In this document: positions 1 to 64,000 of the stretch, piece after piece
Layout: each line of letters begins with the position of its first letter
Position numbering within the stretch: position 1 is the first letter of the stretch
Source: Sporosarcina sp. Marseille-Q4063
Lineage (GTDB): Bacteria > Bacillota > Bacilli > Bacillales_A > Planococcaceae
Reading direction: 5' to 3'
NCBI RefSeq assembly: GCF_018309085.1
Contig: NZ_CP070502.1
Coordinates: 248,001 to 312,000 of the forward strand
Length of the DNA: 64,000 nt
Translations under genes and position numbers: made by a program
Notes under the pieces: model-generated
The model's input: the letters and a program-made list of their open reading frames with translations, nothing else
Databases searched by the model: none
What the model was told of the DNA's origin: nothing

Positions 1-135
1 GGCCATGTTCCATTTTTGACGAATGTCTATTCAGTTTATTTCACGGTAAACGATCCGGTTGTATCTGTAACTGTGACGATGCATGATGGAACACGGAAGG
101 AGCGAGATTTTGCGATCGGGTTTAATTCTAAATGA
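1..135 (+). CDS. comGF: ComGF-like competence pseudopilin, C-terminal end (partial)
   Basis: Frame 1 is open from the first base of the window to a TGA at 133-135 and gives the last 44 residues of a protein ending in AIGFNSK. The composition (alternating hydrophobic beta-strand residues, no membrane segment) fits the C-terminal globular part of a minor pseudopilin. It overlaps the start of a short comGG-like gene and lies just upstream of shikimate kinase, the arrangement seen at the end of the Bacillus comG operon. The ComGF assignment is inferred mainly from position, since the conserved N-terminal helix lies outside the window. Confidence 0.5.
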   Translation, partial: GHVPFLTNVYSVYFTVNDPVVSVTVTMHDGTRKERDFAIGFNSK

Positions 136-295
136 AGGCGGCGCGGTGCTTGTAGCTGCGATTATTCTACTTTTTTTTGTTAGTACCTTTCTTTTCTCTA
201 TAGTTTTGTGGCATGATAGTATATATAGAAACTATGATTCACTAGAAATATATTATGGGAAAGAAACGATTAAGTTATTGGAACAGCGTAAATAA
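110..295 (+). CDS. comGG: ComGG-like pseudopilin (short)
   Basis: This 61-residue reading frame overlaps the preceding gene by 26 nt. I prefer the TTG at 110, which follows GGAAGGAG at 95-102; two upstream in-frame ATGs (83, 86) lack a ribosome-binding site. The N-terminus has an NEGG motif followed by about 20 hydrophobic residues, as in type IV pseudopilins, and the rest is charged. ComGG of B. subtilis is about twice as long, so this is either a shortened ComGG or a lineage-specific version. Its role would be as a minor pilin of the DNA-uptake machinery. The family call rests on position and the pilin-like N-terminus. Confidence 0.5.
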   Translation: MRSGLILNEGGAVLVAAIILLFFVSTFLFSIVLWHDSIYRNYDSLEIYYGKETIKLLEQRK

Positions 296-327
296 GAATC
301 GATTTCATAAAAGGGGGGGAGTGCAAA

Positions 328-843
328 GTGAAAAGAGTTTATTTAGTAGGCTATATGGGTTCGGGAAAAAGCGCAATCGGAAAAAGAATAAGCTTTGCAA
401 CGAAACTTCCATTTTATGACATGGATACGGAAATCGTAAGGAAAACGGGGCTTTCAATTCCAGAAATATTTGAAAAACATGGAGAAGAGTATTTCCGACA
501 ATTGGAAACAGAGTTTCTTCTTACATTCAGGGATGAATATTGTATTATTGCCACAGGCGGCGGTGTTCCCCTTAGAAAACGGAATCGGGAAATAATGAGG
601 AAGACAGGACTTGTGTTCTTTTTAAATGCGCCATTTCGAGATATTTGGCGTCGAATTGCGACCGACAAAAATCGTCCCATTGTTCAAAGGTCGTCACGTA
701 ACGAACTGGAAACTATTTTTACGAACCGCAAACCGATATATTTGCAATCAGCTCATTTTATCGTCGAAACTGAACGCAGATCATTACGGGATATTACCTC
801 TTATATAGCTTTTCAAATTGGGCGTTTGAAAGGCTCTGACTAA
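328..843 (+). CDS. aroK: shikimate kinase
   Basis: Phosphorylates the 3-hydroxyl of shikimate with ATP in the aromatic amino acid (chorismate) pathway, in the cytosol. The 171-residue protein starts at GTG 328, behind a long G-rich Shine-Dalgarno (GGGGGGAG). The Walker A loop GYMGSGKS lies at residues 8-15, the shikimate-binding Asp at about residue 33 (YDMD), the TGGG substrate loop at about residue 75, and a lid/adenine-binding NRKPIY segment near residue 133. The length is typical of the family. A strong terminator follows at once, so it is probably transcribed alone or with the upstream comG genes. Confidence 0.93.
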   Translation: MKRVYLVGYMGSGKSAIGKRISFATKLPFYDMDTEIVRKTGLSIPEIFEKHGEEYFRQLETEFLLTFRDEYCIIATGGGVPLRKRNREIMRKTGLVFFLNAPFRDIWRRIATDKNRPIVQRSSRNELETIFTNRKPIYLQSAHFIVETERRSLRDITSYIAFQIGRLKGSD

Positions 844-880
844 ATAACAGGGAATCTATTATAGATTCCCTGTTATTTTT
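844..880 (+). terminator. intrinsic terminator after aroK
   Basis: A perfect 15-bp inverted repeat (ataacagggaatcta and its complement), a 3-nt loop and a T tract immediately follow the aroK stop codon. Confidence 0.9.
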
Positions 881-982
881 CTTTTTATTTGATTGAATAA
901 TTAATAGTTCGGACATTTTCACGAACATTGTTAGTGTTTTATTTAATCAAAGTTCGTGTTTTTACCTTTTTAATATTAATGA

Positions 983-1011
983 TTGCACTTACATAAATCT
1001 AATGTTAAGAT
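983..1011 (+). promoter_or_regulatory. candidate sigma-A promoter of the glycine riboswitch/gcv operon
   Basis: TTGCAC (983-988) and TAAGAT (1006-1011) are separated by exactly 17 nt and lie about 60 nt upstream of the riboswitch aptamer. The -10 is not perfect, so this is a candidate only. Confidence 0.4.
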
Positions 1012-1069
1012 ATGACTTGAAAGCATAGATTTTTAATATAGTGAAAACTGAATAATTGCGAATGATTGT

Positions 1070-1265
1070 ATGAGGAGAGAACGCTGATGCGTCGCCGAAG
1101 GAGCAAGTAACGATTGTTATGAATCTCTCAGGCAAAAAGACTCATGCAGGACGCATCTCTGGAGAGTGTCAGCATCGACTGACCACCAACGAGGAAAGCC
1201 GCAAGGTCAAACTTTCAGGTACATGGACAGAGGTTCCCCGAATTGGGGAACCTCTGTCTTTTTTC
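1070..1265 (+). ncRNA. tandem glycine riboswitch with expression-platform terminator
   Basis: Two glycine aptamers in series are visible. Aptamer 1 (about 1072-1145) has GGAGAGA, the GCCGAAGGAGCAA block and AATCTCTCAGGCAAAA. Aptamer 2 (about 1148-1232) has CTCTGGAGAGT, GGAAAGCCGCAAGG and CTTTCAGGTAC. They are followed by a GC-rich hairpin (agaggttccccg / cggggaacctct, 1230-1257) and a T run, which forms the terminator. Glycine binding in this family usually favours antitermination, switching on glycine cleavage when glycine is abundant. The gene immediately downstream is gcvT, which matches. A long open frame that reads through this RNA into gcvT is not the real gene start. Confidence 0.95.
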
Positions 1266-1292
1266 ACGAAAATTAGCGGGGAGGAATGCATT

Positions 1293-2390
1293 ATGACTAA
1301 AACATTGAAGCAAACCGTACTTTTTAATCGTTACAAAGATTATGGTGGTAAAACAATTGATTTTGGTGGTTGGGATCTACCTGTACAGTTTTCTAGCATT
1401 AAAGCTGAACATGAAGCAGTTCGAACCAAAGCTGGACTATTTGATGTTTCTCATATGGGTGAAATCCTAGTAACCGGAGATGGGGCACTTTCATACTTGC
1501 AAAAAATGATGACAAATGATGTCTCGAAATTGAAAGTTGGCCAAGCTCAATATACGGCAATGTGTTATGAGGACGGCGGGACCGTTGATGACCTTCTCAT
1601 TTATAAGCGGGATGAAGGAAATTATCTTCTCGTAGTCAATGCATCTAACCTTGAAAAAGATCTCGAGTGGATGAATAAGCATAAAACTTCGGATGTCGAA
1701 GTCGAAGATAAATCTGATGCTTATGCGTTATTAGCTCTTCAGGGACCATTAGCTGAAAAAACACTTCAAAAATTAACATCTATACCATTAAATGAAATAA
1801 AGTTTTTCCGTTTTCAAGAAAATGTTCAAATATGCGGTCAAAACGTTCTTATTTCCAGAACAGGCTACACTGGCGAAGACGGCTTTGAACTTTATGCATC
1901 TCCTGAATCAATCGTTGTTCTTTGGGAAGCGATTTTAATGGCGGGAGAAAGCGACGGAGTAGTTCCGGCTGGACTCGGCGCACGGGATACACTTCGTTTC
2001 GAATCGGGGTTGCCGCTGTACGGCCAAGAGTTATCCCAAGACATTTCACCATTAGAAGCTGGACTTGGTTTTGTTGTAAAGCTCAATAAAGATGAAGATT
2101 TTATTGGCAAACAGGCATTAGCCGTGCAAAAAGAAAACGGCGTCCCACGAAAGCTTGTCGGACTCGAAATGATTGATAAAGGGATTCCTCGTACGGGATA
2201 TAAAGTATTTCTTAACGATGAAGAAATTGGCGAAGTAACAACAGGAACACAATCGCCGACATTAAATAAAAATATTGGTTTTGCGCTCCTGAATACAGAG
2301 CATGCTACAGTTGGAACTGAAGTGATTGTTCAAGTTAGAAAAAGACTGCTAAAAGCAGTAATTATCGCTACGCCATTTTATAAACGTTAA
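1293..2390 (+). CDS. gcvT: aminomethyltransferase, glycine cleavage system T protein
   Basis: T protein of the glycine cleavage complex: it transfers the aminomethyl carbon from lipoylated GcvH to tetrahydrofolate, releasing ammonia. The start is ATG 1293, placed by GGGGAGGAA at 1278-1286; upstream in-frame codons lie inside the riboswitch. The protein has 365 residues, normal for the family. The folate-binding N-terminal domain begins [10 protein letters not shown], and the SHMGE segment and the [12 protein letters not shown] motif are present. Gene order gcvT-gcvPA-gcvPB with short gaps indicates one operon under the glycine riboswitch. No gcvH is present in the window. Confidence 0.96.
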
Positions 2391-2422
2391 ACATCAATTA
2401 ATAGAAAAGGGGACTAAAGAAC

Positions 2423-3790
2423 ATGAAGCATCGCTATATACCAATGACGACAGCTGACCGCGAAGAAATTTTAAAGGCAATCGGTGTCGATACTGTTGGT
2501 GAATTATTTGAGGCAATTCCAGAAGAAGTTCGTTTTAAAGGCGAGTACAACATTAAAAAAGCAAAATCGGAGTCTTCATTAACAAAGGAACTTTCAAAAC
2601 TTGCTGCTAAAAACGCTGATTCGCAGCAATATGCATCATTTTTAGGTGCGGGAGTTTATGATCATTATAAGCCGATTATTGTTGATCACGTTATTTCTCG
2701 TTCCGAGTTTTATACAGCTTATACGCCTTATCAACCGGAAATTTCTCAAGGGGAACTGCAAGCAATCTTTGAATTCCAAACAATGATTTGTGAATTAACG
2801 GGGATGGAAATTGCGAATTCTTCCATGTATGACGGCGGAACTGCACTTGCAGAAGCTGGGACACTGGCGGCTGGTCATACACGCAAGAAAAAAATACTTG
2901 TTTCTGAAACAGTACATCCAGAATCGCGTGATGTTGTTTTAACGTATGCTAAAGGTCAGTCCATTGAGGTTGTTACAGTGCCGCAGAAAAACGGCGTTAC
3001 CGACATGGAGAAACTTGAAGAAATGCTAGACGAAAATACGGCGGCAGTTCTTGTTCAGTATCCGAATTTCTTTGGACAAATTGAAGATATAGAAAAAATT
3101 GGTGAACTGACGCATGCTGCAAAAGGTTTGTTTGTAGTATCATCAAACCCACTTGCACTCGGCGTGCTGACACCACCTGGAAAGCTAGGCGCGGATATTA
3201 CCGTCGGCGATGCTCAACCCTTCGGAATTCCGGAATCATTCGGTGGTCCGCACTGTGGTTACTTTGCAGTGACTAAAAAGTTAATGCGGAAATTACCAGG
3301 TCGACTAGTTGGAGAAACAGTTGATGAAGACGGGAAACGCGGCTATGTACTAACCCTTCAAGCAAGAGAGCAACATATTCGACGCGACAAGGCGACGTCA
3401 AATATTTGTTCGAACCAAGCACTTAATGCGCTTGCCGCATCTGTTGCAATGACTGCATTAGGAAAAGTCGGCGCACAGGAAATCGCGTATCAAAATATCG
3501 TTAAAACGCGCTATGCGAAAGAAGCATTCGAAAAAGCAGGTTTCGACGTGAAGTTCGACGGCGCTCATTTTAATGAAATTGTCGTTAACGTCAAAAAATC
3601 GGTTAAAGAAGTTAACCAATTCTTATTCGATAATGATATTATCGGCGGATATGATCTTGGTTTGAAATTTGAAAACCTTAAAAATCATGCTTTGATTGCG
3701 ATTACTGAACAACGCACTAAAGAAGAAATCGATGCACTCGTTCAGCATACAGCTGCTGTCGTGCAGGAAACGGAGGCCCTCAATGCGTAA
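2423..3790 (+). CDS. gcvPA: glycine dehydrogenase (decarboxylating) subunit 1
   Basis: N-terminal half of the split P protein. Together with subunit 2 it decarboxylates glycine using pyridoxal phosphate and passes the aminomethyl group to lipoyl-GcvH. It has 455 residues from ATG 2423, with GGGGACTAAAG upstream. Typical motifs include HRYIPMT at the N-terminus, [10 protein letters not shown] near residue 330 and a glycine-rich [10 protein letters not shown] stretch. The PLP lysine is in the other subunit, as expected for Firmicutes. It overlaps gcvPB by 8 nt, implying translational coupling. Confidence 0.95.
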
Positions 3791-5243
3791 CGAAGATCAA
3801 TCATTAATTTTTGAAATAACCAAAGAAGGTCGGATCGGCTATAGCCTTCCAGAACTTGATGTACCAGAACTTGATCTTGCTGACCTATTACCGGCTGGCT
3901 ATCACCGCGAGGAAGCAGCAGAGCTACCTGAAGTGTCGGAACTCGACATTATGCGTCATTACACAGCGCTTTCAAAACGAAATCACGGCATTGACTCTGG
4001 TTTCTATCCACTAGGCTCATGTACGATGAAATACAATCCGAAAATAAATGAATCGGTTGCACGCTACCCAGGATTTGCAAATATTCATCCACTGCAAGAT
4101 GAATCGACAGTCCAAGGCGCAATGGAGTTGATGTATGATCTTCAAGAGCATTTAGTAGAAATTACAGGAATGGATGAAATTACGCTTCAACCGGCGGCAG
4201 GTGCCCACGGGGAATGGACAGCACTGATGATGATTCGCGCTTTCCATGAAGCAAATGGCGACTTCCACCGTACTAAAGTTATCGTTCCAGACTCGGCGCA
4301 TGGTACAAATCCGGCGTCAGCAACAGTAGCGGGGTATGATACGATTACTGTTAAGTCCGACGAAAGAGGGCTTGTTGATCTAGAGGACTTGAAGCGCGTT
4401 GTCGGCGACGATACTGCAGCACTGATGCTTACAAATCCGAATACATTAGGGCTTTTTGAAAAAGATATCGTCAAAATGGCGGAAATCGTTCACGGAGTCG
4501 GCGGAAAACTTTATTATGACGGCGCGAACTTAAACGCGGTTATGTCGAAAGCACGTCCAGGGGATATGGGCTTTGATGCTGTTCATTTGAACTTGCATAA
4601 AACATTTACAGGCCCACATGGCGGCGGCGGACCGGGTTCTGGTCCAGTTGGCGTTCATAAAGATTTAATTCCTTATTTACCGGCACCGGTTCTTGTGAAG
4701 AAAGATGATAAATTTACTTTCGACTACGACCGTCCAGAAGCGATTGGACGCGTTAAACCTTTTTACGGGAACTTCGGCATCAACGTTCGTGCGTACACAT
4801 ATATCCGATCAATGGGACCGGATGGCTTGAAGGCTGTTACTGAAAATGCAGTCCTGAATGCGAACTATATGATGCGTAGATTAGAACCTTACTTTGATCT
4901 ACCGTATGCTCAACATTGTAAGCATGAATTTGTTTTATCGGGTCGCAGACAAAAGAAATTGGGCGTTCGAACGCTCGATATCGCGAAAAGATTGCTTGAT
5001 TTCGGTTATCACCCGCCGACAATCTACTTCCCGCTTAACGTAGAAGAAGGAATGATGATTGAACCGACGGAAACAGAATCGAAAGAAACCCTTGATTCAT
5101 TTATTGATGCGATGATCCAGATTGCAAAAGAAGTCGAAGATAATCCGGAAATCGTTCAAACAGCACCGCATACAACTGTCATTAAACGTCTTGACGAAAC
5201 TCGAGCAGCGCGTCAGCCTGTTTTGCGTTATACAAAAGATTAA
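3783..5243 (+). CDS. gcvPB: glycine dehydrogenase (decarboxylating) subunit 2
   Basis: PLP-binding half of the split glycine decarboxylase. I place the start at ATG 3783, which follows ACGGAGG within the end of gcvPA; longer in-frame starts lie deep inside gcvPA. It has 486 residues. The [13 protein letters not shown] motif lies near residue 80 and the PLP-lysine motif [19 protein letters not shown] near residue 270, where the K of HKT forms the Schiff base. The C-terminal domain is complete. A terminator follows, ending the gcvT-PA-PB operon. Confidence 0.96.
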
Positions 5244-5256
5244 ATTGCACAATTAT

Positions 5257-5292
5257 GAAAAACACAGACATGTACTGTGTTTTTCATTTTTT
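5257..5292 (+). terminator. intrinsic terminator after gcvPB
   Basis: An inverted repeat gaaaaacaca...tgtgtttttc with an 8-9 nt loop is followed by a T-rich run 14 nt after the gcvPB stop. Confidence 0.8.
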
Positions 5293-5341
5293 TATGTGAA
5301 ATTAAGTTTAACATCGCTTCAACTTTATGTTACACTTACTT

Positions 5342-5358
5342 TTAGTACCAGGTGCTAA
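5342..5358 (+). promoter_or_regulatory. FapR operator upstream of fabI
   Basis: TTAGTACCAGGTGCTAA matches the FapR-box architecture (TTAGTACC, short spacer, GGTACTAA) with a single C/A-type deviation in the right arm. It lies 38 nt before the fabI start. A TTTAAC/TACACT pair just upstream could be the promoter, which would place the box over the transcription start. FapR represses fatty acid synthesis genes and is released by malonyl-CoA, so the context is right. Confidence 0.75.
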
Positions 5359-5395
5359 ACTTACAGTAGGTAATTAATTGGAGGATATGAATATT

Positions 5396-6175
5396 ATGGA
5401 TGATTTACTTAAAATTAAAGGAAAAAACATTGTTGTCATGGGTGTTGCGAATCAAAGAAGTCTTGCATGGGGTGTCGCGAAATCACTTGCAAAAGCGGGC
5501 GCTAACCTAATTTTTACATATCGGAAAGAACGCTCGATGGACAGAATTACTAAATTGTTAAATGAAAATGAGATGGAAGCCAAACTCATCGTTCAGTGTG
5601 ATGTAAATGAAGATGAAAGTATCAAAGAAGCATTTAAAACAATTGGTGAAAAAGTCGGGACGATTTACGGTGTTGTCCATTCACTTGCGTTTGCGCATGC
5701 CGAAGATCTTCGTACGGATTTTATTAACACATCTAGAGACGGGTTTGCCTTCGCTCAAGATACGAGTGCCTATTCGCTTATCGCTGTTGCCAAGGAGGCA
5801 AGTCCATATATGACAGACGGTGGATCAATCGTTACAATGAGTTACTTGGGCGCTGAACGCGTTCTTGAAGGATACAACGTAATGGGGATCGCAAAAGCGT
5901 CTCTTGAAGCATCAGTTAAATATTTAGCTTCAAGTTTAGGTAAAGACAATATTCGCGTAAACGCAATATCTGCTGGTGCAGTTCGCACACTTTCTGCCAA
6001 AGGTGTCCCTTCTTTTAATACAATTTTATCGAAAATTGAAGAAACCGCTCCTTTAAAAAGAAATATTACACAAGAAGAAGTGGGAGATATGACGCTGGCT
6101 GTATTGAGTAATCTTTCAAGCGGGGTTACAGGAGAAATTATTTATGTGGACGGCGGCTATCATATAATGGGATAA
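5396..6175 (+). CDS. fabI: enoyl-[acyl-carrier-protein] reductase FabI
   Basis: Short-chain dehydrogenase/reductase that reduces trans-2-enoyl-ACP with NAD(P)H in the last step of each fatty acid elongation cycle. From ATG 5396 it has 259 residues; GGAGG at 5380-5384 sits 11 nt upstream, and ATG 5387 is too close to it. The FabI-type nucleotide loop VMGVANQRSLAWG lies at about residues 13-25. The catalytic Tyr-x6-Lys lies around residues 156-163 (YNVMGIAKASLE). The VDGGYHIMG C-terminus is diagnostic. It is monocistronic, between two terminators and behind a FapR box. Confidence 0.96.
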   Translation: MDDLLKIKGKNIVVMGVANQRSLAWGVAKSLAKAGANLIFTYRKERSMDRITKLLNENEMEAKLIVQCDVNEDESIKEAFKTIGEKVGTIYGVVHSLAFAHAEDLRTDFINTSRDGFAFAQDTSAYSLIAVAKEASPYMTDGGSIVTMSYLGAERVLEGYNVMGIAKASLEASVKYLASSLGKDNIRVNAISAGAVRTLSAKGVPSFNTILSKIEETAPLKRNITQEEVGDMTLAVLSNLSSGVTGEIIYVDGGYHIMG

Positions 6176-6190
6176 TATTTATCCAAAATG

Positions 6191-6236
6191 AAAAGGTTGA
6201 GCTTGCAGACGTGTAATCTGCAGCTCAACCTTTTTT
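6191..6236. terminator. bidirectional terminator between fabI and the rhodanese gene
   Basis: A long inverted repeat (aaggttgagcttgcaga / tctgcagctcaacctt) is flanked by A-rich sequence on the left and T6 on the right. It can end fabI on the plus strand and the convergent rhodanese gene on the minus strand. Confidence 0.88.
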
Positions 6237-6238
6237 GA

Positions 6239-6619
6239 TTATTTACTTCTAATTTTACCTGTCCATTGACGGAATCCGCCTTGTAGTTGGTATAATTTCG
6301 TGTATCCTTTTTTCTTTAGAAGCAAGGCGGCACGGGCGCTTTTTCCGCCATTCTGGTCATATAAATATGCCGGTAGATCCGGACGGATTTCTTTATGACG
6401 TTGTCTGAACTGAGAGTACGGAATGTTCCGAGCGCCGAGGATGTGACCGGCTTCGAAATCTTTTGGCTCACGGACGTCGATTAATTGAGCTTTCCGGTAG
6501 CCTTGTATAAATTCTTCTTGTGTTAAATTTGTGACTGCTTTTCGTAGGCGCAACATCGTCACAACCATATAAACAATGATAACGACAAGGATTCCTATAA
6601 CAATATAAAGTGTATCCAC
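6239..6619 (-). CDS. yqhL: membrane-anchored rhodanese-fold protein (YqhL-like), catalytic Cys replaced
   Basis: A 126-residue protein with an N-terminal membrane anchor (residues about 5-22) and one rhodanese domain (QLIDVREPKDFEAGHILGARNIPYSQ). In active rhodaneses the loop after the central strand carries a Cys (typically YCQxxxRS). Here the equivalent segment reads YLYDQNGGKSA, with Asp at position 88, so a persulfide-forming sulfurtransferase activity is not expected. YqhL in B. subtilis lies in the same neighbourhood. The fold may serve as a binding or regulatory module. Start ATG 6619 follows AAAGGGGAAAG on the minus strand. Confidence 0.85.
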   Translation of the reverse strand: MDTLYIVIGILVVIIVYMVVTMLRLRKAVTNLTQEEFIQGYRKAQLIDVREPKDFEAGHILGARNIPYSQFRQRHKEIRPDLPAYLYDQNGGKSARAALLLKKKGYTKLYQLQGGFRQWTGKIRSK

Positions 6620-6927
6620 AACAACTTTCCCCTTTCTCTATTCAACTCTATTATAAGAGGAAAGAGTTAATAAATCCATTGCTATGAAGGTATTTATCAA
6701 CCAAGTTTTAATGACGGCCTCCAATTCGTCTTCCAATACCAACATTATTAAAGCTTTCTTGAAGGTACTTACGAATACTATCTTTATATCTTCCATCAAG
6801 TGGCCATAAACTTTATGAATTATCTGGGGGCTATTTTAAGCCCACCGCTCACCTTTTTATTTCGCCTATACAAAATCATGACTTTAGAATACATTGTTTA
6901 TAGATGAAAAGAAAAAGGAGAGAATAA
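6620..6927. other. intergenic region, no gene recognised
   Basis: The left part holds the leader of the minus-strand rhodanese gene, and the right end holds AAAAAGGAGAG for the next gene. On the minus strand at about 6810-6709 a 34-codon stretch reads SLWPLDGRYKDSIRKY and continues to a stop, but it begins after a stop and has no start codon or ribosome-binding site. It may be a remnant of a lost gene. A short inverted repeat (ggggct / agccc, near 6825-6845) is also visible. I see nothing else I can support. Confidence 0.4.
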
Positions 6928-7113
6928 ATGGACCCCCGTTTAGCAGAACTTCTTCAGAAAACAAGTTTATACGGTACTTTAGCGAAATACTATGAACATA
7001 TAAACCCAAGATGGCATATGTATTTCTATGAATTGCACTTTAACTATGAGAAACAGCTTGTTGAACATTACTGGATGCTTCGCGAAAGAAATCCAAATAT
7101 GGATAACGAATAA
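6928..7113 (+). CDS. small conserved-looking protein of unknown function
   Basis: A 61-residue frame with a good ribosome-binding site (AAAAAGGAGAG) 6-7 nt before ATG and a terminator 25 nt after the stop, so it is very likely real. It has no membrane segment or signal peptide. The composition is rich in Tyr, His, Trp and charged residues (HYWMLRERNPN near the C-terminus), suggesting a small, mostly helical soluble protein. I do not recognise the family. Its neighbours are lipM and a rhodanese-fold protein. Confidence 0.7.
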   Translation: MDPRLAELLQKTSLYGTLAKYYEHINPRWHMYFYELHFNYEKQLVEHYWMLRERNPNMDNE

Positions 7114-7138
7114 CCTTAGGCATTTTTAATTTAGTTAA

Positions 7139-7170
7139 CCGCTATGAAAAAAAGCGGCTTTTTTATTTTG
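7139..7170 (+). terminator. terminator after the 61-residue protein gene
   Basis: A short hairpin ccgct/agcgg with an A-rich loop is followed by CTTTTTTATTTT. The stem is short but the T run is good. Confidence 0.6.
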
Positions 7171-7430
7171 TTGAAATAATCGAAGGAACGAGTGAGAGCG
7201 AGCCTAGTTGCCCCCTCTTATTTAATTTCAGCGGAGTCAGCTGTCCATATTTTAGATATCCCCGAACGTTCCCTAGAATGAACAAAACACTTAAAAGGTT
7301 GATAGTCTGCGATTTCAAATATACCTATAACCGTGATCAATAAATATATATTATATCTATTATTAGAGTATGGTGGAACTTGTTCAATAGGGATGCTAAA
7401 ATGAAGTTCGGCACAAAGGAGGTAATAGTA

Positions 7431-8267
7431 TTGGGAAAGACAATTTGGCATTATATTAATTCCGGTAAATGCACGGCTTCTTATAATATGGCACTCGATG
7501 AAGCGCTGTTGGAGTGGCATAGCAAAGGAGAAATTGGTCCCGTATTACGTTTTTATGAATGGTCCCCGGCAACCTTATCGATTGGCTATTTTCAAAGTGT
7601 TTCAAAAGAAATTGATATGGAGCAAGTCGCGAAACATGGGTTGGGATTTGTGAGAAGACCGACAGGCGGCAGAGGTGTTCTGCACGAAGATGAACTTACA
7701 TACAGCGTTATTGTGACGGAAGATTACCCGCATATGCCAGAAACAGTTACAGAAGCATATCGCGTGATTTCTGGGGGACTGCTAGAAGGTTTCCGTAATC
7801 TTGGACTCGATGCTTATTTCTCAATTCCTGAAAGTAAGGAAGAAATCGAAGGACTAAAAAAACCTCAAAGTGCCGTTTGTTTCGATACGCCAAGTTGGTA
7901 TGAACTCGTCGTGGAAGGTAAAAAAGTTGCCGGAAGTGCTCAAACTCGACAAAAAGGCGTTATTTTACAACATGGTGCCATTCTTTTAAGCCTTGACGCA
8001 GAAAAGCTTGTGTCATTGTTTAAGTTTAAGTCAGAAGAACAACGACAACGTATGAAAGTTGGCATTCGTGAAAAAGCGGTGGCGATTGATCAGCTTGCAG
8101 GTCGAAAAGTGTCGGCAAATGAAAGCATCTCAGCTTTTTCAAAAGGCTTTGAAAAAGCGCTTGATATGAAGCTAGAACCATTTGTTTTAACAGAAGAACA
8201 ACTTCTTTATGTAAAAGAAATTGAACGGAAAAAGTATGGGAATAACGAATGGACATTTAAAAAGTGA
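7431..8267 (+). CDS. lipM: octanoyl-[GcvH]:protein N-octanoyltransferase LipM
   Basis: Transfers octanoate from octanoyl-ACP to GcvH, the first step of lipoate assembly in Bacillus-type bacteria. The 278-residue protein starts at TTG 7431, set by AAAGGAGG at 7415-7422. It shows the biotin/lipoate ligase fold ([32 protein letters not shown]). The presumed catalytic Cys is in SAVCFDTPS near residue 145, followed by the lysine-containing [11 protein letters not shown] segment. The SAVCF context distinguishes LipM from LplA-type ligases. It lies near gcvT-PA-PB, as yqhM does in B. subtilis, which fits its role in lipoylating the glycine cleavage system. Confidence 0.9.
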
Positions 8268-8354
8268 CTCTAGAACTTTAGATACATTTGGATTTTCAGA
8301 AGGGCGATACTACTGCATTTATTAAAAATCTAGCAATCTTATATTTGTATCGTT

Positions 8355-8403
8355 TAACCATATGTAGTACATTATTAAGTAAGTTAGACACCAGATATGG
8401 TGT
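8355..8403 (+). promoter_or_regulatory. candidate pair of NrdR boxes upstream of nrdJ
   Basis: Box 2 at 8388-8403 is ACACCAGATATGGTGT, a near-perfect palindrome extending to AGACACC...GGTGTCT. Box 1 at 8355-8370 is TAACCATATGTAGTAC. Both follow the acaC-A-AT-T-Gtgt pattern of NrdR boxes, and their centres are 33 nt apart, about three helical turns, as is usual for paired NrdR sites. NrdR represses ribonucleotide reductase genes, and nrdJ begins 33 nt downstream. The assignment is by pattern only. Confidence 0.5.
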
Positions 8404-8435
8404 CTAGACAAAAAACTATAAAGGAGGATGCCTCA

Positions 8436-9227
8436 ATGGTTATTGCTTCAAAGCACCAAGAACCAGTTCTGGATAAGAAACAATTAAACAAAGATATCGC
8501 AGAATTCCCGCAAGTGCATCCAATAACAGAAGACATGCACATCGAACACAAAGGAGTGTCGAGACTCGTAATGATTGATCGGTATTCATTTAAGGATACT
8601 GAAAAGAAAACGTTGAAAGTTGGCGATTTCGTAGTTTTAACAGTGAAAGAAGATCCGAAGTTCCCAGCACGCGGACTCGGATACATTACCGCACTTGATG
8701 AGAAAAATGGACAAGCTGACATTTGGATTGAAAAGGATTATCGCTCAGCGATTGACGACCCTGAAGAACAAGAAGTTGGTGTAATAACGCGACCGATCGA
8801 AGTGATTGAAAAGCCGCTTGAAGTATTCTACGAACAAGTTGCCAAACGTAACGCGACTGGCCTTGCATCTGTGGAGACGACGGAAGAAAAACGAAAGAAG
8901 TCGTTTGAAGGCTTTTACAAACAACTTTCGTCATTGAACTTCATTCCAGCGGGACGAGTCCTATACGGAGCCGGCGCAGGAACGGATGTAACGTACTTTA
9001 ATTGTTACGTTATGCCTTTTGTTGCTGATTCACGTGAGGGTATCTCAGACCACCGTAAGCAAGTAATGGAAATCATGAGCCGCGGCGGCGGTGTCGGAAC
9101 GAATGGTTCAACGCTACGACCGCGTAACACACTTGCAAGAGGCGTGAACGGTAAATCATCAGGTTCTGTTTCTTGGCTCGATGACATCGCGAAATTGACG
9201 CATCTTGTCGAACAAGGCGGATCCCGT
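8436..9227 (+). CDS. nrdJ: nrdJ exon 1
   Basis: Exon 1 encodes 264 residues: the N-terminal region and the first part of the alpha/beta barrel (LHVE-type GGGVGTNGSTLRPR loop). It ends with codon CGT (Arg) at 9225-9227, in the context EQGGSR. The next three bases are TAA, so unspliced RNA terminates here. The last seven exon bases (ATCCCGT) pair with the intron guide GCGGGAT at 9240-9246, with a terminal U·G pair. Confidence 0.9.
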
Positions 9228-12200
9228 TAACTTAACACGGCGGGATTAAAATCCTGTGAATTGCTGGAACACCCTTAGAGCCCTATTTACCACAACGTGA
9301 CCGGTGACGGTGAGCGTGAAGGTTTGAAAAAAATATGGATTGGGCAATCAGCAGCGAAGGGTCTTTGGAAACAAAGATCAACGTTCAACGACTATTGAAC
9401 CTTCCTAAAGTTTTAAAATTCATTCATACGACTGGACGATTAATAATTTGGAAGCAAAGGAAGAAGTAAACCATAGCAAGCGGCAACGCCGTTATGGGGC
9501 GCAGGACAAAGAAGAATTTATATTTACGACTAAACGAGATATAAAATTAAATCGTAAATATAAGATTTTTTCATCTTTGATGAGATAGTCTGATCTCATG
9601 TGAAAGCATGAGAGTTGGGCAGAAATGACCCAGCCCTCTCAAATTGAGAGAGTAACAATTAGCGTGGAGCACAAATGATCATGCTGGCGGATTAAACAAT
9701 GCTAGTCCGCGTCGTTCAGACAATAGACGACTAGAAAATCGGGTGAATTGCGAAGAACTCCTTAGAGACCATTAAGCTACAACGTGACTGGAAACGGTGA
9801 GCGTGAATGCTGAAAAATTAATGGTATTGGACAATCCGCAGCCAAGCGCCGTACAGGCGAAGGTCCAACGACTAACGAAAACATTCATCATGAATGGAAG
9901 TAGAGTAGGGAAGAACTAGTACTTTCCGAAGCGCCCGGCCCCTAACAGATTATGCTGAGGGTGATGATATAGTCTACTCCGTCTGCATATAGCAGAGAAA
10001 TATCCTGAAAAGGACGGTATTGAGGTGGCACCCTGACATTCTTGAGTTCATCATTTCAAAAATGCAGAATCCAAGAATTCTCCGTTATCTTCTAGAACAC
10101 ACGGAAGATGAACTGATTAAAAAACTAGCAAATGAAAAGCTTAAATTCAAACCGTTAACAGCCCAGGAAGATGCGATGTATCAAAGCATCCTGAACTACC
10201 GTAATATCCCAGGATTAGGCGGCTTTAGCGAAGAGATTATGAAAGACGCTGAAACGAAATTACGCGACGGTGGAACGTATTCCGTACATAATCCTGAATT
10301 CCTCACAGGCGCAAACATCTCAGTTACGCTCACAGATGATTTCATGAAAGCTGTCGAGGAAGATGCAGATTATGACCTAAGATTCCCAGCAGTCGAGAAG
10401 TACTCTCCGGAAGAAATGGCATTCTATAACGAAAAGTGGCATGAAATCGGAGATGTTCGTGAATGGGAACGACAAGGATTCGGCGTACGTGTTTACAGAA
10501 CGATTAAAGCACGAGCACTATGGGATCTAATAAATATTTGCGCAACGTATTCTGCTGAACCAGGCATATTCTTCATTGACAATGCCAACAGCGAAACAAA
10601 CGCAAAAGCATACGGCCAGCAAGTCGTAGCAACAAACCCGTGTGGTGAAGTTCGCCTCACGTTAAAAATTGCGGGATGAAGCGGGAAAGCTGAGATATAG
10701 TATAATTAGCAAATTATACTTGCCAATCCGAACCGAAGGCTGAAGGTCAAGCTTCAGTCAGGGGCAACGCATACCTAGTGATCCTGTTTTCGATAGGTTG
10801 AAAACAGACTATAATCTAGGCACGAGACCGCAACACTATAAAATATAGTGAAAATGTATGCTGAACTTACAGAAATTGGAACTGTAAGAACTAAGTGGAT
10901 AAAAAGCCCTTAGGATAACAACTGGAACAACCATTAGCACCATATTCGGTTTGTAACCTTGCTGCAGTAAACCTTGCTGAAGTAGCTGATAAAGAAACAA
11001 AAACAGTGAACTATGAAAAACTAAAAGAAATCGTGCAAGTCGGTGTGCGTATGCAAGACAACGTCATCGATGCAACACCATATTTCCTTGAAGAAAACGA
11101 AAAACAAGCACTCGGAGAACGCCGTGTTGGACTTGGCGTCATGGGGCTTGCTGACCTTCTAATCTACTGTGAGAAAGAATACGGTTCAGAAGAAGGCAAT
11201 CTACTCGTCGATAAAGTCTTTGAAACGATTGCAACGACGGCATATCGTGAATCTGTGGAACTTGCGAAAGAGAAGGGAAGCTTCCCGTTCCTCATCGGCA
11301 AAACAGATGAAGAAACAAAAGCGCTACGAAATGCATTTATCAACACAGGATTCATGAAAAAAATGCCTGAAGATATCCGTGAATCAATCCTGGAACACGG
11401 AATCAGAAACTCTCATTTATTAACTGTTGCTCCAACGGGTAAATGAATTGCCCCCGGTGCAAGTAATTGCATCGTGTAAATTAGGCTGTATGCGGGAAAC
11501 TCTGAGTATCCTTTTGTACCTGTACATTGCCAAGTACGCAAAGGTAAAAATCAAAAGGTGCAGACAATCCGCAGGGAAGTCGTGGCTGACCCCTCAACGA
11601 CTAAACGCCTGACAACCGAATTTTTCTTTGTCGATTACTTTGAAAGAAGTGATTTGCTTGGAGAAAAAATGTTTGAATTGCTCAATCATTATTAAAGTGA
11701 GACCTAGCCACTTTGAAAGAAAGAAATATTGCTCGAGAAAGTGTAAAGGTGAATATCAATCGAACCATTCACCAATAAATCAACATCTTAGTAGGAAACA
11801 GGAAGTACCATGCAGCTATTGCAAGAAAATAATTCTAAGAAAAAGATGCGACATTAATAAATATGCTAATCTTTTTTGTAATAGGGAATGCAATACACTT
11901 TTTAAAAAAGAAGTTGTACCTCCGGGACCGAAAAGAGAGCGAATCACACTTGTTTGCCAAGAGTGTAAAACTCCATTTGAAGTAATTAAGAGTAGAAAAA
12001 ATGCGAAGTTTTGCAATAAAATTTGCTTAGGACAGGCAAATGGTAGACGGGCAAAAGTAATGTTATCGAGACAAGTAACAGTTAATTGTAGTCGCTGTAA
12101 TGAACCATTCAATAAAAAGCCAAGTGGTTTGAGAACATTAAATTTCTGTACTGTAAATTGTATGGGAACCTATTACTCCGAGAAACAATTATTTTCAGGT

Positions 12201-13177
12201 GAAAATAGTGGAACTTGGAATGGTGGAAAAATCACTTATTACGGGCCTAATTGGTTAGCACAACGAAGAGCTGCAAGAAAACGTGATAATTTTACTTGTC
12301 AAAGATGTGGCATAGGGGAACCCGAGTACGGACAAGAATTATCAGTCCATCATTTGATTCCGTTTGCAATAAATAATGATTACCAAGTCGCAAATGAATT
12401 GATTAATTTGTTAAGTGTTTGCGAACCCTGTCATCGTATTATTCATTCTGGTGACAACCACCCAAGCAAGTTCAACAATTTTTCGGTTGATGATATAGTC
12501 TGACCCATATGGCGACATATGGAGCGGGTACTAATAATCCCGCCCTCTTAAAAGTTAAGAGAGTAACAAAAGTGAGTACTGGAACAATGGTCGGAGTTTC
12601 TACAGGATTAGAACCATATTTCTCCTTTACGTATTACCGCAGTGGACGCCTTGGTCGTTTTATCGAAGTGAAAGCTGAAATTGTAGAGGAATATTTAAGT
12701 CGTAACCCTGAAGCAGATCCGGATAATTTACCTGAGTGGTTTATTTCTTCGATGAGTCTTGCACCTGAAGCGCATGCTGATGTACAGTGCATCATTCAAC
12801 GTTGGATTGACAGCTCTATTTCCAAAACGGTGAACGCACCAAGAGGTTACACGGTTGAACAAGTAGAAAGCGTATATGAGCGTTTATACAAAGGCGGAGC
12901 AAAAGGCGGTACTGTTTATGTAGATGGTAGCCGTGATTCCCAAGTGTTGACGCTAAAAGCAGAAGAAAATGAAATTGATTCGGATTATGTTGAAGAAGTG
13001 ATCGAGAAGCGACCAATCATGCTTGTGGACACGATTCAAGATATACGTTCAACGAATGTAACTATTGGTTCTGAAGTAGGCAACACATGCCCGGTTTGTC
13101 GCCAAGGAACTGTCCAGGAAATGGGCGGTTGCAACACTTGTACAAACTGTAACGCACAATTAAAATGCGGATTATAA
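8436..13177 (+). CDS. nrdJ: adenosylcobalamin-dependent (class II) ribonucleoside-diphosphate reductase NrdJ, interrupted by four group I introns
   Basis: Reduces ribonucleotides to deoxyribonucleotides using a cobalamin-generated thiyl radical. The start is ATG 8436, set by AAAGGAGG at 8419-8426. The coding sequence is split: exons 8436-9227, 9663-9692, 10026-10646, 10925-11440 and 12575-13177, joined in phase 0, give 853 residues, normal for bacillar NrdJ. The joined protein restores conserved motifs that are broken in the raw sequence: GGSR+RGAQM, LAD+WHPDI, NPCG+E and PTG+STGTMVG. The thiyl Cys is in NPCGE. The C-terminus has CPVC and CTNC pairs, acting as zinc or redox site. Without splicing, stop codons end translation shortly after exon 1. 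Confidence 0.93.
9228..9662 (+). ncRNA. group I intron 1 of nrdJ (435 nt)
   Basis: The core elements appear in order: P-like AATTGCTGGAA (9259-9269), Q-like CAATCAGCAGC (9345-9355), R GTTCAACGACTA (9383-9394) and S GATGAGATAGTC (9579-9590). The P7 helix is GACTA (9390-9394) with TAGTC (9586-9590). P1 pairs exon 1 ATCCCGU with GCGGGAU (9240-9246). P10 pairs CACG (9236-9239) with the exon 2 start CGTG. The intron ends in G at 9662. P9-type hairpins lie at about 9594-9652. It has no open reading frame; the long P8 region (9400-9575) is AT-rich and may be the scar of a lost endonuclease gene. Confidence 0.9.
9663..9692 (+). CDS. nrdJ: nrdJ exon 2, a 30-nt micro-exon
   Basis: Thirty bases coding RGAQMIMLAD, ten residues that directly follow GGSR in class II reductases and precede WHPDI. 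Both boundaries agree with group I rules. The base before it is G (9662), and the exon ends with U (GAT, 9690-9692), which pairs as U·G with G9705 of intron 2 (GCGGAU with GUCCGC). It is the only sequence between two complete intron cores. Confidence 0.88.
9693..10025 (+). ncRNA. group I intron 2 of nrdJ (333 nt)
   Basis: The core elements are P AATTGCGAAGAA (9746-9757), Q CAATCCGCAGC (9832-9842), R GGTCCAACGACTA (9862-9874) and S GATGATATAGTC (9963-9974). P7 is GACTA (9870-9874) with TAGTC (9970-9974). P1 pairs exon 2 GCGGAU with GUCCGC (9705-9710). P10 pairs GCTA (9701-9704) with the exon 3 start TGGC. The intron ends in G at 10025. There is no open reading frame. Its P5-like region (ACAACGTGAC, ACGGTGAGCGTGAA) is nearly the same as in intron 1, so the two are close relatives. 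Confidence 0.9.
10026..10646 (+). CDS. nrdJ: nrdJ exon 3
   Basis: Exon 3 encodes 207 residues from WHPDILEF to VVATNPCG. The active-site Cys of NPCGE is the third codon from its end, and the Glu lies in exon 4. The exon ends with GGT at 10644-10646. A frame that begins at ATG 10020 inside intron 2 is only read-through from the intron. Confidence 0.9.
10647..10924 (+). ncRNA. group I intron 3 of nrdJ (278 nt, compact, divergent core)
   Basis: Splice-site logic is strong. P1 pairs CGUGUGGU of exon 3 with GCCTCACG (10654-10661, one U·U mismatch), and P10 is a perfect GTTC (10650-10653) with GAAC of exon 4. The intron ends in G at 10924. Core elements are P AATTGCGGGA (10667-10676), Q CAATCCGAACC (10724-10734), a P6 hairpin CTGAAG/CTTCAG, and P7 GCATA (10769-10773) with TATGC (10858-10862). 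The R and S sequences differ from those of the other three introns, so it probably belongs to another subgroup. It has no open reading frame. Confidence 0.8.
10925..11440 (+). CDS. nrdJ: nrdJ exon 4
   Basis: Exon 4 encodes 172 residues, from EQPLAPYSVCNLAAVNLAE (completing NPCGE) to NSHLLTVAPTG. It ends at GGT 11438-11440. The frame continues AAA TGA into the intron, so unspliced RNA terminates after one extra codon. Confidence 0.9.
11441..12574 (+). ncRNA. group I intron 4 of nrdJ (1134 nt), encoding an HNH endonuclease
   Basis: The core elements are P TGCGGGAAAC (11491-11500), Q CAATCCGCAG (11565-11574), R CTCAACGACTA (11593-11603) and S GATGATATAGTC (12489-12500). P7 is GACTA (11599-11603) with TAGTC (12496-12500). 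The P1 guide GCCC pairs with exon GGGU with a terminal U·G. P10 is short (AUU with AGU). The intron ends in G at 12574, before AGT ACT GGA (STG). The endonuclease gene fills the P8 loop, and its last codons are the S element itself. The S element is identical in 12 bases to that of intron 2. Confidence 0.9.
11658..12503 (+). CDS. intron-encoded HNH homing endonuclease with four zinc fingers
   Basis: Located in the P8 loop of intron 4. The likely start is TTG 11658, behind AAAGAAG; TTG 11628 and GTG 11652 are alternatives. From 11658 it has 281 residues. Four successive Cys-x2-Cys units (CLNC, CSYC, CQEC, CSRC), each followed by a second Cys pair of the form (F/Y)C-x3-C, form tandem zinc fingers over about residues 5-170. 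An NxxW-type segment (SGTWNGGKITYYGPNW) follows, and then the HNH core: CQRC, ELSVHHLIPF, LINLLSVCEPCHRIIH. Such enzymes cut intron-less alleles and spread the intron. The stop codon immediately follows the P7 strand, so the protein's last residues (DDIV) are encoded by catalytic RNA sequence. Confidence 0.93.
   Translation: MEKKCLNCSIIIKVRPSHFERKKYCSRKCKGEYQSNHSPINQHLSRKQEVPCSYCKKIILRKRCDINKYANLFCNRECNTLFKKEVVPPGPKRERITLVCQECKTPFEVIKSRKNAKFCNKICLGQANGRRAKVMLSRQVTVNCSRCNEPFNKKPSGLRTLNFCTVNCMGTYYSEKQLFSGENSGTWNGGKITYYGPNWLAQRRAARKRDNFTCQRCGIGEPEYGQELSVHHLIPFAINNDYQVANELINLLSVCEPCHRIIHSGDNHPSKFNNFSVDDIV
12575..13177 (+). CDS. nrdJ: nrdJ exon 5
   Basis: Exon 5 encodes the last 200 residues, starting STGTMVGVSTGLEPYFSF, which completes the PTGSTG motif of the substrate-binding loop. 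The C-terminus carries CPVC and CTNC plus a final Cys, typical of the zinc or redox tail of bacillar NrdJ. A frame beginning at ATG 12509 is intron read-through. Confidence 0.92.
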   Translation, partial: STGTMVGVSTGLEPYFSFTYYRSGRLGRFIEVKAEIVEEYLSRNPEADPDNLPEWFISSMSLAPEAHADVQCIIQRWIDSSISKTVNAPRGYTVEQVESVYERLYKGGAKGGTVYVDGSRDSQVLTLKAEENEIDSDYVEEVIEKRPIMLVDTIQDIRSTNVTIGSEVGNTCPVCRQGTVQEMGGCNTCTNCNAQLKCGL

Positions 13178-13186
13178 TATAAAAAA

Positions 13187-13233
13187 GAAAACTGGCCTCC
13201 ATTCTCATTTCGAGAAAGGAGGCCAGTTTTTCA
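13187..13233. terminator. bidirectional terminator between nrdJ and yqhQ
   Basis: The inverted repeat aactggcctcc / ggaggccagtt has A-rich sequence on the left and a T5 run on the right. It ends nrdJ and the convergent yqhQ. Confidence 0.9.
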
Positions 13234-13237
13234 TTAT

Positions 13238-14221
13238 TTATTGGGCCGTAAGTGGTGAAGAAATCGCATTTGTTTTCTCTTCAGTTTCTACATTTAATGC
13301 CGCAATACCATATTCTTCAACTTCGAGTAATTTTTCGAATGATAGGATCGCTACCTCGACCTGATCATCAGTAGGCTCCTTCGTCGTTAACAATTGTAGC
13401 CATAGACCAGGATACCCCAAATACTTTAATACTGGAATATTACGGACAGCATTCGTTAGCTGAAGAACTTCAAAAGAAACTCCAAGAACGACAGGTATTA
13501 GAAGAACTCTATTGACAAGCCGCAACCAAAGCGGATCAGCTGGAACGAGGAAGTAAATAAACATCCCCACGATAACAGTGAATAATATGAAGCTACTTCC
13601 GCACCGATAATGGAGTCTTGATTGTGCTTGAATGTTTTCGACGGTAAGCGGTAAATTACGCTCATACGCATTGATTACTTTATGTTCTGCACCGTGATAT
13701 TGAAAAACTCTTCTAATGAATGGCGTCATTGAAATTAACGCTAAATATCCGAGTAAGAGTGTAAGTTTGAAAAAACTTTCAAGTAATATTTGTGCTGTCT
13801 TCTCTGGTGCGATCGAACTGAATAATTCTGCCAAAAATACTGGAACGAGTGTAAAGACAAATTTACTGAACAAAAAAGATAAAACACCAACTGCGGCGAC
13901 ACCTATGACCATCGTCAATTTTGATGTTTCTTGTTCATCTTGCTCTTTTTCCTCACCGGGTTCGACGTCAAACCGATCCGTAGAGAATGTCAAATGACGA
14001 GAGCCAACTCCGGCTGATTCAATTAAGGCTACAATGCCTCTAAGAAATGGTATTTTTCTTAACTTCATTGCTAGATTACTTTTTTTCTTAGGGAGATGAA
14101 AGTAATCAATCGAATTATCTTTTCTTCGAATTGCCGCGACTGTATGATCTTTCCCGCCGAACATAACGCCTTCGACGAGTGCTTGGCCCCCATAAGTTTG
14201 GGGTTGTTGCTCTTTCGTCAT
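13238..14221 (-). CDS. yqhQ: YqhQ-family membrane protein (DUF1385)
   Basis: A 327-residue protein matching the DUF1385/YqhQ pattern: YGGQALVEGVMFGGKDH near the N-terminus, RGIVALIESAGVGSR, then several membrane segments, and FQYHGAEHKVINAYE followed by a RCGSSFILF helix. The HGAEHK motif is the family hallmark, suggesting a membrane-embedded His/Glu site. The biochemical function is unknown. In B. subtilis yqhQ sits at the same place, divergent from yqhR. The C-terminal 40 residues are acidic and probably disordered. Confidence 0.88.
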   Translation of the reverse strand: MTKEQQPQTYGGQALVEGVMFGGKDHTVAAIRRKDNSIDYFHLPKKKSNLAMKLRKIPFLRGIVALIESAGVGSRHLTFSTDRFDVEPGEEKEQDEQETSKLTMVIGVAAVGVLSFLFSKFVFTLVPVFLAELFSSIAPEKTAQILLESFFKLTLLLGYLALISMTPFIRRVFQYHGAEHKVINAYERNLPLTVENIQAQSRLHYRCGSSFILFTVIVGMFIYFLVPADPLWLRLVNRVLLIPVVLGVSFEVLQLTNAVRNIPVLKYLGYPGLWLQLLTTKEPTDDQVEVAILSFEKLLEVEEYGIAALNVETEEKTNAISSPLTAQ

Positions 14222-14345
14222 TTTTTAACCACGCTTTCTTTCGAGTATATCGAATGTACCTATTATACTAAAAATTATCCATTACCTCCACAATAATGTT
14301 TAAAATTATCTGAACGACCCAACACTTTTATATGGAGGGATTCAG

Positions 14346-14756
14346 ATGATTGATAAAACATTTCTTTACACATCAAAATTTTCTGCTTTATTTACTACGC
14401 TATCATTAAAGTTTTTACAAATGTTTTCATTTATAGAGTGGTCGCCGATTGGTTGGGCGGATGAATGGCCTCAAGTCGATTCGTACCATTATAGTATTAA
14501 ATGGACGCTGCTCTTTATAGGGTTGTTCATTATTTTTGCAATCCTTTATATCCTCAGTTCTTTCATGGTTGCAATTCCACCTTCTTTGTCAGCAATCATT
14601 ATAGGAGTGATTGGTATTATTATCCTTGAATGGATTATCAGCGAACCAAAAACACTACCTGACATTTTTACATCAATTTCTTATCCATTTTTAGCAATAA
14701 TCGCTATCACATTAAGATTTATCACAGGAACAGCTACATTTATGCGAAAAGTTTGA
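14346..14756 (+). CDS. yqhR: YqhR-like integral membrane protein
   Basis: A 136-residue hydrophobic protein with about three to four membrane segments (residues about 12-28, 50-68, 75-95, 105-125) and short loops. Start ATG 14346 is preceded by TGGAGGGATTC. There is no enzymatic motif. The position between yqhQ and aroQ corresponds to yqhR of B. subtilis, and the call rests on that synteny and the membrane topology. Function unknown. Confidence 0.65.
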   Translation: MIDKTFLYTSKFSALFTTLSLKFLQMFSFIEWSPIGWADEWPQVDSYHYSIKWTLLFIGLFIIFAILYILSSFMVAIPPSLSAIIIGVIGIIILEWIISEPKTLPDIFTSISYPFLAIIAITLRFITGTATFMRKV

Positions 14757-14801
14757 AGAAAAGGATGAAATTAGTTACCGACGAACGTAGGGTGTGATAA
14801 A

Positions 14802-15275
14802 ATGAGAAAGAAAATGGAGAGGAATGGTTCGTCGGTGAAATTACTTGTATTAAATGGACCCAACTTAAATCGCATTGGAAAAAGAGAGCCGGAAATCTAT
14901 GGGTATGAAACACTTGATGATGTGGAAGTGAAGCTAAGAACGATTGCGAGTGAAAATAATGTAGAGCTTGATTTTTTCCAGTCAAATACAGAAGGTTCAC
15001 TTATTGATCGTATCCATGAAGCTGCTGATGATAATACGGATGGAATTATTTTTAACCCGGGCGCGTTTACGCATTATAGTATTGCCATACGCGATGCAGT
15101 GGCTTCTGTGGACATTCCAGTTATTGAAGTGCATATATCCAACATACATAATCGGGAATCATTTCGGCAGACATCTGTTATTGCGCCAGTATGCATGGGC
15201 CAACTTACTGGTTTTGGTACAAATGGTTACACACTTGCCCTGCATGCCTTCCTCCTCCAAAGAAAAGGGGAATGA
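14802..15275 (+). CDS. aroQ: 3-dehydroquinate dehydratase, type II
   Basis: Dehydrates 3-dehydroquinate in the shikimate pathway, the step two before the shikimate kinase at 328. It has 157 residues from ATG 14802 (GGTGTG upstream); GTG 14835 is a possible alternative start that would remove a short extension. The type II signature is complete: LNGPNLNRIGKREPEIYG with the catalytic Tyr, INPGAFTHYS, and EVHISNIHNRESFR with the catalytic His. It overlaps the following aminopeptidase gene by 4 nt. Confidence 0.94.
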   Translation: MRKKMERNGSSVKLLVLNGPNLNRIGKREPEIYGYETLDDVEVKLRTIASENNVELDFFQSNTEGSLIDRIHEAADDNTDGIIFNPGAFTHYSIAIRDAVASVDIPVIEVHISNIHNRESFRQTSVIAPVCMGQLTGFGTNGYTLALHAFLLQRKGE

Positions 15276-16339
15276 TGACTTTGAAACTATCAAATTTGAG
15301 AGAACAGTTGAAAAAAGAAGAGATTGATGCGCTTCTCATTACTAACCCGTATAATCGTAGCTACATGACAAACTTTACAGGTACTGCAGGCGTTGCTATT
15401 GTGTCAGCGGATGATGCTGTATTCATAACAGATTTCCGTTATACTGAACAAGCCGAAAAAGAAGTTGAAGGCTATCGAATTGTCCAACATACTAAAACAA
15501 TTATCGAAGAAGTTGCAGCACAAATCAGCAAAATGAAAGTAATGACACTTGGCTTTGAAAAAAATGATATGGCATTCGGACTTTATGAATCGTACAAAAA
15601 AGAAGTGAAAGCAGACCTCAAACCAGTCTCAGGACTCGTTGAAAATTTACGTATGGTGAAAACGCCCGATGAGTTAACAATCTTGAAAAAAGCTGCAAAA
15701 ATTGCAGATGATGCTTACGAACATATTATTAAGTTCATCAAGCCGGGCATTACCGAACTAGATGTATCGAATGAATTAGAATTTTTCATGAGAAAACAGG
15801 GCGCAACGTCGTCATCATTTTCTATTATCGTTGCTTCTGGATTGCGTAGTGCTCTTCCGCACGGCGTCGCGACAAGTAAGATTATTGAGACGGGTGATTT
15901 CGTCACGTTGGATTACGGTGCGTTATACGAAGGGTATATCTCTGATATAACAAGAACTTTGGCAGTTGGCGAACCAACTGATAAACTTAAAGAAATCTAT
16001 GCCGTGACGTTAGCGGCACAGGAGCTTGCATTAAAAGAGATTAAACCAGGTATGACGGGTATTGAAGCAGATGCGATTGCCAGGGATTATATCACATCTA
16101 AAGGCTACGGAGAGGCTTTCGGACATTCAACAGGTCATGGGATTGGTATGGAAGTCCATGAAGCGCCAAGTTTATCGTTCCGCTCGGAAACTGTACTTGA
16201 ACCGAATATGGTTGTTACGGTAGAGCCGGGAATTTACTTGCCAGAAGTCGGCGGCGTTCGTATTGAAGATGATATTATCATTACAGAAAGCGGTAATGAA
16301 CGACTAACTTACGCAACAAAAGAGTTACTAATTTTATAA
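15272..16339 (+). CDS. Xaa-Pro aminopeptidase/dipeptidase, M24 family (YqhT-like)
   Basis: Metallopeptidase of the pita-bread fold that removes an N-terminal residue preceding proline. I choose ATG 15272, overlapping the aroQ stop as ATGA behind AAAGGGG; ATG 15275 is equally possible. It has 355 residues. The N-terminal creatinase-like domain occupies about residues 1-125. The metal ligands are visible as LDYGALYEGYISDITRT (two Asp), HSTGHGIGMEVHE (His), VEPGIYLPEVGGVRIED (two Glu). It lies directly upstream of efp, the usual bacillar arrangement. Confidence 0.92.
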   Translation: MMTLKLSNLREQLKKEEIDALLITNPYNRSYMTNFTGTAGVAIVSADDAVFITDFRYTEQAEKEVEGYRIVQHTKTIIEEVAAQISKMKVMTLGFEKNDMAFGLYESYKKEVKADLKPVSGLVENLRMVKTPDELTILKKAAKIADDAYEHIIKFIKPGITELDVSNELEFFMRKQGATSSSFSIIVASGLRSALPHGVATSKIIETGDFVTLDYGALYEGYISDITRTLAVGEPTDKLKEIYAVTLAAQELALKEIKPGMTGIEADAIARDYITSKGYGEAFGHSTGHGIGMEVHEAPSLSFRSETVLEPNMVVTVEPGIYLPEVGGVRIEDDIIITESGNERLTYATKELLIL

Positions 16340-16360
16340 CTTGTATTGGAGGAAATAATA

Positions 16361-16918
16361 ATGATTTCAGTTAATGATTTTAGAACAGGTGCTACAATCG
16401 AAGTAGATGGTGATATTTGGAGAGTTATGGAATTCCAACATGTTAAACCAGGGAAAGGTGCAGCCTTTGTACGTTCTAAATTGAGAAATTTGCGTTCAGG
16501 TAATATAAATGAAAAAACATTCCGAGCAGGTGAAAAAGTAAAGCGTGCTCAAATCGACAATCTTCATATGCAATACTTATACGCAAACGGCGATGATCAT
16601 GTATTTATGAATAACCAAACCTATGATCAAATTGAAATTCCGGGAAAACAAATTGAATACGAACTAAAATTCCTAAAGGAAAATATGGAAGTCCATGTGA
16701 TTCAGTACCAGGGAGAAATTCTTGGCGTACAACTTCCAATTACAGTCGAATTAAAAGTAGTCGAGACTGAACCTGGCATTAAAGGTGATACAGCCAGCGG
16801 TGGTTCAAAACCGGCAACAGTTGAAACTGGATTAACTGTCCAAGTACCGTTTTTCGTAAACGCAGGCGATACGCTTGTCATTAATACAGAAGAAGCTGAG
16901 TACGTCTCGCGCGCATAA
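16361..16918 (+). CDS. efp: translation elongation factor P
   Basis: Binds between the P and E sites and relieves ribosome stalling at polyproline stretches. It has 185 residues from ATG 16361, with TTGGAGGAAA in front. The three beta-barrel domains are recognisable: the KOW-like N-terminal domain with [16 protein letters not shown] (the loop residue that is modified in some lineages lies here), and the C-terminal signature [17 protein letters not shown]. It is last in the aroQ-pepP-efp group and followed by a strong terminator. Confidence 0.97.
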
Positions 16919-16930
16919 AAAATGAACAAA

Positions 16931-16968
16931 CCCTCTTGCATTCACTATTGAATGCAAGGGGATTTTTT
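16931..16968 (+). terminator. intrinsic terminator after efp
   Basis: The hairpin cttgcattca/tgaatgcaag with a 4-nt loop is followed by GGGGATTTTTTATTTT. Confidence 0.88.
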
Positions 16969-17057
16969 ATTTTCACGAAAAGAAATAGTTTACAACGTTT
17001 CAAACATTCATATACATTGTCGATTTTACATAGGTTGATTCATGGGGGGAGTACCGG

Positions 17058-17264
17058 ATGGAATTGAATGACTTGCTACGAATCGCCGGTATCGGTTTGG
17101 TCATCGGAATCCTGCATGTGTTTTTTGAACAAACGGGCAAGAAAGAGTTTTCGTTTTTCCTATTTTTCATTGCCTATTTGTATATCACTGCAGAACTACT
17201 TCGATTCCTTCGAATATTTTTCATTGAAATAGCTGAGTTTTTCCAATGGCTCGCGATGGTCTAA
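17058..17264 (+). CDS. spoIIIAC: stage III sporulation protein AC
   Basis: A 68-residue protein with two membrane segments, the same length as SpoIIIAC of B. subtilis and with its typical ELNDLLRIAGIGLVIGILH opening and GKKEF loop. Start ATG 17058 follows TGGGGGGAG. SpoIIIAC and AD are inner components of the SpoIIIA–SpoIIQ channel that joins mother cell and forespore. Here it is the first gene of the operon; the usual spoIIIAA (ATPase) and spoIIIAB are absent from the 139-nt gap after efp. Confidence 0.9.
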   Translation: MELNDLLRIAGIGLVIGILHVFFEQTGKKEFSFFLFFIAYLYITAELLRFLRIFFIEIAEFFQWLAMV

Positions 17265-17641
17265 TGTTTATTTTACTGCAGATAATTGTTGTCTTTTTGC
17301 TGCTCCTCCTAATTTCATTTGCCGTGCCAAAATTACAACCATTATTATATACATCTATTTTTTTCATCGTATTATTTTATCTTCTAACAACTGTAATATT
17401 TCCGTTTGGGAGGACTTTTTATCGATTGTTTGAGTCGCTCCCTAACCCTTTCGCGAAACTATTAATTGGAAGTGCAATTTTGTTTTTTATATCCGAAGTA
17501 ATCTCTGAGCACATTGAGGAGGCGGGTTATCGCTCACTGGCTATATTATCCCATTTTGTTATTAGAATAACGATTCTTCTTCTCTGGGTGGATCAAACCA
17601 CTAACTTAATTGAAGTACTCTCATCACTTATTACTAAATGA
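17264..17641 (+). CDS. spoIIIAD: stage III sporulation protein AD
   Basis: A 125-residue protein with four or five hydrophobic segments, close to the usual length. The ATG at 17264 overlaps the spoIIIAC stop (TAATG), the arrangement expected for translational coupling; ATG 17246 within spoIIIAC would add six residues. It belongs to the mother-cell membrane part of the SpoIIIA complex, by family. No soluble domain is visible. Confidence 0.85.
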   Translation: MFILLQIIVVFLLLLLISFAVPKLQPLLYTSIFFIVLFYLLTTVIFPFGRTFYRLFESLPNPFAKLLIGSAILFFISEVISEHIEEAGYRSLAILSHFVIRITILLLWVDQTTNLIEVLSSLITK

Positions 17642-17657
17642 TCGGACGGGTACATTT

Positions 17658-18557
17658 ATGATCCCCTTTATTGATGTACTACTCGGAACTGTTTTAACAA
17701 GCTTTGCAATAATAATCATATCGGCTTTCATGGCTTTGATGACAGACTTTTTGTTTCCATCATTTAAAAAATGGACGAGAATGATGTTGTTTTTTATTAT
17801 TATTACCGTCGCATTAAAACCGGCTTTTGAACATTTTATTCTCATCCGTGATATCGCTTATTCAGTATCAATGATGTTTATCGCAGTGTACCCAATCCTT
17901 ACTGCAACTATGATTGCAGCCGGTGGGGCATTCAGTTTATTAAACTTTCAACCTGCCATGCTTTTATTCGCAAATGGCGCGGTTGTACTCACCGAAAAAC
18001 TATTGATACCACTATTGGCAACTGCTCTTCTATTAGACGTGGCAACGAGATTATTGCCTGACGTACCTTTTACTAAGTTAGCTGAGCTAATTCGAACCAC
18101 ATTAATAGGGGTGGTCTCGGCAGTCGTTGCCGCTTATTCAATTTTTATCACTGTAGGTGGAACGATGTCCTGGGCACTTTCTGGACTGGCTAGTGAGCCG
18201 CTAAAAGAACTCATCCAACAAAACATTCCGTTGATCGGATCATTTATGACAGAGAGTCTTGGGTCGATTGGAAGATACTCATCAGGCGTGAGTGTATTTG
18301 TCGGCGGATGGCTAATTTCAAGTATTTGGACCGTCGCACTCGTCCCGTCTATGAAAACATTGTTGACAGCGCTTTTTTATAGATGGGCAGCCGCACTAAT
18401 CGAACCTTTTGCCGATGAAGACATTACCGGTTTGTTAGATGACATTGGTAAAACGTTATTTGTTTTATGCGCAATTTCATTTCTAATCGCGTTTGCGTTT
18501 ATTTATACGGCGTTGTTTTCTATCATACTAATTAAATTGCTAACAACGATGAAGTGA
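17658..18557 (+). CDS. spoIIIAE: stage III sporulation protein AE, N-terminally short
   Basis: A polytopic membrane protein (299 residues, about seven or eight hydrophobic helices) that aligns by eye with the membrane domain of SpoIIIAE (for example the VAAYSIFITVGGTMS and FYRWAAALIEPF segments). B. subtilis SpoIIIAE is about 400 residues with a signal peptide and an extracytoplasmic N-terminal region. Those roughly 100 residues are missing here, and the gene starts 17 nt after spoIIIAD. ATG 17658 has only a weak GGACGGG upstream. A TTG at 17610 inside spoIIIAD would not restore the missing domain. Confidence 0.8.
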   Translation: MIPFIDVLLGTVLTSFAIIIISAFMALMTDFLFPSFKKWTRMMLFFIIITVALKPAFEHFILIRDIAYSVSMMFIAVYPILTATMIAAGGAFSLLNFQPAMLLFANGAVVLTEKLLIPLLATALLLDVATRLLPDVPFTKLAELIRTTLIGVVSAVVAAYSIFITVGGTMSWALSGLASEPLKELIQQNIPLIGSFMTESLGSIGRYSSGVSVFVGGWLISSIWTVALVPSMKTLLTALFYRWAAALIEPFADEDITGLLDDIGKTLFVLCAISFLIAFAFIYTALFSIILIKLLTTMK

Positions 18558-18566
18558 GGTGAGAAG

Positions 18567-18734
18567 ATGGAAGGCTTTTTGGTAGGGGTCCTATCGATCA
18601 CTGTATTGTCGGCCTTGCTTTTTTTACTCTTTCCAGGGGATGCGGAAGAAAATTTCCTGCCGATTGTCAAGCTGGCTATGGGCTTATGGATAATTCAATC
18701 AGTCTTCTCACTGTTTGGTCATAGCTTACTATGA
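18567..18734 (+). CDS. spoIIIAF: short SpoIIIAF-like membrane protein
   Basis: A 55-residue frame behind GTGAGGTGAGAAG, 9 nt after spoIIIAE. It has two hydrophobic helices separated by FPGDAEENFLPIVKL, which resembles the N-terminal membrane hairpin of SpoIIIAF (two helices with a short polar turn followed by xxKLxxGLxxI). The roughly 150-residue soluble domain of ordinary SpoIIIAF is absent. Position between AE and AG supports the identification. It is either a truncated or a naturally minimal AF. Confidence 0.65.
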   Translation: MEGFLVGVLSITVLSALLFLLFPGDAEENFLPIVKLAMGLWIIQSVFSLFGHSLL

Positions 18735-18799
18735 AACTGCATAAAATGAATTATTGATGACGAAGCGAACACGCCTTAACGAACGAAAATGGGGATGCC

Positions 18800-19225
18800 A
18801 TGAAAAAGCCTACTAAAAAATTCCAAACCGTTCTATTTGGGTCATTACTTGTTCTCGTTATCATTTCCATGAACTCTGGCATTTTAGGAATCGGAGGGGA
18901 TAGGGGGCAGATAGAAGAAACTAGCAATGAATATCGAGACCTTGAAGAAGCTCTAAAGAATATCGAAGGAGTGGGAGAGGTCAAGTTGTATCTACATTCC
19001 AACAATACCGAAGAAAAGAGCCCATTGTCCGATTACTTTTCACTTTCAACAACACGAGAGGACATCAAAAAAAATCCGATTGAAGGCGTACTCGTAGTTG
19101 CTGAGGGCGCAGACAATCCAGGCATCAAACTTGAATTGAAAAGAACATTATCAACGGTCCTTCAGTTGCCAGAGCACCGAATAGTGATCATGAAAAAGAG
19201 GGGGAACTTGGATGAAAACAAATAA
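18800..19225 (+). CDS. spoIIIAG: stage III sporulation protein AG, short
   Basis: A 141-residue protein: a cytosolic Lys-rich start, one membrane helix (about residues 11-31), and a ring-building-motif-like domain containing LEEALKNIEGVGEVKLYLHSN and EGVLVVAEGADNPGIKLELKRT. B. subtilis SpoIIIAG has about 229 residues; the segment between the two motif halves is reduced to about 20 residues here. AG forms a large ring in the intermembrane space. It overlaps spoIIIAH by 14 nt. Confidence 0.88.
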   Translation: MKKPTKKFQTVLFGSLLVLVIISMNSGILGIGGDRGQIEETSNEYRDLEEALKNIEGVGEVKLYLHSNNTEEKSPLSDYFSLSTTREDIKKNPIEGVLVVAEGADNPGIKLELKRTLSTVLQLPEHRIVIMKKRGNLDENK

Positions 19226-19751
19226 ACGTACAGTATGGTTTTTAACTTTACTAAGTCTCGTAGCGGTGATTGCAATCTATTCCATCAACAAAAATCCAAT
19301 GCCATTTGATGGGATGAAAATCTTTGAAAATGCAGGTGATAAAGCGCCGGTCAACAAGGAAGCTGTCGATGGAGATGGGCAAGCACCCGTCTTTGCAGAA
19401 AGTTATCTGTTTGATGACTTGCGGATGGAAGTAATGAATGAACGAAGTCAAATGCAAGATCAACTAACGACTAAAATTAATTCTTTGGAAACGCCTAGTG
19501 AAAAAAATGACGTTTTCGATGAAATGGCTATGCTAATCAAACGTAATTCCGTAGAGGCGTTAATGGAAACGCAAATCATAGCGCTTGGTTATAAGGATGC
19601 CTTCGTCCGAACAGAAGGCAACATGGTGAATGTCACGGTTTTATCCGAGGATGGTCAATCAGCAAAACAAGCAAATGAAATTACGTATCTGGTAATGTCT
19701 ACTTGGGAAGAGGCTCGGAAGGTTAAGGTGGATTTTAAAGGCGAGTCTTGA
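19212..19751 (+). CDS. spoIIIAH: stage III sporulation protein AH
   Basis: A 179-residue protein with an N-terminal membrane helix (about residues 7-24), a linker of about 40 residues and a C-terminal ring-building domain (EKNDVFDEMAMLIKRNSVEALMETQI, then GNMVNVTVLS). In B. subtilis SpoIIIAH docks on forespore SpoIIQ through this domain. The length is slightly below the usual 210-220. Last gene of the operon, with a terminator close behind. Confidence 0.9.
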   Translation: MKTNKRTVWFLTLLSLVAVIAIYSINKNPMPFDGMKIFENAGDKAPVNKEAVDGDGQAPVFAESYLFDDLRMEVMNERSQMQDQLTTKINSLETPSEKNDVFDEMAMLIKRNSVEALMETQIIALGYKDAFVRTEGNMVNVTVLSEDGQSAKQANEITYLVMSTWEEARKVKVDFKGES

Positions 19752-19766
19752 AAGAAACGAAGGCCC

Positions 19767-19793
19767 TTAGACCCTAAATAGGGTCTTTTTTTT
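19767..19793 (+). terminator. intrinsic terminator after spoIIIAH
   Basis: The hairpin agacccta/tagggtct with a 2-nt loop is followed by an eight-base T run. Confidence 0.85.
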
Positions 19794-19798
19794 GTTGC

Positions 19799-20015
19799 TT
19801 GAGAAACTATAAAAGTATAGACCTGTGGATAACTATTCTCGTATCTAGGCGGTCCCGTTTTTTATTCTCGTTGCGTGTCGGTTTGCTCTCGTTGCGTGTC
19901 CAGTTGCTCTCGTTGCTCCAGCGTTTATTCTCGTATCTAGCCGGTTCCATTTTTTTATTCTCGTTATTACTTGAGAATTTGTAAAATCATGTACTATGGA
20001 TATCTTGCAACAAAA
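19799..20015 (+). repeat. repeat-rich intergenic element with TCTCGT units and flanking GAGAA…GGATA motifs
   Basis: The 421-nt gap between spoIIIAH and accB holds no gene. TCTCGT recurs six times (19837, 19866, 19887, 19908, 19929, 19959), mostly inside larger units such as CTCTCGTTGCGTGTC and TATTCTCGTATCTAG. The block is flanked by two copies of a motif of the form TTGAGAA-N3-TAAAA-N8-TGGATA (19799 and 19970). A third copy of the flank occurs at about 33500, after spo0A. This looks like a dispersed repeat family. The remaining 20016-20172 contains only the leader of accB. Confidence 0.6.
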
Positions 20016-20172
20016 AAGACTTCAGTCTAGTTCAGGGCTACACGGCCGCTCTCCGATTTTGTACATTAAACACGGATTTTCATACAATTTGACGATATTT
20101 GTTTCATTATGTGTTGAAAACGTCTAAAATAGAATAGAACCTAAAAATTACTATAGTCAGGAGAATAAGATC

Positions 20173-20667
20173 ATGTTAAAAATTCAAGAAATACGCGAAA
20201 TTATTAAACTAATTGATCAGTCTTCAATTGAAAAGTTTTCATATGAGGCCGATGGTGCCAAGCTCGTCTTAAAAAAAGGTAGCACGGAACAAGTCGTTTC
20301 AGCAGTCCAAACAGAACCTATTACAGAAGTTCCTGCGGCATTACCAGCACCTGTACAAGAAGTACCAGTGGCGGCTCCGCAAAAAGAAGCACCAAAAGCG
20401 AGTGTTGAGGCGGTTCAAGACCCATCATTGCATGAAATTACGTCCCCGATGGTCGGAACATTTTACTCCGCATCTTCACCCGAGGCAGAAGCATATGTTA
20501 AGTCGGGAGATAAAGTTTCCGAGAACTCAATAGTTTGTATTGTAGAGGCAATGAAACTATTCAATGAAATTGAAGCAGAAGTTTCAGGAGAAATCGTTGA
20601 AATTCTTGCAGAGGATGGACAACTTGTTGAATATGGTCAACCGCTCTTCCTCGTAAAAACGAAATAA
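20173..20667 (+). CDS. accB: biotin carboxyl carrier protein of acetyl-CoA carboxylase
   Basis: A 164-residue protein with an N-terminal helical segment (about 1-45), a Pro/Ala-rich linker (about 50-85) and a C-terminal biotinyl domain. The biotin-accepting Lys lies in VEAMKLFNE. Start ATG 20173 is preceded by CAGGAGAATAAG. It carries carboxybiotin between AccC and the AccAD carboxyltransferase in malonyl-CoA synthesis. accC follows after 13 nt. Confidence 0.96.
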
Positions 20668-20680
20668 GGTGGAATCGTAA

Positions 20681-22030
20681 ATGAAGAAAGTACTAATTGC
20701 GAACCGCGGTGAAATAGCTGTTCGAATTATTCGTGCGTGTAAAGAGTTGGGTATCGAAACCGTTGCTGTGTTTTCAGAAGCTGACGAAGAAGCGCTACAT
20801 GTCCAATTAGCAGACGAAGCATATTGTATCGGTCCAAGATTGTCTACAGATAGTTACTTAAACTTTTCAAACATAATCAGTATCGCGAACTTAACAAATT
20901 GTGATGGCATCCATCCGGGTTATGGTTTTCTTGCAGAAAATGCAAGTTTTGCTGAATTATGCGAGGAATGCAATATTGAATTCATAGGGCCAACATCAGA
21001 TGCCATTTCTCGAATGGGAACGAAAGACGTTGCTCGTGAAACGATGAGAGAAGCAGGCGTGCCAATTGTGCCAGGTTCAACTGGAATTGTCGCGGATGAA
21101 CACGAAGCACTCGAAATCGCTGAAAAAATCGGATTCCCGGTTATTATTAAAGCGACTGCAGGCGGCGGCGGTAAAGGTATACGTGTTGCCAAAAACAAAG
21201 AAGATCTAATAACGGGCATTAAAATCACCCAAAAAGAAGCGGCAGCTGCTTTTGGAAATCCGGGTGTATATATCGAGAAATACATTGAAATTTTCAGACA
21301 CGTTGAAGTGCAAGTGCTTGCTGATAAATACGGCAATACGATTCACTTTGGTGAACGTGATTGTTCCATACAGCGCAGAATGCAAAAATTGGTAGAGGAA
21401 GCGCCGTCTCCGGCAATAACGCCAGAACTTCGTGCGGAAATGGGCGAAGCCGCTGTAAAGGCTGCACAAGCCGTTAATTACCAAGGGGCGGGAACAGTAG
21501 AATTTATTTTTGACCATATCAATCAAAAGTTTTATTTTATGGAAATGAATACCCGCATTCAAGTTGAACACCCAGTAACAGAAATGATTACGGGCATTGA
21601 TTTAATTCAACAACAATTAAAAATTGCTTCTGGGGAAAAACTTAAATATAAACAAGAAGATATAAAAATTAATGGCTGGTCAATTGAATGCAGAATAAAC
21701 GCGGAGAATCCATCGAGAAACTTTATGCCATCTCCTGGCGAAGTGACGATGTATATGCCACCAGGCGGCTTTGGTGTTCGTGTTGATTCGGCAATGTACA
21801 CTGGATACTCTATTCCACCATTTTACGATTCAATGGTCGCGAAATTGATTGTTCATGCGGATACTCGAGAAGAAGCAGTTTCGAGGATGAAACGAGCGCT
21901 AGATGAATTTATTATCGAGGGCGTTGAAACAACAATTCCATTCCATGCAAGATTAATGGATCATGAAGTCTTTAAATCTGGAGATTTCGATACAAAGTTT
22001 CTTGAAAAATATGATCCAATGAATGAATAA
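20681..22030 (+). CDS. accC: biotin carboxylase subunit of acetyl-CoA carboxylase
   Basis: A 449-residue ATP-grasp enzyme that carboxylates the biotin of AccB with bicarbonate. Recognisable segments are [23 protein letters not shown], the [11 protein letters not shown] motif, the glycine-rich ATP lid [10 protein letters not shown] near residue 165, ERDCSIQRR, and the catalytic [13 protein letters not shown]. The length is normal. It could also serve the propionyl-CoA carboxyltransferase at 50387, which has no dedicated biotin carboxylase nearby; that is speculation. Confidence 0.96.
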
Positions 22031-22049
22031 AAAAGGAGGCAATGATAAT

Positions 22050-22451
22050 ATGGCTGATAAAACAGTACCTTCGTTTGTTGGTATGGCACCTACCGGAGAT
22101 GTTGAGCTTGGACGTGTCCAATTAGCCCCCGAAGTTCTAGAAGTGATTGTAGGAATTGCGACAACTGAAGTTAAAGGTGTTGCGAATACGCGCGGAAACT
22201 TTGCAACTGATGTTGCGGAACGTTTTGGACGGGTTAGACATGGCAAAGGTGTCAAAACAAGCTGGTCTGAAGAAGGCCTTACGATTGATGTATATTGCGT
22301 CGTTCAATATGGATTTGCCGTTCGAGATGTCGCATTGGACATTCAAAAGCAAATTCGCCATGCAATTTACCATATGACATCGCTTCAAACGAAAGAGGTA
22401 AATGTTCATATAACGGGAATTGAGTATGAGGCAGACATAGAAACAGTATAA
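22050..22451 (+). CDS. yqhY: Asp23/Gls24 family envelope stress protein (YqhY)
   Basis: A 133-residue Asp23-domain protein (GRVQLAPEVLEVIVGIATTEVKGV; IDVYCVVQYGFAVRDVALDIQ; VNVHITGIEYE). Start ATG 22050 follows AAAAGGAGG; upstream in-frame ATG 22023 lies within the end of accC. In bacilli yqhY always accompanies accBC, and in B. subtilis it has been linked to control of acetyl-CoA carboxylase activity. It is cytosolic and has no membrane segment. Confidence 0.92.
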   Translation: MADKTVPSFVGMAPTGDVELGRVQLAPEVLEVIVGIATTEVKGVANTRGNFATDVAERFGRVRHGKGVKTSWSEEGLTIDVYCVVQYGFAVRDVALDIQKQIRHAIYHMTSLQTKEVNVHITGIEYEADIETV

Positions 22452-22454
22452 TGT

Positions 22455-22487
22455 AAAAGCATCGTCCAAAAGGATGATGCTTTTAAA
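22455..22487 (+). terminator. intrinsic terminator after yqhY
   Basis: The inverted repeat aaaagcatcgtcc / ggatgatgctttt lies directly after the stop; the U-rich part is the 3' arm (CTTTT). Confidence 0.72.
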
Positions 22488-22559
22488 CTTAATTCAATAA
22501 GTTTTGATTTGAAATGTGCTATGATATTGCCCAAGAGCAATAGTAGAGGAGATAAGATT

Positions 22560-22949
22560 ATGAAACGACGAGAGGCACGCGAAAAAGCAATTCAAACGCT
22601 TTTTCAGTTAGACAATACGGAATTATCGATAGACGAAGCCATTACTTATATTATTGGGGAAGGTGTAGAAGTCAATCCCTTTTACGATGAGCTTGTTCGT
22701 GGAACCTTAATAAACCAGTCGGAAATCGATACTGCCCTTTCCGCGAATTTAGAAAATTGGTCACTGAGTCGTTTACCGAAAATTGAACGTACTGTATTGC
22801 GGTTAGCCGTTTTTGAACTTCTTTTCGGCAAGGATGCTCCTGAAAGAGTCATTATGAATGAGGCAATCGAATTATGTAAAACATTTGGTGACGAAAAATC
22901 AGGTCGATTCGTGAACGGCGTACTGTCCAAATTCGCAGAAAAAGAATGA
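22560..22949 (+). CDS. nusB: transcription antitermination factor NusB
   Basis: A 129-residue all-helical protein that binds boxA RNA with NusE (S10) for rRNA antitermination. The opening MKRREAREKAIQTLFQLD and the C-terminal AIELCKTFGDEKSGRFVNGVL are diagnostic. I place the start at ATG 22560 (GAGGAGATAAG upstream) rather than at an earlier in-frame codon. folD follows 15 nt downstream. Confidence 0.95.
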   Translation: MKRREAREKAIQTLFQLDNTELSIDEAITYIIGEGVEVNPFYDELVRGTLINQSEIDTALSANLENWSLSRLPKIERTVLRLAVFELLFGKDAPERVIMNEAIELCKTFGDEKSGRFVNGVLSKFAEKE

Positions 22950-22964
22950 TTGGAGGAATTATCA

Positions 22965-23828
22965 ATGAGTGGAAAAATAATCGATGGCGTAGCAATCGGA
23001 AAAGAAATCAGAGAAGAAATTAAAGCCCGGGTAACTGCTCTGAAAGAACGTGGATGCACGCCAGGCTTGGCTGTTATCCTTGTCGGGGAAAATCAAGCAT
23101 CCCATACATATGTGCGAAACAAACAAAAGTCAAGTATTGAAGTAGGTATGAAATCGGAGTTGGTTAATTTACCAGCAAGCGTGACGGAAGAAGAGTTGCT
23201 TGGTCATATTAGTAAATTAAATAATGACGATTCAATTCACGGCATTCTTGTGCAACTCCCATTACCGGATCATATCGATGAAAATCGAATTATTTTAGCT
23301 ATCGATCCTAAAAAAGATGTTGACGGCTTCCATCCCGAAAACGTCGGGAAAATGATTATCGGTCAACGTTCATTTTTATCTTGTACACCTTATGGCATTA
23401 TTAAATTATTAGAACGGACAAACACACCGATTAAAGGGAAACACGCGGTAATCATTGGGAGAAGTAATATAGTCGGGAAACCGATGGGTCAATTATTATT
23501 GCAACGAGACGCGACTGTCACTTATTGCCATTCTCGAACAGTAGATTTGCCTTCCTATACAAAGCAAGCAGACATATTAATCGTTGCGATTGGAAGAACG
23601 AAATTTATCGGCGAGGAACATGTTAAAGATGGTGCCGTCGTAATCGATGTCGGCATGAACCGTGATGAGAACGGTAAACTTTGCGGGGACGTAGACTTTG
23701 AAGCGGTTAAAGACAAAGCTTCCGCAATCACGCCGGTACCTGGCGGGGTAGGTCCAATGACAATTACAATGCTGCTGAAAAATACACTCCAAAGTGCTGA
23801 AGAATCTTTGACTGAAAGTAATAAATAA
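22965..23828 (+). CDS. folD: bifunctional methylenetetrahydrofolate dehydrogenase/cyclohydrolase
   Basis: Interconverts 5,10-methylene- and 10-formyl-tetrahydrofolate. It has 287 residues from ATG 22965 (TTGGAGGAATT upstream). Motifs: [23 protein letters not shown] with the catalytic Lys of the YxxxK motif, GILVQLPLP, and the NADP-binding [15 protein letters not shown], then [16 protein letters not shown]. It supplies one-carbon units produced partly by the glycine cleavage system encoded earlier in the window. Confidence 0.96.
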
Positions 23829-23838
23829 AAACTTTGAT

Positions 23839-23866
23839 AAACGCTGTTCAAAAAAACAGCGTTTCT
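23839..23866 (+). terminator. terminator after folD
   Basis: The hairpin aaacgctgtt/aacagcgttt has an A-rich loop. The T run is weak, so termination may be partial. Confidence 0.55.
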
Positions 23867-23895
23867 ATTCGTTTTATAGTAGGGAGGTATGACGA

Positions 23896-25251
23896 TTGAC
23901 GAGGAATCCGTATTTATCGGTTCAAGCCTTAACCAAATATGTCAAACGAAAGTTTGATGCAGATCCTCATTTACGTAATGTTTACGTCAAGGGCGAGTTA
24001 TCAAATGTGACCAACCATACAAGTGGGCATATTTACTTCACATTAAAAGATGAGCATAGCCGCATACGCTCTGCAATGTTTCGTTCGAGCGCTTCAACAT
24101 TGAAGTTCCGACCGGAAAATGGGATGAATGTTCTAATAACCGGAGATGTTTCTGTTTATGAAGCGAGTGGACAATATCAGTTATACGTCCAAACGATGGA
24201 ACCGGACGGAATTGGTGCTTTGTATCTTGCATTTGAACAATTAAAAGAAAGACTTGAAAAAGAAGGATTATTCAACGAAAAGTGGAAAAGTCCTTTACCG
24301 AAGTTTCCACATAGAATTGGTGTTGTGACTGCTCAAACAGGAGCAGCCATCCAAGACATTTGTACAACGATCGGAAGGCGCTATCCATTAGCTGAAATAA
24401 ATCTTTTTCCGGCAGTCGTACAAGGTTCCGGGGCTGCACCGTCAATTGTTAGCGCGATTGAACAAGCGAATCGACACGGCTCAATTGATGTTCTAATTGT
24501 CGGTCGAGGCGGAGGTTCTATTGAGGATTTATGGGCTTTTAATGAGGAAGAGGTTGCTCGTGCGATTTTTTCAAGTCGAATTCCAATAATTAGCGCAGTC
24601 GGACATGAAACAGATACCACGATTGCCGACTTTGTTTCAGATAGAAGAGCGCCGACACCGACGGCGGCAGCAGAATTAGCAGTCCCAGCACAAGATGAAT
24701 TAGTTGAGAGATTGTTAGAACGGAAACGATCTTTATACCGATCCCTATCCCAAAAAATATCAACTGAACAAAAAAGATTAGAAAGATTGCAATCATCCTA
24801 TCCGTTACAATTTCCGGAAAGATTATATCGTCCTTTTACAGAAAGATTAGTTGCTGTTGATGAAAGACTCGTGCGAAGTGGTCAAGATATTACAAACCGT
24901 GACAAATTGGCGTTAGAACGTCTGACGAATATGCTTTCTACATACTCGCCGATGAAACAAATCACTGAAAACAAGCGTGAAGTGCTGGGTTTTTCAGAAC
25001 GTCTAACCCGAACAATGCAGCATGATTTCCAGGTGCATTCAAACCATTTTTCAAGCACAGTTCGCATGTTGAATGCACTGAATCCGCTCACTGTTATGGA
25101 GCGGGGATATTCAATCGTTTACAAAGAGGGAACTATTATCAATAAAGTAGAGTCGTTACAAACAGGAATGGATATTGAACTTAGGTTACAAGATGGTTCC
25201 GCAATTGCAACGATTAACTCAATTAGCAGTAAAGACGAGGAGGAAGTTTAA
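23896..25251 (+). CDS. xseA: exodeoxyribonuclease VII large subunit
   Basis: A 451-residue catalytic subunit of the single-strand-specific exonuclease. Start TTG 23896 is placed by AGGGAGG. The OB-fold domain (YVKGELSNVTNHTSGHIYFTLKD) occupies residues about 20-110. The nuclease domain carries IGVVTAQTGAAIQDI, RGGGSIEDLWAFNEE and GHETDTTIADFVSDRRAPTPTAAAE. A coiled-coil segment follows. The xseB start directly follows its stop. Confidence 0.95.
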   Translation: MTRNPYLSVQALTKYVKRKFDADPHLRNVYVKGELSNVTNHTSGHIYFTLKDEHSRIRSAMFRSSASTLKFRPENGMNVLITGDVSVYEASGQYQLYVQTMEPDGIGALYLAFEQLKERLEKEGLFNEKWKSPLPKFPHRIGVVTAQTGAAIQDICTTIGRRYPLAEINLFPAVVQGSGAAPSIVSAIEQANRHGSIDVLIVGRGGGSIEDLWAFNEEEVARAIFSSRIPIISAVGHETDTTIADFVSDRRAPTPTAAAELAVPAQDELVERLLERKRSLYRSLSQKISTEQKRLERLQSSYPLQFPERLYRPFTERLVAVDERLVRSGQDITNRDKLALERLTNMLSTYSPMKQITENKREVLGFSERLTRTMQHDFQVHSNHFSSTVRMLNALNPLTVMERGYSIVYKEGTIINKVESLQTGMDIELRLQDGSAIATINSISSKDEEEV

Positions 25252-25497
25252 ATGGGAAAGCAGCCAATTCGATTTGAGGAAGCAATGCTTGATTTGGAAG
25301 AAGTCGTTAAGAAATTAGAAACAGGAGAAGTACCGCTTGAAGATGCCATCAGTTTATATAAAAAAGGAATGGAATTATCTTCTTTTTGTCATGAAAAACT
25401 TCAAAATGCTGAAAAACAACTTATTTCAATAATTGATAAGAATGATAATAAGATAGAATTCAACCCAGCCCAAGGAAATAATCCAGATGACGAATAA
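25252..25497 (+). CDS. xseB: exodeoxyribonuclease VII small subunit
   Basis: An 81-residue helical hairpin protein (FEEAMLDLEEVVKKLETGEVPLEDAISLYKKGMEL) that packs around the XseA coiled coil. It starts at the base after the xseA stop, with GAGGAGG inside xseA as ribosome-binding site. It overlaps ispA by 11 nt. Confidence 0.94.
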   Translation: MGKQPIRFEEAMLDLEEVVKKLETGEVPLEDAISLYKKGMELSSFCHEKLQNAEKQLISIIDKNDNKIEFNPAQGNNPDDE

Positions 25498-26371
25498 ACT
25501 TAATGCATTCATTGAAAAGAACGTTCGTGAAATTGAAAATAGGTTAACTGAACTGCTTTCACAAAAACGCTCCCCAAAATCGCTTCAATCATCAATGATT
25601 TATTCTGTAAATGCAGGCGGGAAAAGAATTCGTCCGTTATTGGTTTTGGCAACGCTAGAAGATCTTGGCGCTTCATCAAAAGATGCATTACAAGTTGCAT
25701 GTGCTGTTGAACTCATACACACATACTCACTTATACATGATGATTTACCGAGTATGGACAATGATGATTTTAGACGCGGAAAATTGACTAACCATAAAGT
25801 ATACGGTGAAGCTATGGCAATACTAGCAGGGGATGCGCTGCAAACATTAGCCTTCGAAATATTGACAAGTCTTAACAATACCTCGCCAGAAGTCGCAATC
25901 AAACTTATTCGACTACTATCCGTCGCCTCCGGGGCAGAAGGAATGGTAGCTGGTCAAGTCCTCGACATCGAAGGGGAAGAAATGGATTTAACTTTGGAGC
26001 AACTGGAGCGTATCCATTTGAACAAAACCGGCGCACTTCTTTCGTTTTGTATCGAAGCAGGCGCATTACTTGCTGATGTCGATAATGAGAACATGATAAA
26101 TTTACAAAAATTCGCCAAAAACATTGGGTTAACTTTCCAAATACAAGATGATATTTTAGATGTGACATCGACAACTGAAGAACTTGGGAAAAATGTTGGC
26201 AGCGATGAATCTAGTGGAAAAGTTACTTATCCTAGTCTACTAGGACTAGATAAAGCGAAGGAGCAACTTGCTATTCATCATCAATTAGCAAGGAATTCAT
26301 TAGCGTTTATTAACAATGAAGAATCATTACTACTTCAATTTGCTGATTATATCGTTAATCGTAAGCATTAA
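25487..26371 (+). CDS. ispA: farnesyl/geranyl diphosphate synthase (polyprenyl synthetase)
   Basis: A 294-residue trans-prenyltransferase that condenses isopentenyl and allylic diphosphates. The first Asp-rich motif DDLPSMDNDD lies near residue 85 and the second, QDDILD, near residue 220. GGKRIRPLL is the isopentenyl-binding segment. It overlaps xseB and is followed by dxs, so both ends of isoprenoid synthesis are adjacent. The exact chain length (C10 or C15) cannot be read from the sequence. Confidence 0.93.
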   Translation: MTNKLNAFIEKNVREIENRLTELLSQKRSPKSLQSSMIYSVNAGGKRIRPLLVLATLEDLGASSKDALQVACAVELIHTYSLIHDDLPSMDNDDFRRGKLTNHKVYGEAMAILAGDALQTLAFEILTSLNNTSPEVAIKLIRLLSVASGAEGMVAGQVLDIEGEEMDLTLEQLERIHLNKTGALLSFCIEAGALLADVDNENMINLQKFAKNIGLTFQIQDDILDVTSTTEELGKNVGSDESSGKVTYPSLLGLDKAKEQLAIHHQLARNSLAFINNEESLLLQFADYIVNRKH

Positions 26372-26467
26372 TTGAATGAAACCCTTGTGCTAGTTATTCT
26401 AGTTGATATAATGTTATCAAGTGGAAATTAGAATGTGGCAATTAAAATGTGAAGGTGTGTGATAACA

Positions 26468-28369
26468 GTGAACCTCACTAAAATCGAAAATCCGTCTTTT
26501 ATTAAAAAAATGAATAAAGAACAATTAAGAGAGCTTGCTGAGGATATTCGACAGTTTCTTGTTGAAAAATTATCTGTAACTGGCGGACATATTGGACCGA
26601 ATCTTGGTGTGGTTGAACTAACGCTTATGCTTCATAAAGTTTTCGACAGCCCTAAGGATAAAATCTTATGGGATGTCGGACACCAGGCTTATGTTCATAA
26701 AATTTTAACGGGACGCGCGGGGGATTTTGATACGCTTCGGCAATTCAAAGGCCTTTGCGGGTTTCCGAAAATGAATGAAAGCGAACATGATGTTTGGGAA
26801 GCAGGTCATAGTTCAACTTCATTATCAGCCGCTATGGGAATGGCTGTAGCTCGGGATATTAAAGGTGATGAAAATTATGTCATTCCTGTAATCGGCGATG
26901 GTGCGCTGACAGGCGGCATGGCGCTTGAGGCGCTGAATCATATCGGACACGAAAAAACCAATATGCTTGTCATCTTGAATGATAATGAAATGTCGATCGC
27001 GCCGAATGTCGGAGCGCTTCATACGATTTTAGGAAAACTAAGAACTGCAGGAAAATATAATTCTGCCAAAGATGAATTGGAATATATTTTGAAAAAGATT
27101 CCTGCCGTTGGTGGTAGAGTGGCATCGGCCGCTGAACGTGTAAAAGATAGCTTGAAATATTTACTCGTTTCGGGCGTCTTTTTTGAAGAGCTCGGTTTTA
27201 CTTATTTAGGCCCAGTAGATGGCCATGACTTTTCGGATTTGGAAAGAAATCTTCAATACGCTAAAAAGATGGAAGGACCTGTACTTCTTCATGTAATTAC
27301 CAAAAAAGGTAAGGGATATCGTCCTGCCGAAGATGACAAAATAGGAACATGGCACGGCACTGGTCCTTATAAAATTGAAACAGGAGATTTTGTTAAATCA
27401 TCTTCTGTCGCACCATCTTGGAGCGGTCTTATTGCTGATTCGTTAAGCGATTTAGCACGTGTTGATAAACGAATCGTAGCGATAACGCCTGCAATGCCTG
27501 TTGGATCCAAACTGGAATCATTTGCAGCAGAATTTCCAGACCGATTTTTCGATGTTGGTATTGCTGAACAACATGCGACAACAATGTCAGCTGGGCTTGC
27601 AACTCAGGGAATGAAACCGTTCTTGGCGATTTACTCGACCTTTTTACAACGGGCATATGATCAAATCCTCCATGATATTTCACGCCAAAATCTGAATGTT
27701 TTCATTGGTATTGACCGCTCCGGACTTGTTGGAGCCGATGGTGAAACGCATCAAGGCGTTTTTGATATTGCATTTTTGAGACATATGCCTAATTTGGTCA
27801 TCATGATGCCTAAAGACGAAAATGAAGGCCAACATATGGTGAAAACTGCAATCGAATACAATGATGGTCCCATTGCTTTACGCTATCCACGCGGAAATGG
27901 CTTAGGAGTATCCTTGGATGAAAGTACTTATTCAATACCAATCGGTTCATGGGAAATTTTACGTGATGGAACTGATGCGGCAATATTAACCTTCGGCACG
28001 TCTATCCCGATGGCACTTGAAGCTGCGGAGATGCTAGAGGAAAAAGGTATTAACGCCCGTGTCGTCAATGCTCGCTTTATTAAGCCGCTTGATTCAATGA
28101 TGCTTGATGAAATGTTTAGTATGAAAATACCAATTATGACTGTAGAAGAAGGCGTTCTTGCTGGAGGATTCGGAAGTGCTGTTCTTGAATATGCGCATGA
28201 CGTTTCGTATTCCGAAGCCCCGATTCAACGAATGGGTATTCCGGATAAGTTCATAGAACACGGCGATGTGAATGAATTGCTTGCAGAAATAGGCATGACT
28301 GCCGATCATTTATCCCAAAACGTTCTTTCTATTTTACCGAAAAAGACCGTAGAAAGAGGCGTCGTTTAA
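26468..28369 (+). CDS. dxs: 1-deoxy-D-xylulose-5-phosphate synthase
   Basis: A thiamine-diphosphate enzyme that makes DXP from pyruvate and glyceraldehyde 3-phosphate, the first MEP-pathway step. I choose GTG 26468 (spacing from GAAGGTG) giving 633 residues that begin [11 protein letters not shown], as in bacillar Dxs; GTG 26459 is too close to the Shine-Dalgarno. Motifs: [29 protein letters not shown], the ThDP-binding [15 protein letters not shown], and the transketolase-type HQGVFDIAF region. It overlaps tlyA by one base. Confidence 0.95.
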
Positions 28370-29187
28370 TGGCTGGTGAAGAAAAAGAACGAGTAGATGT
28401 TCTTCTCGTAAAAAGAGGACTAGTGGAAACAAGGGAACAAGCTAAACGTTCAATAATGGCTGGCATTGTATTTTCTGCTAATACTCGAATGGAAAAGCCG
28501 GGTGAAAGAATTTTCACCGATGCGCCTTTGGAAGTAAAAGGAAGTACATTGAAATACGTTAGTCGCGGCGGTTTAAAGTTAGAAAAAGCCCTTGAAGTTT
28601 TTGATGTTGATACAAAAGATAAAATCGTTTTGGACATCGGTGCTTCAACGGGCGGCTTCACTGATTGCGCATTGCAAAATGGGGCAGCCCATTGTTACGC
28701 TTTAGATGTTGGGTATAATCAGCTTGCTTGGAAAATCAGACAAGATCCACGCGTAACCGTGATGGAACGAATGAATTTTCGTTATGCCACAGCAGAATTA
28801 TTTACTGATGGGCAGCCGCAATTTGCAACAATTGATGTTTCATTCATCTCGTTAGCACTTATTTTGCCGACATTAAAAAAGATTATTTCGGACGGCGGAA
28901 ATGTCATTGCTCTTGTGAAACCTCAATTTGAAGCTGGCAAAGGAAAAGTTGGGAAAAAGGGTGTCGTAAAAGAACGTTCCACTCATTTCGAAGTACTGAA
29001 AAAACTTGCGGATATGTCTTTAAATGAAGGATTTACGCTACGGGGTGCATCATTTTCACCTGTGACGGGCGCAGAAGGAAATATTGAATTTTTATTTCAT
29101 TTAACCGCTGATGAAAGTCCGGTCAAATCTTATACTGACGATACATTTAACGCGCTCATTGATGTCGCTTACAAAGAATTGCAATAG
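28369..29187 (+). CDS. tlyA: TlyA family rRNA 2'-O-methyltransferase / hemolysin-like protein (YqxC)
   Basis: A 272-residue protein with an N-terminal S4 RNA-binding domain ([25 protein letters not shown]) and a Rossmann FtsJ-like methyltransferase domain ([22 protein letters not shown] for S-adenosylmethionine binding, then [15 protein letters not shown]). The family methylates ribosomal RNA at 2'-OH positions in some bacteria. The hemolysin name is historical. Between dxs and argR as in B. subtilis (yqxC). Confidence 0.9.
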
Positions 29188-29218
29188 CGCGCATTGATTG
29201 TGCGCTTTTCAATTTTTA
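29187..29218 (+). terminator. weak terminator after tlyA
   Basis: A short hairpin gcgca/tgcgc separated by TTGATTG is followed by TTTTCAATTTTT. Confidence 0.45.
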
Positions 29219-29252
29219 CTTATTTTATTTCAAAATAATAGGAGGTTCAATC

Positions 29253-29702
29253 TTGAATAAAGGGCATAGACATATACGGATACGGGATATTATTTCCAAC
29301 AATGATGTTGAAACACAGGACGAGCTTGTACAAAGCTTGAAAGATGCTGGTGTAGATGTTACACAAGCGACTGTTTCACGTGATATAAAAGAAATGCATC
29401 TAATTAAAGTTCCAACAAATAATGGGAATTACAAATATAGTTTACCACCGATCCATTCATACAATACTGAAGAAAAATTGCATCGAGCAATGACGGATGC
29501 TTTTGTTAGTATCGATGGTGCTGGACATTTTCTTGTCCTTAAAACACTGCCGGGAAATGCACAAGCGGTAGGTTCCCTTCTTGACCATTTGAAATGGGAA
29601 GAAATGTTGGGAACGATTTGCGGAGATGATACTTGCCTGATAATTTGCAGGGACGAAACAAAGTTACCGGACGTAAAAGAAAAATTACTTGCGATGCTTT
29701 GA
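29253..29702 (+). CDS. argR: arginine repressor ArgR/AhrC
   Basis: A 149-residue hexameric arginine-responsive regulator. The N-terminal winged helix ([24 protein letters not shown], then [17 protein letters not shown]) binds ARG boxes. The C-terminal domain has the arginine-binding [14 protein letters not shown] segment. Start TTG 29253 follows AATAGGAGGTTC. The position before recN is conserved in Bacillales, and so is the full length. Confidence 0.95.
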
Positions 29703-29717
29703 AAGTGGTGAGCCTGA

Positions 29718-31409
29718 ATGTTAAATGAAATTTCAATTAAAAATTTCGCGATCATTGAACAACTTGATGTTCGATTTGAAAATGGACTTACTGTGTTAAC
29801 TGGCGAGACGGGAGCAGGAAAATCGATAATTATCGATGCTGTTCAATTGATAGCGGGTGGACGCGGATCGCAACGCTTTATTCGCCATGGGGCAAATCGA
29901 GCTGAGCTTGAAGGGCATTTCAGCATCGAAGATTCAAAGCATCCGGTCATTAATACATTGCAACAATTCGGTATCGAAGTAGAAGATGGAGTTATAATTT
30001 TACGTCGAGATCTTAATAGTAACGGGAAAAATGTTTGCCGGATAAACGGTAATCTCGTTACAATTGCGGTATTAAGAGAAGTAGGCAATCAAATCATTGA
30101 CATTCACGGTCAACACGAAAACCAAGAATTAATGCATGAACGCAGGCATATTCACCTATTAGATCAATATGCAGGGAACAAAATGGAAGAAGCGTATGCT
30201 AGTTATCTAGAATTATATAATAAGTATTTGAAATTGAAGAGAAAATTAGAAGCAGCCGATGAAAATGAACAGCAAGTTGCTCAACGAATCGATCTTTATT
30301 CTTTTCAATTAAAAGAAATAAATGAGGCACAACTTGAAATCGGGGAAGATGAAAAACTTGAAGATGAACAGCGAAAACTTCAAAACTTCAATCGTCTTTA
30401 TGAACGTTTAAATACCGCGTACGAGTCCATAAGTGGCGATTCGCGCGCACTCGATTGGGTGGGCTCTGCCATGAGTGACATGGAAGACGCAGCGGAAGTC
30501 GATCGGGATTTGGCAAACCAATTAGAGTCGATTTCTACGAGCTTTTACACTTTGCAAGAAACTGCACATGAACTTAGAAATCGAATAGACGATTTGGAAT
30601 TTGACCCTGCCAGATTGGATATTGTCGAGGAAAGACTTGCATTACATATCGCATTAAAACGAAAATATGGGAATACAACAGAAGATATTTTAATTTACCG
30701 AGATAAAATTGCTGATGAACTTGAAAGTTTGATAAATCGTGATGAACGATTGCTCGTCGAACAAGAAAAATTAATTCAACTTAAAAAGGATTTAGAAATT
30801 GAAGCAGAAGAACTGTCCATTATTCGACGCAATTCAGCCAAGCAATTAGAAATCGCAATTTTGGAGCAACTTCAACAACTACATATGGAAAAAGCATCAT
30901 TCAAGGTCATGATAGACCGTAAAAAAGGGTTTGACATCACTGGCTACGATGATATTGCATTTCATATTTCTACAAACGTTGGCGAGCCTTTAAAACCTCT
31001 TGTCAAGGTCGCTTCGGGCGGTGAACTATCGCGACTAATGCTGGCATTAAAAACAATATTTTCAAAACATCAAGGAATCACTTCGATTATTTTTGATGAG
31101 GTGGACACTGGAGTGAGTGGACGAGTCGCACAAGCGATTGCAGAAAAAATTGCAATGGTTGCGAGTCATTCCCAAGTGCTTTGTATTTCTCATTTACCGC
31201 AAGTTGCGGCAATGGCTGATCAGCATTATTTAATCAAAAAAGAAGTGAAAAACAAAAGAACGACCACCGCAATTGAAAATGTTCATAATAAGGAACGAAC
31301 AAATGAATTATCACGAATGCTTTCCGGCGCAGAAACAACGCCGCTAACGCTAAAACACGCGGAAGAACTCCTGACGCTTGCTGCAGTGAGAAAGAAAAGT
31401 TTCAGATAA
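29718..31409 (+). CDS. recN: DNA repair protein RecN
   Basis: A 563-residue SMC-like ATPase of double-strand break repair. Walker A GETGAGKSIIIDAVQLIAGG lies at about residues 29-48, a coiled-coil region spans about 150-370, the ABC signature is VASGGELSRLMLALK, and the Walker B region is SIIFDEVDTGVSGRVAQ. Its own ATG 29718 is preceded by AAAGTGGTGAG. It ends in a terminator. Confidence 0.96.
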   Translation: MLNEISIKNFAIIEQLDVRFENGLTVLTGETGAGKSIIIDAVQLIAGGRGSQRFIRHGANRAELEGHFSIEDSKHPVINTLQQFGIEVEDGVIILRRDLNSNGKNVCRINGNLVTIAVLREVGNQIIDIHGQHENQELMHERRHIHLLDQYAGNKMEEAYASYLELYNKYLKLKRKLEAADENEQQVAQRIDLYSFQLKEINEAQLEIGEDEKLEDEQRKLQNFNRLYERLNTAYESISGDSRALDWVGSAMSDMEDAAEVDRDLANQLESISTSFYTLQETAHELRNRIDDLEFDPARLDIVEERLALHIALKRKYGNTTEDILIYRDKIADELESLINRDERLLVEQEKLIQLKKDLEIEAEELSIIRRNSAKQLEIAILEQLQQLHMEKASFKVMIDRKKGFDITGYDDIAFHISTNVGEPLKPLVKVASGGELSRLMLALKTIFSKHQGITSIIFDEVDTGVSGRVAQAIAEKIAMVASHSQVLCISHLPQVAAMADQHYLIKKEVKNKRTTTAIENVHNKERTNELSRMLSGAETTPLTLKHAEELLTLAAVRKKSFR

Positions 31410-31418
31410 AACATTTCA

Positions 31419-31450
31419 CGTGCATCGTAAATTATGCACGTTTTTTATTT
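31419..31450 (+). terminator. intrinsic terminator after recN
   Basis: The hairpin cgtgcat/atgcacg with an 8-nt loop is followed by TTTTTTATTTC. Confidence 0.82.
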
Positions 31451-31463
31451 CTTTTTTTACCCT

Positions 31464-31493
31464 CTCATAAGATTCCTCTGAACGGACATACCA
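31464..31493 (+). promoter_or_regulatory. candidate forespore (sigma-F/sigma-G) promoter of spoIVB
   Basis: CTCATA (31464-31469), 17 nt, then CATACCA (31487-31493) resembles the sigma-G pattern TGMATA-N17/18-CATACTA. It lies 28 nt before the spoIVB start. spoIVB is forespore-controlled in B. subtilis, so context agrees. Identified by eye only. Confidence 0.5.
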
Positions 31494-31521
31494 TTAGTAT
31501 CTCTTTATGAGGAGGTGAAAT

Positions 31522-32490
31522 ATGGGATGGAGTAAGCAGTTCAGGTTGATTGTAACGTTTTCTGTCGTCTTGCTGTTTTTGCCGATCAATACGGGAACGG
31601 CATCCGGGAATGATGAATCACTTATTCCGATGGGTCATTCAATCGGCATAAAAATGGATTTGTCAGGTGTTTTTATTACGAATGACGTTTTACTTGGCAA
31701 AGACGAATGGTTGAGAGCTGGCGATCTTATTGGAGAAGTTGACAATGTAAAAATTTCAAAGCTAAAAATTTTGGAGCAAACATTATCATCGATTCGTGAC
31801 AAGGAAGGCGTAAAATTACTTGTCTCAAGGAACGGAGAAACATTTCAAGTCAAGTCAGATAGCGAAGCAATAAAACGGCTAATTCCATTCCTAAAAGACA
31901 GCACAGAAGGTACAGGAACCTTAACGTATGTGGATCCAAAAAACGGAACATATGGTGCGCTAGGTCATCAAATTATCGACAGTTCATTAAAAACGCCACC
32001 ACAATTTAAAGTAGGCTCGATTCATCTTTCCGAAATTGAGCAAATCCGGAAAAGTGTCCCAGGGAATCCGGGATATAAAATATCAACAATCGTTAAAGAT
32101 GAAGAAACGCTCGGAACTATAAACAAAAATGGAATTTACGGCATTTTTGGTTTGTGGAATGGCTCTCATGATGAAGTCTTATCCGAACCACTTGTTATTA
32201 TGCATCCTTCAGATGTCAAAGTGGGTGCAGCGGAAATATATACGACTGTAAAAGGCACAACGGTTGAGTCTTTTTCAATTCGAATCACAAGCGTTGAAAA
32301 AGATCAGTTCCATTTTGTCTTAACGGATTCAAAATTACTGGAAATGACCGGCGGAATTTTGCAAGGGATGAGTGGAAGTCCGGTAATCCAAAACGGAAAA
32401 TTTGTTGGTGCAGTCACCCATATGTTCGTGGATGAACCAGAAAAAGGTGCAGCGCTTTTTTTGGAAACGATGCGTAAAGGGGAAAAGTAA
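31522..32490 (+). CDS. spoIVB: SpoIVB serine peptidase
   Basis: Forespore-secreted protease that triggers the sigma-K checkpoint by cutting SpoIVFA. It has 322 residues from ATG 31522 (GAGGAGGTGAAAT), shorter than the approximately 425 of B. subtilis. An N-terminal signal/membrane segment lies at residues about 8-27. The PDZ domain covers about 38-115 (GVFITNDVLLGKDEWLRAGD). The peptidase part has the His in YGALGHQIID and the Ser in GILQGMSGSPVIQ, so the catalytic residues look intact. The shortening is before and inside the PDZ region. Confidence 0.92.
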   Translation: MGWSKQFRLIVTFSVVLLFLPINTGTASGNDESLIPMGHSIGIKMDLSGVFITNDVLLGKDEWLRAGDLIGEVDNVKISKLKILEQTLSSIRDKEGVKLLVSRNGETFQVKSDSEAIKRLIPFLKDSTEGTGTLTYVDPKNGTYGALGHQIIDSSLKTPPQFKVGSIHLSEIEQIRKSVPGNPGYKISTIVKDEETLGTINKNGIYGIFGLWNGSHDEVLSEPLVIMHPSDVKVGAAEIYTTVKGTTVESFSIRITSVEKDQFHFVLTDSKLLEMTGGILQGMSGSPVIQNGKFVGAVTHMFVDEPEKGAALFLETMRKGEK

Positions 32491-32491
32491 T

Positions 32492-32531
32492 GAAGAAAGG
32501 TCAACCAAATTGGTTGACCTTCTTTCTTTTT
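32492..32531 (+). terminator. intrinsic terminator after spoIVB
   Basis: The inverted repeat aaggtcaaccaa/ttggttgacctt is followed by CTTTCTTTTT. Confidence 0.85.
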
Positions 32532-32551
32532 AAAATTAAACATGCGAAAAA

Positions 32552-32628
32552 TGTCGAAATTCGATGAAAACATCCTCCAGAAGATTCATCTTTACTTATA
32601 TTAAAGGGAATAAGTATCTTTTGTCGAA
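32552..32628 (+). promoter_or_regulatory. two 0A boxes upstream of spo0A
   Basis: TGTCGAA occurs at 32552-32558 and TTGTCGAA at 32621-32628, both followed by ATT and both matching the Spo0A box core. AGGGAAT about 15 nt before the second copy, together with its CGAAAT, could form a sigma-H promoter as at the B. subtilis spo0A gene. This would make spo0A autoregulated. Confidence 0.6.
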
Positions 32629-32694
32629 ATTCTCCTACTAAGCAATCATAGACTGCTCAATTATAAAATTTGGTTTTAAGAGGGGGAAATGAAG

Positions 32695-33486
32695 TTGGAT
32701 ACTATAAAAGTTGCAATTGTAGATGATAACAAAGAACTTGTAAAAACGATGAAGTCTTATTTTGAAAAACACCCAGAAATTGAAATTGTTTGGACTGGGC
32801 ATAATGGGAAAGTTTGTTTGACAATGCTAGAAGAAATAGTACCTGATGTACTACTTCTTGACATAATTATGCCTCATCTAGATGGTATTGCAGTTCTAGA
32901 AACGATCGGCGGTAGTTCGAAATATAAAGATTTACACATTATCATGCTAACAGCATTTGGACAAGAAGATGTCATGACACAAGCGGCAGATTTAGGCGCA
33001 TCCTATTTTATGCTGAAACCGTTTGAGTTCGATCGACTGACCAATCAAATATTTCAAGTAGCGGGCACTAAAAAGCCGTCCATTCCAATATCACAACCAG
33101 GTGGGGGATCAGCACCGGGGACTGTAAGTCAAAAAGTACTGGATACGACAATCACTGGAATAATTAAAGAAATTGGCGTTCCAGCGCATATTAAAGGCTA
33201 TGCATTTCTTCGTGAGGCAATCCAGATGGTTTATTCCGACGTAGAACTCCTTGGTTCGGTCACAAAAGTCCTTTATCCTGATATCGCATCAAAATTTAAC
33301 ACGACACCTTCTCGCGTGGAACGTGCAATTCGACATGCTATTGAAGTTGCCTGGAATCGAGGGAATTACGAGGTTATTTCAAAAATGTTCGGATACACTG
33401 TCCATCATTTGAAAAGTAAACCGACGAATAGTGAATTCATTGCGATGATCGCTGATAAAATCAGGCTTGAACATATGGCAAGCTGA
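32695..33486 (+). CDS. spo0A: sporulation transcription factor Spo0A
   Basis: Master response regulator of sporulation. TTG 32695 ([12 protein letters not shown]) sits 8-9 nt after GAGGGGG and matches the usual Spo0A N-terminus; ATG 32689 would add two residues but is almost on the Shine-Dalgarno. It has 263 residues. The receiver domain has DD, the phosphoacceptor Asp in [12 protein letters not shown], and K in LKPFEFD. A Pro/Gly linker (about 128-142) leads to the sigma-A activation and DNA-binding domain ([37 protein letters not shown]). Full length, no lesions. Confidence 0.97.
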
Positions 33487-33495
33487 TTTTGTACT

Positions 33496-33535
33496 TTCTT
33501 AGGAAACTATAAAATTATGTACTGTTGATAAATTC
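33496..33535 (+). repeat. third copy of the dispersed GAAACTATAAAA…GATAA motif
   Basis: The sequence after spo0A contains GGAAACTATAAAATTATG followed by TACTGTTGATAA, closely matching the flanks of the repeat block at 19799 and 19970. It adjoins the large palindrome at 33567. Confidence 0.55.
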
Positions 33536-33566
33536 TAACATAGAGAATTCACGTCCAGCTCCAGGC

Positions 33567-33656
33567 GCCAGCCCCTCGGGTCATAAGCAATTCTTCTCAG
33601 GCAAAGAGCGCCACGTCGTTGGATTGCTTATGCCTGTCGGGGCTAAACGGCGCGAT
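33567..33656 (+). repeat. approximately 90-nt imperfect palindromic intergenic repeat
   Basis: The left arm GCGCCAGCCCCTCGGGTCAT continues into AAGCAAT. The right arm ATTGCTTATGCCTGTCGGGG runs into CTAAACGGCGC. The arms can fold into a long hairpin with a loop rich in ACGTCG. Preceded by CCAGCTCCAG. Elements of this type are common in intergenic regions of Bacillales and Planococcaceae (from general knowledge); the function is unknown. Confidence 0.6.
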
Positions 33657-33682
33657 TTTCGCTTTTGTATTTAATTCATATA

Positions 33683-33726
33683 AAAAGATGGATCATGACA
33701 GGTTATTGTCGTGATCCATCTTTTTT
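33683..33726. terminator. terminator of yqzF (minus), usable in both directions
   Basis: The stem aaagatggatcatgaca / tgtcgtgatccatcttt is flanked by an A run on the left and a T run on the right. It lies just after the yqzF stop on the minus strand. Confidence 0.85.
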
Positions 33727-33954
33727 TACAAAGCGCTCTTGTACACGTCCATTTTTTCGGTCGCGGCGAAGTAGAAAACCTGCGAAAAATGCCAACCCCG
33801 CACTGAACATAATGAGCCCTATTAGAAATTGTACCCAACTTGCTGGAAAAGGGAAGAAAATAATTCCGTATAATGAATCCCTCATCAGCTTTATTCCACC
33901 AGCAGCAAAAACTCCTGGAATTAAAAGTACAATAAAAGCCGCTAAGCGTGCCAT
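33703..33954 (-). CDS. yqzF: YqzF-like small membrane protein (DUF2627)
   Basis: An 83-residue protein with two membrane segments (about residues 3-22 and 37-60) and a basic C-terminal tail (LLRRDRKNGR). The start ATG 33954 follows AAAGGAGATG on the minus strand; a longer frame to 34008 has no ribosome-binding site. It is divergent from bkdR, the place of yqzF in B. subtilis. Function unknown. Its last codons overlap the terminator stem. Confidence 0.78.
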   Translation of the reverse strand: MARLAAFIVLLIPGVFAAGGIKLMRDSLYGIIFFPFPASWVQFLIGLIMFSAGLAFFAGFLLRRDRKNGRVQERFVKKDGSRQ

Positions 33955-34001
33955 TAAAACATCTCCTTTTGACATATATAATTTTACCTGCTGAAGATAT
34001 A

Positions 34002-34030
34002 TTGTCAAGAAGAGGGCAATCGTGTATGAT
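34002..34030 (+). promoter_or_regulatory. sigma-A promoter of bkdR and the bkd operon
   Basis: TTGTCA (34002-34007) and TATGAT (34025-34030) are spaced exactly 17 nt, 52 nt before the bkdR start. It is the only clear promoter I see between yqzF and ptb; no -24/-12 element (TGGCAC/TTGCA) is visible. Confidence 0.65.
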
Positions 34031-34081
34031 TAAATTGTAATTGCAAAAGATTGCACGCGCCAAAAAGGAGAATGAACATCC

Positions 34082-36115
34082 TTGCAAAACGTTCTCATTG
34101 TCGGGGCGGGGACAGGCGGCTTAATAATTCTGGACCTACTCCAAAATCTAGATTTTATGAATGTGAAAGCAATCATTGACACAGATGAAAGAGCACCAGG
34201 GATTACCCGAGCAAAAGAACTTGGAATTCATTATGGAAGTGACTGGAAAGTACATCTTTCGCCAAACATACATATTGTTTTTGATGTGTCAGGAAATGAG
34301 GCAGTTTTTGCCGAATTATTAAAGGCGAGATCCAATCATACTGTATTGATACCCGATTCAGTAGCAAACCTTCTTGTTCGCCTACTTGAAGAGAATGATA
34401 CATACACAAAACGGATTCGTGCCGAAGTCCATAAACAACGGATGGTTTTTGACTCCGTAGACGAAGGTATGATCGGCATTAATAAGCATGGGAAAGTAGA
34501 CTTTTTTAATAATAGTGCTGCTCGTATGACGGGTACGTCAATTGAGGATGCTATTGGAAAGAAGATTACTGATGTAGTACCAACGTCAAGATTGACCCAT
34601 GTCTTTGATTCAGGTAGGTCAGAGTTAAACAAAGAATTAGTTCTGCAAAATGGTCTTAAAATAGTCACATCAAGATACCCGCTACATGATCATAAAGGGA
34701 AAATAGTAGGCGCATTTGCGGTATTTAAAGATATGACAGAAGTTTTGGCACTTGCAGAAGAAATCACAGACTTGAAAAAAGTACAAACAATGCTCGAAGC
34801 AATTATTCATTCAAGCGATGATGCGATTTCCGTTGTAGATGAAAATGGAAATGGAATACTTGTTAATCCCGCCTACACGCGCATTACTGGTCTGACAGCG
34901 GACGAGGTAATAGGGAAACCCGCTGCCGTTGATATTAGCGAAGGTGAAAGTATTCATATGAAAGTATTGAAAACCAGGCAGCCTGTTCGAGGCGTTAATA
35001 TGCGCGTCGGTGAAAACAACAATGAAGTCATTGTCAACGTTGCGCCGATAATCGTCGATAGGCAGGTTCGAGGTAGTGTCGGGGTCATTCATGATATTAC
35101 CGAGATGAGAAACTTAATGAATGAGCTTGACCGGGCACGCACAATTATTCGTAAACTGGAATCGACCTATACATTTGATGATGTGTATGGAAAATCCACG
35201 GATATTGAAATTGCGATTGAACAAGCTAAGCTTGCTGCACGAAACAGTATACCCGTTTTGCTTCGAGGCGAAGCAGGAAGCGGAAAAGAATTATTCGCGC
35301 ATGCAATTCATAGTGAAAGTGAACAAAAGTTCGGTAAATTCGTGCGGGTCAATTGTACGAATCATCCAGTAAATTTGGAAGCTGAGTTATTTGGCAACCT
35401 TGATGATACAAACACAAATAACCTGAATGACAGTTTGTTTATGCAATCAAAGAACGGCACACTTTTTCTAGACGAAATTTCAGATATGCCGTTGGAAGTA
35501 CAAGAAAAAGTACTGATTTATTTACGTGAAGGGATTATTTATCCATACGGCAATGATGATCCAATACGTTTACCCGTTCGCATAATTGCAGCATCATCTA
35601 AAAATCTGGAAAAAGCGATGCATGATGGTACGTTTTTGGAAGACTTATATTACTTATTGAACAGGATTTCAATTCAGATTCCTTCTCTTCGTTCACGAAA
35701 AGAAGATATTCCGGTCATTGTCGAGAACATACTGATTAAGTTAAACCAAGAATTCGGCATGAATGTAAAGGGAATATCAAAAGAGGCACAAAACTTTTTA
35801 AAGCGCTTCGATTGGCCTGGAAATGTTCGGGAGTTAGAAAACGTCCTAAGTCGAGCAATGATTTATAGCAATCAGGGAAAAACTATTCTAGAACTAGAAG
35901 ATGTAACAAAATCTCTTTTTACCGAAAATCATGCAGCAGAAGATTCTGTTCTTCCAGAAAAAAGCACGCTTGCTTCAATAATGGATGATTACGAGAAAAC
36001 CATTCTTGAAACAGCACTTCGCGAAAATGATGGCAATAAATCGACTACCGCCAACAGACTAGGAATTTCTCTTAGATCACTTTATTATAAGTTAGAAAAA
36101 TTTAACCTCGTGTAA
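34082..36115 (+). CDS. bkdR: BkdR-like PAS/AAA+/Fis-HTH regulator with degenerate AAA+ domain
   Basis: A 677-residue protein, start TTG 34082 after AAAAAGGAG. Residues 1-80 form a nucleotide-binding-like Rossmann segment (VLIVGAGTGGLIIL). PAS domains lie at about 115-220 and 235-345, the AAA+ domain at about 365-600 and a Fis-type HTH at about 635-677. Walker A (GEAGSGKE, 396-403) and Walker B (TLFLDEI, 460-466) are kept. The GAFTGA loop that contacts sigma-54 is absent (ELFGNLDDTNTNNLND, 435-450), and both Arg positions of the FREDLYYRLN segment are Leu (518-527). It may therefore regulate without sigma-54. ptb follows after 15 nt, without a promoter. Confidence 0.88.
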   Translation: MQNVLIVGAGTGGLIILDLLQNLDFMNVKAIIDTDERAPGITRAKELGIHYGSDWKVHLSPNIHIVFDVSGNEAVFAELLKARSNHTVLIPDSVANLLVRLLEENDTYTKRIRAEVHKQRMVFDSVDEGMIGINKHGKVDFFNNSAARMTGTSIEDAIGKKITDVVPTSRLTHVFDSGRSELNKELVLQNGLKIVTSRYPLHDHKGKIVGAFAVFKDMTEVLALAEEITDLKKVQTMLEAIIHSSDDAISVVDENGNGILVNPAYTRITGLTADEVIGKPAAVDISEGESIHMKVLKTRQPVRGVNMRVGENNNEVIVNVAPIIVDRQVRGSVGVIHDITEMRNLMNELDRARTIIRKLESTYTFDDVYGKSTDIEIAIEQAKLAARNSIPVLLRGEAGSGKELFAHAIHSESEQKFGKFVRVNCTNHPVNLEAELFGNLDDTNTNNLNDSLFMQSKNGTLFLDEISDMPLEVQEKVLIYLREGIIYPYGNDDPIRLPVRIIAASSKNLEKAMHDGTFLEDLYYLLNRISIQIPSLRSRKEDIPVIVENILIKLNQEFGMNVKGISKEAQNFLKRFDWPGNVRELENVLSRAMIYSNQGKTILELEDVTKSLFTENHAAEDSVLPEKSTLASIMDDYEKTILETALRENDGNKSTTANRLGISLRSLYYKLEKFNLV

Positions 36116-36130
36116 TTAGGAGGAATTGAA

Positions 36131-37042
36131 ATGACAACACTTGCTTCAATTGTTGAAAAAGCAGCTATGCAAGATGATCCTATCGTAGCGGTCGCTTCTG
36201 CAGCTGATATGGAAGTGCTTACAGCGGTTTATGAAGCAGTAAATAACGGAATTGCGTCATTTATATTATTTGACGACCAAGAAAAAATTCATCATTTACT
36301 TTCGCAAAACTATCGTGAGTTACTCGCCAATGATAAAATACAGATTTATCATACTGAAAATCTGAAAGAATCAGCGGTTGAGGCTGTAAAAGCGGTTTCC
36401 AGTGGACAAGCGCATGTATTGATGAAAGGAAATATTCCAACGTCAGTACTTTTGAAAGAAGTTTTAAATAGCGAGTACGGCCTTAGAACAGGGAAAGTAC
36501 TTTCTCATGTTGCAGCATTTGAAGTGCCAAACTATGATAGACTCTTGTTTGTTACAGATGCGGCCATGAATATAGCGCCAGATCTCGACGCAAAAGCGCA
36601 AATCATCCGGAATGCAGTTGCAACTGCCCATGCATGCGGGATTGATCAACCAATCGTTGCGCCTCTTGCGGCTATTGAAACGATTAATTCTGCGATGACA
36701 CCAACGATTGATGCAGCTTCACTAGTTGTTATGAATCAGCGCGGTCAGATTGACGGTTGTATAATAGAAGGTCCATTGGCACTCGACAATGCAATTTCAA
36801 CAGAAGCTGCCACACAAAAAGGCATAACTGGTCCATCGGCTGGGAAAGCCGATATCTTAGTGGCACCAAATATCGAAGCAGGAAACATTTTATATAAATC
36901 ACTCATGTATTTTGCACAGGCGAAGGTTGGCGCTGTCATCCAAGGAGCCAGCGCGCCAATCGTATTGACTTCGAGAGCAGATAGTGCAGAAAGCAAACTT
37001 TATTCGCTTGCACTTGCAATCCTTTCTACATCAACGAATTGA
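36131..37042 (+). CDS. ptb: phosphate butyryltransferase
   Basis: A 303-residue phosphotransacetylase-family enzyme converting branched-chain acyl-CoA plus phosphate to acyl phosphate. It starts at ATG 36131 after AGGAGG. Motifs include [32 protein letters not shown] and [15 protein letters not shown]. First structural gene of the bkd operon. Works with buk to give ATP and the free branched-chain acid, a fatty acid precursor route reversed or drained as needed. Confidence 0.94.
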
Positions 37043-37070
37043 ACACGTACCTACTAAGGAGGAATTTTTA

Positions 37071-38165
37071 ATGGAAATTTTCAAGTATATGGAAACTGAA
37101 GATTTTGAGCAAGTTGTTTTTTGTCAAGATAAAACATCAGGGTTAAAAGCGATTATCGCTATCCACGACACGACACTAGGCCCAGCTCTTGGCGGTACAC
37201 GTATGTGGACGTATGCAAGTGAAAGCGAAGCAATTGAAGATGCGCTTCGATTAGCACGTGGCATGACATATAAAAACGCGGCAGCGGGACTAAATCTCGG
37301 CGGCGGAAAGACTGTTATTATCGGCGATCCAAGAACAGATAAAAATGATGAAATGTTCCGTGCATTTGGTCGTTTCATAGAAGGATTGAATGGTCGTTAT
37401 ATTACTGCGGAAGATGTTGGAACGACTGAAGCAGATATGGACCTCATTCACCTGGAAACAGACTATGTAACTGGAACTTCTGCAGAAGGCGGATCTTCAG
37501 GTAACCCTTCACCGGTAACTGCATATGGCATTTATGTCGGTATGAAAGCAGCGGCAAAAGAAGCGTTCGGTACGGATTCATTAGAGGGTAAAACAATTGC
37601 AGTACAAGGTGTCGGCAACGTTGCATACACATTATGCGAACATTTACACGAAGAAGGCGCGAAACTGATTGTTACAGATATTAATGAGCAAGCCGTTCAA
37701 CGTGCAGTGGATGCATTCGGCGCGACAGCTGTCGGCATCGATGAGATTTATTCGCAAGAAGCGGATATTTTCGCTCCATGCGCGCTAGGTGCAGTAATTA
37801 ATGATGAAACGATTCCGCAATTCAAGTGTAAAGTGATTGCGGGTTCTGCGAACAACCAATTAAAAGAAAATCGTCACGGCGACGAAATTCATGAAATGGG
37901 CATTGTTTATGCACCGGATTACGTTATCAACTCAGGCGGTGTCATTAATGTTGCTGATGAATTAATTGGCTATAACAGTGAACGCGCGCTTAAACGAGTT
38001 GAAGGAATTTACAATATAATTGGTGAGATTTTCAACATTTCTAAAGAAGAAAACATTCCGACTTACGTCGCGGCTGACCGCTTGGCTGAACAGCGTATTG
38101 CACGTGTTGCAAAATCGCGCAGTCAATTTCTGCAAAATGAAAAAAGTATTTTAACGAAACGATAA
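37071..38165 (+). CDS. bcd: leucine (branched-chain amino acid) dehydrogenase
   Basis: NAD-dependent oxidative deamination of Leu, Ile and Val to 2-oxo acids. It has 364 residues from ATG 37071 (AAGGAGGAA); earlier in-frame starts lie within ptb. Conserved parts: [14 protein letters not shown], the catalytic Lys in [20 protein letters not shown], and the dinucleotide fold [15 protein letters not shown]. Second structural gene of the bkd operon. Confidence 0.95.
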
Positions 38166-38199
38166 CAATCGGTTGATTGATGTGGAAGGAGAAATTAAT

Positions 38200-39282
38200 G
38201 TGCAAGCAAAAGAATACAGAGTTTTAGTGATCAACCCGGGTTCTACTTCTACCAAAATAGGGGTTTTCATCGATGATAAATTACTCATGGAAAGCACCAT
38301 CCGACATTCGGCAGAAGAGGTTGCACAATATCCTTCCATAATCGATCAATATAGTTTCCGGAAAGATGCCATTTTGAATGCTTTGGAATCGGAAGGTATC
38401 AGTATTTCAAAACTGAACGCTGTATGCGGGCGCGGCGGATTGTTGCGTCCGATAGAAGGCGGAACGTATGATGTCAACGATGCCATGATTGATGATTTAA
38501 GAAAAGGTTATTCGGGTCAACATGCCTCCAATCTGGGTGGCATTTTGGCCAATGAAATTGCGAAGGGGCTTAATATACCGGCTTTCATCGTCGACCCAGT
38601 TGTCGTCGATGAACTTCAACCTGTTGCTCGAATATCCGGTTTTTCTTTAATTAATCGTAAATCGATTTTTCATGCGTTAAACCAAAAAGCAGTTGCAAGA
38701 AGGTATGCATTCCAAGTGAACAAGAAGTATGCGGATCTTCGCCTAATCGTGACGCATATGGGCGGCGGAATTACAGTAGGCGCCCATGCCGAAGGGAAAG
38801 TAATCGACGTCAATAACGGATTGCACGGTGATGGTCCATTTAGTCCAGAAAGAGCGGGGACTGTTCCCACGGGCGATCTTGTCGATTTATGTTTTTCAGG
38901 CAATTATTTCCGGAGTGAGGTCATGAAATCGCTCGTCGGTGGAGGCGGCCTGGTCGGGTATCTTGGGACGAATGATGCCGTTCTTGTTGAAAAAAGGATT
39001 GCAGCCGGCGATGAAAAGGCAACACTGATTTACGAAGCCATGGCTTATCAAATTGCCAAAGAAATCGGTAGTGCGGCTGCAGTATTGGAAGGCCGTATCG
39101 ATGCCATCATATTGACCGGCGGACTTGCATACGGAAAAGAATTTATTGAGTCAATTTCATCTAAAGTCGACTGGATTTCTGATGTTGTCGTATATCCAGG
39201 TGAAGATGAATTACAAGCACTCGCTGAAGGTGCAATTCGAGTACTTTCAGGCGAGGAGAAAGCAAAAAGCTATCCATCTTAA
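38200..39282 (+). CDS. buk: butyrate kinase
   Basis: A 360-residue acetokinase-fold enzyme producing ATP from butyryl or branched-chain acyl phosphate. GTG 38200 follows AAGGAGAAATT and gives [21 protein letters not shown], the typical N-terminus; an upstream TTG at 38173 overlaps the ribosome-binding site. Phosphate motifs [12 protein letters not shown] and [12 protein letters not shown] are present, as is [12 protein letters not shown] near the C-terminus. Confidence 0.94.
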
Positions 39283-39307
39283 CGGATAGTTCAGGGAGGT
39301 AACTGAT

Positions 39308-40735
39308 TTGGGACGAGAGTATGATGTAGTCATTTTAGGCGGCGGCACGGGCGGTTATGTAGCTGCAATCCGAGCTGCGCAATTAGGACTGAAAACGGCC
39401 CTTGTAGAAAAAGAAATGCTCGGCGGAACATGCTTGCATAAAGGATGCATTCCGAGTAAAGCCTTATTGAAAAGTGCTGAAGTTTATGACTTGGCGAAAA
39501 ATCAAGCTGCAGAGTTCGGGGTAGATACGGCCGATGTATCGCTCGATTTTAGCCGAGTGCAAGAACGTAAAAATGGTATTGTGAAACAATTGCACCAAGG
39601 TGTTACCGGGCTGATGAAAAAAGGGAAGATCGATGTTTTTGAAGGACTGGGCAGAATGCTGGGACCTTCTATCTTCTCACCAATGCCTGGAACAATTTCA
39701 GTTGAAATGAAAAACGGCGAAGAGAATGAAATGCTTATTTTAAAACATTTAATTATCGCGACAGGTTCAAGACCAAAGTCATTACCTGGGTTGGAAATCG
39801 ATGAAACGGATGTCTTATCTTCTGATGGAGCATTGTCGATGGAAACGCTTCCAAAATCAATCATTATTGTCGGTGGCGGTGTCATTGGAATTGAGTGGGC
39901 ATCTATGTTGCATGACTTTGGTGTTGAAGTAACTGTGCTTGAATATGCGGATCAAATCATTCCAACTGAAGATGTCGATATTTCTAAAGAAATGAAAAAA
40001 ATTCTATCGAAAAAAGGAATTACTTTCGTAACGAGTGCACAGGTATTGCCGGATACACTTGTAAAAGAGACTGGTTCAGTTACAATTTCTGCAGAAGTTT
40101 CAGGCGAGACGAAAGAATATTCAGCTGAGAAAATGCTAGTGTCGGTTGGACGCCAAGCGAATGTTGAAGGTATTGGAATAGAAAATACTGAAATCGAAGT
40201 AGTCAATGGTTTTATTCAAACAAGACCTACGTTCCAAACGAAAGAACATCATATTTATGCAATTGGTGATGTGATTGGCGGTCTTCAACTTGCGCATGTA
40301 GCTTCTCATGAAGGAATTGCCGCAGTTGAACATATCGCGGGACTGAAAAATGAACCAATTGATTATAAAAAGATTTCGCGTTGCATTTATTCAAGCCCGG
40401 AAGTTTCAAGTGTCGGGATTACGGAACAACAAGCAAAAGATCAAGGCTTTGATGTTAAAGTTGGTAAGTTTCCATTTATGGCAATCGGAAAATCACTCGT
40501 TAATGGAAACTCTGATGGTTTCGTCAAAATTATTGCTGACAAGGCATCGGACGATATTCTCGGTGTGCATATGATTGGCTCCCATGTTACGGAACTTATA
40601 TCAGAAGCAGGTTTGGCAATGGTTCTTGACGCAACACCATGGGAAGTTGCAACTACAATTCATCCACATCCATCACTTTCCGAAGTAATGGGCGAAGCGG
40701 CTTTAGCTGTGGATGGAAAAGCGATACACATGTAA
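39308..40735 (+). CDS. lpdV: dihydrolipoyl dehydrogenase of the branched-chain keto acid complex
   Basis: The E3 flavoprotein reoxidises dihydrolipoamide with NAD+. It has 475 residues from TTG 39308 (AGGGAGG). FAD-binding YDVVILGGGTGGYVAAIRAAQ, redox disulfide GGTCLHKGCIPSKALL, NAD-binding IIIVGGGVIGIEWAS, and the catalytic HPHPSLSEVMGE are all present. It is the E3 of this operon, distinct from the pyruvate dehydrogenase E3. Confidence 0.95.
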   Translation: MGREYDVVILGGGTGGYVAAIRAAQLGLKTALVEKEMLGGTCLHKGCIPSKALLKSAEVYDLAKNQAAEFGVDTADVSLDFSRVQERKNGIVKQLHQGVTGLMKKGKIDVFEGLGRMLGPSIFSPMPGTISVEMKNGEENEMLILKHLIIATGSRPKSLPGLEIDETDVLSSDGALSMETLPKSIIIVGGGVIGIEWASMLHDFGVEVTVLEYADQIIPTEDVDISKEMKKILSKKGITFVTSAQVLPDTLVKETGSVTISAEVSGETKEYSAEKMLVSVGRQANVEGIGIENTEIEVVNGFIQTRPTFQTKEHHIYAIGDVIGGLQLAHVASHEGIAAVEHIAGLKNEPIDYKKISRCIYSSPEVSSVGITEQQAKDQGFDVKVGKFPFMAIGKSLVNGNSDGFVKIIADKASDDILGVHMIGSHVTELISEAGLAMVLDATPWEVATTIHPHPSLSEVMGEAALAVDGKAIHM

Positions 40736-40751
40736 AAGGGGGATTAGTAAA

Positions 40752-41759
40752 ATGGCAAAAAATCGTCATGAAGAACTCGGTTTATCCGATCAGGATGTCT
40801 TAAATATTTTTGAAACAATGGTTCGCGCGCGCCGAGTCGATGAGCGTATGTGGTTATTAAATCGTGCAGGAAAAATTCCTTTCGTTATTTCATGTCAAGG
40901 ACAAGAAGCGGCCCAAGCTGGTGCGGCATATGCACTTGATAAAGATAAGGATTGGATTGCACCTTATTATCGTGATATGGCAGTTGTTTTACATTTTGGA
41001 ATGACAACAAAAGAATTAATGTTATCCGCATTCGCAAAATCTGAAGATCCAAATTCAGGCGGTCGTCAAATGCCGGGCCACTTCGGACAAAGAAAAAACC
41101 GTATACTGACAGGTTCTTCACCTGTTACGACCCAGTTGCCACACGCGGTCGGCGTAGCATTGGCAGCGAAAATGAAGAAGGAAGACTTTATCACATTCGT
41201 AACATTAGGAGAAGGTTCTTCCAACCAAGGTGATTTCCATGAAGGAATGAACTTTGCAGGCGTTCATAAATTACCGACTGTTATTATGGTCGAAAACAAT
41301 AAATATGCGATTTCGGTTCCTATCGAAAAACAAATTGCTGCTGAAAACGTGTCAGACCGGGCAATTGGATATGGAATGCCAGGTTTCACGGTGGATGGAA
41401 CAGATCCACTTGAAGTTTATCGTGTAGTTAAAGAAGCAGCGGACCGAGCGCGTAGCGGAGAAGGGCCGAGTCTGGTTGAAACGGTTTGTTACCGACTGAC
41501 ATCTCACTCTTCCGATGATGACCACCGTCAATATCGTTCAGCTGAAGAACTGGAGATTGAAAAATCGAAAGATCCAAATATTACGTTTGCAGCTTATTTA
41601 AGAGAAGTAGGCGTTTTAACAGATGAAATCGAAAAAGAAATGGAAGAGCGTATTATGAAAGAAGTAAACGAAGCGACTGATTATGCAGAGAATGCACCTT
41701 ATGCAGAGCCTGAAACAGCGCTCCTTCATGTGTATGCTGAAGAAGGGGGGAACGAATAA
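40752..41759 (+). CDS. bkdAA: branched-chain 2-oxoacid dehydrogenase E1 alpha subunit
   Basis: Thiamine-diphosphate decarboxylase subunit. ATG 40752 follows AAAAGGGGGATT, and gives 335 residues beginning MAKNRHEELGL; a longer frame into lpdV is not used. The regulatory/ThDP motif GEGSSNQGDFHEGMNFA and the SCQGQEAAQAGAAYAL segment match E1 alpha. HSSDDDHRQYR is the phosphorylation-loop equivalent. It overlaps bkdAB by one base. Confidence 0.95.
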   Translation: MAKNRHEELGLSDQDVLNIFETMVRARRVDERMWLLNRAGKIPFVISCQGQEAAQAGAAYALDKDKDWIAPYYRDMAVVLHFGMTTKELMLSAFAKSEDPNSGGRQMPGHFGQRKNRILTGSSPVTTQLPHAVGVALAAKMKKEDFITFVTLGEGSSNQGDFHEGMNFAGVHKLPTVIMVENNKYAISVPIEKQIAAENVSDRAIGYGMPGFTVDGTDPLEVYRVVKEAADRARSGEGPSLVETVCYRLTSHSSDDDHRQYRSAEELEIEKSKDPNITFAAYLREVGVLTDEIEKEMEERIMKEVNEATDYAENAPYAEPETALLHVYAEEGGNE

Positions 41760-42742
41760 TGACGGTTATGTCTTTTATTGATGCAATTACCTTAGCTATG
41801 AAAGAAGAAATGGAGCGAGATGATCGCGTTTTCGTTGTTGGTGAAGACGTTGGTTTAAAAGGCGGTGTGTTTAAAGCGACACAAGGCTTATACGATCAAT
41901 TTGGCGAAGAGCGTGTTATCGATGCACCTTTGGCAGAGTCTGCCATCGCAGGTGTTGGAATCGGGGCTGCAATGTACGGTTTGCGTCCAATTGCAGAAAT
42001 GCAATTTGCAGACTTTATCATGCCAGCGGTGAACCAAATTGTTTCAGAAGCTGCAAAAATTCGTTACCGTTCCAATAATGATTGGTCTTGTCCAATTGTT
42101 ATTCGCGCACCATTTGGCGGCGGTGTCCACGGGGCGCTTTATCACTCGCAATCCGTTGAAGCGATGTTTGCAAGCACACCGGGGTTGAAAATCGTTATTC
42201 CGTCTACGCCTTATGATGCGAAAGGTCTTTTAAAAGCAGCGATTCGAGATGAAGATCCGGTCTTGTTTTTCGAACACAAACGTGCTTACCGGTTAATTAA
42301 AGGTCAAGTTCCAGACGACGATTACGTGCTCCCAATCGGGAAAGCGGATGTAAAACGTGAAGGTGATGACATTACGATTATCACATACGGTCTTTGCGTG
42401 CACTTTGCCCTGCAAGCTGCAGAACGTCTTGCTGAAGATGGTATTTCAACTCATATTCTTGATTTACGGACAGTGTACCCACTTGATAAAGAAGCGATTA
42501 TTGAAGCCGCTTCGAAAACTGGAAAAGTACTTCTCATAACTGAAGACAATATGGAAGGCAGCATTATGGGAGAAGTCGCTGCAATTATTTCCGAAAACTG
42601 CTTGTTTGACCTAGATGCGCCTATAAAACGTATTGCGGGTCCAGATGTACCGGCAATGCCATATGCACCGACAATGGAACGATTCTTTATGATGAACCCT
42701 GACAAAGTCGAAAAAGCAGCGCGTGATCTTGCTGAGTTTTAA
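41759..42742 (+). CDS. bkdAB: branched-chain 2-oxoacid dehydrogenase E1 beta subunit
   Basis: A 327-residue partner of BkdAA. GEDVGLKGGVFKATQGL, DAPLAESAIAGVGIGAAMYG and IRAPFGGGVHGALYHSQSVEA are typical of E1 beta; the C-terminal domain ends with VPAMPYAPTMERFFMMNPDKV. Start ATG 41759 overlaps the bkdAA stop (TAATG) with GGGGGGAACG in front. Confidence 0.95.
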   Translation: MTVMSFIDAITLAMKEEMERDDRVFVVGEDVGLKGGVFKATQGLYDQFGEERVIDAPLAESAIAGVGIGAAMYGLRPIAEMQFADFIMPAVNQIVSEAAKIRYRSNNDWSCPIVIRAPFGGGVHGALYHSQSVEAMFASTPGLKIVIPSTPYDAKGLLKAAIRDEDPVLFFEHKRAYRLIKGQVPDDDYVLPIGKADVKREGDDITIITYGLCVHFALQAAERLAEDGISTHILDLRTVYPLDKEAIIEAASKTGKVLLITEDNMEGSIMGEVAAIISENCLFDLDAPIKRIAGPDVPAMPYAPTMERFFMMNPDKVEKAARDLAEF

Positions 42743-42762
42743 AAGAGATGGAGGTAAATTGA

Positions 42763-44073
42763 TTGGCTATTGAAAATATCTTAATGCCGCAACTCGGTGA
42801 AAGCGTAACTGAAGGCACAATCGAGAAATGGCTAGTAAAACCTGGCGATACGGTCAATAAGTATGATCCACTCGCTGAAGTGAACACGGACAAAGTAAAT
42901 GCCGAAGTTCCTTCTTCGTTTGGTGGAACGATTAAAGAATTAATCGCACAAGAAGGTGAAACGCTTGAGGTCGGCGCAATTATTTGTGTGATTGAAACTG
43001 AAGCTGGTAGCGAAGAATCAGAACCGCAAATAGCAGCGTCACCCGCAAAACCGGAGCCTGCTAATGAGATGCCGGCAGAAGGTTCACTTCAACCGACTTC
43101 GCCGATTAAACAGGATAGAAGTGAAAGCGGACGATACTCACCTGCAGTTTTGCGTTTATCACAAGAAAACAATATCGATTTATCACTTGTTGAAGGCACA
43201 GGGCGTGGTGGACGAATCACGCGTAAAGATTTATTAGCTATTATCGAAAGTGGCGAAATGCCAAAAGCTGCACCAGTTCAAGAGGCTTCTGCGCCGACGC
43301 CAACGCCATCGCAAGAACCAACAAAAGCAGCACCTGCGGGGCAGCCGAAAACTGAAGTGCCGGTGATGGCTGGCGACGTTGAAATTCCAGTCACGGGCGT
43401 ACGCCGTGCGATTGCGAATAATATGCTGCGTTCGAAACATGAAGCGCCGCATGCTTGGATGACTGTTGAAGTTGACGTAACGAATTTAGTTGCCTACCGC
43501 GATTCATTGAAAAATGAATTCAAACAGAAGGAAGGCTTCAATTTAACATACTTTGCATTTTTTGTTAAAGCAGTATCACAAGCATTGAAGGAATTCCCGA
43601 TGATGAATTCGATGTGGGCTGGAGACAAAATCATTCAGAAAAAAGATATTAACATTTCGATTGCTGTTGCAACGGAAGATTCTTTGTTTGTTCCGGTTAT
43701 TAATCATGCCGATGAAAAAACAATCAAAGGAATCGGCCGTGATATTCAGGAATTGGCTACGAAGGTGCGTACTGGAAAATTGAAATCAGCTGAAATGCAA
43801 GGCGGAACGTTCACCGTGAACAATACCGGTTCATTTGGTTCCGTTCAATCCATGGGGATTATTAATCATCCACAAGCTGCAATTCTTCAAGTCGAGTCGA
43901 TTGTGAAGCGTCCTGTCATCATGAACGGCGGTATGATTGCCGCGCGCGATATGGTTAACTTGTGCTTGTCACTTGATCACCGAGTACTTGACGGACTCGT
44001 TTGCGGACGTTTCCTTGCACGTGTTAAAGAAATTCTTGAAAACGTATCGGCAGACAACACATCTATTTACTAA
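42763..44073 (+). CDS. bkdB: branched-chain 2-oxoacid dehydrogenase E2 component (lipoamide acyltransferase)
   Basis: A 436-residue core subunit, start TTG 42763 (GATGGAGGTAA). The lipoyl domain (about 1-75) has the lipoyl-Lys in EVNTDKVNAEVPS. A Pro/Ala linker leads to the peripheral-subunit-binding domain (YSPAVLRLSQENNIDLSLVEGTGRGGRITRKD, written here as separate parts: SPAVLRLSQEN and GRGGRITRKD). Another linker precedes the catalytic domain, ending with the HxxxDG active site (LDHRVLDG). Last gene of the bkd operon. Confidence 0.94.
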   Translation: MAIENILMPQLGESVTEGTIEKWLVKPGDTVNKYDPLAEVNTDKVNAEVPSSFGGTIKELIAQEGETLEVGAIICVIETEAGSEESEPQIAASPAKPEPANEMPAEGSLQPTSPIKQDRSESGRYSPAVLRLSQENNIDLSLVEGTGRGGRITRKDLLAIIESGEMPKAAPVQEASAPTPTPSQEPTKAAPAGQPKTEVPVMAGDVEIPVTGVRRAIANNMLRSKHEAPHAWMTVEVDVTNLVAYRDSLKNEFKQKEGFNLTYFAFFVKAVSQALKEFPMMNSMWAGDKIIQKKDINISIAVATEDSLFVPVINHADEKTIKGIGRDIQELATKVRTGKLKSAEMQGGTFTVNNTGSFGSVQSMGIINHPQAAILQVESIVKRPVIMNGGMIAARDMVNLCLSLDHRVLDGLVCGRFLARVKEILENVSADNTSIY

Positions 44074-44083
44074 AAAGTTACCG

Positions 44084-44117
44084 CCTGGAACCTGAATTAT
44101 CGGTTCCGGGCTTTTTC
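44084..44117 (+). terminator. intrinsic terminator of the bkd operon
   Basis: The hairpin cctggaacc/ggttccggg with a 9-nt loop is followed by CTTTTTC. Confidence 0.8.
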
Positions 44118-44120
44118 AAC

Positions 44121-44149
44121 TTACAATATTCGGGATGCTCATGTAAAAT
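44121..44149 (+). promoter_or_regulatory. candidate sigma-A promoter of mutA
   Basis: TTACAA (44121-44126), 17 nt, TAAAAT (44144-44149), 30 nt before mutA and just after the bkd terminator. Confidence 0.45.
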
Positions 44150-44178
44150 AGAGGTTAGTTTAGTAGATTGGGGAGGGA

Positions 44179-45888
44179 ATGAGAAAAGTGACCATACATA
44201 AGATGAGGACGACAAATTTTGAAGACAGAAATTATTTAGAATGGAAAGAAGTCGCTGTTAAATCATTAAGGGGAAAACCTTTTGAAGAACTGATTACGAA
44301 AACACCAGAAGGAATTGATTTACAGCCGTTATATATCGGGGATCAATTAGATAATATAAGTGCGATTGCTACGATTAGAGAAGCAAAGCAACAAACTGGA
44401 TGGATTGTCGCGCAACAACAATATGCGCTAGATGCGAAGTCATTTATTGCGGAGCTTACGAATTCAATTGAACGCGGGAATGAAGCAATTATCTATGACG
44501 GGGCAAATCCATTTGAATGGGATGAAAAGTCCTTAGAGAAACTGGCCAAACTTATTGCTTCGTATCCAATATTCATTACAAATACTAGTGAGAATGACCA
44601 ACTACTCAAAGCATTTGATATCGTAGCTCAAGAAGACCGCAGCAAAGTGCGAGGTGCTGTTTCAATAAGTGGTTGGCGTTTACCTGAAGATTATCCAAAC
44701 GTCCGAACAATTTGCGCGGATGTACGCAGTGCGCATTTAAACGGTGCAGATGCAGTCACGGAGTTGGCGCTCGCGATTGCTGAGGGTGCAGAGAATGCAA
44801 TTACTTATCAATCATTTCGTGAACTTAGCGACCAGTTTTTTGTTCGTTTCGCGATTGATACTCATTTCTTTATGGAAATTGCCAAAATCCGCGCTTTTCG
44901 TATTTTATGGAATGCACTTGGAAAATCATTTGGAGAGAAGACGGTTACGCATATTCCTATTTTGACGGAAACATCGCTTCGAACGTATTCGAAATTAGAC
45001 CCGTACGTCAATCTATTGCGCGCAGGAAATGAAGCGTTTTCAGCTGTTCTCGGTGGAGCCGATGTGATTACTGTTCATCCGCACGATGTGTTGACAGGCA
45101 CAACCCCGGCGTCTATTCGTTACGCACGAAATGTTCAACTCGTTATTAAGAATGAAACACTTGTGGATAAAGTGCTTGATCCTTCAGGCGGTTCCTATTT
45201 TATAGACACCTTGACGAATGAACTTGTAGAAAAAGCATGGGCCTTATTTGTTGAAATTGATGCAGCTGGTGGATACAACGCATATGTTAAAAGCGGAAAA
45301 CTTGGACAACGTTTGAAAGCATGTCGTTCAGCCAGTGCAGAAGAAGTAGCAAAAGGGAAGAAATCATTAATCGGCACAAATATTTATGCAGATTTATCGG
45401 CTATTGAGTTGAAAGAAACGTATGGAATTGAAGTGGAAGGCCGACTAGCAGAACCTTTTGAAAAGATAAGAGCCCATTTTCAAGAACTACAACCGAAAAC
45501 TATATTACTCACGTTTGGCGAATTAAAAGATGTTAAACCACGTGCAGATTTTGTTAGCGGATTGTTGGCTACGGGTGGCGTTCATTCAGAGTGGAGTCCA
45601 CTATTTACAAGTGCGCAAGAAGCAAACGAGTGGCTCGCGCATGAAAAACCGGATTATGTAGTTGTCTGTGGGAACCCAAGTGTAACAGAAGAAGTCATGA
45701 CAGATTTACTTCAAGATTTTCCTAATGGAATTTTAATCGATGCAGCTGGAAAATATGAAACTGAAGTAAGTGAACACTGGCTTGCAAACGGTCTTAATGG
45801 GTTCATTTTCAGCGGGCAGGACAAAATAGCAAAACTTACGGAAATTAAAAATAAATGGAAGGGAGACGCGAACAATGAAAAAGCCTAA
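44179..45888 (+). CDS. mutA: methylmalonyl-CoA mutase small subunit
   Basis: A 569-residue non-catalytic partner of MutB in adenosylcobalamin-dependent conversion of methylmalonyl-CoA to succinyl-CoA. The mutase barrel domain is recognisable ([32 protein letters not shown]), but the C-terminal B12-fold lacks the DxHxxG cobalamin ligand motif, as expected for this subunit. The start is ATG 44179 or GTG 44188; GGGGAGGG at 44170 favours neither clearly. It overlaps mutB by 14 nt. Confidence 0.93.
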
Positions 45889-48034
45889 TTTTAGTGAAAT
45901 AAATCCATTACTTGGTGCTGAATCATTAAACGAACCATCTCCTTTAACAGGAAACCCATTTCTTACGAATGAAGGAATCGATATTAAAGCAGTTTATTCA
46001 AAAGAAGATGTTGAAAGTGTTTCCCATTTAAATGATTATCCCGGGATTGCACCGAATACGCGCGGTCCATATCCGACGATGTATGTGTCTAGACCTTGGA
46101 CTGTTCGTCAATACGCGGGCTTCTCAACGGCTGAAGAAAGTAACGCATTTTATAGACGGAACCTTGCGATGGGGCAAAAAGGGTTATCTGTCGCCTTTGA
46201 CTTGGCGACGCACCGGGGCTATGATTCCGATCATCCACGCGTGACGGGCGATGTCGGTAAAGCTGGGGTTGCAATCGACTCGGTTGAAGACATGAAAATC
46301 TTATTCGACGGAATCCCGCTTGACGAAATGTCCGTTTCAATGACAATGAACGGTGCAGTGTTGCCTGTCATGGCGTTTTATATCGTTGCGGCTGAGGAAC
46401 AAGGCGTAACGCCAGATAAACTTGCGGGAACTATCCAAAATGATATTTTGAAAGAATATATGGTTCGTAATACGTATATTTTCCCGCCGGAAATGTCGAT
46501 GAAAATTATTGCCGATATTTTTGAATTTACATCCGGGAAAATGCCGAAATTCAATTCGATTTCAATTTCGGGCTATCATATGCAAGAAGCGGGTGCCACC
46601 GCGGATATCGAGTTAGCGTATACGCTTGCTGACGGACTAGAATATGTTCGTACAGGGTTAACAGCAGGCATCGATATCGATTCATTTGCACCAAGATTAT
46701 CGTTCTTCTGGGCAATCGGCAAAAACTACTTCATGGAAATCGCGAAAATGCGCGCTGCTCGTAAAATGTGGGCGCAAATGATTCAATCTTTTGAACCAGA
46801 AAATGCAAAGTCCTTGGCGCTACGCACACATTCGCAAACGTCTGGTTGGAGCTTAACGGAGCAAGATCCATTTAACAATGTCACGCGCACGCTTATTGAA
46901 GCAAATGCGGCGGCAATGGGGCATACGCAGTCGCTCCATACGAACGCACTTGATGAAGCGATTGCGCTTCCGACAGATTTTTCAGCACGAATTGCTCGGA
47001 ATACACAGCTGTTTTTACAAGAAGAAACATTGATGACCAAAATCGCCGATCCATGGGGCGGGTCGTATTATGTTGAAAAATTGACAGACGAACTGATGGA
47101 AAAAGCATGGGAATTAATTGAAGAAATCGAAGAATTGGGCGGCATGGCGAAAGCGATTGAAACGGGTCTTCCGAAAATGAAAATTGAAGAAGCCGCTGCT
47201 AAACGTCAAGCGCAAATCGATTCTAAAGCAGAGTCGATCATCGGCGTGAATAAATATCAACTAGACGTTGAAGAACCGATTGACATTTTAGATATCGATA
47301 ATACTGTCGTTAGACAAAAACAAATTGACAGGATCAATCAAATGAAAGCTACCCGTGATGAAGTTGAAGTCAAACGCACTCTTGAAGTGTTGACCGAAAC
47401 TGCTCGAACGGGTGAAGGAAATCTTCTTGCAAATGCTGTTGACGCGGCTCGTGCGCGCGCAACGATTGGGGAAATTTCAGATGCGATTGAATCGGTCTCT
47501 GGACGACATAAGGCGGTGATACGTTCCGTGAGCGGAGTATACAGTTCAAACTTTTCGAACCAGGATGAGATTGACGAAGTGAAACAGATGGCTGAAGATT
47601 TCATGGAAAATGAAGGACGCAGACCAAGAATTTTGATCGGTAAAATGGGGCAGGACGGTCACGACCGAGGGGCTAAAGTAATCGCTTCTTCTTTCGCGGA
47701 TTTAGGATTTGACGTCGATATCGGCCCGTTGTTCCAAACACCAGCAGAAACTGCTCTGCAAGCAGCTGAAAACGATGTCCATGTCATCGGCGTTAGTTCG
47801 CTAGCGGCGGGTCATAAAACGCTGGTACCAGAATTGAGAAATGAACTTGTGAAAATTGGGCGTGAAGATATATTGATTGTTGTCGGAGGTGTGATACCAG
47901 CACAAGATTATGAATTTCTTCGCGAGAACGGGGCATCCGCAATATTTGGTCCCGGTACTGTCATTCCCGTCGCGGCGCAAAAAGTAATCGAGGAGATTTA
48001 CCGTAGGCTTGGCTACGAGGAAGTGACGGATTAA
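45875..48034 (+). CDS. mutB: methylmalonyl-CoA mutase large (catalytic) subunit
   Basis: A 719-residue adenosylcobalamin enzyme. The substrate barrel includes [33 protein letters not shown] and [20 protein letters not shown]. The C-terminal B12 domain has the base-off ligand motif [20 protein letters not shown] (His ligand), followed by [20 protein letters not shown]. Full length. It starts inside mutA (AAGGGAGACG upstream) and touches meaB, forming a mutA-mutB-meaB operon. Confidence 0.96.
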
Positions 48035-49116
48035 TGAATAAAAAAGACGATTTTCGTGTCGACAGTGCAATGAACGTCATGGACGGCATTAATTCAACGC
48101 ATGATGGGATGACAGCTTTGCCTCGGAAACGTTTTGTCAAAAAGGATGGAGCTATTCCTATTTCGGAACTAACTACTAATATTATGAATGGATCACGCTT
48201 GGATCTAGCAAAAGGAATTACACTTTTGGAAAGCACTACGGAGGCCGATAAAAAGGCGGGGCAACAACTTCTTCTCAATCTACTCCCTACAACGGGTAAT
48301 AGTATTCGTGTTGGGATTACCGGCGTTCCCGGTGCTGGAAAAAGTACTTTTATCGAAAGCTTTGGACTAATGCTTGCACAGGCCGGCCATAGAGTGGCGG
48401 TTCTCGCAATAGACCCGAGTTCCTCCATTACAGGCGGCAGTATTCTAGGCGATAAAACGCGGATGGAAGAATTAGCGAGACATCCAAATGCGTTCATCAG
48501 ACCTTCGCCAACAGCGGGCACATTAGGCGGCGTGCATAAAAAATCGCGTGAAACGATGTTGTTATGCGAAGCAGCGGGATATGACATTATATTAATCGAG
48601 ACGGTTGGCGTCGGACAAAGTGAAACCGTCGTTCGGGGCATGGTGGATTTTTTCATGCTACTCGTTTTGACCGGTGCAGGGGATGAATTGCAAGGAATGA
48701 AAAAAGGCATTATGGAGCTTGCGGATATGATTGTCGTTCATAAAGCGGATGGCGATAATTTGAAACTTGCTAAAAAAACAGTTCGAGAATACAAACAACT
48801 GCTTCATTTTTTACAACCGGCTTCACCCGGCTGGACATCCACAGCGCTTCCAGTGTCTTCGCTTGCTAACACAGGGCTAAAAGATGTTTGGGAAACGATA
48901 GGTAAATTTAAGAAGACAATGGAAGAGACTAATTACTGGGCTATGCGTAGAAATGAACAAACGAAAGACTGGTTCAGATCTATGATTGAAAATCGTTTAA
49001 TAGATTCATTTTTCTCCGAACCAGGTCGTAAAGAAAAAGTGTCAGCATTGGAGTCGGAATTGATCAAAGGAAATATTACGTTAACGAATGCTGTTGAACA
49101 GTTGTTTGTAAAATAG
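48034..49116 (+). CDS. meaB: MeaB/ArgK G-protein chaperone of methylmalonyl-CoA mutase
   Basis: A 360-residue P-loop GTPase that protects the mutase and gates cofactor loading. Walker A GVPGAGKSTFIESFG lies near residue 95, with AIDPSSSITGGSILGDKTRM, ILIETVGVGQSE and the base-recognition VVHKADGDN. The N-terminus is about 50 residues longer than some homologues. Start ATG 48034 overlaps the mutB stop by one base, so the two are co-translated. Confidence 0.94.
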   Translation: MNKKDDFRVDSAMNVMDGINSTHDGMTALPRKRFVKKDGAIPISELTTNIMNGSRLDLAKGITLLESTTEADKKAGQQLLLNLLPTTGNSIRVGITGVPGAGKSTFIESFGLMLAQAGHRVAVLAIDPSSSITGGSILGDKTRMEELARHPNAFIRPSPTAGTLGGVHKKSRETMLLCEAAGYDIILIETVGVGQSETVVRGMVDFFMLLVLTGAGDELQGMKKGIMELADMIVVHKADGDNLKLAKKTVREYKQLLHFLQPASPGWTSTALPVSSLANTGLKDVWETIGKFKKTMEETNYWAMRRNEQTKDWFRSMIENRLIDSFFSEPGRKEKVSALESELIKGNITLTNAVEQLFVK

Positions 49117-49216
49117 AAAAAACAATGATTACTCCACGGTTTTATAGTTGCAAGTCCATTGCATGTCAATAATGCTCCTGTTATGATTACATTGAAGAAA
49201 GAAAGGATTGATATTA

Positions 49217-49657
49217 ATGACTATGGATTTTAATCTTTTAATGAATGAAACAGTATCTCGAGCACGTTCCGAAATGGATGCAATCGGATATGAACAATTA
49301 ACGACACCTGAACAAGTTGAGGATGCAGTTAAACGTCCTGGCACGACTCTTGTCATGGTAAACTCGGTTTGCGGTTGCGCAGGTGGAATTGCACGTCCTG
49401 CAGCACAGCATGCTATCCATTTTGATAAGCGCCCAGATCATCTCGTTACAGTTTTTGCTGGACAAGATAAAGAAGCTACAGCACAGGCACGCATGCATTT
49501 TGGTGAGGATCACTTGCCTTCATCCCCGTCCTTCGCACTATTAAAAGACGGTAAACTGGTTGCTGAAGTTGGCCGTTACGAAATTGAAGGGCATGACCCG
49601 ATGTCAGTCGTCGCGAACTTGCAAGGCCAATTTGAAGAGCATTGCGAAGAAGTATAA
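49217..49657 (+). CDS. brxB: bacilliredoxin BrxB (YqiW)
   Basis: A 146-residue thioredoxin-fold protein of the DUF1094/YphP-YqiW family with the CGC active site in [13 protein letters not shown] (about residues 51-63). It removes bacillithiol from S-bacillithiolated proteins. ATG 49217 is preferred (GAAAGGA upstream), with TTG 49208 and ATG 49223 as alternatives. It stands alone, before a terminator. Confidence 0.92.
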
Positions 49658-49669
49658 AAAGTAATTCAA

Positions 49670-49713
49670 AAACTGTCCGGACACATTTGATTGTGTGCGA
49701 ACAGTTTTTTTGT
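49670..49713 (+). terminator. intrinsic terminator after brxB
   Basis: The outer stem aaactgt/acagttt and inner stem cacacaa-type pairing (gacaca/tgtgtg) are followed by a T7 run. Confidence 0.8.
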
Positions 49714-49761
49714 GTACATATAGCTTCGTGGGGCTTAACGCGTGCCCTCCGTTTTTGTAAA

Positions 49762-49854
49762 TTACATCATGCTTAGACCCATTCCAAGTCCTGATACCAA
49801 CATTAAAGCAATCATGATATAAAGAATCCATTTGCGTACGTTTTTATTGGCCAT
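49762..49854 (-). CDS. prli42: Prli42-like stressosome-associated membrane miniprotein
   Basis: A 30-residue minus-strand frame with AAGGAG before ATG 49854. The sequence begins MANKNVRKWILYIMIALML and continues into a single membrane helix ending GLSMM. It has the short basic cytoplasmic start and one helix seen in Prli42, which in Listeria anchors the stressosome to the membrane. Its position beside brxB/yqiW also fits. The family call is by eye from the sequence pattern. Confidence 0.7.
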   Translation of the reverse strand: MANKNVRKWILYIMIALMLVSGLGMGLSMM

Positions 49855-49971
49855 TTCATAATCTCCTTAAAATAATTCTTACTCCTATTTTAACAGAAAT
49901 TGCAGAATTCACAACAGGTAGCGGAATCTTCTTGAAAAATGTACAATAGAAGGAGGGAGGGGTTTTGTTTG

Positions 49972-50382
49972 GTGAAAAATGTTGATCATATCGGAATTGC
50001 TGTAAAGAATATCGATGATTCACTTGATTACTACATACATACGCTTGGCTTAACGCTTTTAGCGATTGAAGAAGTAGCTAGTCAGAAGGTTCGCGTGGCA
50101 TTCATTGATGCTGGAAACATTAAACTGGAATTACTTGAACCAATGGACGAAGGCGGCGCAGTCGCAAAGTTTATTGAAAAAAGAGGCGAAGGTATTCACC
50201 ATATCGCATTTGGAGTAACGGACATAAGATCAAGAATGGTGGAACTTGAAGAAAAAGGGGTCCAATTATTATCAGACAAACCAAAACCAGGTGCAGGCGG
50301 GGCCGAAGTTGCGTTTCTGCATCCGAAATCTTCTTTTGGTGTTTTATACGAACTGTGTGAAAAAAGGGATAAAGGGGAATAA
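49972..50382 (+). CDS. mce: methylmalonyl-CoA epimerase
   Basis: A 136-residue vicinal-oxygen-chelate metalloenzyme that interconverts (S)- and (R)-methylmalonyl-CoA. The start GTG 49972 follows GGAGGGAGGGG. Metal ligands: His in VDHIGIAVKN, Glu/Gln in the ELLEP strand, His in IHHIAFGV, and the C-terminal Glu in VLYELCE. It lies four bases upstream of a carboxyltransferase gene and near mutAB, and completes the route to succinyl-CoA. Confidence 0.93.
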   Translation: MKNVDHIGIAVKNIDDSLDYYIHTLGLTLLAIEEVASQKVRVAFIDAGNIKLELLEPMDEGGAVAKFIEKRGEGIHHIAFGVTDIRSRMVELEEKGVQLLSDKPKPGAGGAEVAFLHPKSSFGVLYELCEKRDKGE

Positions 50383-50386
50383 TTGA

Positions 50387-51934
50387 ATGGACATTTACGA
50401 TAAAATCAATGAACTCTATGATAAACGAAGAGCAATTGAACTTGGCGGCGGCGATGAACGTATCGAGAAGCAACATGAAAAAGGGAAGTTAACTGCACGA
50501 GAACGGATTGATCTTCTGTTAGATAAAGATACATTTGTCGAATTAAACCCATTCGTCACGCATCGAACACGAGATTTTGGCATGGACATGCAAGTTGGAC
50601 CCGGAGACGGCGTCGTGACTGGATACGGAAAAATCGATGGCAGACCCATCTATTTGTTTTCTCAAGATTTCACAGTTTTCGGCGGAGCACTCGGGGAAAT
50701 GCATGCCATGAAAATCGCAAATGTCATGGATTTGGCTGCGAAAAATGGTGCGCCATTTATCGGTTTAAATGATTCGGGCGGCGCTAGAATTCAAGAAGGC
50801 GTTGTTTCTTTAGATGGTTATGGGGAAATCTTTTATCGGAACGCAATTTATTCTGGCGTGATTCCGCAAATCTCGGTCATTTTAGGTCCATGTGCAGGTG
50901 GCGCTGTTTATTCACCCGCAATTACGGATTTTGTGTTTATGACAGACAAAACAAGTCAAATGTTTATCACAGGACCAAAAGTGATTGAAACGGTAACGGG
51001 CGAAACCATTTCTTCAGAAGCGCTCGGCGGATCCAAAGTACATAACGCAATTAGCGGGAATGCGCATTTCCGCGGAAAAGATGAGAAGACTGTTTTGGAA
51101 AGTGTTCGTCAACTATTGTCTTACTTGCCGCAAAATAACGAAGAAAAGCCGCCGGTTAAGGACCGTGCTGAAAGTGACGATTACCGTCCTGATCTAGCCG
51201 ATGTTGTTCCATATGAAGGCATACGCCCTTATGATATACGACGAGTGATTGAACAGGTCGTTGATGAGGATTCATTTATGGAAGTACAACCCGAATTTGC
51301 TCGGAATATTGTGATCGGACTTTCTCGCATTAAAGGTGAAACGGTTGGTCTAGTTTGTAACCAGCCGCGCGTCATGGCCGGCGGACTTGATATCGATTCT
51401 TCTGATAAAGCCGCCCGTTTTATTCGTTTTTGCGATGCTTTCAACATTCCGATTATTACATTTGAAGATGTAAGCGGATTTTTCCCGGGAGTCAAACAAG
51501 AACACGGGGGCATTATTCGCCACGGGGCTAAAATCTTGTATGCGTATTCAGAAGCTACTGTTCCCAAAATGACTGTAATTTTGCGAAAAGCTTTCGGCGG
51601 GGCGTATGTTGCATTGAATTCAAAATCGATCGGTGCTGACGTTGTATATGCGTGGCCGAATGCAGAAATCGCAGTTATGGGACCTGAAGGCGCAGCAAAT
51701 ATTATTTTCTCACGCGATATCGCAAACTCTGATAACCCGGATAAAACCCGTGCAGAGAAAATTGAAGAATATCGCGAAAAATTCGCAAATCCATATGTCG
51801 CAGCTTCTCATGGAATGGTTGATGATGTTATCGATCCAAGAGAAACGCGTATCAAGCTAATTCAAGCATTGGATATGATGCGAAATAAAAAAGAATCAAG
51901 ACCTAAAAAGAAACATGGAAATATACCGCTTTAA
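50387..51934 (+). CDS. yqjD: propionyl-CoA carboxylase-type carboxyltransferase (beta subunit)
   Basis: A 515-residue acyl-CoA carboxyltransferase of the crotonase-like fold. The N-terminal half has GKLTARERIDLLLD, FSQDFTVFGGALGEMHAMK and GLNDSGGARIQEGV. The C-terminal half has GVKQEHGGIIRHGAKILYAY and the oxyanion-type RKAFGGAYVALNSK. Propionyl-CoA as substrate is likely from the adjacent mce and mutAB. No biotin carboxylase or carrier is nearby, so these must come from elsewhere (perhaps accBC at 20173). Confidence 0.9.
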   Translation: MDIYDKINELYDKRRAIELGGGDERIEKQHEKGKLTARERIDLLLDKDTFVELNPFVTHRTRDFGMDMQVGPGDGVVTGYGKIDGRPIYLFSQDFTVFGGALGEMHAMKIANVMDLAAKNGAPFIGLNDSGGARIQEGVVSLDGYGEIFYRNAIYSGVIPQISVILGPCAGGAVYSPAITDFVFMTDKTSQMFITGPKVIETVTGETISSEALGGSKVHNAISGNAHFRGKDEKTVLESVRQLLSYLPQNNEEKPPVKDRAESDDYRPDLADVVPYEGIRPYDIRRVIEQVVDEDSFMEVQPEFARNIVIGLSRIKGETVGLVCNQPRVMAGGLDIDSSDKAARFIRFCDAFNIPIITFEDVSGFFPGVKQEHGGIIRHGAKILYAYSEATVPKMTVILRKAFGGAYVALNSKSIGADVVYAWPNAEIAVMGPEGAANIIFSRDIANSDNPDKTRAEKIEEYREKFANPYVAASHGMVDDVIDPRETRIKLIQALDMMRNKKESRPKKKHGNIPL

Positions 51935-51948
51935 GGAGATGGAATTTA

Positions 51949-53070
51949 TTGAATAAAGAAAGACTATTAGACGAATTTTTTGAGCTCGTGAAAATCGACT
52001 CTGAAACAAAAGATGAACGTGCAATTGCAGATGTATTAAAAGTGAAAATGGAAGAACTCGGATTTACGGTCATTGAAGATGATTCCGCAGAAAGAAGCGG
52101 ACACGGTGCAGGAAATCTAATTGCTTCTATTAAAGGTAACGTAGCTAACGCAGATTCGATTTACTTCACTTGTCATATGGATACCGTCGTACCAGGTCTT
52201 GGAATCAAACCAGAACTGCGCGAAGACGGTTATGTCTATTCTGACGGTACAACAATTCTCGGGGCAGACGATAAAGCAGGAATCGCAGCGTTATTTGAAA
52301 TGATGCGTACGGTTAAAGAAAATAATATTTCACACGGGGATATTCAATTTATCATTACTGCGGGTGAAGAAAGCGGACTTGCAGGCGCGAAGGAAATGGA
52401 CGCTTCACTCATCACATCGAAATACGGATACGCTGTAGATAGTGATGGTAAAGTGGGCGGTATTGTTACATCAGCACCATATCAGGCCAAACTATGGACG
52501 ACGATTAATGGAAAAACAGCTCATGCAGGTGTTGCGCCAGAAAAGGGTGTATCTGCAATTAATATTGCCGCGAAGTCGATTTCAGCAATGACGCTTGGAC
52601 GCATCGATGCTGAAACGACAGCTAATATTGGAAGTTTCCACGGGGGACGTGCAACAAATATCGTTTGTGACGAAGTTACAATCGTTGCGGAAGCACGTTC
52701 GATTAATCCGGAAAAATTAAAAAAACAAACGGATCATATGGTTTCCACATTTGAACAAGTAGCCGAACAAATGGGCGGTCAAGCAAACACTAAGGTTCAA
52801 GAAATGTATCCTGGATTCAGCTTTGAGGAAAATGCTGAAGTTGTTCAAACAGCCGTTCAAGCCATTAATAATATCGGAAGAACGCCTGAACTTTTAACGA
52901 GTGGCGGGGGTAGTGACGGTAACGTATTTAACGGCGCAGGTATTCCAACTGTAACGTTATCGGTTGGCTATGAAGAAATTCATACGAAAAATGAACGGAT
53001 GCCGGTTGAAGAATTAAATAAACTGACTGAATTACTGATAGAAATTGTTAAAGTAACAGCAACAAAATAA
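51949..53070 (+). CDS. yqjE: M20 family peptidase, PepT-like (YqjE)
   Basis: A 373-residue zinc aminoacylase/tripeptidase-fold enzyme, start TTG 51949 (AAGGAGATGG). Metal motifs: FTCHMDTVVPG (His-Asp), GADDKAGIAALFE (bridging Asp), TAGEESGLAGAKE (Glu-Glu), and the dimerisation domain with GKTAHAGVAPEKG. It matches B. subtilis yqjE by position after yqjD. Its natural substrate is unknown. Confidence 0.88.
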   Translation: MNKERLLDEFFELVKIDSETKDERAIADVLKVKMEELGFTVIEDDSAERSGHGAGNLIASIKGNVANADSIYFTCHMDTVVPGLGIKPELREDGYVYSDGTTILGADDKAGIAALFEMMRTVKENNISHGDIQFIITAGEESGLAGAKEMDASLITSKYGYAVDSDGKVGGIVTSAPYQAKLWTTINGKTAHAGVAPEKGVSAINIAAKSISAMTLGRIDAETTANIGSFHGGRATNIVCDEVTIVAEARSINPEKLKKQTDHMVSTFEQVAEQMGGQANTKVQEMYPGFSFEENAEVVQTAVQAINNIGRTPELLTSGGGSDGNVFNGAGIPTVTLSVGYEEIHTKNERMPVEELNKLTELLIEIVKVTATK

Positions 53071-53104
53071 TATAGTGAATACCAAATAGATGGGGGGGAA
53101 TCAT

Positions 53105-54289
53105 GTGACGACTGTCGGTGAAACACGGGCAAGGGTCATCCTGCATCTTGATATGAATAGTTTCTTCGCTTCAGTTGAACAAGCACATGATCCCTCATTG
53201 AAAGGAATTCCTATGGCGGTTGCCGGAAATCCGAAACAACGCCGAGGAATTCTTGTGACTTGTTCGTATGAAGCAAGAGCGCTTGGCATTTACACGACGA
53301 TGACAGTCGGGGAAGCAAGGCGACTTTGCCCCGACTTGGTTATCGTTCCGCCCGATTTTGAAAAATATAGAATCGCATCGAAAGCCGTGTTTGATATATT
53401 ACGAACGTATACGGATCTTGTAGAACCGGTTTCAATTGATGAGGCCTATATCGATATTACTGACATCGGTGGACTTACCGATGCCATTTCGATTACAGAA
53501 GGGATTCAACAACGAATTCTGCAGGAACTAGATTTACCTTGTTCCATTGGAATTGCACCGAATAAATTTCTTGCAAAAACAGCATCTGATATGAAAAAGC
53601 CGATGGGCATAACCATTTTACGAAAACGTGAAATCGAAAAAATCCTTTGGCCACTTCCCGTCATTGAAATGCATGGGATTGGAAAAAGTACCGAAAAGAA
53701 AATGAACGAACTTGGAATTCATACCATCGGAGATTTAGCAACGGCTGATGAAAAGGTGGTAAGATTTTCCCTTGGGAAAAACGGGGAGCGACTAAGAAAA
53801 CGAGCAAACGGCATTGATTACCGACCTGTAGATCCGGAGGCGGCGGAAGAACGAAAAAGCGTCGGGAGTTCGACGACGTTACCGATTGATGAAACCGAAC
53901 TGAGTGAATGCTTAAAAACCTTCAAATGGTTGGCCAATAAAGTTGCACTGCGATTGGACCGCGAACAACTTGCGGGAACTGTGATCATGATTCAAATCCG
54001 CACGGCCGACTGGAAAAATCAGACGAGAAGCAGAACTATGCTCAATCCTTTGTATAAAGAAGATGAAATCTATCATGAAGCCATCGAATTATTCAAATTG
54101 TATTGGGACGGTGAACCGATACGCCTACTAGGCATTACGGTATCTAACGTCATCCCGATGAATGAAATATATGAGCAATTATCGATTTATAATTTTGAAA
54201 AACATGCGGAGGCAGAAAAAATTGATAGCCTCGTGAAAAATATAGAACAAAAATTTGGAACGGGTTCCATTAAAAGAGGACATTCTTAA
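53105..54289 (+). CDS. dinB: DNA polymerase IV (Y family)
   Basis: A 394-residue translesion polymerase. GTG 53105 follows a G7 tract; ATG 53090 would overlap it. Catalytic motifs are ILHLDMNSFFASVEQ (first Asp) and VSIDEAYIDITDI (Asp-Glu). Also present are the fingers CSYEARALGIYTTM, the thumb LGIHTIGDLA helix-hairpin-helix, and the little-finger domain ending LSIYNFE. Corresponds to polY1/yqjH. Full length. Confidence 0.93.
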   Translation: MTTVGETRARVILHLDMNSFFASVEQAHDPSLKGIPMAVAGNPKQRRGILVTCSYEARALGIYTTMTVGEARRLCPDLVIVPPDFEKYRIASKAVFDILRTYTDLVEPVSIDEAYIDITDIGGLTDAISITEGIQQRILQELDLPCSIGIAPNKFLAKTASDMKKPMGITILRKREIEKILWPLPVIEMHGIGKSTEKKMNELGIHTIGDLATADEKVVRFSLGKNGERLRKRANGIDYRPVDPEAAEERKSVGSSTTLPIDETELSECLKTFKWLANKVALRLDREQLAGTVIMIQIRTADWKNQTRSRTMLNPLYKEDEIYHEAIELFKLYWDGEPIRLLGITVSNVIPMNEIYEQLSIYNFEKHAEAEKIDSLVKNIEQKFGTGSIKRGHS

Positions 54290-54317
54290 CATTACGTAGA
54301 AAGGCGGTGGATTTACT

Positions 54318-55262
54318 ATGGAATTGCAGTTTTTAGGTACAGGCGCAGGGATGCCGTCAAAAATGCGTAATACGTCTTCGGTAGTTCTGAATCTTTCTGC
54401 AGAAGGAGAAGGATTATGGTTGTTCGACTGCGGTGAAGCGACGCAACATCAAATTTTACATACTTCATTGAAGCCCGGTAAAATAGCTAAAGTTTTTATT
54501 ACCCACTTGCATGGTGATCATATTTTAGGTTTACCCGGATTATTGAGCTCCAGGTCATTTCTAGGCGGTGATGACGCACTTCATATATATGGACCAGTCG
54601 GATTAGAAAAATGGCTGACAACAACTTTTCAACTGACTCAAACTCATTTAACTTATCAGCTTGTCTTTCATGAAGTGACTGATGGGGTTGTTTTTGAAAA
54701 TGAAGATTTTCTTGTCACAGCGAAATCATTGCGCCATGTCATCCCGTGCTTCGGTTATCGAATTGAACAAAAACCGCTTCAAGGGAAATTGCTTATCGAT
54801 GAAGCTATTAAAAAAGGCGTACCTAAAGGCCCTTTGTTGAAACAATTAAAAGACGGAGACGACGTTGAATTGCCAGACGGTCGACTCGTCTTAAGTAGTG
54901 ATGTCACGGGAGAACCGCAAGAAGGATTTACGGTTACGATTCTTGGTGACACGCGTTATTGCGCGGAAGCTATTGAATTGGCGCATGAAGCAGATATTTT
55001 AGTCCATGAAGCAACGTTCGATTTAGATACGGGGGATCTTGCAAAAGACTATGGCCATTCAACAATCGGTGATGCGGCAACAACCGCGAAAATAGCTGAG
55101 GCAAAAACACTTATAGCCAACCATATCAGCGCTCGTTTTATGCCGAAAGATATTCCGGAGTTGTTGACGCAAGGAAAAGCCATATTTCCTGAACTTTATA
55201 TTGCAGAAGACTTCGCGAGGTTTGAATGGAAAAATCACACGGTAATTCAGATAGAATCATAA
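54318..55262 (+). CDS. rnz: ribonuclease Z
   Basis: A 314-residue metallo-beta-lactamase-fold endonuclease that trims tRNA 3' ends. Zinc motifs: THLHGDHILGLPGLL, SLRHVIPCFGYRIE, LGDTRYC and HEATFD with GHSTIGDAA. Start ATG 54318 follows AAAGGCGGTGG. It has the usual bacterial RNase Z length, and its insertion (flexible arm, residues about 150-175) is present. A terminator follows. Confidence 0.95.
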   Translation: MELQFLGTGAGMPSKMRNTSSVVLNLSAEGEGLWLFDCGEATQHQILHTSLKPGKIAKVFITHLHGDHILGLPGLLSSRSFLGGDDALHIYGPVGLEKWLTTTFQLTQTHLTYQLVFHEVTDGVVFENEDFLVTAKSLRHVIPCFGYRIEQKPLQGKLLIDEAIKKGVPKGPLLKQLKDGDDVELPDGRLVLSSDVTGEPQEGFTVTILGDTRYCAEAIELAHEADILVHEATFDLDTGDLAKDYGHSTIGDAATTAKIAEAKTLIANHISARFMPKDIPELLTQGKAIFPELYIAEDFARFEWKNHTVIQIES

Positions 55263-55274
55263 AGCAATCACGGC

Positions 55275-55319
55275 TAAACCCGGTTTTTCCTACCCCAAAG
55301 GAAAAACCGGGTTTAATTA
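55275..55319 (+). terminator. intrinsic terminator after rnz
   Basis: A perfect 15-bp repeat aaacccggtttttcc/ggaaaaaccgggttt with a 9-nt loop. The 3' tail is TAATTATT, less T-rich than usual. Confidence 0.75.
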
Positions 55320-55389
55320 TTTATAAAGCACTTTATCAACAAGGTATTCGTTTAACAGTTGCGGAATATATAAGTGTGAGAGGGGAGAT

Positions 55390-55842
55390 ATGTTGAGAAA
55401 AATCCTTTTGGTGATTTCCGTACTAGTAGTGACAGTATTACTATTTTCATATTTCTCGAAAAACAAAACGATTCACAAAGACTATATATTTAAAGGTGAA
55501 AGTTCACATTGGATTGGTGAATATGTTTTTAAGGGAACAGAGAAATGGAAAGAAAAAAACAAAAGAACTACGTTATCGAGCGAAAGTAGGTACACATTGG
55601 CTATAAAGTATAAAGGGGATTTAAGCGAATTAGCGTCGGTGAAAAATCTTAGTTATTTTTATCAAACATCTCTTGGAAGTGGGAGTGGTGAGACATTGGA
55701 ATTTGATGAGTCTCCCAATCAAATACTGTTCACAATTAGTGGCGGTGGAACTACAACAATGAATAAAGATGAAGTAATTGAAGTAACTGTCAAATGGGAT
55801 TCATTTGAGGAGTCATTTGAATTACGTTCTACTGGTAAATAA
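55390..55842 (+). CDS. secreted or membrane-anchored protein of unknown function
   Basis: A 150-residue protein with an uncleaved anchor or signal segment at residues about 4-22 (ILLVISVLVVTVLLFSYF) and no lipobox Cys. The rest is beta-strand-like and soluble (SSHWIGEYVFKGTEKW; GSGETLEFDESPN; VIEVTVKWDSFEE), suggesting an extracytoplasmic sandwich domain. AGAGGGGAGAT lies 7 nt before ATG 55390. I do not recognise the family. It is flanked by terminators or gaps, so probably transcribed alone. Confidence 0.75.
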   Translation: MLRKILLVISVLVVTVLLFSYFSKNKTIHKDYIFKGESSHWIGEYVFKGTEKWKEKNKRTTLSSESRYTLAIKYKGDLSELASVKNLSYFYQTSLGSGSGETLEFDESPNQILFTISGGGTTTMNKDEVIEVTVKWDSFEESFELRSTGK

Positions 55843-56072
55843 TCGAATCGGAAATCATTTTATCACCTAAAAAAACCCACGAATGAGAAAATCATAACCG
55901 ATTCAGTTCACTGGTACAAAAGTTAAAAAATCAAGCGAAATAACATCAAATTAGCGGTGCTTTTTCATTTTTAATAAGGATTTTTGTAGTAATTATTTTA
56001 TGATAGCAGTAGGATAAGTATATATTCAGTATTCAACAAAGGGCCAGATTGTGTAAGAAAGGGAGTTGGGAT

Positions 56073-56252
56073 ATGGGAGATTTTGAAGTAATGTTAATCT
56101 ATTTGGCAGGTGTTTTTATTGTGTTTATTATAGCTTTACTATCAATTGTCAGAATGTCGACTAACAGAACTACAGCCTCAACAGACGATTTAAAAGAAGA
56201 GATGAAAAATCTTAAACAAAGAATTAATGAACTCGAAAATGAAAAGATGTAA
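56073..56252 (+). CDS. small single-pass membrane protein with coiled coil
   Basis: A 59-residue frame; GAAAGGGAG precedes ATG 56073 (an in-frame ATG at 56049 lacks a site). One membrane helix (residues about 5-27) is followed by a polar stretch and a heptad-like helix DDLKEEMKNLKQRINELEN. This is the layout of many small scaffold or regulatory proteins. Function unknown. Confidence 0.65.
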   Translation: MGDFEVMLIYLAGVFIVFIIALLSIVRMSTNRTTASTDDLKEEMKNLKQRINELENEKM

Positions 56253-56309
56253 TTTTTAAGGATTTTTTATTCCATCAAAGGGTGCGTTAATAGAATAGTA
56301 AAAGTAAAG

Positions 56310-56334
56310 AAGGGACCTTATTGGTCCTTTTATT
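56310..56334 (+). terminator. terminator after the small coiled-coil protein gene
   Basis: The short hairpin aagggacc/ggtcctt with a 5-nt loop is followed by TTTATTTATT. Confidence 0.6.
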
Positions 56335-56488
56335 TATTGGGTAGCGAAATGTATCATTGTGCTTTAACTTACAAATTAACAGCAGTATTAACACATATAT
56401 TAACGGAACTACAATAGTTATTGTATGTCTATATCACATCTAAAGCAGTAGCTTTTGCAACTTAAAGGTTGTTGTTTAGGCAAATAAA

Positions 56489-56521
56489 GAGAGTCCAATT
56501 CGTATGCGAATTCGGACTCCT
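56489..56521 (-). terminator. terminator of namA
   Basis: On the minus strand the stem ggagtccgaattcg / cgaattggactc is followed by TCTTTATTTG, 50 nt past the namA stop. Confidence 0.7.
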
Positions 56522-56569
56522 TTTGTGTGTTTAGTTTAGTTTTTGTACCACTCAACTGAATGGGTTAAA

Positions 56570-57595
56570 TTAATTATTAAATGTCCATCCCCGCTCATAT
56601 TGTTTCGGAGATTCAATTTCTACACCAAGATCTTTCGCTGCTGTGTAAGCCCAGTAAGGATCTCGCAATAGCTCTCTTGCTAACAACACTACATCGGCCC
56701 TGTTGTTTTTCAAGATTTCTTCCGCTTGAATCCCGGTAGTGATTAGTCCAACAGCGCCTGTCGCAATATCCGCGCCTTCTTTGATTGTTTCTGAAAACTT
56801 CACTTGATAACCCGGATAAGCGTCGATTCTTGCTGGAACCACAGCCCCAGAACTCACATCAATCAAATCAACACCTTGTGCTTTCATCCAATTTGCCATT
56901 TCGATATAAGTTTCCGGCGTCATGCCGCCTTCCGTGTAATCATAAGCGGAAATCCGGACGAATAAAGGCCCTTCCCAAACTGAACGTACTTCATCGATGA
57001 TTTCATGTAAAATCCGGTATCGATTTTCACTAGACCCACCATACTCATCGGTCCGTTTATTCGATAAAGGAGACAAAAATTCGTTGATAAGATAGCCATG
57101 CGCGCCGTGCAGTTCGATGACATCGAATCCAGCCTTCTTCGCACGAATCGCTCCGTCTTTGAATGCTTGAATTGTTTCCCTAATATCATCTGTCGTCATT
57201 TCAACAGGTGTTTTGTAGTTCTCGTTGAATGCAATTGCAGAAGGTGCATAAATATCGCCGTCAACTGTCGCTTTCCTTCCTGCATGAGCTAGTTGAATGC
57301 CGGTTTTTGCGCCGTGTTGTTTCATCAGGCGAACTGTTTCTGAAAGACCATCGATATGATCATCGCTCCAAATGCCAAGATCCTGCGCGGATATGCGACC
57401 TTCTGGTTGAACGGCCGTCGCTTCCACAATAATAAGCCCAACTTGTCCGACAGCGCGCGATGTATAATGAGTCTTATGCCAGTCTTCAATCATCCCATCG
57501 TCGTGGTGACTCGAATACATGCACATCGGCGCCATCACAATGCGGTTTTTAAATTCAACATCCCGTATTTTAAAGGGCTCGAATAACTTTGCCAA
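56570..57595 (-). CDS. namA: NADPH dehydrogenase NamA (old yellow enzyme, YqjM)
   Basis: A 341-residue FMN-dependent ene-reductase of the thermophilic-like OYE class. The start TTG 57595 is placed by GGGAGG on the minus strand; a longer frame to 57679 has no support. Motifs: [14 protein letters not shown] (with the Cys that tunes FMN in YqjM), [42 protein letters not shown] (catalytic His/Tyr region), and [14 protein letters not shown]. It stands alone on the minus strand. Confidence 0.94.
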
Positions 57596-57767
57596 ATAAA
57601 TAACCTCCCAAATTAATTCTTCTATTAGTATAGCAAATGAGAGAGGGCCTAGACTGTATAGGTGCTTAGCCAATGTCATCGGATTTGATGAAAGTAAGCA
57701 ACGTTTGAGCGATAGTAGGCAACGTTATCGCCAGAAGGAAGCGCTATATCAAAACTAGTTTAATACT

Positions 57768-58577
57768 TTAACTTTGCGCACCCAGTTCTCGCGACCGGGC
57801 CGTCGCACTTTCAATGCACGCTGAAATCGTTTCTTTAAATAAACGATTATCCAATGCTTGCAACCCGGCTGCAGTTGTTCCACCTGGACTCGTCACATTT
57901 TCCCGCAGTTCGGCTGGTTCCGTCCCAGTTTCTTTCATCATCGCCGCGGCACCTTCCAGCGTTTGAATAATGAGTGAACGTGCCACATCTTTTGTCAGAC
58001 CTTTACTCATTGCGGCTTCTTCAAGCGCCTCCGCCAAGTAATAGACGTAAGCCGGACCGCTGCCGGAAAGGGCAGTCACTGCATGCAAATCATCCTCTTC
58101 CACTTCTTTCACTAGTCCAATTGCTTCCAACAGACCTAGAAGCTGTTTTCTCATTTTGTCATCCACTGCGGCGTTCATCGCTATGCCTGTTGCTGATTTT
58201 CCAATTGTAGCGGATGTATTCGGCATCGATCTTGCAATAGGTCTATTTCCAAGACCGTTTTTAATCGTGTTAATCGAAATTCCGGCGATTACAGATAAAA
58301 CTGCAGTGTTTTTATTCATGTATAGGCTGATGTCTGACATTGCTTGCTGAATATCTTTCGGTTTCGTCGCAAGTACAACAAGGTCTGCGTTTTCGAATGC
58401 TTTTTTCTCCTTGCATACAATCGATATGCCGTACTTCTTTTGCAATGAAACTAATCTTTCATTATCGGATTTATTCATCACAAACACATCTTGTGGTTGT
58501 ACCGCGCCTTGCTCTACTATTCCGCCAATAATTGCTTCCGCCATCGACCCCGCACCTACAAATATGATCTTTTCCAA
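57768..58577 (-). CDS. proI: pyrroline-5-carboxylate reductase
   Basis: Reduces pyrroline-5-carboxylate to proline. A 269-residue protein; the start TTG 58577 (MEKIIFVGAGSMAEAIIGG) follows AAAGAGGCG on the minus strand, whereas the long frame to 58691 runs through the T-box terminator. The Rossmann GAGSMAEAI motif is at residues 8-16, and the C-terminal ALSGSGPAYVYYLAEAL and TSPGGTTAAGLQAL helices complete the signature. A proline-specific T-box lies directly upstream, as at proI of B. subtilis. Confidence 0.94.
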   Translation of the reverse strand: MEKIIFVGAGSMAEAIIGGIVEQGAVQPQDVFVMNKSDNERLVSLQKKYGISIVCKEKKAFENADLVVLATKPKDIQQAMSDISLYMNKNTAVLSVIAGISINTIKNGLGNRPIARSMPNTSATIGKSATGIAMNAAVDDKMRKQLLGLLEAIGLVKEVEEDDLHAVTALSGSGPAYVYYLAEALEEAAMSKGLTKDVARSLIIQTLEGAAAMMKETGTEPAELRENVTSPGGTTAAGLQALDNRLFKETISACIESATARSRELGAQS

Positions 58578-58602
58578 AAAAATCGCCTCTTTCATTTCAA
58601 TA

Positions 58603-58850
58603 AAATCAAAAAAATGCGTTCTCATCCTACTGAAAGGACGAAAACGCATGTTTCCGCGGTACCACCTAGATTTGCCGAATTTACGACACAACTTGTTTCC
58701 ATCTTAACGCGAAGGCTACGGTCGTGTTTCCACGACAGCTCGGAAGCAGGTTCGAAATGGGAGAGGGATACGTGGCTCTCAGCCGGTGACCACATTTTCT
58801 TATCTCCATCACCATAACTACTCGTCTTCGTCAAAGCTTACATGTTCCTG
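58603..58850 (-). ncRNA. T-box riboswitch, predicted proline (CCU) specificity
   Basis: On the minus strand, TAGGTGGTACCGCGG (58668-58654) is an excellent T-box. It is followed by a terminator stem built from ATGCGTTTTCGTCC and GGATGAGAACGCAT with a T7 run (58650-58606). The upstream part shows the stem I features: GACGAGTAG, ATGGTGATGG and GCTGAGAGCC. The specifier side reads GAACCTGC, so the codon is CCU (58750-58748), which is proline. This agrees with the downstream gene proI: uncharged tRNA-Pro would turn transcription on. Confidence 0.92.
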
Positions 58851-58994
58851 AATTAGTCTGATTATTGCATGCCGTCTTATGAAAGTCAACTCCGGGGAAA
58901 AATTAATAATTCAACTAAAAGAAAGGATGACCGCGTCTTCCAAAAGATGTACAATGAACTGAATACCGATTCATTACATGAAGGAGATTTTCAT

Positions 58995-59939
58995 ATGATA
59001 CATAAAATTAGTATCCCAACACCATTTGCTGTCGGGGATGTAAACGCGTTTCTCGTGAAAGGTGATGCGTTATCACTCATTGATGCGGGACCAAAAACAC
59101 CGGAAGCATATGAAGCGCTCAAGCATGGATTGAAAGAGGCGGGTTATGCATTTTCCGATATTGAGCAAGTCTTCTTAACCCATCATCATCCTGATCATGC
59201 GGGATGGATTGATGCATTTGATAACGCTACAGTGCTCGGCCATCCATACAATGATTTATGGTTAAAGCGCGATGAAGCTTTTTTTACTTATCACGACAAG
59301 TTTTACCTTGATTGCCTTATCGAAGAAGGTGTACCTGATGAATATTTAGGTTGGGTGAAAAAGATGAAAAGATCTGTTGCCCTCATGGGGGACAGACCGT
59401 TGGATAAAATACTTATTGAAGGAGACGCGCTACCGGGACATCCGGGGTGGACAGCTCTTGAGACATTGGGACATGCACAAAGCCATCATGTATTTTGGAA
59501 TGAAGGAACGCGCCAGCTGATTGGCGGCGACCTTGTGTTGCCAAAAATTGCATCAAATCCGCTTATTGAGCCGCCACTAAATCCCAAAGATAAGCGTCCG
59601 CGTTCATTGCTGCAATACAATGAATCCCTAAAAAGAATACTGACGCTTCCCGTTGAAGTAATTTACCCGGGCCATGGGGACGAAGTGCGAAATGCGCATT
59701 CGCTAATTGAAGCAAGACTTGGAAAACAACGAGAACGTGCCATGAAAGTGCTTGCCATGATGAACAATGGACCACGAACGATTTTCGAATTAAATAAAGC
59801 GCTATTCCCGGCTGTATACGAAAAAGAACTGGGGCTGACATTATCTGTAACAATCGGACATACTGATTACCTTGTCGACAAGGAACTCATTCGCGAAACC
59901 CGAGATGAAAGTGGTATTTTGCATTATGAAAAAGCATAA
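58995..59939 (+). CDS. yqjP: metallo-beta-lactamase-fold hydrolase (YqjP)
   Basis: A 314-residue protein with the MBL zinc signature THHHPDHAGWIDAF near residue 58, further ligands in LGHAQSHHVFW and GHGDEV, and a winged-helix-like C-terminal region. ATG 58995 follows GAAGGAG; an upstream in-frame start (58869) would lie in the T-box region. The substrate is unknown. It overlaps the following dehydrogenase gene by 14 nt. Confidence 0.88.
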   Translation: MIHKISIPTPFAVGDVNAFLVKGDALSLIDAGPKTPEAYEALKHGLKEAGYAFSDIEQVFLTHHHPDHAGWIDAFDNATVLGHPYNDLWLKRDEAFFTYHDKFYLDCLIEEGVPDEYLGWVKKMKRSVALMGDRPLDKILIEGDALPGHPGWTALETLGHAQSHHVFWNEGTRQLIGGDLVLPKIASNPLIEPPLNPKDKRPRSLLQYNESLKRILTLPVEVIYPGHGDEVRNAHSLIEARLGKQRERAMKVLAMMNNGPRTIFELNKALFPAVYEKELGLTLSVTIGHTDYLVDKELIRETRDESGILHYEKA

Positions 59940-60678
59940 ATCCTTCCTAATCACAGGCGCAACAAGCGGAGTAGGATATGCACTGACAAAACGATTGCTA
60001 AAAGAAGGGCATGAAGTTTGGGCAACCGGAAGAGACCTGGACGTTTTATGGGAACTACAAAATGAAGGTGCGCATACGATACCGGCCGATTTAACTGAAA
60101 AGGGCGGCATCCAATTTGTCATGAATCAAATTGACGCGCCCGATATTGTTATTTTTTCCGCAGGTGTCGGCACGTTCCAATATGCGCATGAACTTTCCAG
60201 CGAAACAACAAGTCGAACAATGGACATTAACGTCGTTGCACCTATCAAACTGACAAAACGTCTACTGCCGAACATGATGGCACGTAAAAGCGGCCATTTG
60301 ATTTATCTTGGTTCACAGGCGGGGAAGGTCGCGACCCCGAAAGCCTCTGTTTACGCTGCATCAAAACATGCACTATTAGGTTATGCGAATGCACTACGTA
60401 TGGAAGTTGCACCATTTGGCATTCACGTTACGACAATTAACCCAGGTCCGATTGATACACCATTCCTAGATCTCGCAGATGAGACTGGAAATTACCGCAA
60501 ATCATTAAGTAAACATTTACTGACCGTAGAAACAGTTGTCGATTCGGTGATGCAATCGATTGAAAAACCTGTAAGAGAAGTGAATCTGCCTTGGTATATG
60601 GGAATCACAAGTAAACTTCACGCGCTTGCACCAACGCTTGTCGAGCGATTAGGACGCAACTTTTTTATGAAAAAATAG
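59926..60678 (+). CDS. yqjQ: short-chain dehydrogenase/reductase (YqjQ)
   Basis: A 250-residue NAD(P)-binding classic SDR. The dinucleotide motif TGATSGVGYAL lies near residue 9, the NNAG-equivalent is FSAGVGT, and the catalytic Ser is in YLGSQAGK with Tyr-x3-Lys in VYAASKHALLG. ATG 59926 lies within the end of yqjP. Its substrate is unknown. It is followed by a terminator-like palindrome. Confidence 0.88.
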   Translation: MKKHKSFLITGATSGVGYALTKRLLKEGHEVWATGRDLDVLWELQNEGAHTIPADLTEKGGIQFVMNQIDAPDIVIFSAGVGTFQYAHELSSETTSRTMDINVVAPIKLTKRLLPNMMARKSGHLIYLGSQAGKVATPKASVYAASKHALLGYANALRMEVAPFGIHVTTINPGPIDTPFLDLADETGNYRKSLSKHLLTVETVVDSVMQSIEKPVREVNLPWYMGITSKLHALAPTLVERLGRNFFMKK

Positions 60679-60720
60679 CAAGAGCGAGCTATATAGTGGA
60701 AACGATACCACAGTTAATGA

Positions 60721-60757
60721 AAAACCAGCCGATTAATTCACATCACGGCTGGTTTCA
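60721..60757. terminator. bidirectional terminator between yqjQ and the unknown minus-strand gene
   Basis: The stem aaaccagccg/cggctggttt has a 14-nt loop. It lies between two convergent stops. Confidence 0.75.
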
Positions 60758-60763
60758 TTGCTA

Positions 60764-61417
60764 TTAGGCGTTCATTTCAGGAAACGTTATAGCCAATTTT
60801 TGGTTTATATTTATGACTTCCATGAGTTCATGATCAAAGAGGTAAGGCGTATCATTTTTATCTTGAGGTGTTATTTTTTCATATATATTTTTTACAGATA
60901 ACACAGGAAATGTAACTGGCATAAATCGACCTTGGTTACGTATCGTCATATTTCCCATCAAAAATAGCTCTTTACTAGAAGCGGCAAAACTTAGATGCCC
61001 GACTTCTTTGTTTAAGCTTCCAGAAACGATTTTTACGTCCTGCAATAATGAAATCATACAGATAATAAAATCATTGATGATGTCTAAAGGTAATTTCTCC
61101 AAGCCAAGTTGTTGAAATAAAGCGTTGAAACCATTTCTGATTTCTTTAAATGAGAAGATGTTTTCAATTTTTCTTCGGTTTTTTTCTTTTCCTAGATTAT
61201 TAATAATTTCTTTACATTTATCCAGGTATTCCTTTGCATAGCCTGTACTTTTCTCTCTATGTGCAATAAATTCTGCAAGTTCTTTAATCGCTTTAATATC
61301 GCTCGCATGTTCTTTAATGACCATTAAAAAACTATACACATCTTTTTCATCAAAACTTCTTTCGGAAAACTTTTTGTAGTAGTGATTCACTAACTGTTTT
61401 TCTTTTTTATCCATCAT
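60764..61417 (-). CDS. protein of unknown function
   Basis: A 217-residue soluble protein, start ATG 61417 or 61414 after AGGAGAGAAAT on the minus strand. The first 100 residues are Lys/Glu-rich helices (KKEKQLVNHYYKKFSERSF; YLDKCKEIINNLGKEKNRRK). The C-terminal half appears mixed alpha/beta (FIICMISLLQDVKIVSGSL; LFLMGNMTIRNQGRFMPV). I recognise no motif, signal peptide or membrane segment. Flanked by terminators, so it is a single-gene unit. Confidence 0.72.
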   Translation of the reverse strand: MMDKKEKQLVNHYYKKFSERSFDEKDVYSFLMVIKEHASDIKAIKELAEFIAHREKSTGYAKEYLDKCKEIINNLGKEKNRRKIENIFSFKEIRNGFNALFQQLGLEKLPLDIINDFIICMISLLQDVKIVSGSLNKEVGHLSFAASSKELFLMGNMTIRNQGRFMPVTFPVLSVKNIYEKITPQDKNDTPYLFDHELMEVININQKLAITFPEMNA

Positions 61418-61537
61418 ATTTCTCTCCTAATCTTGCATGCAAAATAGTTATGCTTCCTCTCAACTATATCATTTTCTATTATAAAGACCTGTACAAACGT
61501 ATTTCACCGAATAGGGCGCTATCCATTCTTTGAAATA

Positions 61538-61573
61538 AAAAATGGTCAAGAGGGCAACCTCCTGACCATTTTA
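61538..61573. terminator. terminator downstream of the zinc-ribbon protein gene (minus)
   Basis: The stem aaaatggtca/tgaccatttt and an inner gagg/cctc stem, A-rich on the left and T-rich on the right, lie 11 nt past the stop of the minus-strand gene. Confidence 0.82.
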
Positions 61574-61583
61574 TCTTATTAAG

Positions 61584-62705
61584 TTATTGACCACCAAAGA
61601 AAATAACAAGAATAGCAATAATCACGATAGCAACTAACGAGACGATCGTTACTTTCAGAGCGCTTATCGGAGCGTTCCCGCTGACTTTTCCGGTCTGTCC
61701 ATTCACTAAAAATCGGTAAACCTTATGATTAAAGTGAAACGATGAAATCCAGATGGGCAATAAAATATGTTTATACGTAATGTCTTTGTAATTGGTAGAG
61801 ACGCTCACAACTTGTACAACATCTCCATGAACTTGTCGTTCGATTCCATTTGTAATCCGCCTGTCGATAATCGCTTTGGCACCGTTCCAACCTTCTTTTA
61901 AAGGAATTGAATATCTTTCTGCCAAGAACCCCGATAGAAACTGAGATTTATAGTCAACAAGGGCGTTCAATTGGAATGGTTCGATTTTATGAATAAGATC
62001 GCTGGCAACATTTCGAGAGGCTTTTACTAGAACATCATCAAAAAACTCATTGTAATTGCCGTGCTCTGTCCGCCATCTAATTTTCCTGACCTGTTCTGTT
62101 ACTCGTCTAGATTTTCCATCCTCAACGACTGTTCGAGTGACCGTAACATAATAATAGGTTCCGATTCGGACGACAAAGTTTGAGCGCGTCTTCGAGTCGA
62201 ACGTCCAATAGGGAAGATACGCACCAGTGATTTTACTTAATTGATAAGACTTTTTCAGTGAAGATGGAGCGAAATAGCGCTTATTGATCCAAACTTTGAA
62301 TTTCTCAATGGCCTCCTCTTTCGGTACTTGAAAAGGGAGGACCAAGGCGGGTTTGATCCCCGCGTGGTTTTCACTTGATGCAATGTGGGATGAGCCGCAA
62401 AATGTGCAAAAGTCAGCTACTTTGTCTTTATCCAAAACAGTTTCGGCACCGCAGTTCTTGCATGAAAAAACGCGTTTTTCATCATCCCAACTATGGTCAT
62501 CTTTTTCTAGTGCTTGTAAAAAGCTATGCTCAATTGCATTTTCTTGTGTTTTTTCAATTTCTTTTTCGCTTCCGCAAAAAGGGCATTTAAGAGCTCCACT
62601 GGAAGGGTCGAAAACTGTATTCCCGCCACAAGAAGAACATTGATTTACTTCTGTATCTTCAATCTTTACTGATTCTGGCTGTTCGTTGTTTTCCAAGTTT
62701 GTCAC
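61584..62705 (-). CDS. ydjG: zinc-ribbon membrane protein, YdjG-like
   Basis: A 373-residue protein with two zinc ribbons (CSSCGGN...CPFCGSEK at residues about 22-47; CKNCGAE...CTFCGSS at about 80-104) and a central domain of about 200 residues rich in Tyr/Lys. It ends with a C-terminal membrane helix (about 350-370) and FFGGQ. This layout matches YdjG, which accompanies the SPFH protein YdjI in the phage-shock-like ydjFGHI operon of B. subtilis. It lies 21 nt downstream of the YdjI-like gene. Confidence 0.78.
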   Translation of the reverse strand: MTNLENNEQPESVKIEDTEVNQCSSCGGNTVFDPSSGALKCPFCGSEKEIEKTQENAIEHSFLQALEKDDHSWDDEKRVFSCKNCGAETVLDKDKVADFCTFCGSSHIASSENHAGIKPALVLPFQVPKEEAIEKFKVWINKRYFAPSSLKKSYQLSKITGAYLPYWTFDSKTRSNFVVRIGTYYYVTVTRTVVEDGKSRRVTEQVRKIRWRTEHGNYNEFFDDVLVKASRNVASDLIHKIEPFQLNALVDYKSQFLSGFLAERYSIPLKEGWNGAKAIIDRRITNGIERQVHGDVVQVVSVSTNYKDITYKHILLPIWISSFHFNHKVYRFLVNGQTGKVSGNAPISALKVTIVSLVAIVIIAILVIFFGGQ

Positions 62706-62726
62706 GAGCTCACCTCTTCTTCACTG

Positions 62727-63872
62727 TTATAGCGTTTCTCCGCATTCACCGCAAAACTTGGCATTCGGATTATTTTCTTTCCCGCATTTTCCACAAGTTT
62801 TTTTGGCAGACTGATTTGTCCCGCATTCTCCGCAGAACTTCGCATCTTCATTTATTTCCGTTTTACAATTAACGCAAGGAACCTTTTTCTTTTGCACTGA
62901 TTTCCCGCATTCCCCGCAGAATTTAGCGTTTTTATTGACTAGCGCATCGCAATGCGGACAATTTATTTTCTCAGGTACGGGAGTCGGTGATGGCGCTGCA
63001 TGTTGTTGTTGATTGCCCGAAAACGCATTCGCCATAACGCCGCCAAGTGCAGCACCCGCTCCTAATCCAGCGCCTGCACCCGCGAGTCCGCCGCCTTCGT
63101 TTTTCGCAGCATCCCTAAGTGCTTCAGCCGCTTGGTATTGTTGATATTGTCCAAGGTTCCCGAGAACGCCCATCGATGTTCGTTTGTCCATCGCTTCTTC
63201 GACTTCTTTTGGCAGCGATAAATTTTCGATGTACAGGGAAGTGATTTCAAATCCAAACGCACTAAAACGCTCTTGCATTTTTTCTTTCCCTTGTGTGCTT
63301 AACTCGTCATAGAACATGGCCAAATCTAGTGCCGCTATTTTCGACTCTGCGAATAAATCAGTCAGACCAGAGATAATCATCTTTTTCAACTGATTTTCAA
63401 TGCTACTCGTATCATATGAAGCATTCGTTCCGAATAATTCCTTTAAAAATACAGTCGGTTCGGAAACGCGGTAAGAATAGATGCCGTATCCGCGTAAACG
63501 AATCATCCCGAATTCGGGATCTCTCATCATTATTGGATTCGACGTACCCCATTTTTGATTAACGAATTGTTTCGTATTTACAAAATATACCTCTGCTTTA
63601 AATGGTGAGTTAAAACCGGTTTTCCAAGACTTTAACTTTGTTAAAATCGGCATGTTTTGCGTCCATAATTGATGCCTTCCCGGTCCGAAAACATCCGCAA
63701 TTTCACCTTCGTTGACAAAGATCGCTACTTGCGATTCTCTGACGGTTAATTCTGCCCCCATTTTAATCTCGTTATTTTGAACAGGAAATCTGTAAACCAT
63801 TGTATTTGTATGACTGTCTGTCCATTCAATTACTTCTATAAATTGACTTTTAAAGAATCCGAAAAGTCCCAT
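62727..63872 (-). CDS. ydjI: SPFH-domain protein with C-terminal zinc ribbons, YdjI-like
   Basis: A 381-residue protein; ATG 63872 follows AGGAGGGCG on the minus strand. An SPFH/virion-core-like domain covers about residues 1-235 (FVNEGEIADVFGPGRHQLW; RSYRVSEPTVF-type strands; FGFEITSLYIENLSLP). A Gly/Ala-rich linker (GAGAGLGAGAALGG) leads to three CxxC...CGECG zinc ribbons at the C-terminus. In B. subtilis YdjI is tied to PspA (YdjF) and membrane stress. A pspA gene, if present, would lie beyond 64000. Confidence 0.8.
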   Translation of the reverse strand: MGLFGFFKSQFIEVIEWTDSHTNTMVYRFPVQNNEIKMGAELTVRESQVAIFVNEGEIADVFGPGRHQLWTQNMPILTKLKSWKTGFNSPFKAEVYFVNTKQFVNQKWGTSNPIMMRDPEFGMIRLRGYGIYSYRVSEPTVFLKELFGTNASYDTSSIENQLKKMIISGLTDLFAESKIAALDLAMFYDELSTQGKEKMQERFSAFGFEITSLYIENLSLPKEVEEAMDKRTSMGVLGNLGQYQQYQAAEALRDAAKNEGGGLAGAGAGLGAGAALGGVMANAFSGNQQQHAAPSPTPVPEKINCPHCDALVNKNAKFCGECGKSVQKKKVPCVNCKTEINEDAKFCGECGTNQSAKKTCGKCGKENNPNAKFCGECGETL

Positions 63873-64000
63873 ATTTTTCGCCCTCCTAGTAGTTTCCATT
63901 CATATATAAACTAATGCCATTATATCATAATACGTTCGAATCTATTTTTGGTTTCATATTTAGTCGGTTGTAACTATTTCTAAAATTTACCGTCTACTTC
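63873..64000. other. upstream region of the ydjI-ydjG pair
   Basis: AT-rich 128 nt with no supported gene. On the minus strand it would hold the promoter and leader of the YdjI-like gene. I did not find a convincing -35/-10 pair. Confidence 0.35.

What the first reader, a model, noticed from the sequence alone, without database searches (positions are those of the whole stretch)
8436..13177. One chromosomal nrdJ gene carries four separate group I introns
I located all eight splice junctions. Each 5' exon ends in U and pairs U·G in P1, each intron ends in G, and joining the exons restores conserved class II reductase motifs with no frameshift (853 residues). Seen directly: three introns (1, 2, 4) have a GACTA/TAGTC P7 and CAACGACTA-type R elements, and P10 pairings are perfect for introns 1 and 3. 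Reductase genes are known hosts of phage and bacterial introns, but four in one B12-dependent reductase gene is unusual. Genome annotation tools would call the pieces as fragments or pseudogenes.
Basis: partly seen in the sequence, partly recalled or inferred. Interest (0 to 1): 0.9.

Follow-up and report, generated by a model that had tools for sequence, protein, structure and literature searches.

The report
Four self-splicing introns in one gene
A bacterial gene for a vitamin-B12-dependent enzyme that makes DNA building blocks is cut into five pieces by four introns of a self-splicing kind, and relatives carry different subsets at the same few spots, which makes the gene a good natural test bed for how such introns come and go.

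Summary
Confirmed. In a Sporosarcina-type chromosome the class II (B12-dependent) ribonucleotide reductase gene nrdJ (8436-13177) is split by four introns. The proposed junctions restore an 853-residue frame that matches intronless relatives. Introns 1, 2 and 4 match Rfam's group I model. Intron 3 does not, nor did the other introns tested at its site; comparative folding shows it is still a group I intron, of IA type (P7.1/P7.2; compensatory changes in P3). All four sites recur: 47 of 110 distinct nrdJ genes carry group I introns at six sites. The window's four is the most seen; its two nearest relatives carry subsets (264+274+481; 274+653). At five sites the last exon base is U in 72 of 72 occupied but 123 of 450 empty alleles. 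Endonuclease ORFs differ by site (LAGLIDADG, HNH, DUF559/Vsr-like); in the window only intron 4 keeps one. The genome also has class I reductase genes. Splicing is inferred. Group I introns in reductase genes are well known, so this is a rich new member of a known kind.

The parts
8436..9227 (+). nrdJ exon 1 (residues 1-264, ends GGSR)
9228..9662 (+). intron 1 (site 264), group I, 435 nt; endonuclease gene absent, unlike the 1168-nt copy in nearest relative L145
   Evidence: RF00028 78.1 bits at 9156-9612; 97% identical to L145 over 435 aligned bases, with L145's LAGLIDADG ORF missing
9390..9394 (+). intron 1 P7 5' strand GACTA (3' strand TAGTC 9587-9591)
   Evidence: seen, RF00028 alignment
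9663..9692 (+). nrdJ exon 2, a 30-base mini-exon coding RGAQMIMLAD
9693..10025 (+). intron 2 (site 274), group I, 333 nt, no ORF; insert between P7 and P3 folds as two hairpins (IA-like)
   Evidence: RF00028 57.3 bits at 9683-9992; fold, z only -1.56
9870..9874 (+). intron 2 P7 5' strand GACTA (3' strand TAGTC 9970-9974)
   Evidence: seen, RF00028 alignment
10026..10646 (+). nrdJ exon 3 (residues 275-481, ends NPCG)
10647..10924 (+). intron 3 (site 481), group I of IA type, 278 nt, no ORF; missed by RF00028
   Evidence: model R1 187.5 bits at 10663-10863, a training sequence
10669..10674 (+). intron 3 P3 5' strand TTGCGG (3' strand CCGCAA 10828-10833)
   Evidence: invariant in 24; compensatory changes in distant relatives
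10769..10773 (+). intron 3 P7 5' strand GCATA (3' strand TATGC 10857-10861)
   Evidence: invariant in 24; A-U to G-C on both sides in phage locus L229
10774..10778 (+). intron 3 P7.1 5' strand CCTAG (3' strand CTAGG 10816-10820), P7.2 hairpin inside
   Evidence: 4 of 5 P7.1 pairs change on both sides among relatives
10925..11440 (+). nrdJ exon 4 (residues 482-653, ends APTG)
11441..12574 (+). intron 4 (site 653), group I, 1134 nt with endonuclease ORF; no insert between P7 and P3 in the Rfam alignment
   Evidence: RF00028 halves 44.7 and 32.5 bits; four short copies at the same site score 77.9-89.3 bits
11599..11603 (+). intron 4 P7 5' strand GACTA (3' strand TAGTC 12497-12501)
   Evidence: seen, RF00028 alignments
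11628..12503 (+). HNH endonuclease ORF in intron 4 (291 aa from TTG; start codon uncertain); its last codons overlap the P7 3' strand
   Evidence: PF01844 E 1.8e-06, 28.5 bits
12575..13177 (+). nrdJ exon 5 (residues 654-853 and stop)

Best explanation
The window carries one intact class II ribonucleotide reductase gene, nrdJ, interrupted by four group I ribozymes. Each ribozyme pairs the end of its upstream exon with its own 5' part (P1, with a U.G pair at the cut), uses guanosine bound in P7 to cut there, then joins the exons after the intron's last G; four such reactions give an mRNA for an 853-residue enzyme. In-frame stops at the first, first, eleventh and second codon after the four junctions would keep ribosomes out of the folding cores. 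The introns are or were mobile: endonucleases encoded by copies at each site would cut intronless alleles so that the intron is copied in, and the gene family shows patchy occupancy and endonuclease-free copies at a few fixed sites. Shown: reading frame, sites, group I fold, patchy occupancy, endonuclease ORFs. Inferred: splicing and its efficiency, and homing.
For: Frame restoration and match to empty alleles at all four sites. Rfam group I hits on introns 1, 2 and 4 and on relatives at sites 264, 266, 274 and 653. Intron 3: 44-pair structure over 24 distinct sequences, 99.0% of cells paired, 15 pairs with change on both sides against 7.0 in shuffles (0 of 500 as high) and at most 6 in slid controls; P3 compensatory changes in L220, L221, L229 and L230 although P3 was not in the model; a distant hit of model R1 (38.8 bits) overlaps an RF00028 hit of 71.6 bits in L243. 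Recurrent sites. -1 base U in 72 of 72 occupied and 123 of 450 empty alleles over five sites; last intron base G in 71 of 72. Stops: first in-frame codon in 9 of 9 distinct site-264 and 13 of 13 site-274 introns, second codon in 7 of 9 at 653, eleventh in 24 of 26 at 481. Endonuclease ORFs. Patchy occupancy on the gene tree.
Against: No RNA data. Intron 3 fails the public group I model. The structure counted was derived from the same sequences, P3, P4 and P7 never vary there, and the rows are related. In one search, L232 has four unpaired P3 cells, L230 one, L228 one plus two gaps, L239 only gaps; six of 18 rows have unpaired or gapped P7 cells, where an ORF probably splits the match. At site 481 stops come even earlier in the +1 frame (sixth codon in 24 of 26), so that stop is not special. 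Higher intron than exon identity may only reflect ribozyme constraint. U at -1 could partly come from exon co-conversion in homing or shared descent; the junction caller gave a small bonus to U and G ends.
Confidence: 0.92

Rival explanations
1. nrdJ is a decaying pseudogene: some introns no longer splice and the class I reductase does the work.
For: The genome also has class I large and small subunit genes (G000:C1:2798254-2801161); 18 of 67 other same-genus genomes gave no exon 5 match (one of them, G014, has the gene up to a contig end); intron 1 lacks the endonuclease gene its sister has.
Against: All exons are intact and in frame; exon 5 is 99% and 97% identical in protein to the two nearest relatives; U at -1 is kept. 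G030 shows what decay looks like: a fragment with 2 stops.
Confidence: 0.06
2. The introns act as a regulated switch: incomplete splicing, or skipping of the in-frame 30-base exon, sets the amount or form of NrdJ.
For: Exon 2 is 30 bases and all exons are phase 0, so skipping would stay in frame. Exon skipping is in the title of a Twort reference; a temperature effect is reported for flagellin introns (passage).
Against: The combination is not conserved: sister L145 lacks intron 4 and L005 lacks introns 1 and 3. Skipping would remove ten residues that relatives share.
Confidence: 0.1
3. Intron 3 is not a group I intron but another insertion, such as an IStron remnant.
For: No RF00028 hit at the site-481 introns tested. 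IStron introns are of the same IA2 class (passages).
Against: P1 and P10 by eye, P3 to P8 and P7.1/P7.2 by covariation or invariance, two hairpins after P7; relatives in phage genomes. ORFs were listed for the 13 distinct site-481 copies over 400 nt and three of them scanned with Pfam: HNH, LAGLIDADG, and one without a match; no transposase.
Confidence: 0.03

Closest known systems
[quoted passage not shown]
   Same: Several group I introns in one gene; nrdE introns near conserved reductase residues, one with an HNH endonuclease (passages of PMC3653736; reference titles)
   Different: Phage genes, two or three introns; here a bacterial chromosome, a class II enzyme and four
Brochothrix phage A9 nrdE
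   Same: Four coding fragments separated by three introns and an intein-encoded homing endonuclease (passage of PMC3653736)
   Different: Phage, class Ib; three introns
Bacillus chromosomal recA, nrdE, nrdF introns and cyanobacterial nrdE introns
   Same: Chromosomal genes of DNA metabolism with group I introns, some similar to phage introns (passages of PMC3984707)
   Different: The passages I read name no gene with four
IStrons and other IA2 introns of Firmicutes
   Same: P7.1 and P7.2 hairpins and extended domain 9 (passages of PMC4227781); intron 3 shows the first and part of the second
   Different: No transposase seen; intron 3 recurs at one nrdJ site
Flagellin-gene introns of thermophilic Bacillus/Geobacillus
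   Same: Group I introns in a chromosomal Bacillota gene (passages)
   Different: Other gene; no such hit in the window genome

Membership tests
group I intron | U at the end of the 5' exon, paired with G in P1 | tested here: met
   U in all four and in 72 of 72 occupied alleles; the G partner was read by eye
group I intron | terminal G of the intron | tested here: met
   all four; 71 of 72
group I intron | P3-P8 catalytic core with P7 | tested here: met
   introns 1, 2: RF00028 above cut-off; intron 4: two halves below cut-off, four short copies of the site above it; intron 3: comparative structure, RF00028 negative
group I intron | self-splicing with exogenous guanosine | not testable with these tools
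   needs RNA
group I subgroup IA2 (intron 3) | P7.1 and P7.2 hairpins in domain 7 | tested here: met
   4 of 5 and 4 of 7 pairs with change on both sides
group I subgroup IA2 (intron 3) | extended domain 9 (P9.0, P9.1, P9.2) | tested here: inconclusive
   two hairpins after P7 (z -3.28); P9.0 not tested
IStron | transposase ORF joined to the intron | tested here: not met
   no ORF in window intron 3 (278 nt; one search lists no ORF of 80 aa lying within it); 3 of 13 ORF-bearing copies scanned, none transposase
class II ribonucleotide reductase (NrdJ) | match to the B12-dependent reductase family along its length | tested here: met
   NF005991 in collinear pieces; each piece alone is below the whole-protein cut-off of 854 bits, and the joined protein was not scanned
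HNH homing endonuclease (intron 4 ORF) | HNH domain and location inside an intron | tested here: met
   PF01844 28.5 bits over a 21.4 cut-off
HNH homing endonuclease (intron 4 ORF) | cuts the intronless allele at the insertion site | not testable with these tools
   needs enzyme assay

The most novel reading that the evidence does not exclude
nrdJ of the Sporosarcina group is a chromosomal intron hub: six phase-0 group I sites and, in one relative, two group II introns with reverse transcriptases, served by at least four kinds of intron ORF (LAGLIDADG, HNH, DUF559/Vsr-like, one without a Pfam match), with turnover fast enough that the nearest relatives differ. The window allele is the fullest state known to me, four group I introns in one chromosomal protein gene. 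With mostly intronless class I nrdE in the same genus as a control and with empty, occupied, endonuclease-bearing and endonuclease-free alleles, the whole homing cycle and its cost could be measured in one gene.
Probability: 0.6. Interest if true: 0.62.

Novelty: new member of a known kind. Interest (0 to 1): 0.5.

Why it matters
[quoted passage not shown] Here one chromosomal gene carries four, and its relatives provide a replicated record of occupied, endonuclease-free and empty states at the same codons. It also shows that Rfam's group I model misses a whole site family (intron 3), so intron counts and gene calls in such genomes can be too low.

Tried and rejected
RF00028 as the only test of intron 3: negative in the window, in 5 of 5 further loci with that intron at E<=1, in 10 of 10 at the curated cut-off (L145, L150, L159, L160, L161, L171, L177, L180, L186, L191) and in L234, L236, L239 and L240 at E<=0.1, so I built an alignment and model instead. 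My first P7 for intron 3 had six pairs; the sixth base belongs to P7.1 (failed script), so P7 was set to five. Promoter and terminator scan: about as many sites as in shuffles. Intron identity above exon identity was considered as evidence of horizontal transfer and set aside, because ribozyme ends are constrained. An essential-gene argument was dropped when class I genes were found in the same genome. Phase 0: with 38.6% of T at codon position 3 the chance is about 0.02 for four sites, suggestive only. No protein structure, viral-contig, metagenome or large protein search was run.

Rows dropped or placed by hand: three loci (L148, L185, L193) were left out of the 110-gene count; L148 has a site-266 intron and was added by hand, L185 has two group II introns, L193 is a fragment. 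Four of 110 genes (L019, L021, L202, L204) are not in the tree. Introns of three genes at site 266 (L067/L184, L164, L197) were misplaced by the automatic caller and placed by motif; L158's two were first merged and then placed by motif. Empty alleles with another intron within six codons or more than 12 mismatches were left out, which does not cover site 265. Sampling: the 80 named loci are the best 80 of 554 by exon 5. The 60 loci hold all 49 same-genus hits plus G014, and ten other-genus loci chosen mostly for short open frames, so counts outside the genus are biased upward.
Full report
WHAT IS THERE. The window is bases 248001-312000 of a 3.98-Mb single-contig genome. The four long pieces match NCBIfam NF005991, vitamin B12-dependent ribonucleotide reductase, in collinear order, and Pfam reductase domains. 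Some relatives have the same gene as one unbroken 853-residue match 90% identical (L009, L011). The junctions fall at GGSR|RGAQ, MLAD|WHPD, NPCG|EQPL and APTG|STGT.

CHECK OF JUNCTIONS. The 15+15 bases flanking each junction were compared with alleles that lack an intron there: 101, 97, 84 and 101 empty alleles for sites 264, 274, 481 and 653, with best matches of 2, 1, 2 and 1 mismatches in 30 and medians of 7, 6, 6 and 7. The spliced product is fixed by this; the exact cut is unique at site 264 and one of 2, 4 and 2 equivalent offsets at the others, where the U and G rule chooses.

INTRONS 1, 2 AND 4. RF00028 hits introns 1 and 2 above its cut-off and intron 4 in two halves around its ORF. 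Of the six loci with site-653 introns, the four with short copies score 77.9-89.3 bits (L184, L180, L186, L201) and the two with a full ORF (L161, L166) have no hit there above the cut-off, so intron 4 looks like a normal group I intron whose score is cut by its endonuclease gene. Introns 1 and 2 have long inserts between P7 and P3 in the Rfam alignment; the intron 2 insert folds as two hairpins (z -1.56) and that of intron 1 folds better than most shuffles (z -2.29), as in IA introns. Intron 4 has no such insert.

INTRON 3. It has no RF00028 hit at E up to 1, and neither have the site-481 introns of L008, L056, L158, L172 and L204, the ten (at the curated cut-off) or those of L234, L236, L239 and L240. 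Yet DNA relatives of it occur in 26 of 201 genomes, the window's own included, 22 of them same-genus. I folded it by hand and tested the fold on 24 distinct cores: 44 pairs, 99.0% of cells paired; 15 pairs with changes on both sides (shuffle mean 7.0, 0 of 500 as high; slid controls at most 6). P6a, P7.1, P7.2 and P8 covary; P3, P4, P5, P6 and P7 never vary in that set. A covariance model built without P3 (R1) then found copies in 18 of 398 class-level genomes and in stretches of bajarodcaudo virus 1, Enterocloster phage CB457P1 and Peptoclostridium phage phiCDIF1296T (74.0, 105.3 and 64.8 bits), picked from 49 phage records with a blastn match at E<=0.1. In distant rows P3 shows changes on both sides in L220, L221, L229 and L230, and P7 in L229; L232 pairs poorly in P3, L228 and L230 in part, and six of 18 rows have unpaired or gapped P7 cells. 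The weakest R1 hits, in G318 (38.8 bits), include one that lies on an RF00028 hit of 71.6 bits (L243), a direct bridge to the known family. Helices P7.1 and P7.2 place intron 3 in the IA2 kind by the description in PMC4227781 (passages). In the own genome R1 hits only this intron.

THE GENE AS A HUB. After merging genes with identical exon 5 there are 110 distinct genes: 63 without, 28 with one, 13 with two, 5 with three and 1, the window, with four group I introns. Sites: 481 (26 genes), 266 (15), 274 (13), 264 (9), 653 (9), 265 (1). All were placed between codons. Among same-genus loci 33 of 48 mapped have at least one. Sites 266 and 481 are also occupied, and a site near 264, in more distant reductases 41-46% identical over their longer pieces (L236, L237; L233). 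The class I large-subunit gene matches its profile in one unbroken stretch in 41 of 43 same-genus genomes: G021 is split near the position equivalent to site 481 by an insert with an ORF, and G022 (83% complete, 9% contamination) is in pieces. One relative, G044, has two group II introns with reverse transcriptases in nrdJ.

TURNOVER. On a quick tree of an uninterrupted 621-base exon (106 genes) occupancy needs 8, 12, 8, 18 and 8 changes for 9, 15, 13, 24 and 9 occupied rows at 264, 266, 274, 481 and 653. The nearest kin of the window are L145 with 264, 274 and 481 and L005 with 274 and 653: each has a subset. Changes cannot tell gain from loss.

ENDONUCLEASES. One ORF of each type from copies over 400 nt was scanned (seven in all): site 264 LAGLIDADG; site 266 DUF559 with a sub-threshold Vsr match; site 274 HNH; site 653 (the window) HNH; site 481 three kinds in three loops: HNH in P5 (L180), LAGLIDADG in P9 (L006), and one in P8 without a Pfam hit (L023). 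In the window, intron 1 is the L145 copy minus its LAGLIDADG ORF (435 against 1168 nt, 97% identical); introns 2 and 3 have none; intron 4 has an HNH ORF of 291 codons. Related proteins are encoded in 102 phage records, mostly Staphylococcus (75) and haloarchaeal, all under 60% identity. Parts of introns 1, 2 and 4 resemble sequences in 239, 237 and 4 phage records at E<=1e-3.

SIGNS OF FUNCTION. The base before the intron is a degenerate third position. Over five sites it is U in 72 of 72 occupied alleles but in 123 of 450 empty ones, as expected if P1 needs a U.G pair; co-conversion and shared descent could contribute, and rows are not independent. In-frame stops come at once after the junction at sites 264 and 274, at the second codon in 7 of 9 at 653 and the eleventh in 24 of 26 at 481; at 266 they come at the fourth to twentieth codon. 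In the other two frames no copy at 264, 274 or 653 stops at the first codon, and stops mostly come later, but at 481 the +1 frame stops earlier than the exon's frame, so only the first three sites look special. PMC3984707 (passages) reports the view that such stops help intron folding.

HOST PHYSIOLOGY. The genome has class I large and small subunit genes at 2798254-2801161, and 18 of 67 other same-genus genomes gave no exon 5 match, some of them incomplete assemblies. nrdJ is therefore probably accessory, which may be why it tolerates introns (inference).

NOVELTY. Introns in reductase genes are well documented: over 100 group I introns curated in RNRdb, possibly some in nrdJ (passage of PMC2795772); two in Twort nrdE, three plus an intein element in Brochothrix phage A9 nrdE, and two split phage nrdJ genes (passages of PMC3653736). 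Trichodesmium's reductase gene with several group II introns and inteins is recalled, not read. In nine paper searches none of the listed titles is on multiple group I introns in nrdJ or on Sporosarcina introns; three lists were cut (20 of 110, 12 of 37, 10 of 17) and the library is open-access only, so this is weak evidence of absence. I file it as a new member of a known kind, exceptional in number and comparative richness.

Noticed in passing
L185 (G044:C1:954784-962583): nrdJ of a same-genus genome holds two 2.6-2.7 kb inserts with reverse transcriptase ORFs and Rfam group II intron hits, after about residues 460 and 483.
   Followed up: partly
L244 (G031:C1:848000-852500), L245 (G028:C42:130500-136000): Group I introns about 100 bases apart near the end of what looks by eye like a flagellin gene. 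Similarly spaced RF00028 pairs are in a number of other same-genus genomes; their genes were not checked. None in the window genome.
   Followed up: partly
L231 (G021:C4:67500-71500): Class I large-subunit gene split by an insert of about 1.1 kb near the position equivalent to nrdJ site 481; the insert holds a 242-codon frame that looks GIY-YIG-like by eye (motif recalled); RF00028 only 24 bits.
   Followed up: partly
G030:C1:1524517-1524735 (L193): Only a C-terminal nrdJ fragment with two stops: a decayed copy.
   Followed up: no
window 1062-1234: Tandem glycine riboswitch aptamers, ordinary.
   Followed up: no
window 13184-13235: Stem with T run just after nrdJ (seen), likely terminator; not in the scan's list, probably because its loop is long.
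   Followed up: no
site-481 introns, e.g. L023, L180, L006: Three different ORF kinds sit in three different loops (P8, P5, P9) of the same ribozyme family at one insertion site.
   Followed up: partly
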